From NCBI GenBank assembly GCA_020726285.1, contig DYSW01000011.1, forward strand, positions 4,508-43,904: DNA of 39,397 nt, given 5' to 3'. Shown one piece after another: positions 1 through 39,397 of the stretch; within the stretch, counting starts at the first letter, position 1, and every line of letters begins with the position of its first letter. Source of the DNA: Melioribacter roseus. Lineage in GTDB: Bacteria; Bacteroidota; Ignavibacteria; Ignavibacteriales; Melioribacteraceae. The translations under genes and the position numbers were made by a program. A model generated the notes under the pieces. That model made no database searches, was not told the origin of the DNA, and saw only the letters and a list, made by a program, of their open reading frames with translations.

Positions 1-347
1 TTGGCATAACATTTTGTTTAGGAAGAAGATAATTCATAACTGTAAAAATTGATTTTTTTATTTCTCCAGCGTAAGAAGTTCCAGCAATTAATACAAGTTT
101 TTTCTTGAAATTAACCAAAATTGCAGTTTCAGAATTTGTTCCGTCTTCTTCTGGTTGTGCCAGAAAATGTGGAACCACAATTACTGTAAATTCAGCTTTG
201 TGATTTTTTCTTTGCTCTCTTGATTGCTTCTCCATTTCTTACTGATAATTCGTACAAAGATGGAACACTACAATTTAAATGAATTTGTTGTGGGTTTGTT
301 ATTCCGAGTTCTTTTAATTCTTGAAGTACTTTTTCTTTTGTCTTCAC
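1..347 (-). pseudogene. pckA: ATP-dependent phosphoenolpyruvate carboxykinase, 5' part, internally deleted and frameshifted (runs off window)
   Basis: PckA converts oxaloacetate plus ATP to PEP, CO2 and ADP in gluconeogenesis. A GTG start at 347-345 sits behind a good AGGAG (about 357-353). It opens 51 codons whose middle ([18 protein letters not shown]) resembles the extreme N-terminus of ATP-type PEPCKs, and this frame stops at TGA 194-192. Another frame, open from an ATG at 235 to the window edge, then reads [30 protein letters not shown] and [19 protein letters not shown], which is the middle of the same enzyme. The roughly 120 residues normally between these parts, including the RSPKDKF substrate-binding motif, are missing, and the two parts are in different frames. 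Either the gene carries a real deletion or the assembly collapsed here. The family assignment is strong; whether the lesion is biological is uncertain. Confidence 0.75.
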
Positions 348-379
348 TTAATCTCCTAATAATTATTAAAATTTTGGAC

Positions 380-387
380 GAAAAATA
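380..387 (-). promoter_or_regulatory. possible -7 element (TATTTTTC) upstream of pckA
   Basis: On the minus strand the 8-mer TATTTTTC lies 33 bases before the GTG start of pckA. It differs at one base from the TATTTTTG seen upstream of several other genes here. It overlaps a small AT-only inverted repeat (385-390 with 395-400) that could instead be a weak end signal for the upstream methyltransferase gene. No clear -33 element was seen. Confidence 0.25.
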
Positions 388-403
388 TAAAGACTTATAT
401 GTG

Positions 404-883
404 TTAATTTAAAACATTTTGTTCTATTTGGAGCAAATATCTTTTTTTGTCTATTCCGCCAGCGTATCCAACTAATTTTTTGTTTATTCCAATAACTCGG
501 TGGCAAGGAATAATTATTGGAATTTTATTCTTATTATTTGCTAATCCAACAGCACGCGATGCTTTTTTACCATATCCAAGATTTTCAGAGATTTCGCCAT
601 AAGTTATTGTTTTCCCATATTTTATCTTCATCAATTCGTTCCATACTCGCATTTGGAATTCGGTTCCAGATAAATCTAACTTAACCTTAAAATTTATCAA
701 TTTTCCAATAAAATATAATTCGAGTTCGTCTTTTGCCTTTCTGATAACGGGATTTTCATTATTTTCTTCATTAATGCTTTCCACAAAATCGATAGTTGTA
801 ATTCCCTTTTCTGATGCTGATATTTTCAAAGTGCCAATTGGCGAATCCATATAACCAAAATATTTATTTAATGAATTTTTCAT
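404..883 (-). CDS. ogt: methylated-DNA--[protein]-cysteine S-methyltransferase
   Basis: This suicide repair protein moves the alkyl group from O6-alkylguanine in DNA to its own cysteine. The C-terminal active-site motif PCHRVIG is intact (Cys127 in the 159-residue form), preceded by the DNA-binding helix region (FQMRVWNEL, YGEISENLG, SRAVG) and followed by GYAGGIDKKRYLL. The length is normal for the Ogt class. I place the start at ATG 883-881 because GGAAG lies 5 bases upstream; an open frame reaches further back to 916, and an ATG at 850 has no ribosome-binding site. The start overlaps the last 20 bases of the alkyltransferase-like gene upstream, so the two are probably cotranscribed. Family identity is secure; the exact start is likely but not proven. 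Confidence 0.93.
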   Translation of the reverse strand: MKNSLNKYFGYMDSPIGTLKISASEKGITTIDFVESINEENNENPVIRKAKDELELYFIGKLINFKVKLDLSGTEFQMRVWNELMKIKYGKTITYGEISENLGYGKKASRAVGLANNKNKIPIIIPCHRVIGINKKLVGYAGGIDKKRYLLQIEQNVLN

Positions 884-1328
884 AATCTTCCACAATGATA
901 TTTTTTCCTTTTGCACGAACTGAAAATCCTTCGTTCTGAAGTATATTTATTTGATTTTGCATTCCACCAGGATATTTTTCATTCAAAATTCCTTTAGATT
1001 TTAGTGTTCTCCACCAAGCAATTTTGTTATCAATCCCAGCATTTTTATCTTCTTCAACGGTTTCGGCAACAATTCGAGTAAAAATTCCAGTAGTAAGTGG
1101 GCAAGCAATATCAGCTTTATATTTTTCTGCAAGTTTAATTCTGATTTCGTTCACGGTAATTAATTTTCCAAAAGTAACTGAAGCCATAATTTCCTCAACA
1201 TCCTTTGGATGAGGTACTACCATCGTTTTTCCTCCCCATTTTTTCATTCCAAATTCATCTAAAACAACAATTTTCGGTAAATCACTTTTGGCATTTAGTT
1301 TTTCTTTCCATTTTTTTGCTTTTGACAT
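864..1328 (-). CDS. MGMT-family alkyltransferase-like protein
   Basis: This 154-residue protein has the winged-helix portion of the methylguanine methyltransferase family: FGKLITVNEIRIKLAEKY, then a distinctive ADIACPLTTGIF, then WWRTLKSKGILNEKYPGG and a C-terminal INILQNEGF. Where true MGMTs have PCHRV this one has AWWRT (residues 104-108), so the alkyl-accepting cysteine is replaced by tryptophan, as in alkyltransferase-like proteins. Such proteins bind O6-alkylguanine, flip it out and recruit nucleotide excision repair without removing the alkyl group. Cys76 in CPLTTG is not at the acceptor position. The gene diverges from groES and overlaps the real methyltransferase gene downstream. ATL function is inference from the substitution; family membership is fairly sure. 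Confidence 0.68.
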   Translation of the reverse strand: MSKAKKWKEKLNAKSDLPKIVVLDEFGMKKWGGKTMVVPHPKDVEEIMASVTFGKLITVNEIRIKLAEKYKADIACPLTTGIFTRIVAETVEEDKNAGIDNKIAWWRTLKSKGILNEKYPGGMQNQINILQNEGFSVRAKGKNIIVEDYEKFIK

Positions 1329-1379
1329 TTTATCACCATTTTTTTTATTGTTAATTATATTTTAACAATTCGGAACTAA

Positions 1380-1408
1380 TTGACAAAAATATTTTTTTAA
1401 CTTATTTT
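1380..1408 (+). promoter_or_regulatory. groES-groEL promoter (TTGACA, 17 bp, TATTTT)
   Basis: A perfect TTGACA at 1380-1385 is followed after 17 bases by TATTTT at 1403-1408. The extended reading TATTTTAG is also close to the Bacteroidota TAnnTTTG element. Transcription would start near 1415, inside the CIRCE inverted repeat, which fits repression by HrcA. The leader would be about 50 nt. Confidence 0.65.
1384..1391 (-). promoter_or_regulatory. -7 element TATTTTTG of the alkyltransferase-like/ogt unit
   Basis: On the minus strand TATTTTTG matches the TAnnTTTG -7 consensus known from Bacteroidota. It lies 55 bases before the start codon of the alkyltransferase-like gene. It overlaps the -35 hexamer of the divergent groES promoter, so the two promoters share bases. 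No convincing -33 TTG partner was seen. Confidence 0.4.
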
Positions 1409-1433
1409 AGCACTCCCAAAATAATAGTGCTAA
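1407..1433 (+). promoter_or_regulatory. CIRCE operator (HrcA binding site)
   Basis: TTAGCACTC, a 9-base spacer and TAGTGCTAA match the CIRCE consensus TTAGCACTC-N9-GAGTGCTAA with one mismatch, the first base of the right arm. It overlaps the -10 region and probable start point of groES. CIRCE is the established operator for the heat-shock repressor HrcA, whose gene is not in this window. Confidence 0.93.
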
Positions 1434-1465
1434 TAATTTAATAATAATAAACCCAGGAGGAAAAA

Positions 1466-3414
<1,949 letters not shown>

Positions 3415-3433
3415 TATTGAATCTAATATTAAC

Positions 3434-3466
3434 AAAAAAACCGATTCGTATGAATCGGTTTTTTTT
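3434..3466. terminator. bidirectional rho-independent terminator between groEL and the UDP-glucuronate decarboxylase gene
   Basis: CCGATTC (3441-3447) pairs with GAATCGG (3452-3458) around a GTAT loop. Seven A precede the stem and eight T follow, so it works on either strand. It sits between two convergent genes. Confidence 0.92.
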
Positions 3467-3487
3467 AATTTCTATTATTTTTATGTT

Positions 3488-4420
3488 TTAAACAACGCTT
3501 TGGAAGTACTCAATAGTTTTCTTCAATCCTTCATTTCTGTCTACTTTTGGTTCCCAATCTAAATATTTTTTTGCTTTAGTAATATCTGGTTTTCTTACTT
3601 TTGGGTCATCTAATGGTAAGGGTTTATAAGTAATACTGCTGTTTGAATTCATAATGCTAACAACTTCTTCTGCAAATTCTTTGATTGTAATTTCAGATGG
3701 ATTTCCAATATTTACTGGATCTGAAATATCCGACATCAATAATCTAAAAATACCTTCAATCAAATCCGATACATAACAGAAACTTCTTGTCTGTGAACCA
3801 TCACCAAAAACAGTAATATCTTCTCCCTTTAAAGCTTGTGAAACGAATGCAGGCAAAGCTCTTCCGTCGTTCAATCGCATTCGAGGTCCATAAGTATTAA
3901 ATATTCTAACAATTCTTGTTTCTATCCCGTGATAGCGGTGATATGCCATTGTGATTGCTTCGGCAAATCTTTTTGCTTCATCATAAACTCCGCGTGGACC
4001 AATTGGGTTAACATTTCCCCAATATTCTTCAGTTTGTGGGTGAATTTCTGGGTCTCCATAAACTTCGGATGTAGAAGCAAGTAAAAATCTTGCATTTTTT
4101 TCTTTTGCTAAGCCTAAAACTTTGTGAGTTCCAAGAGAACCAACTTTTAATGTTTGAATTGGCAATTCTAAATAATCAATTGGACTTGCTGGAGAAGCAA
4201 AATGTAATATGTAATCAACATTTCCAGGAACATGTATAAAATTTGTAACATCGTGTTTAATGAATTGAAAATTTGAATTCCCAAAAAGGTGTTCGATGTT
4301 CTTTAAATCGCCTGTCAGTAGATTATCAATACAAACTACTGCAATATCATTCGCGAGTAATTTGTCGCATAAATGTGAGCCAAGAAATCCAGCCCCGCCA
4401 GTAACAACAGCTCTTTTCAT
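3488..4420 (-). CDS. uxs: UDP-glucuronate decarboxylase (UDP-xylose synthase), extended SDR family
   Basis: The NAD-dependent enzyme converts UDP-glucuronate to UDP-xylose for polysaccharide building. The N-terminal Rossmann motif TGGAGFLG (7-14), HFASPASP (73-80), STSEVYG (116-122) and the catalytic Y146-x3-K150 (YDEAK) are present. NTYGPRM and [11 protein letters not shown] complete the UXS signature, and 310 residues is the usual length of the soluble bacterial form. Its ATG shares one base with the stop of the upstream kinase gene (TAATG), implying coupling. It is the last gene of the eight-gene run. A dTDP-glucose dehydratase is the nearest alternative, but the motif spellings favour UXS. 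Confidence 0.9.
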
Positions 4421-6657
4421 TATGATTTTAACTCTTTCTTTTTATTTACTTCTTTGCGAGAATAATAATAGTAATACTTATAATATGAACCATAACCATT
4501 TCGATAGTTAAATCTATTCAATAATACACCTACAAATGAACCAGAGTTATTTGATAAAAGCTCTGCAGCTTTTTGCATTAAATCTACTTCTGTTAAATTT
4601 GCAGCAACAACAAGAATGGTAGCATCAGCAATTCTTGAAAGAATTTCAGCATCTGTTACTGCAACAATTGGAGGAGAATCAAGAACAATAGTATCAAATT
4701 GCTCTTTTAGCTTTGAAATAAGCATTTCAAGTTGTTCAGAAGCAAGTACTTCTGATGGATTCGGCGGAATTGTTCCTGCTGGTATGTAGTAAAGATTTTC
4801 AAAATGTGATTTTCTGATTACTTTTTCTAATTCAATATCACCAAAGAGGTAGTCTGTTACTCCAGGAGTTTTTTGGGTTTCAAACATATGATGCATTCTT
4901 GGTTTTCGTAAATCTAAATCAAGTATTATTGTTTTATTATGAGCTAAAGAAATTGTAGCAGCAAGATTTACGGCAACTGTAGTTTTTCCTTCTTTTGGTG
5001 CAGCAGATGTAACTAAAATTGTTTTTATTTTATCATTTGCCATTTTAGAGAAATGTAATCGAGTTCTTAATGCTCTAAATGCTTCAGCTGGAATTGAATC
5101 CGGTTTTTTATAAACAATAAACTCAAAGCCTTTATTTTTTTCGTCAAGACCTTCAATTTCAGGAATCCATGCAAGTACGTTAATGTTCTTTTTTTGAATA
5201 TCTTCAGGAGTTTTTATTGTATTGTCGAAGAAATTTCTAATAAATGCATAACCAAATCCAAAAGCAAACCCTAAGACTAATCCTATTAATACAATCAATT
5301 TTCTATTAGGTTTTGAAGGTTCAGTTGCTCGGCGTGCTTCATCAATAATTAACACATTTCCAGGAGTTGCTTGTTCATTTATTTGCGCTTCTTGATATTT
5401 TTCTTCAACAAGTAAAAATAATTTCTCGTTGGCTAATCTTTCTCGTTCAAGTCTTGCAATTTCTATCGAACTTGATGGAAGCTCATTGAATTGTCTTTCT
5501 AATTTATTTAATAAATTTTGTAATTCACTTGCCGATGCTTTTAAACCTTGATATTTTACTTCTTCTTCAATTAATTTCTGAGTAAATCCCTTTACTTCTT
5601 CTGGGCTTGATGCAAAAATGCTTTGTTTGAAAACTGAAATCTTTTTATCTAATTTTGCTTTTAATTCATTTATTTTTTGATCATAATCCTTAAGAATCTG
5701 ACTTACATTTTGGTCATTTTGTTTTGATGAAATAGCTACATCTTTTTGTACTTCCAAACGTGCAATTTGTTCTTGAAGTGTTTTAACATAAACTTCATTT
5801 CCAAAATTATCCAAATATGCCTGTAGTTTTGGATCTTGCTCAGCTAATTGTTGCTTTAAGATGACAATGCTTTTTTCTGAAATGGTTAAATTCAATTTAG
5901 CTTCATTTACTTTTGTTTGCATATCTGTAATTTGTTCAATTAATGCTTTTGCCTGTTCAGAAAGTTCAATAATTCCTTTGTCTTCTTGAAAAGTTTTCAA
6001 TTTATTTTCAGCATCTTTTAAAGCAGTTTGCATATTAACACGTTGGTTTTCCAAAAATTCGCGAACAAGTACTAATTGTTCTCTACTATAATCAAGATTA
6101 ATTTCTTTATAAGCTTTTGCATATAGATTGGCTAAAAGAGCGGCTTCATATGGTGCTTGAGATTCGACACTTATTTCAACAATATCCAAACCTCGTTTTT
6201 GTTCGATTGTAATTTTCTTTTCGAACATATCAGCTAATTCAAATATCGGGTAAATTTTACTTGTATCCTGCTCACCAGCAATAAAACTTTCATCGATTAT
6301 AATATAAAAACTATCGGGTTGATTAATTGTATAGAAATAGTTTGTTATATATTTAGCAACTCTTTCTCGAATTGTATAACTTTTAAGAACTTCAATTTCA
6401 TTTGCGATAAATCTATCGCTACCAAAATCTTGAAATTCTGGAATAAGTGGCGCATCAAGAATGCTTCCGCTTGGTTTTTGCACTTTTAATGAAGTTGTTG
6501 ATGAATAGATGTTTTTTGATGTTATTGCATAAACAACCGCTACTATTAATGCAACAGAAGTTATAATTATTATCGGTGTTAAATATTGTCTTAATAGTAA
6601 AAGATAATCTCTTAAACTATTTCCTTCTTCAAAACGATTTTGCTCAAAATTTTCCAA
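4420..6657 (-). CDS. Wzc-like polysaccharide co-polymerase with fused BY-type tyrosine kinase
   Basis: An inner-membrane protein that controls capsule or exopolysaccharide chain length and export and autophosphorylates on tyrosine. The 745 residues comprise a Wzz domain with TM1 near 27-45, a long periplasmic coiled-coil region (about 190-430), a proline-rich approach and TM2 near 454-475, then the cytoplasmic kinase. In the kinase lie Walker [11 protein letters not shown] (551-560), Walker A' ILDLDLRKP (578-586) and Walker B TIVLDSPP (656-663). The tail carries nine tyrosines between 718 and 732, the usual autophosphorylation cluster. It follows the SLBB export protein by 12 bases and is coupled to the sugar-nucleotide enzyme. 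No glycosyltransferases or polymerase for this polysaccharide lie in the same unit. Confidence 0.93.
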
Positions 6658-6669
6658 TTGAATTCCAAA

Positions 6670-7173
6670 TTATCTTGTTAATAAAATTGCTAAAGAAATT
6701 AATGCAGAAAAGATTGATAATGCCATTGATAACCAATCTCTAAAATAATATTTCTGACTTCCGGGAACAGATAAAATATCACCAGCTTTTAATTCTGGTA
6801 CGTTTAAAACTTGATTTGATAAAGCTTCACTCCAAGAATAATCTTCTAAATTAAACTTAAGCATAGCCTGAGTAGAATCTGGATTTATTCTTATAATACG
6901 TAATTCATCCAAATGAGCTTCTTCGTTTGGACCGCCAGCATAAGAAAGCAAATCTAAAACGTTCGTATAGTTTGGAACGATATATTTGCCTGGATAACGA
7001 ACAAATCCCCAAATGCTAACTTTTATATTTACTCCGCCAGGGACAGAATAATCATAAAAACCTCCGTTATACCTTTGCATATCTGCATTTCGTGTGCCGA
7101 TTTCATACTTAGCATCTTGTGAAAAAGTAAGAACCGGAATTATAAAAAACATGATTAATAGAATTTTTCGCAT
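6670..7173 (-). CDS. small SLBB-domain polysaccharide export protein with C-terminal membrane anchor
   Basis: The 167-residue protein has a signal peptide (about 1-18, ending TFSQ) without a lipobox cysteine. One SLBB-like domain follows (about 49-137): VKVSIWGFVRYPGKYIV, VLDLLSYAGGPNEEA and the closing AGDILSVPGSQ. A C-terminal hydrophobic helix spans about 145-165. Wza-type outer-membrane exporters are normally about twice this length and begin with a poly-export (PES) domain, which is absent here. It lies between ftsX (TAATG overlap) and the Wzc-like gene, so it is probably the outer partner or adaptor of that kinase. The SLBB call is solid; the topology and exact role are inference. Confidence 0.8.
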   Translation of the reverse strand: MRKILLIMFFIIPVLTFSQDAKYEIGTRNADMQRYNGGFYDYSVPGGVNIKVSIWGFVRYPGKYIVPNYTNVLDLLSYAGGPNEEAHLDELRIIRINPDSTQAMLKFNLEDYSWSEALSNQVLNVPELKAGDILSVPGSQKYYFRDWLSMALSIFSALISLAILLTR

Positions 7174-8024
7174 TATTTTCCCAAAAAATTGTTTATTGTT
7201 TTATTAGGTATTTGATATAAGCCCATAATTAGGCTGAAAAAAAAGAGTACGATATTAATTAAAATCAAAAATTTATCCAAAGTAATTATTTTTAATAAGT
7301 TCTTAAAAATAATAGCATTTACTGAAATAAATGTGAGATTAAGCAAAATTAACAAAGATATAACAACAAAATACGAACTTAAATAATATGGAATAATTAC
7401 CTTAAAAAAATCAGTTCCTACATATTCTTTTATCTGAAGTATATCTTTATCATTATTTAATATTGAAATATAAAGTCGTTTATTAATTAAAACGACGCCT
7501 GAAAATATAAATAAAGTTATAAAAACAAAAGAAATAAGAATAATTTTAAGATTTTTCAATACGTTAATTAATACTACTTTTGGGTAAATAACAGAATCAA
7601 CTATCCTTTTGCGTGTAATTTCATCCAAAAATTTGTATAAATCTTGGGAATTTGTCGTCTTGAAATTCAAAGTAAAAGAATATGGAAATTCAATTTCAGA
7701 CAAACTCTCCTTTTTCAATTTCATTTTCTTTGTAATTATTTCTTTGGCTTCTGATTTGTCAACAAAATGAATTTTATTGATAATCGGATATTGTTTTATT
7801 TCTTGTTCAAATGTTTTTGCTTCAAAATGGGAAATATTTTCTTTTAGAAAAATTTTGGCTTCAAGGGAATTACTAATTTTGGCTTCAAGTTTTCCATAAT
7901 TAGCAAAGAATAAAGTTGCAAATGATAAAAATATCAAAGCAATTGTAGTAAAAATTGCAATCAATAGAAATGAAGCAAGGTTTGTACGAATTATACGATA
8001 TGTTTCTTTAATATAAAAAATCAT
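7173..8024 (-). CDS. ftsX: cell division protein FtsX (permease-like)
   Basis: FtsX with the ATPase FtsE forms the ABC-type complex that activates peptidoglycan hydrolases at division. The 283 residues show the FtsX layout: TM1 near 17-42, an extracytoplasmic domain with the VDKSEAKEII segment, and three C-terminal TMs near 160-180, 213-236 and 250-270 with YVGTDFF in the cytoplasmic loop. The ATG overlaps the upstream lipoprotein stop by ATGA, and its stop overlaps the SLBB gene start. No ftsE is adjacent or elsewhere in the window, unlike the usual ftsEX pair. The neighbourhood with two lipoproteins and an export protein suggests an envelope function. Confidence 0.85.
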   Translation of the reverse strand: MIFYIKETYRIIRTNLASFLLIAIFTTIALIFLSFATLFFANYGKLEAKISNSLEAKIFLKENISHFEAKTFEQEIKQYPIINKIHFVDKSEAKEIITKKMKLKKESLSEIEFPYSFTLNFKTTNSQDLYKFLDEITRKRIVDSVIYPKVVLINVLKNLKIILISFVFITLFIFSGVVLINKRLYISILNNDKDILQIKEYVGTDFFKVIIPYYLSSYFVVISLLILLNLTFISVNAIIFKNLLKIITLDKFLILINIVLFFFSLIMGLYQIPNKTINNFLGK

Positions 8025-8521
8025 TTAAAATTCGAATCATCAATCCAATTTTCAATTAACCATTTACCGGAATCGTCCTTTTTTAACAATAAGTTTACTC
8101 TTCCATCAACAAAAATAACATCTGTAGGGTTAAAAGTAACAGTTAAATTAAAACTTCTAACAACATTTGAAGAATCTTCTGAAATAGAAATAATTTTATT
8201 CCAAACTAAATCTAAATTTGAGGTATTGTTAAATAATGAGTTTGTAATTCTCATATCTTCATCACGATTCCACGAAACATCTACACCATTTTCATAATCA
8301 TGATATGTAAATTGAAAATCACCCGCTAAAAGTTTACCATATATTGAAGTATCTTGAAAAGTGTAAGCATATGAAAAATTCTGAAACACACCTTCTATAG
8401 ATTTTTGGTTTGAAATCAATGCGTCTCCGTTACCAATTTTTTCATCATATTTTGGAGAGAATGGATTAAAACAAGATGTTATTGAAATAGTAAGTAATAT
8501 AATTATAACTCTTTTTTTCAA
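8021..8521 (-). CDS. putative lipoprotein, NTF2-like
   Basis: The 166-residue protein has a lipoprotein signal ending in ITSC, so Cys17 would be lipidated. After a short linker it shows the pattern of an NTF2-like cone: a helix with AYTFQDTSIYGKLLAGDFQF, a tryptophan-containing middle, and a final strand with GRVNLLLKKD, GKWLIENWIDD. The WxIxxWxD end closely resembles that of the lipoprotein encoded immediately upstream, suggesting a duplicated pair. It overlaps its neighbours on both sides by ATGA. No enzymatic motif was seen, and no specific function can be assigned. Confidence 0.75.
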   Translation of the reverse strand: MKKRVIIILLTISITSCFNPFSPKYDEKIGNGDALISNQKSIEGVFQNFSYAYTFQDTSIYGKLLAGDFQFTYHDYENGVDVSWNRDEDMRITNSLFNNTSNLDLVWNKIISISEDSSNVVRSFNLTVTFNPTDVIFVDGRVNLLLKKDDSGKWLIENWIDDSNFK

Positions 8522-9096
8522 TAAAAATCCCCTTTCAACTGACTAAATGTTAATGGATTGTCATTTTCATAATCCCACCATTTATAAATTACCCACTGAT
8601 TCCTTGAATCTTGGATAATTGTAAACTTGAGATTTCCTTTATATGTTTCTACAATATTTTCATTTTGATTTGGAAATATTAGTAAATCGTAAGCAAAATT
8701 ATAAACTGCACTATCGGCATATTGATTATATCCAAGCTCAGTTAATGCTAAACTAATTGGCGTTTGATCAGAAAGACTTGATACAAGATTTGTAAAATAA
8801 CTTTGTTCTGAAGAAATATTCCAATCTTCAAATACAGGAAAAGTCCCAACTGCATTTGCTGTTGGATAAAATCTGTATTGAAAATCAGTAAAAGATGAAT
8901 TAGCAAAACACTCCACATAATTTTCAACATTTTTCTTTTCAAATGATTTTTTCAAATTATCGAAAAGTATTGTTGGAGTTGTTGCAGGCAAAAATTCGTC
9001 ACTATCAGAATCTGGTAATTCAGAATCGCGGATTGAGAATATTTCACACGAAACGAATAGAAATATAATACTGATAATTATAATTTTACTTTTCAA
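8518..9096 (-). CDS. putative lipoprotein, NTF2-like
   Basis: The 192-residue protein has a lipoprotein signal ending in FVSC (Cys17). An acidic linker (ELPDSDSDEF) follows, then an NTF2-like domain starting at TILFDNLKKSFEKKNVENY and ending QWVIYKWWDYEND. It shares this architecture with the next gene, to which it is joined by an ATGA overlap; the upstream recR stop overlaps its start in the same way. It is probably an outer-membrane or periplasmic lipoprotein. The function is unknown; the fold is inferred from pattern only. Confidence 0.72.
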   Translation of the reverse strand: MKSKIIIISIIFLFVSCEIFSIRDSELPDSDSDEFLPATTPTILFDNLKKSFEKKNVENYVECFANSSFTDFQYRFYPTANAVGTFPVFEDWNISSEQSYFTNLVSSLSDQTPISLALTELGYNQYADSAVYNFAYDLLIFPNQNENIVETYKGNLKFTIIQDSRNQWVIYKWWDYENDNPLTFSQLKGDFY

Positions 9097-9689
9097 ACTT
9101 CAACTCTGCTCAAAATTGCTCTGCCTATCGTTGCTCTATCAGTAAATTCTAAATCGCCGCCGACAGGTAAACCAGTTGGAATTTTAGTAATTTTCTTTCC
9201 AAATGGTTTTAGAACTTTGGTTAAATATAAAGTTGTTGTTTCACCTTCGGTATCTGGATTTAATGCTAAAAAGACTTCATCAATCTCTTCAATTTGAATT
9301 CTTTTTACAAGTTCTCTAATTCTAATATTTTCAATTCCAATACCAGCAAGTGGATTTAAAACTCCTCCTAGTACATGATATAAACCGTTAAATTCATTAG
9401 ATTTTTCAATTGAAATAACATCATTTATATTTTCTACAACACAAATTAAATTATTATCTCTTTTGGGGTTTTCGCAAATCTCACAAAATTCCTTTTCTGT
9501 AATATTGTAGCATTTTTTGCAAAAATGTAGTTTTTCTTTCAAATTAATTAAAGATTTTGCTAACATCTGTACATTGTATTCATTAAGATTAAGCAAATGT
9601 AATGCAATTCTTTGAGCTGTTTTTTCGCCCACTGAAGGAAGTTTACTCAATTCTTCAATTGCAATTTGTAAAGGAATGGCTACTTGCAT
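9093..9689 (-). CDS. recR: recombination mediator RecR
   Basis: RecR works with RecO and RecF to load RecA on gapped DNA. It has 198 residues, the usual length. It shows the N-terminal HhH region (LSKLPSVGEKTAQRIALHLL), the C4 zinc finger with Cys57, Cys60, Cys69 and Cys72, and a Toprim domain (VVENINDVISIE; ALNPDTEGETT). The C-terminal TGLPVGGDLEFTDRATIGRA is characteristic. It starts 3 bases after the ybaB stop, the classical ybaB-recR pairing, and overlaps the lipoprotein gene downstream. Confidence 0.98.
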   Translation of the reverse strand: MQVAIPLQIAIEELSKLPSVGEKTAQRIALHLLNLNEYNVQMLAKSLINLKEKLHFCKKCYNITEKEFCEICENPKRDNNLICVVENINDVISIEKSNEFNGLYHVLGGVLNPLAGIGIENIRIRELVKRIQIEEIDEVFLALNPDTEGETTTLYLTKVLKPFGKKITKIPTGLPVGGDLEFTDRATIGRAILSRVEV

Positions 9690-9692
9690 TTG

Positions 9693-10031
9693 CTAAAATC
9701 CTGGGATATTTAGTCCCGGAGGAATCATTCCCTTTGTTAAAGAAGACATTTCATCTTCTGCCAATTTGCCAGCTGAAGTTAATGCTTTATTTACAGAAGC
9801 AACAATTAAATCTTCTAACATTTCTTTGTCATCAGAATTAATTACTTCATGATTTATAGATATTGATATTACTTCTTTTGCGCCGTTTACTGTAGCTTTT
9901 ACCATTCCACCACCGCTTTCTTCAGTAACCGTTTGATTTTTTAATTCTGCCTGTTTTTTTTCCATTTCAGCTTGCATTTTCTGAATTTGTTTCATCATTC
10001 CTTGCATATTTGGCATACCACCTTTGAACAT
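9693..10031 (-). CDS. ybaB: YbaB/EbfC family nucleoid-associated protein
   Basis: A small DNA-binding protein, a dimer in this family, 112 residues. It has the typical Met- and Gln-rich coiled coil (GMMKQIQKMQAEMEKKQAEL), then GGGMVKATVNGAKEVISISI and a C-terminal helix LEDLIVASVNKAL. GGAGG lies upstream of the ATG (about 10035-10039). It heads the minus-strand run and diverges from psd. dnaX, often upstream of ybaB, is absent. Confidence 0.96.
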   Translation of the reverse strand: MFKGGMPNMQGMMKQIQKMQAEMEKKQAELKNQTVTEESGGGMVKATVNGAKEVISISINHEVINSDDKEMLEDLIVASVNKALTSAGKLAEDEMSSLTKGMIPPGLNIPGF

Positions 10032-10092
10032 TGAACCTCCAAATTTCTTTTAGGTTTTAGATAGATAATTTTATTATTTTTTGACTTCAATT

Positions 10093-10121
10093 TTGAAATA
10101 TAATTTTTTTTAAGATATTTT
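10093..10121 (+). promoter_or_regulatory. probable psd operon promoter (TTGAAA, 17 bp, TATTTT)
   Basis: TTGAAA at 10093-10098 and TATTTT at 10116-10121 are separated by 17 bases, the same spacing and -10 as the groES promoter. Transcription would start about 12 bases before the psd ATG, giving a very short leader without a Shine-Dalgarno sequence. Confidence 0.45.
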
Positions 10122-10139
10122 TTCACAAATAGTAGATTT

Positions 10140-10787
10140 ATGATTACAAAATATGGTAGTTCCACAGTCGTTGCAATTTCTATCGCAATATTTCTAATAA
10201 TTTTTCTTTCATTTTTTATTAAAATTGATTGGATTCGTTTTTCCATTTTCGCCCTTTCAACAATTTTCTTTGTTTTTACTCTTTATTTTTTCCGAGATCC
10301 TGAACGTACATCTCCAACAAAATCAAATATAATTGTTTCTCCCGCAGATGGTAAAGTACTTTTAATTAAAGAAGTTGAAGAAAATGAATTCCTTAAAGAA
10401 GAAGCAATTCAGATTTCAGTATTTATGTCACCTTTCAACGTGCACGTAAATAGAATTCCAATAAGCGGTAAAGTTGAATATGTTAATTATATCTCTGGAA
10501 AATTTTTAGCAGCATTTGATGATAAAGCCGATTCAGAAAATGAACGAAACGTTATTGGAATTAATTCCGAAAATGGAAAAGTATTATACACGCAAGTAGC
10601 TGGTGCTTTTGCTCGAAGAATTGTTTCAGATGTAAATATTGGTGATAACGTAATTGCGGGAAAAAGATTCGGGATGATAAAATTTGGAAGTCGTTCAGAC
10701 ATAATAGTACCAAAGAAATGGAACCCAATTGTAAAAGTTGGAGATAAGATAACTGCTGGTGAAACAATACTTTTTGAGCTAAAATGA
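10140..10787 (+). CDS. psd: phosphatidylserine decarboxylase, short PSD-A type
   Basis: A pyruvoyl enzyme making phosphatidylethanolamine from phosphatidylserine at the membrane. The 215 residues have two N-terminal hydrophobic helices (about 10-27 and 35-51), then FFRDPERTSP, VSPADGKV and the conserved FMSPFNVHVNRIP. The self-cleavage site is KFGSR: cleavage between Gly183 and Ser184 would turn Ser184 into the pyruvoyl group. This short form with FGSR is the archaeal/Bacteroidota-type enzyme rather than the longer LGST form. No clear ribosome-binding site precedes the ATG. Its stop overlaps the pssA start (ATGA), so the two steps of PE synthesis are coupled. Confidence 0.95.
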   Translation: MITKYGSSTVVAISIAIFLIIFLSFFIKIDWIRFSIFALSTIFFVFTLYFFRDPERTSPTKSNIIVSPADGKVLLIKEVEENEFLKEEAIQISVFMSPFNVHVNRIPISGKVEYVNYISGKFLAAFDDKADSENERNVIGINSENGKVLYTQVAGAFARRIVSDVNIGDNVIAGKRFGMIKFGSRSDIIVPKKWNPIVKVGDKITAGETILFELK

Positions 10788-11521
10788 AAAGATTTCATCC
10801 AACAAAAGCAATTATTCCAAATTCATTTACTGCTTTAAACTTAGCAAGTGGTTTTTTATCAATTATTTTTGCAAGCCAATCTCAATTCCAAATTGCAATT
10901 TATCTAATTTTTGTAGCTGCACTTTTTGATGCAATTGATGGAGCAGTAGCTCGGTTATTCAAAACTTCCAGCAAATTTGGTGTAGAACTTGATTCTTTAG
11001 CAGATGTTGTTAGTTTCGGAGCAGCGCCTTCAGCTTTATTTTATTATTCATTTTCTTCTCAATATGGTTTTTGGGGTACAATTTTCAGTACAATTTTTCT
11101 CCTTTTTGGTGCATTCAGACTTGCCCGTTTCAATACAATGTTAGATAATATCAATTCAAAACCAGATTTTAAAGGTTTGCCGATTCCAATGGCAGCATTA
11201 ACTTTTTCATCATTTATGCTTTGGGTTAATCCAAATCCAACAATCTCAAATCCATATAATTATTTTGCAGTTGGGTTATTTCTTATTTTAAGTGTCTTAA
11301 TGGTCTCTGAAATTAAATATTTTGCCATGTCAAAATTACTTTCGATGAATCAACCTACAAAAATAATTTTTCTTGTAATAACTGCAGGTTTTGTAATTTC
11401 AGTATTTATTACAAAAGGAAGGTCAATCTTCTTTTACTTTCTAATTTTAGTACTTTCGGGTTTTGTCAACTCGAAAATTGAGAAGTATATTTTTACAAAA
11501 AAACAAAACAGCACGAGGTAA
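10784..11521 (+). CDS. pssA: CDP-diacylglycerol--serine O-phosphatidyltransferase
   Basis: This enzyme makes phosphatidylserine from CDP-diacylglycerol and serine, the substrate of Psd. The CDP-alcohol phosphotransferase signature is complete: Asp49, Asp52-Gly53, Ala56-Arg57, Gly66, Asp70 and Asp74 in FDAIDGAVARLF and GVELDSLADVVSFG. The 245 residues contain several hydrophobic helices of the integral type II form. It overlaps psd by 4 bases and is followed after 2 bases by purS, so phospholipid and purine genes share one transcript. Confidence 0.96.
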   Translation: MKRFHPTKAIIPNSFTALNLASGFLSIIFASQSQFQIAIYLIFVAALFDAIDGAVARLFKTSSKFGVELDSLADVVSFGAAPSALFYYSFSSQYGFWGTIFSTIFLLFGAFRLARFNTMLDNINSKPDFKGLPIPMAALTFSSFMLWVNPNPTISNPYNYFAVGLFLILSVLMVSEIKYFAMSKLLSMNQPTKIIFLVITAGFVISVFITKGRSIFFYFLILVLSGFVNSKIEKYIFTKKQNSTR

Positions 11522-11523
11522 TC

Positions 11524-11772
11524 TTGTTCAAAGCAACTGTAATTGTAAAAAGAAAACCCGCAATTTTAGATCCACAAGGAAAAGCAGCCCAACAAGGCGC
11601 CAAATTACTTGGTTTTGAAAATATCAAGCAAACCAGAATTGATAAATTTATTCGTTTCGAAATCCAAGTTGATGAAATTTCTCAGGCTGAAGAAGAATTA
11701 AAACAATATTGCGATAAAATTCTTACAAATCCGAATATGGAAGAATACGAATTCAAATTGGAACAATTTTAA
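11524..11772 (+). CDS. purS: phosphoribosylformylglycinamidine synthase subunit PurS
   Basis: PurS is the small bridging subunit of the three-part FGAM synthase (PurL-PurQ-PurS). The 82 residues match the family: [18 protein letters not shown], then [18 protein letters not shown] and a C-terminal [15 protein letters not shown]. The start is TTG at 11524, supported by GAGG ending 6 bases upstream and by the protein beginning at the expected residue. Its stop shares a base with the purQ ATG (TAATG). purL is not in this window. Confidence 0.96.
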
Positions 11773-12470
11773 TGAAAATGAAATTCGGTGTTGTCGTTTT
11801 TCCAGGTTCTAATTGTGATTTCGACACTTTTTACGTATTAAATTCAATTTTTAATTCCCAAACTGAATTTTTATGGCACAAAGAAACTGATATTAAAGGA
11901 AGCGATGTAATAATTCTTCCTGGCGGTTTTTCTTATGGAGATTATGTCCGAACCGGTGCAATTGCAAAATTTTCACCAATTATGAATGAAGTTGTTAACT
12001 TTGCAAATAATGGCGGAATTGTTTTGGGAATTTGCAACGGTTTTCAAATTTTACTTGAAATGAATTTGTTACCCGGAGTTATGTTAAAAAACACTTCGCT
12101 TAAATTTATCAGTAGAGATAGTTTTGTAAAAGTTACAAATAAAAACACGTTTTTCTCATCCAAAATTGAAAAAGACGTTCTTCAAATTCCAATTGCACAT
12201 AGCGAAGGTAATTATTTTGCTGAAGATTCAGTATTAGCTGAGTTGCAAGAAAACAATCAGATTGTTTTTCAATATTCATCACAAAATGGAATTGTAACCG
12301 ATGAATTTAATCCAAATGGTTCAAAATTGAACATTGCTGGAATAATCAATAAGCAAGGAAATATTTTGGGAATGATGCCACATCCTGAACGAAATAGTGA
12401 AAGTATTCTCGGAAATAAAGATGGAAGTGGAATATTTGAATCGATTATCTCAAATTTTATAAATAAATAA
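11772..12470 (+). CDS. purQ: phosphoribosylformylglycinamidine synthase glutaminase subunit PurQ
   Basis: The class I glutamine amidotransferase that feeds ammonia to PurL. The 232 residues contain the FPGSNCD start, [12 protein letters not shown], the nucleophile Cys88 in GICNGFQIL, and His204 and Glu206 in MMPHPER completing the triad. ATG 11772 overlaps the purS stop; an ATG two codons later is equally close to the family start. purL, usually next, is missing and sucD follows after 43 bases with its own ribosome-binding site. Confidence 0.97.
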
Positions 12471-12513
12471 CTAAACTTTTGATATTAAAAAATGAAATCT
12501 TAAAGGAAAAAAA

Positions 12514-13521
12514 ATGAGTATTCTTTTAGACAAAAAAACGAAAGTTGTTGTTCAAGGAATTACAGGAAGTGAAGGATCATTCCATGCAATGCAGATGCTG
12601 GAATATGGCACAAACGTTGTCGCAGGAGTTACTCCTGGAAAAGGTGGACAAAAATTCGAAAAAGTTGTTCCTATTTTCAATACAGTGGCTGAAGCTGTTC
12701 AAGTAACTAAAGCAGAAGCTTCTGTAATATTTGTTCCACCATCATTTGCCCCCGATGCAATTCTTGAAGCTGCAAATGCAGGAGTTAAAGTTATTGTATG
12801 TATTACAGAAGGAATACCTGCAAAAGATATGGTGAAAGTTTATAATGCTATTAAAGGAAAAGATGTTCGTTTAATTGGACCAAATTGTCCAGGAATCATT
12901 TCACCAGGTAAAGCAAAAATTGGAATTATGCCAGGTTTTATACACAAAAAAGGAAAAATTGGCGTTGTTTCTCGCTCTGGAACATTAACTTATGAAGCTG
13001 TTAAACAATTATCAGATTTAAATATTGGTCAATCAACTTGCGTTGGAATTGGCGGAGATCCTGTAATTGGCTCGCAATTTATTGATATTATCAAATTATT
13101 CAATGAAGATCCTGATACAGAAGGGATTATTATGATTGGTGAAATTGGTGGAACTGCCGAAGAAGAAGCAGCTGAATTTATCAAAATGCATGTTAAAAAA
13201 CCTGTAGTTGGATTTATTGCTGGAAGAACTGCTCCTCCTGGAAGAAGAATGGGTCATGCTGGAGCAATTATTGCTGGAGGAAAAGGAACAGCATCAGAAA
13301 AAATGCAAGCAATGAAAGCCGCAGGCATTCAAGTTGCTGAAAGCCCAGCGGAAATTGGTATTACAATGAAAATGGCTTTGGAAAGTGGAAAAGCTACCAA
13401 AAAAGTTACTAAAATTGATAAAAAATCTGAACCAAAGAAAACTACTAAAACAGTTAAAAAATCTGAAGTAAAGATTTCTAAAGACTCAAAAAAGAAAAAA
13501 CAAGTTAAAAAGAATAAGTAA
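12514..13521 (+). CDS. sucD: succinate--CoA ligase alpha subunit with lysine-rich C-terminal extension
   Basis: The alpha subunit of the TCA-cycle enzyme linking succinyl-CoA to ADP or GDP phosphorylation. The Rossmann CoA-binding region ([13 protein letters not shown]), [20 protein letters not shown] and the phosphohistidine loop GHAGAI (His248) are intact. Family members end near residue 290; here about 43 more residues follow (293-335), of which 20 are lysine, with Thr, Ser and Val between. The tail is in frame with no sign of a frameshift. AAAGGA precedes the ATG. sucC is not adjacent. ndk follows. Confidence 0.97.
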
Positions 13522-13541
13522 TTAATTAATTTTCAAATACA

Positions 13542-13580
13542 GGTATTGTTCTTAACGGAACAACCTTTTTTTAAGAACAA
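13542..13580 (+). promoter_or_regulatory. leader with two mutually exclusive hairpins between sucD and ndk
   Basis: GGTATTGTTC (13542-13551) can pair with GGAACAACC (13557-13565), with a two-base bulge, and is followed by seven T (13566-13572): an imperfect terminator. The overlapping TTGTTCTTAA (13546-13555) is a perfect 10-base inverted repeat of TTAAGAACAA (13571-13580), which ends right before the ndk ribosome-binding site AGGAG. Both use TTGTTC, so only one can form. This may be a sucD terminator, an attenuator or a translation-controlling stem. Confidence 0.55.
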
Positions 13581-13592
13581 AGGAGAAATAAC

Positions 13593-14024
13593 TTGGGAAA
13601 CAAAACATTAGCAATACTAAAACCAGATTGCGTTCAAAAAAATCTAATTGGAAATGTAATTACACATATTACTGAAGCAGGATTTAAAGTTGTAGCAATG
13701 AAAATGACTCATTTAACGAACGAATCTGCGGGTGGTTTTTATGAAATTCACAAACAAAGACCTTTTTATAATGATTTAGTAAAATATATGACTTCAGGTC
13801 CTGTTGTGCCAATTGCTTTAGAAAAAGAGAACGCAGTTGAAGATTTTAGAACTTTGATTGGCGCTACAAATCCACAGAATGCTGCTGAGGGAACAATAAG
13901 AAAATTGTACGCTGATAGCATCGAAGCAAATATAATTCACGGTTCCGATTCAGATGAGAATGCAGCAAATGAAATACTACATTTCTTTTCTCGCAAAGAA
14001 TTATTAGAAAACTACGGTTTATAA
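13593..14024 (+). CDS. ndk: nucleoside diphosphate kinase
   Basis: Ndk balances NTP pools by phosphate transfer through a histidine. The 143 residues show [44 protein letters not shown] and the active-site His116 in NIIHGSDS. The start is TTG at 13593 with AGGAG 7 bases upstream, and the protein begins where the family does. It follows sucD, and Ndk is known to associate with succinyl-CoA synthetase in some bacteria. Its TAA stop is followed directly, in the same frame, by the Nudix gene. Confidence 0.98.
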
Positions 14025-14576
14025 TTGTTAAAAAGATGGAATAAAATCTCTGAAGAGATTATAAATAGGAATAGTCATTGGACATACAAATTAGATAAGT
14101 TTGAAATTGAGCCAAACGGCAAAGGTGAATATCACTATGTCCACACAAAAGGTTCAACTCTGATTATTCCTATTCTTCCATCAAAAAAAATCTTACTTGT
14201 AAATCAGTTCAGATATTTAATTCAAAAGGAAGCACTTGAATTTTCTTGCGGAGTGCTCGAGGAAAATCTAACGATTCATCAAAATGCTCAAAAGGAATTG
14301 CGGGAAGAAACTGGTTATGAAGCAGCTAATCTTGAATTAATTGGAAATTTTATTCCATATTCTGGCGTCAGTAACGAAATATGTTATGTGTTTGTAGCAT
14401 GGAATCTTAAAAATAATCCATTAAAGTCCGACGAAAATGAAGAATTTGAATTGTTTGGATATAGTTCCGAAGAAATTGATAATATGATTGAAAAAAATGT
14501 TTTAATTGATGGAATGACATTGGCAGCTTGGGCACTTTCTAAAAATAAAATTGTTGAAATAATTGCTAATCTATAA
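14025..14576 (+). CDS. Nudix hydrolase, ADP-sugar pyrophosphatase-like
   Basis: The family hydrolyses nucleoside diphosphates linked to another group, such as ADP-ribose. In 183 residues there is a beta-rich N-terminus (YHYVHTKGSTLIIPIL), LLVNQFRY and the Nudix box region GVLEENL...AQKELREETGY. Compared with GX5EX7REUXEEXGU, the first Glu is Leu and the Arg is Lys, while the metal-binding EExG core is kept, so activity is plausible but not assured. The only possible start is TTG 14025, immediately after the ndk stop in the same frame and without a Shine-Dalgarno sequence, suggesting translational coupling or read-through. Confidence 0.82.
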   Translation: MLKRWNKISEEIINRNSHWTYKLDKFEIEPNGKGEYHYVHTKGSTLIIPILPSKKILLVNQFRYLIQKEALEFSCGVLEENLTIHQNAQKELREETGYEAANLELIGNFIPYSGVSNEICYVFVAWNLKNNPLKSDENEEFELFGYSSEEIDNMIEKNVLIDGMTLAAWALSKNKIVEIIANL

Positions 14577-14627
14577 ATTTCCTATATTTTTAGTACACTT
14601 AGATTTTATCTCACTTCTGAGTTTGAA

Positions 14628-15770
14628 ATGAAAAATCACTTCTTCGCCTTAATTCTCTTTGTAACTTTTCAATCAATTTTCTCACAAAATACTACTCTAA
14701 CCATACGTGTTAATGCTCAAAATGTAAATGAGAATGAAATAGTTTTTATTTCTGGTAATTCTCCACAATTTGGAAATTGGCAACCGAATGTTGTTTCATT
14801 TGACAAAATTTCAAAAAATAATTGGCAAAAAACATTTGAATTTCCCAATAAACAAAGTTTGGAATTCAAGTTCACAAAAGGAAATTGGAATACAGAAGCA
14901 CTCGATTCAAACGGAAATATTGGCAAAAATAATATGCTGAATCTAACAAAAGATACTTTACTAGAATTTACAATCTCACAATGGAAAGATAGTTTAATAA
15001 GTTATAATGCAACTTCTGGTCAAATTACAGGACAAGTTGAGTATCTCAAAAACATGGATTTTGAAGGAATTTTACCACGCGATGTAATTATTTGGTTGCC
15101 TCCAAGTTATAATATCAATCTGAACAAAAGATATCCAGTATTTTATCTGCACGACGGTCAAAATTTATTTGACCCCAAAACTTCTTCTTTTGGAATTGAT
15201 TGGGCAGCAGATGAAACTGCCGATAGTTTGATTTCTCAAAATAAAATACATGAAATCATTATAGTTGGAATTTACAATACAACTGAACGTAGTCTTGATT
15301 ATGCTCCTGGTGACAAAGGTACAAATTATATGAATTTTATTGTAAATAAATTAAAGCCACTTATTGATAATAACTACCGTACTTTGCCAGATAGAGAAAA
15401 TACTGCCGTAGGAGGTTCATCAATGGGCGGGTTAATTTCCTTTATGTTGGGTTGGGAGCATGACGATATTTTTTCCAAAGTTGCTGCATTTTCACCAGCT
15501 TTTGTCTTTGGAAATTTAAATTATGTGAATTTCGTGACCAAAACAATTAATCAAAAACGCGATGTAATTTTTTATATTGATAATGGCGGAAAAGGTTTAG
15601 AAGAAGTTTTACAGCCGGGAATTGATAAAATGCTTGAAATACTTTATGATAATAATTACAATCTTAATGAAAATTTATACTATATAAAGGATTATAAAGC
15701 CGAACATTTTGAATCAGCTTGGGCAAACAGATTTCATTATCCTTTAATATATTTTTTCAAGAATAAGTAA
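14628..15770 (+). CDS. secreted CBM20-like domain plus esterase (enterochelin-esterase-like alpha/beta hydrolase)
   Basis: The 380 residues start with a signal peptide (about 1-19, ending FSQ). A starch-binding CBM20-like beta domain follows (about 22-118): VFISGNSPQFGNWQP, then LEFKFTKGNWNTEA. The C-terminal alpha/beta hydrolase of the esterase D/Fes-like family includes RYPVFYLHDGQNLFD, the nucleophile Ser265 in GGSSMGG, probable acid Asp318 and His360 in AEHFESAW. It likely acts in the periplasm or outside on an ester of a glycan, but the substrate cannot be told. TATATTTTTAG about 35 bases upstream could be its promoter element. It converges on purD with a 4-base gap and no visible terminator. 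Confidence 0.85.
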   Translation: MKNHFFALILFVTFQSIFSQNTTLTIRVNAQNVNENEIVFISGNSPQFGNWQPNVVSFDKISKNNWQKTFEFPNKQSLEFKFTKGNWNTEALDSNGNIGKNNMLNLTKDTLLEFTISQWKDSLISYNATSGQITGQVEYLKNMDFEGILPRDVIIWLPPSYNINLNKRYPVFYLHDGQNLFDPKTSSFGIDWAADETADSLISQNKIHEIIIVGIYNTTERSLDYAPGDKGTNYMNFIVNKLKPLIDNNYRTLPDRENTAVGGSSMGGLISFMLGWEHDDIFSKVAAFSPAFVFGNLNYVNFVTKTINQKRDVIFYIDNGGKGLEEVLQPGIDKMLEILYDNNYNLNENLYYIKDYKAEHFESAWANRFHYPLIYFFKNK

Positions 15771-15774
15771 TTTT

Positions 15775-17046
15775 CTACTTTATCTTCGCTTTTGCAGCAA
15801 TATCGGTTCTATAAAACATTCCTTCAAATTGAATTTTTGAAATGTTTTCGTAAGCAGTTTTTACTGCCAATTCTAAATTTGGAGCAGTAACATTCAAACT
15901 CAAAACTCTGCCACCAGAAGTAACTAATTTTCCATTTTCCAATTTTGTTCCCATGTGGAAAAGATCTACATTTTCTGAGAATTTATCAATAATAGTAATT
16001 TCCTTTCCCTTTTCGTAAGTATTTGGATAACCTTTACTTACAATAACTACATTAATTGCAATTTCATTTTTTATCTGAATTTCTGAAGAATCAATTTTAC
16101 CTAAAGCTATAGATAACAATAATTTATCAAATCTTCCTTCAATTAATGACAGAACAGATTCTGTTTCAGGATCTCCAAGTCTTGCGTTAAACTCAATTAC
16201 TTTTGGTTCATTATTATCAATTATTAAGCCACAATAAAGACAACCAGAAAATAGTCGATTTTCAGTCTCCATTGCTTTAAGAGTTGGGATAATAATCATA
16301 TTTTCAATTTTAGAAATTAAATCTTGAGTTATAATTCTACTTGGAGAATATGCTCCCATTCCTCCAGTATTTGGACCTTCATCATTATCAAATAATCTTT
16401 TATGATCTTGTGAGGATGGTAAAATGTAATATTTTTTACCATCTGTAAGAGCAAATATTGAAACTTCTTCACCTACAAGAAATTCTTCAATTATTATTTT
16501 TTCGCCTGCAACACCAAATTTGGCATGTTGAAAGTATTCGACAAGTTCATTTTTGGCTTCTTTAAAAGAATTACAAATAACAACGCCTTTTCCAGCAGCT
16601 AAACCATCAGCTTTAATTACAATCGGGTAAACTCTTGTTTCTAAATAATTTATGGCTTTTTCATGTTCGTTTTTGTGAAATATTTCATATTCAGCAGTCG
16701 GTATTTTATACTTTTTCATCAAACACTTCGAAAAAGATTTTTCTCCTTCAATTATTGCAGCTTCGCTATTTGGTCCAAAAACTGGAATTTCATATTTTCT
16801 TAGTTCATTAGCTAATCCATCTACTAAAGGTTGTTCAGGTCCAATAACTACTAATTCAATATTTTCTGATCGAGAATAATCAACTATTGAATCAATATCG
16901 TTGATATTGATTTCTATGTTTTCGCCAATTTCAAGAGTTCCTCCATTTCCAGGAAGGAATGATAATTTGTTTTCGGAGCAACTTCGTTTCAGTGCATTTC
17001 CAATCGCATGTTCTCTTCCACCGTTTCCAACAATTAGTATTTTCAT
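15775..17046 (-). CDS. purD: phosphoribosylamine--glycine ligase
   Basis: An ATP-grasp enzyme for the second step of purine synthesis. The 423 residues show the N-terminal VGNGGREHAIG, IGPEQPLVDGLA, GPNSEAAIIEGEKSF, the ATP-grasp KADGLAAGKGVVIC, QDHKRLFDNDEGPNTGGMGAYSP, and FNARLGDPETESVL. Full length for the family. Its ATG overlaps the stop of the upstream glycosyltransferase (ATGA), making it the last gene of the recA-to-purD run. Confidence 0.98.
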   Translation of the reverse strand: MKILIVGNGGREHAIGNALKRSCSENKLSFLPGNGGTLEIGENIEININDIDSIVDYSRSENIELVVIGPEQPLVDGLANELRKYEIPVFGPNSEAAIIEGEKSFSKCLMKKYKIPTAEYEIFHKNEHEKAINYLETRVYPIVIKADGLAAGKGVVICNSFKEAKNELVEYFQHAKFGVAGEKIIIEEFLVGEEVSIFALTDGKKYYILPSSQDHKRLFDNDEGPNTGGMGAYSPSRIITQDLISKIENMIIIPTLKAMETENRLFSGCLYCGLIIDNNEPKVIEFNARLGDPETESVLSLIEGRFDKLLLSIALGKIDSSEIQIKNEIAINVVIVSKGYPNTYEKGKEITIIDKFSENVDLFHMGTKLENGKLVTSGGRVLSLNVTAPNLELAVKTAYENISKIQFEGMFYRTDIAAKAKIK

Positions 17047-18323
17047 TCTTCTAATCGCATCAAAAACTGGAATTTCTTTGCCAATAATTCAGTTAAAAGT
17101 TTTCTATCATGCATTTCAACATAATCTAAATCAATTTTAGGGAAATTATTCTTTTTGTAATCGGAATGAATCTCAACAATTTTTTCTACAATTTCTTTAA
17201 TATTATAAGGAGAAGTAATATAACTTCCTTTATACTCTTCCAAAACGTTTTCTGCTGCTCCTTGTGGGATGTTTGCAAAAATTGGTTTTCTTGCTCCAAC
17301 GTATTCAAAAACTTTTCCGGGTAAAATGGCATCAATATTTTTCCTTTCGGATATCATAAACCAAAGTACATCTGCTCCTTTTATTTTGCTAATAACTTCG
17401 CTATGTTCCAAATAACCAAAAACTTTTACAACTTCATCAAGTCCATATTTTTTGATTCTTTTTTTATTGCTTTTGTCTAAAATTCCTACAAGATGAATCT
17501 CAATATCACCGAAAACATCAGGATGCATTTGCTTTAATTCTACTAAACTTTTTAGAAGATATTTAGGTGTAGTGTATTCAATAAAATTGCCTGAATGCAC
17601 AAAAAGTAATTTATTTGTGTTTTTTTTAGCTGTGGGAGCACAATCAAAATCTTCTTGATCATACCCATGACTAATAATTTCAACCCGACTATGGTTTAAA
17701 TACGGATAGTTTTTTATAAGTTTTTCTTTAATATTTCGATTGGTTACCGTAACTAAATCAGCATTTCTAACTGTGGCGTATTCTAATTCGTTAATATATT
17801 TTTTATGCATCGGAGTTGGGTAAAATGAAAAGTAACTTTCAAACCACAAATCTCGGTAATCAAAGACAAAAGGTATTTCAAATTTTGCCTTTAATTTAAC
17901 TATTTCTGAAAATGCGGAAAAAGGAGGAGCAGTGATAAAAACAATATCATATCTTTCTGAATTTAGTTCTTGTTCAACCGCTTCTTTAGCATTTATTGAC
18001 CATGATTTTTTGTTATCAGGCAAATAAAAAGTTTGAGAAATTCGATTGAATAGCTTTCTGATTTTTTCCCTAGGATATTGAATTGTACCATAATTCTTTA
18101 ATTTGGAATTAGGCTCATTTCCTTCTATTCTAATTATTTTGGTATTGGGCTTGATTTCTTTAAGTAGTGATGTATCGTGTGCAAAATATGCAATATTTCC
18201 GGAAGTAATTATAGTAGGCTGCCAACCGAATTCTGGCAGATATTTTACGAATTTCAGAGTTCTTTGAACTCCACTCAGTCCAATAGGTGGAAAATAGTAT
18301 GCAACAACTAAAACTTTATACAT
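17043..18323 (-). CDS. glycosyltransferase family 4
   Basis: A 426-residue GT-B glycosyltransferase. The N-terminal acceptor domain begins VLVVAYYFPPIGLSGVQRT, with FDYRDLW in the middle. The donor domain has LLFVHSGNF, VKVFGYLEHSEVISKIKGADVLWFM and ILPGKVFEYVGARKPIFANIP, where a Lys and Glu pair would bind the sugar nucleotide phosphate. No membrane segment was seen, so it is probably a peripheral cytoplasmic enzyme of polysaccharide or glycolipid assembly. It is wedged between guaB (TAATG overlap) and purD (ATGA overlap), an odd place for a glycan gene. Donor and acceptor are unknown. Confidence 0.88.
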   Translation of the reverse strand: MYKVLVVAYYFPPIGLSGVQRTLKFVKYLPEFGWQPTIITSGNIAYFAHDTSLLKEIKPNTKIIRIEGNEPNSKLKNYGTIQYPREKIRKLFNRISQTFYLPDNKKSWSINAKEAVEQELNSERYDIVFITAPPFSAFSEIVKLKAKFEIPFVFDYRDLWFESYFSFYPTPMHKKYINELEYATVRNADLVTVTNRNIKEKLIKNYPYLNHSRVEIISHGYDQEDFDCAPTAKKNTNKLLFVHSGNFIEYTTPKYLLKSLVELKQMHPDVFGDIEIHLVGILDKSNKKRIKKYGLDEVVKVFGYLEHSEVISKIKGADVLWFMISERKNIDAILPGKVFEYVGARKPIFANIPQGAAENVLEEYKGSYITSPYNIKEIVEKIVEIHSDYKKNNFPKIDLDYVEMHDRKLLTELLAKKFQFLMRLEE

Positions 18324-19792
18324 TATTTTTTTGTCGATTGATAATTTGGTGATTCTTTAGTTATAATTATGTCGTGCGGGTGACTTTCAATCAAACCCGA
18401 ACCCGTAATTTTTATGAATTGTGTATTTTCTTTCATTTCTTGAATATTACGTGCACCCACGTATCCCATTGAAGAACGTAATCCTCCAATAAATTGATGA
18501 ATTGTATCTGAAAGTGAACCTTTGTATGGAACTCTACCTTCAACTCCTTCGGGTACTAATTTTTTTATATCATCTTCCATATCTTGAAAATATCGGTCTT
18601 TACTTCCTTTTTTCATTGCTCCTAAAGAACCCATTCCTCTATAAACTTTGAAGCTTCTACCTTCAAAAAGGACTTTCTCTCCTGGAGTTTCTTCAACGCC
18701 AGCAAACATTCCACCAATCATAACAGTATCTGCTCCGGCTGCAATTGCTTTTGAAACATCTCCAGTCTGTTTGATTCCACCATCTCCAATAAGCGGTAAA
18801 TTTGCTTTTTTAGCATATTCTGAAACTTTTAATATTGCTGAAATCTGCGGAACTCCAACTCCAGCAATAATTCTTGTTGTACAAATTGAACCGGCTCCAA
18901 TTCCAACTTTTATTCCATTTACTCCTGCTTTATGCAAATCTTCTGCTGCTTCAGGTGTAACAATGTTTCCAGCGATTAATTGTAAATCTTTGTATTTATT
19001 ACGGATAGACTTAGTCATTTCGATAACTCCTTTAGAATGTCCGTGAGCAGTATCTATAATAATAATATCCACACCTGCTTTAACCAAGCATTCTACTCTT
19101 TCTAAAGTGTCCCCAGCAATTCCAACTGCTGCTCCGACTCTTAATCTACCAAAAATATCTTTTGCTGCATTTGGGTATTTTTCTTTTTTAAGAATATCTT
19201 TATAAGTAATAAGTCCTTTTAAATAATTTTTTTCATCAACAACTGGTAATTTTTCGATGCGATATTTCTGTAGTATTTCCTTTGCTCCATCTAAAGTAGT
19301 TCCAACGGGAGCAGTAATTAAATTTTTACTAGTCATTAATTGAGAGACGGGTAACGAATAATTTGGAGCAAATCTAAGATCTCGATTTGTTACTATACCA
19401 ATTAATTTATTATTTGCATCAATAATTGGTATGCCCGAAATTCTAAATCTACTCATAATTTCTTCTGCGTCTCCAACTGTTTTATCAATTGTTAAAGTAA
19501 TTGGATCGTGTATCATTCCACTTTCATAACGCTTTACAATATCAACTTCTTTTGCTTGTTCTTCGGGAGTCATATTTTTATGAATTATTCCGATGCCACC
19601 GTTTTGAGCCATTGCAATCGCCATTTTAGATTCTGTTACAGTATCCATGGCTGCAGAAAGAAATGGAATATTCAGCATAATTTCGTTTGTTAATTTTGTT
19701 TGCAAATCTACTTCCCTTGGGAGCACGGAAGAAGCCGCTGGAAGCAGCAAAATATCATCAAAAGTTAAACCTTCATAAATTATCTTTTCCAT
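18323..19792 (-). CDS. guaB: inosine-5'-monophosphate dehydrogenase
   Basis: IMPDH oxidises IMP to XMP, the committed step to GMP. The 489 residues comprise an N-terminal TIM-barrel part (LTFDDILLLPAASSVLP), two CBS domains (about 95-145 and 153-203), and the catalytic loop GIGAGSICTTR with Cys304. Then come GDGGIKQTGD, MIGGMFAGVEETPGE and the flap RYFQ. I start at ATG 19792 because GGAG lies 5 bases upstream; an open frame reaches a TTG at 19810 inside the upstream gene but lacks that signal. The stop overlaps the glycosyltransferase start. Confidence 0.98.
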   Translation of the reverse strand: MEKIIYEGLTFDDILLLPAASSVLPREVDLQTKLTNEIMLNIPFLSAAMDTVTESKMAIAMAQNGGIGIIHKNMTPEEQAKEVDIVKRYESGMIHDPITLTIDKTVGDAEEIMSRFRISGIPIIDANNKLIGIVTNRDLRFAPNYSLPVSQLMTSKNLITAPVGTTLDGAKEILQKYRIEKLPVVDEKNYLKGLITYKDILKKEKYPNAAKDIFGRLRVGAAVGIAGDTLERVECLVKAGVDIIIIDTAHGHSKGVIEMTKSIRNKYKDLQLIAGNIVTPEAAEDLHKAGVNGIKVGIGAGSICTTRIIAGVGVPQISAILKVSEYAKKANLPLIGDGGIKQTGDVSKAIAAGADTVMIGGMFAGVEETPGEKVLFEGRSFKVYRGMGSLGAMKKGSKDRYFQDMEDDIKKLVPEGVEGRVPYKGSLSDTIHQFIGGLRSSMGYVGARNIQEMKENTQFIKITGSGLIESHPHDIIITKESPNYQSTKK

Positions 19793-19802
19793 ATTTTCTC
19801 CA

Positions 19803-20969
19803 TTATTCAAAAGCCGGTATTCCGGTTATATCTTCTCCAATAATTAATGTGTGCATTTCATGTGTTCCTTCATAAGTCTTTACAGTTTCAAGATTTGCAG
19901 CATGTCGCATAACAGGATATTCATTCAATATTCCATTTGCTCCGTGTATTTCTCTTGAAATTCTTGCGATATTTAGAGCTTGTTCTACGTTGTTTCTTTT
20001 CGCCATTGAAATATGTGTATGTTTAATTTTTCCCATATCTTTTAATTTTCCAAGTTGAAAAGCTAATAACTGTGCTTTTGTAATTTCTGTAGCCATTTTT
20101 ACCAGTTTTTCTTGAGTAAGCTGAAAACTTGCAATAGGTTTTTTAAATTGAATTCTGGTTTTTGAATAATCAAGAGCAGATTTATACGTTGCCAACATTG
20201 CTCCAATAACTCCCCAAGCAATGCTATATCTCGCCTGATTTAAACACATTAAGGGTGTTTTCAAACCATTAGACATTGGGAGCATATTTTCTTCTGGTAC
20301 AAATACATCTTGCAAAACCAATTCGGATGTAATAGAAGCTCGTAATGAAAGTTTTCCTTTCATAATTGGAGCAGAAAATCCTTTAGTTTTTGTATCAACA
20401 ATAAACCCTTTTACAACATTATCTAACTTAGCCCAAACTATTGAGATATCAGCAATTGATCCATTTGTAATCCACATTTTAGTTCCATTTAGAAGAAAAC
20501 CTCCATCTATTTTTTCTGCTTTTGTAAGCATGCCACCGGGATTTGAACCAAAATCTGGTTCTGTCAAACCAAAACAACCTATAATCTCGGCTGATGATAA
20601 TTTTTTTAAATATGTTTTCTTCTGAGTTTCGGAACCGAAAGCATAAATTGGATACATCACGAGTGCGCTTTGTACAGACGCAAAACTTCTTAAAGCACTA
20701 TCACCTCGTTCAAGTTCTTGCATCGCTAATCCATATGCAATGTTGGATGCTCCCGCACCACCATATTCTTGCGGTAATGTCATTCCAAAAATACCTAACT
20801 CACCGAGTTTTGGAATTAAATATTTTGGGAAATCTCCTTTCATATAATATTCTTCAATAACCGGTATGAATTCGCTATCAACAAATTCTGCAATAGTATC
20901 TCGAATAAGTTTTTCTTCTTGTGTAAGTAAATCTTCAATAGAATAATAATCAAGTATTTTAGAACTCAT
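19803..20969 (-). CDS. acyl-CoA dehydrogenase, glutaryl-CoA dehydrogenase-like
   Basis: A flavin enzyme of 388 residues in the GCDH subgroup. GCDH oxidises and decarboxylates glutaryl-CoA to crotonyl-CoA in lysine and aromatic breakdown. It shows LPQEYGGAGASNIAYG, GCFGLTEPDFGSNPGGM (FAD site), GTKMWITNGSIADISIVWA, SLRASITSELVLQDVFVPEENMLP, LNQARYSIAWGVIGA, and the catalytic base Glu367 in KTYEGTHEMHTLI followed by ITGIPAF. Arg94 in the DSALRSFASVQ segment matches the arginine that binds the glutaryl carboxylate. It starts 3 bases after recX and ends 10 bases before guaB. The subgroup is likely; the precise substrate is inferred. Confidence 0.88.
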   Translation of the reverse strand: MSSKILDYYSIEDLLTQEEKLIRDTIAEFVDSEFIPVIEEYYMKGDFPKYLIPKLGELGIFGMTLPQEYGGAGASNIAYGLAMQELERGDSALRSFASVQSALVMYPIYAFGSETQKKTYLKKLSSAEIIGCFGLTEPDFGSNPGGMLTKAEKIDGGFLLNGTKMWITNGSIADISIVWAKLDNVVKGFIVDTKTKGFSAPIMKGKLSLRASITSELVLQDVFVPEENMLPMSNGLKTPLMCLNQARYSIAWGVIGAMLATYKSALDYSKTRIQFKKPIASFQLTQEKLVKMATEITKAQLLAFQLGKLKDMGKIKHTHISMAKRNNVEQALNIARISREIHGANGILNEYPVMRHAANLETVKTYEGTHEMHTLIIGEDITGIPAFE

Positions 20970-20972
20970 CGA

Positions 20973-21584
20973 TTATTTTCCTTTCAATTTTGTTAATACA
21001 TAATTTATTACCTCGACGCTAAATCCTTTGTACAAAAGATGATTTCGAATTTTCATTAGTTTATCATTTTCAGAAAATATTTCTAATGTATAAAGCTTTT
21101 TAAAACCATAATTTAAAGCGTTTTCTCTAATTATTTCTTCATTAATATTTTTAATGTTTTCTGAAATTTGTTCTTGATTAATTCCCCTTTTCATCAGTTC
21201 ATACGCAATTGATTTTGGCGATTTTTTCTTGAAATTAATTCGATTTTCAGTAAACATTTTAGCAAATCTATTATCATCAATGAGTTCAAGTTTTACAAAT
21301 TCTTCAACTTCTTCAATGATATTTTTTATAGAATGCTTTTTTGCTTTTAACTTGTCAATAATCTCTTTTTTACTATGCTCCCGTCTCTGTATTAAATTTG
21401 TTATTGTTTTTCGAATTTGAAATTTTTCATTAACATCTTTAATTACTTTAATTTCATCTTCAGAATATTCATTACCAACAAGCAAAATATTTTTTTTGAA
21501 TACTTCTTGATTTAATTCAATTTTAATTTCATCAAAATGCACATAAACTTTTGATTTATAATAAGTTATCTTCTCTATTCTCAA
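20973..21584 (-). CDS. recX: regulatory protein RecX
   Basis: RecX binds RecA filaments and limits recombination. The 203 residues show RecX three-helix repeats: LIQRREHSKKEIIDKLKAK, IEEVEEFVKLELIDDNRFAKMF and SPKSIAYELMKRGI. An N-terminal extension of about 55 residues (YVHFDEIKIELNQEVF) is common outside Proteobacteria. It starts 7 bases after recA, the classical recA-recX arrangement. Confidence 0.93.
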   Translation of the reverse strand: MRIEKITYYKSKVYVHFDEIKIELNQEVFKKNILLVGNEYSEDEIKVIKDVNEKFQIRKTITNLIQRREHSKKEIIDKLKAKKHSIKNIIEEVEEFVKLELIDDNRFAKMFTENRINFKKKSPKSIAYELMKRGINQEQISENIKNINEEIIRENALNYGFKKLYTLEIFSENDKLMKIRNHLLYKGFSVEVINYVLTKLKGK

Positions 21585-21591
21585 GAACTAT

Positions 21592-22617
21592 TTACTCTAT
21601 TTTTGCTGCATTTTCAGTTTCTATCATTCCTAGCTTTTGTCTCAATTCTAGCTCAATTGAATTTTGAAAATCAACATTTTCAGCCAATCTTCTTTTGAAC
21701 TGCTCTTTACCTTGATATCTTTCTTCTCCATAAGTTAACCAAGAACCGCTTTTTTTAATAATTTCATTATCAATTCCAAGATCAACTAAATCACCTAATT
21801 TACTTATTCCTTCATTATATAAAATGTCAAATTCCACTTGTCGGAATGGTGGAGCTACTTTATTTTTAACAATTTTCACTTTAGTTCTGTTCCCAATTAC
21901 TTCTTCACCATCTTTAATTGAATTAACTTTTCGAATATCAATTCTAACTGATGAATAAAATTTTAGAGCATTTCCACCGGTTGTGGTTTCAGGATTTCCA
22001 AACATTACTCCGATTTTGCTTCGAAGTTGGTTGGTAAAAATTACAATTGTTTTAGAACGGCTTACTACTCCAGTTATTTTTCGTAGAGCTTGCGACATTA
22101 ATCGTGCCTGTACTCCCATTTGTGCATCTCCCATATCTCCTTCAAGTTCACTTTTGGGAACAAGTGCAGCTACAGAATCTATTATTATTACATCTAATGC
22201 ATTGCTTCGAACAAGTGTGTCAACAATTTCAAGTGCTTGTTCGCCATAGTCGGGTTGTGAAAGTAGCAAATTGTTTACATCAACTCCAAGTTTTTTGGCA
22301 TAACTAACATCAAGTGCATGCTCCGCATCAATAAATGCTACAATTCCACCTTTTTTTTGAGCTTCTGCCATTACATGTAAACAAATTGTTGTTTTTCCAG
22401 AAGATTCAGGTCCAAATATTTCAATAATTCTGCCACGTGGTAGCCCTCCGATACCTAATGCCCAATCAACTGAAAGAGAACCTGTTGAAATAGTTTCAAT
22501 TTTATTCTCAACATGGTCTCCAAGACGCATAATCGTGCCTTTTCCATAAGTTTTTTCCAGACCTTTTATTGTTTGTTCTAACAATTCCATTTTTTCTTTA
22601 TCATAATTTTCTGACAT
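21592..22617 (-). CDS. recA: recombinase RecA
   Basis: RecA forms the ATP-dependent strand-exchange filament and drives LexA cleavage where LexA exists. The 341 residues show Walker [10 protein letters not shown] (69-77), [39 protein letters not shown], loop 2 [32 protein letters not shown] and the KNKVAPPF interface. AGGAGA precedes the ATG. It begins a run continuing through recX, an acyl-CoA dehydrogenase, guaB, a glycosyltransferase and purD. Confidence 0.99.
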
Positions 22618-22668
22618 TTTATTCTCCTAAATTAATTTTTAATATTTTATTCTAAATCTGTTTCTTTC

Positions 22669-22697
22669 AATATGATTTCCAAAAAGTCAATGCTCAA
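22669..22697 (-). promoter_or_regulatory. tentative recA promoter (TTGAGC, 17 bp, CATATT)
   Basis: In the 210-base gap upstream of recA the best promoter-like pair on the minus strand is TTGAGC at 22697-22692 and CATATT at 22674-22669, 17 bases apart. The match is moderate. No clear LexA-type palindrome was recognised, so SOS control cannot be claimed from the sequence. Confidence 0.3.
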
Positions 22698-22784
22698 ATT
22701 TAAAAATGTACTTTCAGTAAAACGATGTGGGTTGAATTATGCGATTTCATTAATTTATTCACAACTTTTTTTGCTAAATTAGAA

Positions 22785-22808
22785 TTAAAAATCGATGTTT
22801 TTCGATTT
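22785..22808 (-). terminator. weak rho-independent terminator after cinA
   Basis: On the minus strand AAATCGA (22808-22802) pairs with TCGATTT (22795-22789) around a six-base loop and runs into a short T-rich stretch. It lies about 20 bases after the cinA stop. The stem has only two G-C pairs, so termination may be inefficient. Confidence 0.45.
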
Positions 22809-22827
22809 AGTTATAATTTAGAAATTT

Positions 22828-24081
22828 TTAAGCATCTACAATCCCGTGTAAATATCGACGGAGCATATCAAGTGCTTTTTGCGATGTTTTGTCTTTATTA
22901 GTTAATCTATCTTCTCCAAAACGAAATTCTTGAACTTTGCACTTATTTTCAGAAGCAAGTGCAATATAAACCAAACCAACAGGTTTATTTATCGATGCTC
23001 CTCCTGGTCCCATTATTCCTGTAACTGCTAAAGATAAATCAGTTCCACAACTTAGTCTTAATCCAACAGCCATTTGTTCGGCAACTTCTTTACTAACTGC
23101 ACCGTAAGTTTGTAAAATTTCTTCACTTACGTTCAATAATTCAACTTTAGCACCGTTACTGTAACTTACTATTCCTCTTTCAAAAAAAGAACTAGCGCCA
23201 GGAATATCAGTTAAGCGCGAAGCTATTAAACCTCCTGTGCAAGATTCAGCTGTCGAGAGAGTTAGATTTCTTTCAAAAAGTAATCGTGCAACAACTTCCT
23301 CAAGTTTTGTATTATCACTTCCATAAATATATTTTCCAACTTTACTTCTAATTTTTTGTTCTACAGAAAGTAACAAATCAGTTGCAACTTCTTTGGATTC
23401 TGCACTAGCTGTAATTCGCATTCTTACACCAAACTGATTTGGTAAAAATGCAAGTTGTGCTCCTTCCAAAAGGTCATCGATATTACCAAGTTTCATATAT
23501 AATTCAGACTCTGGCATTCCTGTTGTTAGTAATGTTTTTCGAACTGTTGTTTTCTTTCCAAGATTTTCGTGTGTTTGTAAACGTGTGTAAACAGAATCGT
23601 TAATTATACTTTTCATTTCGCGAGGCACACCTGGCATTACAACAAGTATTTTACCGTTTTCTTCTATCCATATTCCAGGTGCAGTTCCTGATGAATTAGG
23701 AAGTACTTCAGCAATTTTTGGTACTAATGCTTGCGTTTTGTGAATTTCTTCGATTACAATATTCCGATTTGTCAAAAATTCGGTAACTTTTTCAAACACT
23801 TTTACATTGAAAACTAATTCACTTTTGTAATAATCTACAATTGCGTTTAGGGTTACGTCATCGTGTGTTGGACCTAAACCGCCTGTCATTAAAACTAAAT
23901 CGACATTTTTAAATGCTTCATCCAATTCGGTTTTAATTTTTTCTACATCATCCGCCACAACTGACATTTTTATTACATCTATTGAAATTTCGTTTAATCT
24001 TTCAGCAATGTATGCGGCATTGCTATTTACAATCTGACCTATTAAAATTTCATCGCCAATACTAATTATCTGTGCTTTCAT
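22828..24081 (-). CDS. cinA: CinA family protein (competence/damage-inducible, NMN deamidase-type C-terminal domain)
   Basis: A two-domain protein of 417 residues. The N-terminal MoaB/MogA-like domain (about 1-170) has SIGDEILIGQIVNSNAAYIAE, MTGGLGPTHDDVT and VMPGVPREM; in this family it can act as an ADP-ribose or CoA-related pyrophosphatase. The C-terminal CinA domain (about 255-417) has TAESCTGGLIASRLTDIPGASSFF, IVSYSN, GAVSKEVAEQMA and VTGIMGPGG, and in PncC-type members deamidates nicotinamide mononucleotide. It is the last gene of the purC-DUF971-pgsA-pgpA run and lies upstream of recA, a frequent cinA-recA order. Confidence 0.96.
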   Translation of the reverse strand: MKAQIISIGDEILIGQIVNSNAAYIAERLNEISIDVIKMSVVADDVEKIKTELDEAFKNVDLVLMTGGLGPTHDDVTLNAIVDYYKSELVFNVKVFEKVTEFLTNRNIVIEEIHKTQALVPKIAEVLPNSSGTAPGIWIEENGKILVVMPGVPREMKSIINDSVYTRLQTHENLGKKTTVRKTLLTTGMPESELYMKLGNIDDLLEGAQLAFLPNQFGVRMRITASAESKEVATDLLLSVEQKIRSKVGKYIYGSDNTKLEEVVARLLFERNLTLSTAESCTGGLIASRLTDIPGASSFFERGIVSYSNGAKVELLNVSEEILQTYGAVSKEVAEQMAVGLRLSCGTDLSLAVTGIMGPGGASINKPVGLVYIALASENKCKVQEFRFGEDRLTNKDKTSQKALDMLRRYLHGIVDA

Positions 24082-24086
24082 ATTTT

Positions 24087-24533
24087 TTACTTATTTATTA
24101 CAAAATAAATTATTATTTGTCCAACTATATTTGCAAAAACTCCCGCCAAAACATCATCCAGAATTATTCCCCAACCACCATTTATTAATTCTAATCGATT
24201 AATTGGGAATGGTTTTAGAATATCAAATATTCTCCATAGAAGAAAAATAACGATTATTGAACTCAAACTTACATTAACATATAAAAAACTTACCCAAGTT
24301 CCTATAAATTCATCAAGTGTGAAGTTTTTTGGATCTTTACCATAAACTGATTCGAATTTTTCCGCAATTTTTTTCCCAAGAATTAATGAAGTTATAATTA
24401 GTATTAGTAAAATTTCATTCCCCAAAAAAATGAATGGAATTGCAACCAAACTACTGAAAGTACCACTTGCTTTTGGAATATAGCCAGAAAAAAATCCGCT
24501 ACCAATAAATTTTTCGGATGTTGTTAATTTCAC
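24087..24533 (-). CDS. pgpA: phosphatidylglycerophosphatase A
   Basis: The membrane enzyme that dephosphorylates phosphatidylglycerophosphate to phosphatidylglycerol, acting straight after PgsA. The 148 residues match PgpA: FFSGYIPKASGTFSSLVA, DPKNFTLDEFIGTW, RIFDILKPFPI and GGWGIILDDVLAGV, where the aspartates bind metal, with hydrophobic helices between. Its ATG overlaps the pgsA stop by 4 bases, so the two steps are made together. Confidence 0.94.
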   Translation of the reverse strand: MKLTTSEKFIGSGFFSGYIPKASGTFSSLVAIPFIFLGNEILLILIITSLILGKKIAEKFESVYGKDPKNFTLDEFIGTWVSFLYVNVSLSSIIVIFLLWRIFDILKPFPINRLELINGGWGIILDDVLAGVFANIVGQIIIYFVINK

Positions 24534-25120
24534 TTTCTAAGGAACTCTTTTATTTGTTTTTGATTATAGGTAAAATAATCAATCAAAGTGTACAAAGTTA
24601 AAATGGTTATTCCAAGTAAAATCCAGAAATAGACGGTTTTATTTCCTACAATTTGAAGATAATCTAATGCAATTTGGTTTTGTGATAATATGTTTTGAAG
24701 GAAGAATATAAGAACTAAATAATACAAAAATAGCATCTGAAGAAATGTTTTAACTTTTGCAATGTAACTTGTTCTAAATTCTAAATCGTTGAATTCCGCC
24801 CAAATTCTCAATCCAGTAACAAGAAAATCCCTAAATATTATTAAAATTACCATCCAAAGATCTATTTGATTTAATATTACAAATCCAATAAATGCGGCTG
24901 ATGTAAGAATTTTATCGGCTAATGGGTCGAGGAATTTTCCCCAATTTGTGATGTAATTGTATTTTCTTGCTAACCAACCATCATACCAATCTGTAAGTGC
25001 TGCAATCACAAATACAAATACTGAAATCAAATTGAATAACGGATTTTCACTTAAAAATAAATAGAGAAAGATTGGCGTTAACACAATTCTTGCTACCGTT
25101 AATTGGTTTGGTAAAATCAT
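24530..25120 (-). CDS. pgsA: CDP-diacylglycerol--glycerol-3-phosphate 3-phosphatidyltransferase
   Basis: The enzyme makes phosphatidylglycerophosphate from CDP-diacylglycerol and glycerol-3-phosphate. The 196 residues carry the full CDP-alcohol phosphotransferase signature: Asp44, Asp47-Gly48, Ala51-Arg52, Gly61, Asp65 and Asp69 (DWYDGWLARKYN, GKFLDPLADKIL). NQLTVARIVLTPIF at the N-terminus is typical of PgsA. Several transmembrane helices are evident. It overlaps DUF971 upstream and pgpA downstream by 4 bases each. Confidence 0.95.
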   Translation of the reverse strand: MILPNQLTVARIVLTPIFLYLFLSENPLFNLISVFVFVIAALTDWYDGWLARKYNYITNWGKFLDPLADKILTSAAFIGFVILNQIDLWMVILIIFRDFLVTGLRIWAEFNDLEFRTSYIAKVKTFLQMLFLYYLVLIFFLQNILSQNQIALDYLQIVGNKTVYFWILLGITILTLYTLIDYFTYNQKQIKEFLRK

Positions 25121-25416
25121 TTTCCAAGCCTTCGGAGAAGTGTAAACTCATAAATACCAGTGTTGTGTCCATCTTTCCAAAAAATATTTAGTGCGTAATT
25201 GCCAACTAATTTTATGTCAGCAATTTCTAATTCGCCACCAATTTTTAATGATTGAAATGGTAAATTATCTTTGTTTGGATCTTTTCCGGTTGTGCAAACA
25301 GCACACGGACAAGCAGAACGGAGAGTTTGGAGTTCAATTTTACTTTCTAAATTATCTTCCCAAAGAATATTGAGATATTGTTGATTTTCAACCTTTATTT
25401 TTAATGGATTTATCAA
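25117..25416 (-). CDS. DUF971 family protein (gamma-butyrobetaine hydroxylase N-terminal-like)
   Basis: A 99-residue protein of the DUF971 type. It has INILWEDN, then the characteristic [10 protein letters not shown] with three cysteines, and a C-terminal [25 protein letters not shown], as in the GBBH-like N-terminal domain. The family has been linked to Fe-S or metal handling in some bacteria, but its role here is unknown. It overlaps purC and pgsA by 4 bases on either side. Confidence 0.88.
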
Positions 25417-26300
25417 AGAGTTTCTCCGATTAATATTAGTACTGCTTCAAGGTATTTTTCTGATGTTTTTTGGATAATTTCGGCAGGCAATATTGGTGCT
25501 GGTGGACGTTTATTAAACCCAATTGAAATCAGATAATCACGAACGAATTGTTTATCGTAACTATTTTGAGATTTTCCTGGCTTGTATTCGTCTTTCGGCC
25601 AAAATCTGGAAGAATCTGGTGTAATTACTTCGTCAATTAATATAACTTTCCCGTTAAAATATCCAAATTCTAATTTGGTATCAGCAATAATTATTCCTTT
25701 GGAATAAGCATAATCATAAATTTTTTTGTAAACTGAAATAGTATAATGCTTTAGCATATCGAAAGTTTCTCTTCCTACAATTTCAACTGCTTTTTCTTCA
25801 GAGATATTTTCATCGTGTTCGCCAATTTCTGCCTTAGTTGAAGGAGTAAAGATTGGTTCGGGTAATCTATCTGATTCAACCAAACCGTGTGGCAATTTAA
25901 TTCCGCAAATTTCACCAGATTGTTTATATTCATTCCAACCACTTCCGCTAATATAACCGCGCACAATACATTCTAATGGAATTAATTCTGCTTTTTTAAC
26001 AAGCATTGAACGACCTTCAAGTTCAGATTTGTATTCGTTTGTAATTTGAGGAAATTCTTCAACATTTGTTGTTATTAAGTGATTTTCAACAATGTCTTCA
26101 GTCAGTTTAAACCAAAATTCGGATATTTTATTCAAAACTTTACCTTTTTGAGGTATTCCATCTTCCATAATTACGTCAAAAGCCGAAAGTCTGTCAGTTG
26201 AAACTATCAAATATTTATCTTCAATTTCATAAATATCGCGAACTTTACCTTGTTTTGCGAGTTTTAACTTTGGGAAGTTTGTGTTTTTTATAATGTTCAT
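25413..26300 (-). CDS. purC: phosphoribosylaminoimidazole-succinocarboxamide synthase
   Basis: SAICAR synthetase, joining aspartate to CAIR in purine synthesis. The 295 residues are of the longer (about 300) class: [71 protein letters not shown] and the [11 protein letters not shown] end. It heads the run purC-DUF971-pgsA-pgpA-cinA. A 120-base gap separates it from the TPR gene, with no confident promoter seen. Confidence 0.97.
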
Positions 26301-26420
26301 TATAATCTCAAATTGATTTTTTTGGAATAGAAATATAAGAATTTGAACCTTATTTTTTTGTAATTAACAATGAAATGATTAGATATTTTGAGGAATTATT
26401 TTGGATATTTTTAAATGATA

Positions 26421-27893
26421 TTACAATCGATGTTTTCTCGAAATACCCAATAATTGCGATTTTATCTCTAATTCGACTGTTTCTAAATCAATAGCTTCTT
26501 CAAAATATTTTTTCGCTTGGCTTCTTTTTTCATTTTTCAATGATATTTTAACCAAATTCAAATAAGCTCTTGCCAAGTGATTATTGTTTTTACTTTTCAA
26601 TTGTATGGCTTTTTTTAGAAAATTTTCAGCTAATGCAGTTTTTCCAAGATAATAATTGCTTTCCCCTAAAATCAAATTTTTCTGCTGATTAGCTTCATTT
26701 CCATCTAGTTTAATATTTTCGATTAACTTAATTGCATCTTCCCATTTATTCATTTCCAACGCATTCTGAGCAAAAACTAAATTTTTATTGAAATCTTTAT
26801 TCTTTGATTCAATCAGATTTAAACTAATCCTTTTTGCTTCTATATCTTTCGTGTTGTATTCTTCGCCATTCTGCGCCAAAAACAAATATTCCTCAGCCTT
26901 TTTCTGATTTTCTTTCATTAAAAAACTCTGAGCAATTTTATAGTTTGCGTAACCAAGAAAATTTATGCCCTGTGTTTTATCAAAAAAGAAATTATAATGC
27001 TTAATTGCTCCATCGTAATTATTTTGGAAAAACTTAATTTCAGCAAATAAAAAATGAGAAAAAGCAACAATTTGCACCATTTCATTACTTTTTGAATTTA
27101 TTAGTTCAAGCAAAATTTTTTCAGATTCTGCATACTTTTTCTGTTTAATTTTATTTACTGCCAACTGATATTTAAAAAAAATATTCTTCGGAAATTGCTT
27201 AGTTAACGAATTCAAATATATGTTTGATGAATCTTGATCGTTGTAAAAATCTGAATAAGCTTTGCCTAATTGATAATTAGCTTCAATTTTACTGATTTCA
27301 CCATACTTTGCGGCTAATTTAAGTTGCTTTATACCTTCTTCTGCATCAGAATTAAAACCAAGAGTAGAAAGTGCTGTTTTTACAAATGATGGAGCCATAC
27401 TTAGTGTAATACTGAAAACGCCGATTCCAGTATTGGCGTCATAGAATTTAGGATTTTGCTCAAGTGATTCTTCAAAAAAACCAATCGCTTTTTTTATATT
27501 CCAAAAAGCATCGAGATTTTCTTCGCTAATAATTAATAGAATTCCTTTATAAGAATAATGTTCGCCTAATCTGAAAAGTAATTCCGACGAGCTTTTATTT
27601 TCTTGCCAAGCTTCAAACTTTGCAACTGATAAATCTGAATACTTTAGAAAGATCTTAACATATTCTTTTTTCCTTGTCCCGAAATAATACCATGAAGTAA
27701 GCATCGATTTTCCGTGGTAACCATAAGGTGAATTTGGGAAATCTTCAATTATTTTATCAGCTAATTTTTCGGCTTCAGTAAATTCAAAATTATAAGCTTT
27801 TAGAAGAAATTCTTGATAAAGTTTCTCCATTTTTTTCACATCTTGAGAAAAACTAATTTGGAAAGCCAGAAAAAGAAGTATCAATCGTTTCAA
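26421..27893 (-). CDS. secreted or periplasmic TPR-repeat protein of unknown function
   Basis: The 490 residues start with a signal peptide (about 1-16, ending SFSQ) and continue as helical repeats with TPR character. Examples are [96 protein letters not shown] and [13 protein letters not shown]. No enzyme domain was seen. The start is a TTG sharing bases with the pyrG TGA stop (TTGA overlap), so it is coupled to pyrG. It probably scaffolds or binds partners in the envelope. Confidence 0.85.
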
Positions 27894-29527
27894 TTGTTTT
27901 CCTTTTCGTGTGAAAATTGTTTGGCAGCCGAAATAAATTCACGGAAAAGTGGATGAGCTTGAGTTGCTCGTGATTTTAATTCCGGATGAAATTGGCATGC
28001 TACAAACCAAGGATGATTATTCAATTCAATCATTTCTACTAATTCTCCATCTGGAGAAGTACCGCTTATTATTAAACCAGCTTTTTCTAAATCTTTCCGA
28101 AATTTGTTATTAAACTCATATCGATGTCTGTGTCTTTCAGAAATTGTTGTTTTTTTATAAGCTTTTATTGCTTTTGTACCTTTTAAAAGTTCGCAAGGAT
28201 ACGCACCAAGTCGCATATTTGCACCTTTTGTTTTCAGATTTCTTTGTCCGGGCATAATATCGATTACAGGATATTTTGTTTTTTTGAATTCAGCACTATT
28301 TGCATTTTTCAGACCAGCAACGTTTCTTGCAAATTCGATAACCGCAGTTTGCAACCCAAGACAAATTCCAAAAAATGGGATTTTGCTTTCGCGAGCAGCT
28401 TTTATTGCTGAGATTTTACCTTCAATTCCGCGATCGCCAAAACCACCTGGTACTAAAACTCCGTCATATTTTTTAACAATTTCTTTTGCATTCGATTCAT
28501 TTATTTCTTCGACACTAAAATAATCTGCTTTTACAACAACATCATTTTCAGCACCAGCATGAACAAATGCTTCCATTATACTTTTATAAGCATCGGGTAC
28601 TTCAACATATTTTCCTGCAACAAGTATCTTTACAACTCCGCTTGGCGATTTTATCTTTCTTACAAAATCTTTCCATTCATCAATATTAAGTTTGGAATCG
28701 TTTAATCTTAATTCTTTCAATACATTTTTATCGAAATTTTGGCGAGTTAAAGCAAGGGGAACTTCATAAATTGTAGATGCATTGAATGCTGAAATCACGT
28801 TATTTTTATGAACATTGCAGGAATTCGCAATTTTCTCTTTTATTTCTTTAGGTAATTCTTCATCAGAACGACAGACTAAAAAGTTCGGTTGAATACCTAA
28901 TTCTAACAAATTCTTTACACTGTGCTGAGTTGGCTTTGTTTTCAATTCTCCAGCAGCTTGAATATAAGGAACATATGTTACGTGAATTGAAATTGCGTGA
29001 GCTTTTCCCAATTCAATCACCGCTTGTCTAATTGCTTCTAAAAATGGTAAACTTTCGATATCGCCAACTGTTCCGCCAATTTCAGTTATTATTATATCAT
29101 ATTTTTTAGTATCAGCTAAAAAATATATTCTTCTTTTAATTTCATCAGTAATATGAGGAACTACTTGAACAGTGGCACCAAGGTAATCACCTCTCCTTTC
29201 CTTTGAAATAACTTCGTAATAAACTTGTCCGGTTGTTGTATTGTTATTTTTCGTCATACAAACATCTAAAAATCGTTCATAATGCCCCAAATCCAAATCT
29301 GTTTCCGCACCATCGTCAGTAACAAATACTTCTCCGTGTTGAAACGGTGACATAGTCCCAGGGTCAACATTTATATAGGGATCAAGTTTTTGAATTGTTA
29401 CAGAATAACCTCGTTGTTTTAGCAGAAGTCCGAGCGATGCAGCAGTAATTCCCTTTCCTAATGAAGAAAGCACACCACCAGTAACAAAGATGAATTTTAC
29501 ATTTTTTGGATGTTTGATTTTTAACAT
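27890..29527 (-). CDS. pyrG: CTP synthase
   Basis: CTP synthase aminates UTP to CTP. The 545 residues have the amidoligase domain ([58 protein letters not shown]). A class I glutaminase domain follows with Cys389 in GICLGLQ and His514-x-Glu516 in FHPE. Where most CTP synthases have LGMQ, this has LGLQ. The start ATG 29527 lacks a Shine-Dalgarno sequence and adds about 7 residues before the usual N-terminus. A TATTTTTG element lies 27 bases upstream. Its stop overlaps the TPR gene. Confidence 0.98.
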
Positions 29528-29553
29528 GTTAAATCCGAAATATTAGTGTTTAG

Positions 29554-29561
29554 CAAAAATA
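29554..29561 (-). promoter_or_regulatory. -7 element TATTTTTG upstream of pyrG
   Basis: On the minus strand TATTTTTG, followed by C, matches the Bacteroidota TAnnTTTG element and ends 26 bases before the pyrG start codon. This gives a leader of about 20 nt with no ribosome-binding site. No clear -33 TTG partner was seen. Confidence 0.42.
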
Positions 29562-29623
29562 TGAATATTTAAAATTTATGTTTACAGTTATTTTTTCTAC
29601 GATTTTTTACACGTATTGATAAT

Positions 29624-29651
29624 AAAAAAAGGCGTCAAAAAGACGCCTTTT
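29624..29651 (-). terminator. rho-independent terminator of the DUF2723 unit
   Basis: On the minus strand GGCGTC, a TTTTT loop, GACGCC and seven T form a compact GC-rich hairpin just after the DUF2723 gene stop. It separates that unit from pyrG. Confidence 0.93.
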
Positions 29652-29666
29652 CTTAATCAAAATTGA

Positions 29667-32600
29667 TTATTCATTGTTTTTGAGAGCTGTGAATTTTTTT
29701 CTTAATCCATCAACTGTTTGGTCGCCTGGGATAAGTTTTTCTAACTTATCAACAACTTTTAATGCTTTTTCGTACTGATTTGTATTTTCATAGATTTCAA
29801 ATAATAATCTGTATGGATTATAAGTATTAGTAAGATTATTTGGGTTAGTTTCTATCATCTTCCAAGCAAGTTTTTCAATTTCTTTGGAAATTTCATTGTA
29901 TTTGTTGTAATTACCAACTTGTCTATAAATTCCAGCTACGTCAAATAGTAAACGATAATCAAGTTCAATTCTCTTTCTTGGAATGTAATGTTCCATTTTA
30001 TCAAGAGTTTTTGTAACCATTTCGTTATTTTTTTCAACATAAAGATAATACAAAGCAAGTCGGATGAATGAATTTCTATAATTTTGAACTAATCTCATTT
30101 CACTTGAATTGAAAAATACGCTTTCGTCAGATAAACCACGGAATTTTAACCCTGGGCGGTAATTTGCAGAATATTCTTCAGGATTTGAATCGAATAGTTG
30201 GGCTTTCATAATTGGTTCATCAATAAAAATTAAATCATTTTCTGAACGTTCTGGTACTAACCGATATGCTAGTCCTTCCATTTTCATGTAATTATCCATT
30301 CCAATTCGGGCATCATCAGCACAAGTAACAGAAAAATAAATTGGTCTTTCCCAATTAAAACTTTTCACAATATCTAAAACGGCAATGTCCTGGGCACGTA
30401 CAGCTTGAATTGTTCCGTAGTTTAAAGTGGGTTTCATCTTCCAAACAATTTTATCTACTTTTTCCCAAACGGAATTTGTGTTTTTTGATGTTTTTATTTC
30501 ATTCCCAGATTTAATTTTTTCGATTTTTGCATCATTTAGTGAATTTGAATCTAAATTCAATTCTTTTGGAACATCAATCGAAACTGTTATTTCTTCCCAT
30601 CTTGATGGACTAAGTTGAGCAATTTCATCATCTGTAAGTGCAAATTTCACTTTCATTGCACCATAAGGACTTTGATTTTTCAATTGGTCAATATACCAAG
30701 GAGTATTTAACAAACTTAAATTTGCTATTCTAACATCTCGACGAATTCCTTCAACATCTTGTAAGTACCAAAGTGGGAAAGTATCATTATCGCCATTGGT
30801 GAAAAGAATTGCATTAGGTGCCACACTTTGCAATAAATTGTAAGCATAATCCCAAGGTAAATAATTGTTTGATCTATCGTGTGAAGGATAATTCTTTATA
30901 AACATATTTACGGGAACAAGAATGAATGCAGCAATTGCAGTAGAAATTGCAAGTACTTTATAAGATTTTGACAATTGTTTAACATCCTGAATCATTTCGA
31001 TTAGACCTCGAACTCCCAATCCAACCCAAATTGAAAAGACAAAATAAGCTCCAACATAGAAATAATCTCTTTCACGTGGTTGTGGTTCCTGACTATTAAA
31101 ATAAATTGCCATTATGTAACCGAGCATCATAAACAACAGCATAAAAACGGAAGCCATTTTCCAATCTTTTCTGAAATGCCAGTAAATACCTAATAATCCA
31201 AGTAAAAATGGAATTCCCCAAAGTTGGTTAAAATCAATTCCAGTATCTTGTTCTGTTGATTCTCTTCCAATATAGTTGAATAACAAATATCTTGTAACCA
31301 TGTGTTGGAATTGATAATTTACAAAGAAATCAAAATCGCTCGAATATTTTGTGTACATTTCTTGGTGCATTGGTTCTGCAGAATATCTTCTTCGGAAAAC
31401 TGGTGCTTCGCCATATTGTTCTCGATTTAAGTAACTCATAAAACCGTTAAATGTTTTTGGATTATTCAAATTAATTGGAGTATTCTGATTTGCACGAATA
31501 ATTATCATTGTATAAGTTGTAAAGCCAATCAAAACAAAAGCAAAACTGAGCAAAAGCACACGAACTAATTCCAAACCTTTCTTTTTTGCCCAAAATGATC
31601 CACCAATTGTGGCAACAAAAAATAGCGTAAAGATAAAGATGTCAATAAAAGAATTATCAGTACCAACTGCTTGAAGTACGTTTGGAACATATTTTACAAT
31701 TATTGGATAAACAAGAACAAGTCCTAAACCACCAAAAACAATTGGGAAATAGATTGAATTCTTGTTGAATAACTTTTTGAAGAAAACACCAATAAATACT
31801 ACTGAAATTCCTAAAAAGATGAAAATAAAACGTTTGTCAGTTGCTCTGTATTCATCTAGTGAAGGGGCAACTGTGTTTGTAAAAGTTGTCCAAAGTGCAA
31901 TTGCAATTCCTAAAAGCAAAACTGAATGAATCAATAAAAAATAACCAGATTGTTTTAGAATTTTTTCATCTGTAATGTATTTCTTGAAATAAATTAACAT
32001 TATTATCGAAGGAATTGCAAGTAACGACATTAAATGCACGCCTGTCGAAAGTCCCATTAAATAAGCAATAAAATAAATGTATCTATCACTACCTTCTTCT
32101 TCAGCTTTTTCAAACCAAACTAGAACTAAATAAACTGCAAATGCCATCAAAAATGTAGCAAGTGCATAAACTTCTGCTTCAACTGCATTGAACCAAAAAG
32201 TATCGCTAAAACTTAAAGATAAAGCCCCGATTGCCGCAGAAATGAAAGTCAATATATTTTCAAAAAGCGAATTCTCGTTTTGTGAGATTTTACGAGCATT
32301 ATTTATCAGTTTTACAACAATTAAATAGAGGAACAAAATCGCAAAAGCACTTGAAACAACAGAAATCATATTTACTTTCAGTCCGATGTTCAAATCAATG
32401 GGAAGCATTGCAAATATTCTACCAAGAATTAAGAAAAACGGTGTCCCGGGTGGATGAGGAACTTGCATTCCGTATGCTGATGCAATAAATTCTCCGCAAT
32501 CCCAAAAAGGAACGCTTGGTTGAACTGTTTGTAATCCGACAATAAGCGATACAAGAAATACTAAAGTTCCTATTGCATAATTAATATATTTTGAATTCAT
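29667..32600 (-). CDS. DUF2723 / TMEM260-like GT-C membrane protein, probable protein O-mannosyltransferase
   Basis: A large (977 residues) multipass protein. The N-terminus shows QPSVPFWDCGEFIASAYGMQ followed by PHPPGTPFFLILGR, the hallmark of DUF2723; Asp34 and Glu37 are candidate catalytic acidic residues of a GT-C fold. About a dozen hydrophobic helices fill roughly 1-590, interrupted by a loop with REQYGEAPVFRRR. A soluble C-terminal part (about 600-977) contains LFTNGDNDTFPLWYLQDVEGIRRDVR and ends in TPR-like helices. The human relative TMEM260 is a protein O-mannosyltransferase, so lipid-linked sugar transfer to exported proteins is inferred. It is downstream of a methyltransferase (13-base gap) and ends at a strong terminator. 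Confidence 0.9.
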   Translation of the reverse strand: MNSKYINYAIGTLVFLVSLIVGLQTVQPSVPFWDCGEFIASAYGMQVPHPPGTPFFLILGRIFAMLPIDLNIGLKVNMISVVSSAFAILFLYLIVVKLINNARKISQNENSLFENILTFISAAIGALSLSFSDTFWFNAVEAEVYALATFLMAFAVYLVLVWFEKAEEEGSDRYIYFIAYLMGLSTGVHLMSLLAIPSIIMLIYFKKYITDEKILKQSGYFLLIHSVLLLGIAIALWTTFTNTVAPSLDEYRATDKRFIFIFLGISVVFIGVFFKKLFNKNSIYFPIVFGGLGLVLVYPIIVKYVPNVLQAVGTDNSFIDIFIFTLFFVATIGGSFWAKKKGLELVRVLLLSFAFVLIGFTTYTMIIIRANQNTPINLNNPKTFNGFMSYLNREQYGEAPVFRRRYSAEPMHQEMYTKYSSDFDFFVNYQFQHMVTRYLLFNYIGRESTEQDTGIDFNQLWGIPFLLGLLGIYWHFRKDWKMASVFMLLFMMLGYIMAIYFNSQEPQPRERDYFYVGAYFVFSIWVGLGVRGLIEMIQDVKQLSKSYKVLAISTAIAAFILVPVNMFIKNYPSHDRSNNYLPWDYAYNLLQSVAPNAILFTNGDNDTFPLWYLQDVEGIRRDVRIANLSLLNTPWYIDQLKNQSPYGAMKVKFALTDDEIAQLSPSRWEEITVSIDVPKELNLDSNSLNDAKIEKIKSGNEIKTSKNTNSVWEKVDKIVWKMKPTLNYGTIQAVRAQDIAVLDIVKSFNWERPIYFSVTCADDARIGMDNYMKMEGLAYRLVPERSENDLIFIDEPIMKAQLFDSNPEEYSANYRPGLKFRGLSDESVFFNSSEMRLVQNYRNSFIRLALYYLYVEKNNEMVTKTLDKMEHYIPRKRIELDYRLLFDVAGIYRQVGNYNKYNEISKEIEKLAWKMIETNPNNLTNTYNPYRLLFEIYENTNQYEKALKVVDKLEKLIPGDQTVDGLRKKFTALKNNE

Positions 32601-32613
32601 TTTTCACCTAAAA

Positions 32614-33285
32614 TTATTTTTTTGTAATAATGCACAATTCTGTATAACCACTTTTCAGAAATGATTTTTCCCATTTTGGTTGAAATGAAATATCAAATAA
32701 TTTCATAGCAAAACCATTCAGACTAAAAGGATCAATTCCGATAATATCAATTATCTTCCAATTGTTTGATAAAAATAAATCTATTAACATTTTTTGTGTG
32801 TACGATTTTTCGTAACCGTGTTGCCAATTGCCAAAGTGTATAATTTGATACAATTGCCAAAGCGAAAACCTTGCTGGAATAAAAGTAACCATAATTCCAT
32901 TTGGTTTAAGAATACGTTTCCATTCATCAATTAGTGGCTTTTCATCGCGAAAATGCTCCATTAATCCAGAACTATAAACCAAATCGAATGTTTCATCATC
33001 AAATTTTGTGTCAGAAGCATCAGCTAAAACTGTATTTGGGATTCTTTGTTTCACCAAATTTACAGCCTCAAGACTATTATCCAAAGCAAAACAATTGCAA
33101 TTTGGCAATGTTTCTTTTAATAAGGAAATATTTGAGCCGAAACCACAACCAATTTCAATTACGCTTTTCTCATTTCCTTCAATAATATTAAAATATTTCT
33201 GTAAGATTTTATTACGTTCGAAAATTAGCCATTTTTCTGCTTTAGAAGTGGAATAAGTCTTCCAATAATCATTCCAAGAAATCAA
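32614..33285 (-). CDS. class I SAM-dependent methyltransferase
   Basis: The 223 residues have motif I VIEIGCGFGSNISLL, an acidic end of strand 2 (ALDNS), VLADASDTKFDDETFDLVYSSGLMEHF (motifs II and III) and ILKPNGIMVTFIP. This is the Methyltransf_11 type; the substrate is unknown. It overlaps the small upstream gene by ATGA and precedes the DUF2723 glycosyltransferase, so a substrate linked to glycan or lipid carriers is possible. This is inferred from context only. Confidence 0.87.
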   Translation of the reverse strand: MISWNDYWKTYSTSKAEKWLIFERNKILQKYFNIIEGNEKSVIEIGCGFGSNISLLKETLPNCNCFALDNSLEAVNLVKQRIPNTVLADASDTKFDDETFDLVYSSGLMEHFRDEKPLIDEWKRILKPNGIMVTFIPARFSLWQLYQIIHFGNWQHGYEKSYTQKMLIDLFLSNNWKIIDIIGIDPFSLNGFAMKLFDISFQPKWEKSFLKSGYTELCIITKK

Positions 33286-33509
33286 TTTTCAACCTCTTTC
33301 TTGAATAGGGAATTTAAGTCGCGTTTTGGTTGATTTTTATAGTGTTTTTCGTACAAACTTTTCAGTTTCCTCATCGAAATTGTATCCAAATCTTCATCAT
33401 CTTTATGTCGCTTCAAAAATGATTTATACAAATCTTTATCAGCAAAACTAAATTTATGCTCAAAACTTCGTAAATCTTCAAATATCTTTTTCTGTTCTTT
33501 GTAACTCAT
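33282..33509 (-). CDS. small charged protein of unknown function
   Basis: I do not recognise this 75-residue protein. It is rich in Lys, Asp and Glu, lacks a signal peptide or membrane segment, and looks helical (SYKEQKKIFEDLRSFEHKF; ISMRKLKSLYEKHYKNQ). AAAGGA lies 4 bases before its ATG, and it overlaps the methyltransferase gene by ATGA. Both facts support it as a real gene and first of its unit. Confidence 0.7.
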   Translation of the reverse strand: MSYKEQKKIFEDLRSFEHKFSFADKDLYKSFLKRHKDDEDLDTISMRKLKSLYEKHYKNQPKRDLNSLFKKEVEN

Positions 33510-33572
33510 AATCCTTTAAAATTGACCGCAAAATATAAGAAAATATATGCTGTTTTTAATATTCCGATTGAT

Positions 33573-34673
33573 TTATAAAATTGATTGAATTTTATCAAGA
33601 AAATTATCAGCGGATTTCTCCCAAGTGAAATTTTTTGACCAAGTAAACGCATTCTCAGATAATTCATCTCTTAAATTTTTATTTTCTAAAAGTTGAATTA
33701 TTCTTTGTGCAACTTCTTTTTTGTTTTCAGAATTCACCAAAAAGCCAGTTTTTCCGTGCTGAATTGAATCTTGCAAACCTTCAACATTTGCTCCAATAAC
33801 CGGAGTTTTCATTGCATTTGCTTCAATTACTGTAATTCCCCAACCTTCTTTCATTGCAAGAGTAACAAATATCCACGATTTCCCAAGATATTTTGCTTTT
33901 TCTTGTTCAGATAAAAATCCTAAGAATTTCACATTTTCCTCAAGGTTTTTCATTTTTACAAGATTTTCCAAATTATTCAAATTATCGCCTTTCCCAGCAA
34001 TTACAAATATCATATTTGGGAATTTTTCTAAAACAAGCGGAAGTGATTCGATTATTTTTTCAATTTGCTTATATTTTTTTATTCGCCCAATGTATGAAAT
34101 CAGCGGAAATTCGGACTTTTCGATTTTTGTGTTTTCAAAAATTGTATGATTTATCCCATTATAAAGAAAATCAATTTTACTACTTTCTATTCCTAATTGA
34201 ATAAGTTCATTTTTTGTGCTTTGGGAAACTGTGAAAAAATGCGTTTTTGAATAACTTTTTGCAATTCTCTGTTCTTTCCAAATTATGTATTTTGCCAAAG
34301 GAAACGCAATTTCTTGATATAGCGATTTTCCGTGAATATGGTGGATAATTGCGACAACTGGTATTTTGGCATATTTTGGAATTTCGAGGGGAATTTTTGA
34401 AATATCATCAACAATCAAATCAAATTTCTCATTTGCAAGATTTTTCAGATAAAACCTTTTGAATTGCTTGTCGAACAAATATTTATTTCCAATTCTAAGA
34501 ATTTTAATTCCGTCAATAATTTCTTCTTTTGGCGAATTTCCAAATGCGTGCGAAACTTGAACAACTTCATTCCCTTTTGCGGCAATTATCTTAAAAATCT
34601 CATGTAAATGAATTTCAGCTCCGCCCATTTCGGGATTTTTTATATCTCGCCAATTTACTAACAGAATTTTCAT
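33573..34673 (-). CDS. glycosyltransferase family 4
   Basis: A 366-residue GT-B enzyme. The N-terminus WRDIKNPEMGGAEIHLHEIF carries the GGAE loop of GT4 enzymes. IHHIHGK, FFTVSQSTKNEL and FLYNGINHTIF follow, and the donor domain has ISYIGRIKKYKQIEKIIESL, FVIAGKGDN, VKFLGFLSEQEKAKYL and EGWGITVIEANAMKTPVIG, with the E-x7-E donor-binding pair. It probably builds a surface glycan or glycolipid. It is divergent from the GT2 gene and separated by a 48-base gap. Confidence 0.92.
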   Translation of the reverse strand: MKILLVNWRDIKNPEMGGAEIHLHEIFKIIAAKGNEVVQVSHAFGNSPKEEIIDGIKILRIGNKYLFDKQFKRFYLKNLANEKFDLIVDDISKIPLEIPKYAKIPVVAIIHHIHGKSLYQEIAFPLAKYIIWKEQRIAKSYSKTHFFTVSQSTKNELIQLGIESSKIDFLYNGINHTIFENTKIEKSEFPLISYIGRIKKYKQIEKIIESLPLVLEKFPNMIFVIAGKGDNLNNLENLVKMKNLEENVKFLGFLSEQEKAKYLGKSWIFVTLAMKEGWGITVIEANAMKTPVIGANVEGLQDSIQHGKTGFLVNSENKKEVAQRIIQLLENKNLRDELSENAFTWSKNFTWEKSADNFLDKIQSIL

Positions 34674-34686
34674 CAGATTTTTCTTT

Positions 34687-34694
34687 TAACTTTG
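34687..34694 (+). promoter_or_regulatory. -7 element TAACTTTG upstream of the GT2 gene
   Basis: TAACTTTG followed by CAAAA matches TAnnTTTG and ends 27 bases before the ATG at 34722. No -33 TTG was seen at the right distance, so this is a half-supported promoter. Confidence 0.4.
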
Positions 34695-34721
34695 CAAAAC
34701 TCATTAAATTAATAATTTACT

Positions 34722-35366
34722 ATGCAAGTATACAAAAATTTTATGCCGAAAGTTTCGGTTGTTCTACCAACTTACAATCGTCAAAAATTGCTTGAAAGAG
34801 CAATAAATTCAGTAGTTGAACAAACTTTTCTTAATTGGGAATTGATTATTATTGATGATGGAAGCACAGATTTAACATTTGAAATTGTGAAAATTTTCCA
34901 GAATTCCCACGAAAACATCAGATATATCAAACAAACAAATATGGGATTGCCAATTGCACTAAATGCTGGAATTTCAATTTCTTGCGGAGAATTTATTACT
35001 TTTTTGGGTAGTGATGATGAATATAAATCCGATCATTTACAAAAAAGAATTGATTTTCTGAAACAATTCCCAGAAACTGCTTTTTTAAGCGGCGGTGTTG
35101 AAATAATTGGGTCACAATTTGTTCCAAATAAATGGAATCCGAAAGAATTAATTCATCTTTCAAAATGTGTTATTGGTGGAACTTTCTTTGGAAAGAAGGA
35201 AGTTTTTATTCGTTTAGATGGATTTCGTGATATTTCCTACAGCGAAGATTCCGATTTCTTTGAAAGATTGCAAAAAACTAACTTCATCTATAAAGAAGTA
35301 GATTTTCAAACATACATTTATCATCGCGAGAATCAAGATTCAATTACAAATTCCAAAATTTTTTAA
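34722..35366 (+). CDS. glycosyltransferase family 2
   Basis: A 214-residue GT-A enzyme. VSVVLPTYNRQKLLERAINSV and LIIIDDGSTD open the nucleotide-binding fold, GSDDEYKSDHL gives the metal-binding acidic motif, GGTFFGKKEVF follows, and SEDSDFFERL supplies the acceptor-side acidic pair. It is short for the family but complete in its core, with no membrane segments. ATG 34722 or the ATG 21 bases later could be the start; neither has a clear ribosome-binding site. The substrate is unknown. Confidence 0.9.
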   Translation: MQVYKNFMPKVSVVLPTYNRQKLLERAINSVVEQTFLNWELIIIDDGSTDLTFEIVKIFQNSHENIRYIKQTNMGLPIALNAGISISCGEFITFLGSDDEYKSDHLQKRIDFLKQFPETAFLSGGVEIIGSQFVPNKWNPKELIHLSKCVIGGTFFGKKEVFIRLDGFRDISYSEDSDFFERLQKTNFIYKEVDFQTYIYHRENQDSITNSKIF

Positions 35367-35367
35367 C

Positions 35368-35375
35368 TATTTTTG
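35368..35375 (+). promoter_or_regulatory. -7 element TATTTTTG upstream of the FKBP gene
   Basis: TATTTTTG followed by CAAC matches the Bacteroidota TAnnTTTG element exactly and lies 28 bases before the ATG. It begins right after the GT2 stop codon. No clear -33 element was seen. Confidence 0.42.
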
Positions 35376-35403
35376 CAACCGACTTTAAATAAAAAGGATA
35401 AAC

Positions 35404-36105
35404 ATGAAAAAAATACTGTTAGTTACAGTTCTATTTGCCGTAATTTCTTGCTCGCAAGAAGGCTACAAATCTTCAAAATTAGAAAATCAAAAAGATAGTG
35501 CAAGTTATGCAATTGGTGCAGACATTGCACGAACATTCAAAAGAACTAGTATCGAAGTTAATTCCGAAGCTCTTTATAAAGGTTTTTATGAATATTCTTC
35601 AGATACAACAAAAGTAAAAAGAACTATTAAAGAAGATGAAATTGCTACAATTTTGGAAAAATTTCAACAAAAATTAATTGCTGAAAAACAAGCACAATCT
35701 CAAAAAGATGGTGAAACAAATTTGAAAGCTGGAAAAGATTTCCTTGAAAAAAACAAATCAGTTGCTGGAGTTCAAGTTACTGCAAGCGGTTTGCAATATC
35801 AAATTGTAAAAATGGGAAATGGTCCAAAACCAACTTCTGAAGACAAAGTTAAAGTTCATTACACAGGCTCAACAATTGATGGAGCAATTTTCGATTCATC
35901 AGTTCAAAGAGGTGAACCAGTTGTATTTCCGCTTACTGGTGTTATTCCAGGTTGGACAGAAGGTTTAAAATTAATGCCAGTTGGTTCAAAATTCAAGTTC
36001 TTTATTCCATCTGAACTTGCTTATGGCGATCGTGGAGCAGGCGATGTAATTAAACCAAACAGTACTCTAATTTTTGATGTAGAATTAATTGGAATCGAAA
36101 AATAA
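35404..36105 (+). CDS. FKBP-type peptidyl-prolyl cis-trans isomerase lipoprotein
   Basis: A 233-residue envelope foldase. A lipoprotein signal ends in VISC (Cys16). An N-terminal dimerisation-type helical region (about 30-125, SYAIGADIARTFKR) follows, as in FkpA and Mip. The FKBP domain spans about 148-233: VKVHYTGSTIDGAIFDSS, VIPGWTEGLKLMPVGSK, AYGDRGAGDVIKPNSTLIFDVEL. The binding-pocket residues Tyr153, Phe163, Asp164, Trp184 and Tyr207 are in place. AAGGAT precedes the ATG. Its end overlaps the cupin gene by 17 bases. Confidence 0.96.
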   Translation: MKKILLVTVLFAVISCSQEGYKSSKLENQKDSASYAIGADIARTFKRTSIEVNSEALYKGFYEYSSDTTKVKRTIKEDEIATILEKFQQKLIAEKQAQSQKDGETNLKAGKDFLEKNKSVAGVQVTASGLQYQIVKMGNGPKPTSEDKVKVHYTGSTIDGAIFDSSVQRGEPVVFPLTGVIPGWTEGLKLMPVGSKFKFFIPSELAYGDRGAGDVIKPNSTLIFDVELIGIEK

Positions 36106-36433
36106 TTTTAACGATTTAATAAAAGGTAATTTTTTAAGGAATTTACCTAAAAATTTTTCAGAAGAGAGAATTGAAGAAATTTTCTCTTCTGAAAATATTA
36201 AAATTGAAAGAATAATTAGTGAAGGGCAAATATCACCCGCCAATTTTTGGTTTAATCAAGATAGAAATGAATTTGTTTATTTAATTTCGGGTGAAGCTGA
36301 GATAGAATTTGTGAATTTTCCAAAATCCAAACTTTTACCTGGCGATTATATTATTATTCCCGCAGAAACAAAACATCGAGTTAGTTACACTTCTGAAAAT
36401 GAACAGACCATTTGGCTTACTTTTTTTTATTAA
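36089..36433 (+). CDS. cupin-domain protein
   Basis: A 114-residue single-domain protein. Cupin motif 1 reads as FNQDRNEFVYLISGEAEIEF, where the usual histidines are replaced though the Glu and the closing GEAE are kept; motif 2 is LLPGDYIIIPAETKHRV with its histidine. Metal binding is therefore uncertain. The start is probably TTG 36089, inside the FKBP gene, with no ribosome-binding site; no ATG is available nearby, so coupling to FKBP translation is likely. Function unknown. Confidence 0.78.
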   Translation: MESKNNFNDLIKGNFLRNLPKNFSEERIEEIFSSENIKIERIISEGQISPANFWFNQDRNEFVYLISGEAEIEFVNFPKSKLLPGDYIIIPAETKHRVSYTSENEQTIWLTFFY

Positions 36434-36626
36434 CAGAATTTCAGATTCTGAGAAATAATAAAATTCGATTTTTTAGCAAAATGTACTTTGTTTTTGCAAC
36501 TTCAGAAATTTCCTTTTGTCTCAAAACTATTTTTTTGGTTTAATTCATTTCTCAATATTACTTTTAAGTTTCAATATTTGTTCAGTATGAATAGAGTTTG
36601 AACTCGTTACAAATCTAAGCACCAAA
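36434..36626. other. gap between the cupin gene and the lepA promoter
   Basis: Part of the longest gene-free stretch (36434-36677). It holds a small hairpin CAGAAT/ATTCTG at 36434-36450 just after the cupin stop, without a T-tract, and otherwise AT-rich sequence. No RNA gene, riboswitch or open reading frame of note was recognised. Confidence 0.6.
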
Positions 36627-36655
36627 TTGGATTTCCCTTTTGCTATCCGTATATT
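36627..36655 (+). promoter_or_regulatory. probable lepA-lepB promoter (TTGGAT, 17 bp, TATATT)
   Basis: TTGGAT at 36627-36632 and TATATT at 36650-36655 are 17 bases apart. The start point would fall about 15 bases before the lepA ATG, so the leader is very short. Confidence 0.45.
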
Positions 36656-36677
36656 TTCAAGTTAAATTTTGTAGGTT

Positions 36678-38471
36678 ATGAAGAATTTTAGAAATTTTTG
36701 CATTGTTGCACATATAGATCATGGAAAATCCACAATAGCTGATGGCTTGTTAGAATTTACTGGAACAATTTCCCAACGCGAAGCTAAAAATCAGCTTTTA
36801 GATGATTTAGATTTAGAAAGAGAACGCGGAATCACAATAAAATCACACGCAATTCAAATGAACTATAAGTCAATTGCTGGCGATGAATACGTATTAAATT
36901 TAATTGATACTCCCGGACACGTAGATTTTACATACGAAGTTTCACGATCACTTGCCGCTTGCGAAGGTGCACTTCTTGTTGTAGATGCAGCACAAGGTGT
37001 TGAAGCTCAAACAATAAGCAATCTTTATCTTGCTTTTGATGCTGGGTTAGAAATAATTCCAGTTTTAAATAAAATTGATTTACCAAGTGCACAAGTGGAA
37101 GTTGTATCAAAACAAATTATGGATTTAATTGGTTGCAAGAAGGAAGACATTATTCACGCAAGTGCTAAAGAACGAATTGGAATTCATGAAATTCTAGAAG
37201 CAGTTGTTGAAAAAGTTCCCCCACCGGATGGCAACCCTGAAGCTCCGGTTCAAGCATTAATATTTGATTCAATTTTCGATTCGTACCGCGGGGCAATAGC
37301 ATACATCCGAGTAAAAAATGGAACACTCCGAACGAAAGATCAAATCAAGTTTTTTGCACACAATAGAACTTTTCTGGCAGAAGAAATTGGAATTCTCGGA
37401 TTAAAGAAAATTCCACAAAAAGAAATTTCAGCTGGAAATGTTGGATATGTTATTGGCAGTATTAAAGACGTTCACGACACAAAAGTTGGCGATACAATAA
37501 CTACATTTAAAAACTCAGCTAAAAATCCTCTTCCTGGTTATCAAGTAATAAAACCAATGGTATATTCTGGGCTTTATCCAACAAACACTGAAGATTTTGA
37601 AGATTTACGCGATGCTTTAGAAAAATTTAGACTAAATGATTCGGCTTTGGTTTACACTCCTGAAACATCTGCAGCATTGGGTTTTGGATTCCGTTGCGGT
37701 TTTTTGGGAATGTTGCATATGGAAATTGTGCAAGAAAGATTGGAACGTGAATACAATCAGAGTATAGTTACAACTTTACCAAACGTTGAATATATTATCT
37801 ATAAAAAAAATGGAACTCAACTAATTGTTGATAACCCAGCTGATATGCCAAATGTTATGGAAATTGAGAGAATTGAAGAACCATATATTAAAGCACAAAT
37901 TGTTACACCAAGCGATTATGTTGGTAGTTTGATGAAATTAGCTATGGATAAACGAGGAATCTATAAAAATACGAGTTATCTTGATCCAACTAGAGCAGAT
38001 TTGCAATATGAATTTCCTCTTTCCGAAGTGATTTTTGATTTTTATGATAAATTAAAATCAATTTCTCGTGGTTATGCTTCTTTAGATTATGAATTTATCG
38101 GATACCGACCTTCTGATTTAGTGAAACTTGATATAATGTTAAATGGCGATACTGTAGATTCGCTATCGGTAATTGTTCACCGAGAAAAAGCTTTCGATTG
38201 GGGCAAAAAAGTTACCGCAAAATTAAAAGAATTAATCCCGCGTCAATTATTTGAAATAGCTATTCAAGCTTCAATTGGGAACAAAGTTATAGCTAGAACA
38301 AATATAAAAGCTATGCGAAAAAATGTTCTTGCAAAATGTTATGGTGGCGATATCACCCGAAAACGTAAACTTCTTGAAAAACAAAAAGAAGGAAAAAAAC
38401 GTATGAAACAAGTTGGAAATATCGAGATACCTCAAGAAGCGTTTCTATCTATACTTCAAATTGATGATTAA
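36678..38471 (+). CDS. lepA: elongation factor 4 (LepA)
   Basis: The ribosome-associated translational GTPase EF4. Its 597 residues are normal length. G1 is AHIDHGKST (11-19), followed by [11 protein letters not shown] (switch I), DTPGHVDF with His81, NKIDLP (131-136) and the EF-G-like domains II, III and V. The LepA C-terminal domain has [17 protein letters not shown] and the basic end [32 protein letters not shown]. lepB follows, the classical lepA-lepB pair. Confidence 0.99.
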
Positions 38472-38484
38472 AAAAGAGAAACTA

Positions 38485-39348
38485 ATGAACTTAAAACGAA
38501 TATTAATCTCCATCAAAAACCTATTAATTATTGTTATTGCAGCGATATTAATTAAATCTTTTATTTTGGAAACATCAAAAATTCCAACTGGTTCAATGGA
38601 AAAAACAATTCTTGTAGGTGATTTTCTATTTGTAAATAAATTTATTTACGGTTCTTCATCTCCAAGAAATATCCCATATACTGACATACGTTTGCCTTAT
38701 TTCAAAGTTCCAGGAATACGTGAACCCGAAAGATTTGATATTGTTGTATTCGATTATCCTGGCGATAGAGATGCATTAATTTCAACAACAGTAATGAGTT
38801 ATGTAAAAAGATTAATCGCTTTACCTGGCGATACTTTGGAAATTAAAAACCAAGTTGTATTTGTTAACGGAAAAGAAATCTGGATTCCACCTTACATTCA
38901 ATATAAAAAACAAATGCCAATTCCTGCTGGTTTTTCGATGCCATACATTTTTCCAAGGAATTCTGGTTGGAATGAAGATAATTACGGACCGCTTGTCATT
39001 CCCAAAAAAGGTAATATTGTTAATTTAACACTCGATAATATTGAAACTTACAGAACTTTAATCAACCGCCACTACGGAAGAAATGTAGTAACAATTTATG
39101 GGGACAAAATTAAAATTGATGGAGAAATTGCCGAAACTTTTACAATTCCGCAAGATTTTTACTTTATGATGGGCGATAACAGAGATGATAGTGCTGATAG
39201 CAGATTTTGGGGATTTGTACCTCGAGAAAATATTGTTGGTCAGGCGTGGATGATTTATTGGTCGTGGCCACAAGAAATTCCATTTTCAGATCCTATCGGT
39301 TTATTTAATTCTATTCGCTGGAGCAGAATCGGTAGAGTTGTTAATTAA
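38485..39348 (+). CDS. lepB: signal peptidase I
   Basis: The membrane serine-lysine protease that removes signal peptides. From ATG 38485 it has 287 residues: TM near 10-28, the box B IPTGSMEKTILVGDFLFVNKF with Ser37, box D YVKRLIALPGD with Lys108, and box E GDNRDDSADSRFWGFV. The C-terminal half includes an extra loop around PYIFPRNSGWNEDNYGPL, as in the longer Bacteroidota enzymes. I choose 38485 because it lies 13 bases after the lepA stop and is preceded by GAG. An open frame reaches back into lepA (38413, and an ATG at 38464), but the family usually starts just before the TM. Confidence 0.96.
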   Translation: MNLKRILISIKNLLIIVIAAILIKSFILETSKIPTGSMEKTILVGDFLFVNKFIYGSSSPRNIPYTDIRLPYFKVPGIREPERFDIVVFDYPGDRDALISTTVMSYVKRLIALPGDTLEIKNQVVFVNGKEIWIPPYIQYKKQMPIPAGFSMPYIFPRNSGWNEDNYGPLVIPKKGNIVNLTLDNIETYRTLINRHYGRNVVTIYGDKIKIDGEIAETFTIPQDFYFMMGDNRDDSADSRFWGFVPRENIVGQAWMIYWSWPQEIPFSDPIGLFNSIRWSRIGRVVN

Positions 39349-39397
39349 TATAAAGAAGTGGAATTGAATTTAGCGACTATTTTGAAGAAGTAAATAA
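39349..39397. other. window end after lepB
   Basis: The last 49 bases contain no recognisable start of a gene: a GTG-initiated frame here stops at once, and another open frame lacks a start codon. No terminator hairpin was seen, so the transcript may continue. Confidence 0.5.

Follow-up and report, generated by a model that had tools for sequence, protein, structure and literature searches.

The sucD-ndk locus

The window considered here, i.e. the whole stretch of 39,397 nucleotides analysed, contains three co-directional genes on the (+) strand, as identified from open reading frames and Pfam matches. The first, sucD (12514-13521; Pfam CoA_binding and Ligase_CoA), encodes the alpha subunit of succinyl-CoA ligase. 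It is followed by ndk (13593-14024; Pfam NDK, E 5.1e-54), which encodes nucleoside diphosphate kinase and starts with TTG, and by a NUDIX-family gene (14025-14576; Pfam NUDIX, E 8.4e-12) that adjoins the 3′ end of ndk. Among named records, those closest to this ndk come from metagenome genomes of Melioribacteraceae and Ignavibacteria. The sucD-ndk gap is 71 nt in length, and the features described in it below are all on the (+) strand, including the Shine-Dalgarno sequence of ndk, AGGAG, at 13581-13585.

An ndk match was found in 92 different genomes, and the analysis covered 89 loci, that of the window among them; outside these are G039 as well as G075 and G076, which have partial genes only. 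A further 80 named loci that match ndk were excluded from the census, and nine were inspected by eye. In 87 of the 89 loci, which belong to the same order, ndk is preceded by sucD on the same strand, directly or at a short distance, and the two genes appear from their arrangement to be a stable pairing. The other two loci, L025 and L132, have no upstream sucD match; in L025 ndk is 183 bases from the contig end.

Two features of the coding sequences can be mentioned. The end of the window's sucD (13402-13518) encodes a lysine-rich tail and contains a 36-bp direct repeat, the copies of which are 81% identical; lysine-rich tails, of varied length, were seen by eye in several relatives. The window's ndk start, at 13593, is a TTG, and the aligned start is TTG in 65 of 87 loci, ATG in 11 and GTG in 5, with six rows misplaced by the script's start placement and reading AAA there. 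Judged by this alignment, TTG would be a weak ndk start codon that is kept across the order.

A probable terminator hairpin past the sucD stop codon

A hairpin with a 2-nt bulge, AGGTATTGTTCTTAACGGAACAACCT, is found at 13541-13566, 19 nt past the sucD stop codon. It has a predicted folding energy of -7.5 kcal/mol, and 3 of 200 shuffles fold as well (z -2.63). The stem runs directly into a tract of seven T residues (13566-13572), the first of which can also pair with A13541. The end of the stem is 26 nt from the ndk start codon, and the end of the T-tract is 20 nt from it. A simple terminator scan reported no site within 12500-14500, but its rule, at least three G-C pairs and, as read, an unbroken stem, would overlook the bulged stem present here. 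The signatures of intrinsic termination that were found are a stable hairpin on the transcribed strand, a T-tract directly after the stem and recurrence in relatives beyond chance, and by its anatomy the element looks like an ordinary intrinsic terminator.

A known RNA family was also considered for the gap. This was rejected, as Rfam 15 gave zero matches above gathering score in the window. The sequence-only reading had suggested that Ndk could be tuned to SucD transcription or to nucleotide levels; there was no sign of a nucleotide sensor in the window. Elsewhere in the window's genome, at L183 10894-11068, there is a cobalamin riboswitch (RF00174, 110.2 bits).

A similar arrangement is also found in this genome at L178 2008-2060, a co-directional gap with a similar stem, AGGTTGTTTC..GAAACAACCT, followed by a T-tract, AGGA and an ATG. 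Here the stem is 17 nt from the start codon. For two more co-directional pairs of the sample, stem and start are 15 and 21 nt apart, although these starts are less certain.

Distribution of the terminator in related genomes

The 87 sucD-ndk gaps, the window's included, were searched for a hairpin that folds at -7 kcal/mol or better and has a T-tract after it. Gaps of 51-150 nt have such a terminator in 20 of 33 cases, compared with 1.25 expected from shuffles. Gaps longer than 150 nt, which may include a small intervening gene, have it in 5 of 11 (1.1 expected), and gaps of 50 nt or less in 0 of 43. The same search on the opposite strand finds hairpins with T-tracts in 7 of the 33 gaps of 51-150 nt, which is above the shuffle expectation, and therefore a part of the signal represents hairpins in general. 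It should be pointed out that the two strands differ in the tail: the first seven bases after the hairpin contain 4-7 T on the sense strand, with a median of 6, and 4-5 T on the opposite strand.

The tail bears on the question of whether the main role of the hairpin is to stabilise mRNA or to mark a processing boundary, giving the sucD and ndk messages different lifetimes, rather than to terminate transcription. Structures of this type, which set operon stoichiometry by differential decay, have been described in E. coli (PMC5927463). A pure stabiliser would have no need of the T-rich tail on the sense strand, although this argument is weak since a T-rich tail is part of the search rule. Taken together, a role mainly in message decay appears distinctly improbable.

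Hairpin sequences vary from genus to genus, and within some groups they are related. The position holds: in the 20 gaps the median distance is 23.5 nt from the sucD stop to the hairpin and 38 nt from the hairpin to ndk, and by stem ends it is nearer to sucD than to ndk in 18 of the 20. The window's hairpin is the weakest among the 20. In the closest relative, G001, whose ndk is 95% identical, the same stem is present and unbroken, at -14.0 kcal/mol.

The terminator was also mapped on a quick tree of the SucD and Ndk proteins, which has 86 rows, as one of 87 failed the length filter. The trait requires 13 changes on the tree compared with 21.8 in shuffles, and none of 500 shuffles was as low. 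Twenty-one of the 25 bearers are in one group of 32 rows that includes the window (SH-aLRT 98), and outside this group there are 4 bearers among 54 rows. L008 is a further bearer in the group (-15.3 kcal/mol), which was scored as having no terminator because the script mis-set its sucD stop. Thus the sucD-ndk terminator is conserved in position and variable in sequence, frequent in one group and rare elsewhere.

Covariation, which the sequence-only reading had named as a check, does not go beyond shuffles in the one group counted: among the hairpins of L135, L137 and L150, all from a single genus, two pairs change on both sides, a number reached by 129 of 500 shuffles. In the window's own genus a recognisable ndk is found in three of five genomes, the window's included, which are too few for a covariation test.

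In L133, and also in L055, inspection by eye shows a second, longer hairpin in the sucD-ndk gap, placed after the terminator and before ndk, which looks like the insertion of a hairpin element. Separately, the possibility that the terminator is itself a repeat element, or resembles an uptake sequence, was tried and rejected. The motif GGTTGTT..AACAACC occurs at three places in the genome, each on both strands, compared with two control hits per strand, and the gap strongly matches only itself, the next match having an E of 0.0116.

An alternative 10-bp pairing

The gap contains a second potential structure. The sequence at 13546-13555, which is within the terminator stem, and that at 13571-13580, which overlaps the end of the T-tract and continues past it, form a perfect inverted repeat found by an inverted-repeat search; it ends one base before AGGAG. 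Terminator and alternative pairing both use TTGTTC and are mutually exclusive. Both structures were described at these positions in the sequence-only reading, and in this respect it was accurate.

The alternative hairpin with its inner helix is 35 nt long and folds at -8.6 kcal/mol, with 0 of 200 shuffles as good (z -3.46); the 10-bp helix by itself contributes -6.5 kcal/mol. Locally the alternative hairpin beats its own shuffles. The 99-nt region overall does not: 47 of 200 shuffles fold as well (z -0.76). When a read-through RNA of 129 nt is folded, the terminator core has a mean pair probability of 0.59 and the alternative one of 0.29. On paper, the folding model would have two hairpins compete in the window's genome.

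How surprising the repeat is depends on how it is counted. When the 71-nt gap is shuffled 5000 times with its dinucleotides kept, 0.5% of the shuffles contain such a repeat, and when only the sequence 3′ of the T-tract is shuffled, 2.1% pair equally well; both numbers apply to a repeat that was chosen after the fact. The same search of the 39-kb window gives 19 hits at 10 places, about 1 per 4 kb, and five shuffled windows give 10, 12, 11, 4 and 4 hits. Such repeats are somewhat commoner in the window than shuffles predict. Chance is sufficient to explain the 10-bp repeat, without being proven.

The pairing does not recur in relatives. In the alternative arm of G001 another base stands in place of the G that pairs with C13551, and there is a two-base insertion; the probability of the alternative core is 0.0 in both congeners, G001 (five pairs tested) and G003 (six pairs). 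Pairing of the 5′ arm with sequence after the T-tract was no better than in shuffles in the 20 terminator-bearing gaps of 150 nt or less (mean z +0.16). Only the window has p < 0.05 (0.04), L043 being at 0.053, and one of 20 gaps under p 0.05 is what chance predicts. The two pairings that had been singled out thus fare differently, the first being kept in position and the second not conserved. Most likely the alternative pairing is an accidental, one-genome coincidence, and the 3′ arm at 13571-13580 is probably accidental.

Order of synthesis and access to the ndk start site

RNA polymerase makes its termination decision in the T-tract, and the enzyme shields the most recently made bases of the RNA as well. 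With folding of the growing chain begun at 13522, the terminator stem is the optimal structure while the 3′ end is between 13562 and 13578; the alternative pairing first appears when the 3′ end reaches 13580. Since the 3′ arm is made as the T-tract ends and thereafter, the alternative cannot pre-empt termination as an antiterminator; formed after the decision, any action it has would be confined to read-through RNA.

This bears directly on the attenuator that the sequence-only reading had seen in the layout, in which the 10-bp pairing would be an antiterminator permitting ndk transcription under some condition. The mutual exclusion of the two pairings through TTGTTC is what such a device would show. 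However, the competing arm is synthesised too late, and the pairing is neither conserved in G001 and G003 nor enriched in the 20 gaps. The attenuator was rejected on these grounds, and it seems scarcely credible here.

The same reading had offered a translational switch. In such a switch the hairpins would alternate in the read-through RNA and alter how accessible the ndk start site is. In the window taken by itself the two folds are close, and when the 99-nt region is folded its optimal structure joins 13540-13544 to the start-codon region, although this pairing lies outside the alternative helix. AGGAG is unpaired with either hairpin in local folds, the alternative does not pair with it, and in the 129-nt RNA it has a probability of 0.70 of being unpaired. 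The best fold of that RNA has the terminator present and the start codon paired too (0.15 unpaired). The start codon is also mostly paired in the congeners (0.34 unpaired in G001, 0.13 in G003), and as the alternative has no probability there, start-codon pairing does not appear to depend on it. The switch is unsupported and highly improbable. Of the proposed competing hairpins in front of ndk, the terminator is borne out by the relatives, and the switching is not.

Proposed read-through from sucD to ndk

The best explanation, to which we assign a probability of about 0.7, is that the co-directional sucD-ndk-NUDIX run contains a Rho-independent terminator which ends the sucD message, and that read-through feeds ndk. 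A polymerase leaving sucD would make the hairpin at 13541-13566, and a fraction of polymerases would stop in the T-tract. Those reading through would transcribe ndk, which would then receive a part of sucD transcription, together with anything from a possible promoter of its own. The 10-bp pairing would form only in the read-through RNA and would leave AGGAG free. The 20 nt between the T-tract and the start codon provide no room for a promoter, so that transcription of ndk would have to come from read-through or start further upstream. It is possible that Ndk levels are tied to sucD transcription through plain read-through.

Transcription from further upstream raises the question of whether the sucD terminator is complete, with no meaningful read-through, and ndk has a separate promoter upstream of or overlapping the hairpin. 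The motif TAnnTTTG, which we take to be the Bacteroidota-type promoter box, is found before 14 of 50 genes with at least 80 nt of upstream non-coding sequence in sampled stretches, compared with 5 in the reverse complement and 5.4 in shuffles; genes in these stretches are the longest open frames, and some starts are wrong. The window has a box with one mismatch at 13527-13534, where such a promoter might be. Against this, exact matches before, within and after the hairpin in the sucD-ndk gaps number 0, 0 and 1 (0.4, 0.5 and 0.8 expected), and boxes with one mismatch number 8, 6 and 11 (6.8, 6.0 and 12.1 expected), i.e. there is no enrichment. In addition, 43 of the 87 gaps are 50 nt or less, which suggests co-transcription in those loci. 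A literature search for promoters of Ignavibacteria found no study. A separate promoter with full termination is rather unlikely as the explanation of the locus.

Under the preferred reading of a sucD terminator with read-through, a tempting two-hairpin layout resolves into a terminator and a probable coincidence. The case illustrates a simple check: the arm of an antiterminator must precede the T-tract in synthesis. The terminators of the sucD-ndk gaps form a small natural series that suits the study of terminators within co-directional gene runs.

Comparison with known systems

A literature search for attenuation and a terminator at ndk and sucD together, and one for ndk with the sucCD complex, found nothing. 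The closest match in form is the Rho-independent terminator in general, a short hairpin followed directly by a T run, shortly past a stop codon and on the same strand as the preceding gene. The window differs in that its stem is weak and bulged, and in that a co-directional gene starts only 20 nt past the T-tract.

Attenuators, as surveyed in PMC2965389, are alike in having two mutually exclusive hairpins before a gene, one of them with a T-tract. They are unlike in that here the competitor's 3′ arm, instead of preceding the terminator, is at and after the T-tract, the pairing is not conserved, and the hairpin is nearer to the upstream gene. The rule for attenuator candidates given in that paper discards terminators that are nearer to the upstream gene. 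By stem ends the window's hairpin is 26 nt from ndk and 19 nt from sucD, and 20 compared with 19 nt when the T-tract is included, so that the rule would discard it, narrowly, as the 3′ terminator of the upstream gene.

E. coli terminators near a stop codon can be repressed by the ribosome, as reported for tR2 constructs in PMC4824070, where two series differed in efficiency at 17-18 nt, with values of about 0.12 and 0.8. The window's 19 nt are in the range in which efficiency varied with distance and sequence. Because of this similarity, it might be speculated that in this Ignavibacteria clade the sucD-ndk terminator is a fast-evolving valve for the Ndk:SucD ratio, whereby, with the sucD stop so near, a ribosome finishing sucD hinders folding of the hairpin and read-through follows sucD translation, and that the valve is weakening in the window's species. 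This analogy carries an E. coli result over to a locus known here from its sequence, and we consider it quite unlikely.

With respect to gene arrangement, a comparison can be made with the internal terminators that set operon stoichiometry in ABC importer operons of cellulolytic Clostridia (PMC9045158). Those terminators involve other genes and another phylum, and for sucD-ndk it is the sequence that suggests one operon. In both cases there is a stem-loop and T-tract between co-directional genes, and expression of the downstream gene is expected to be lowered.
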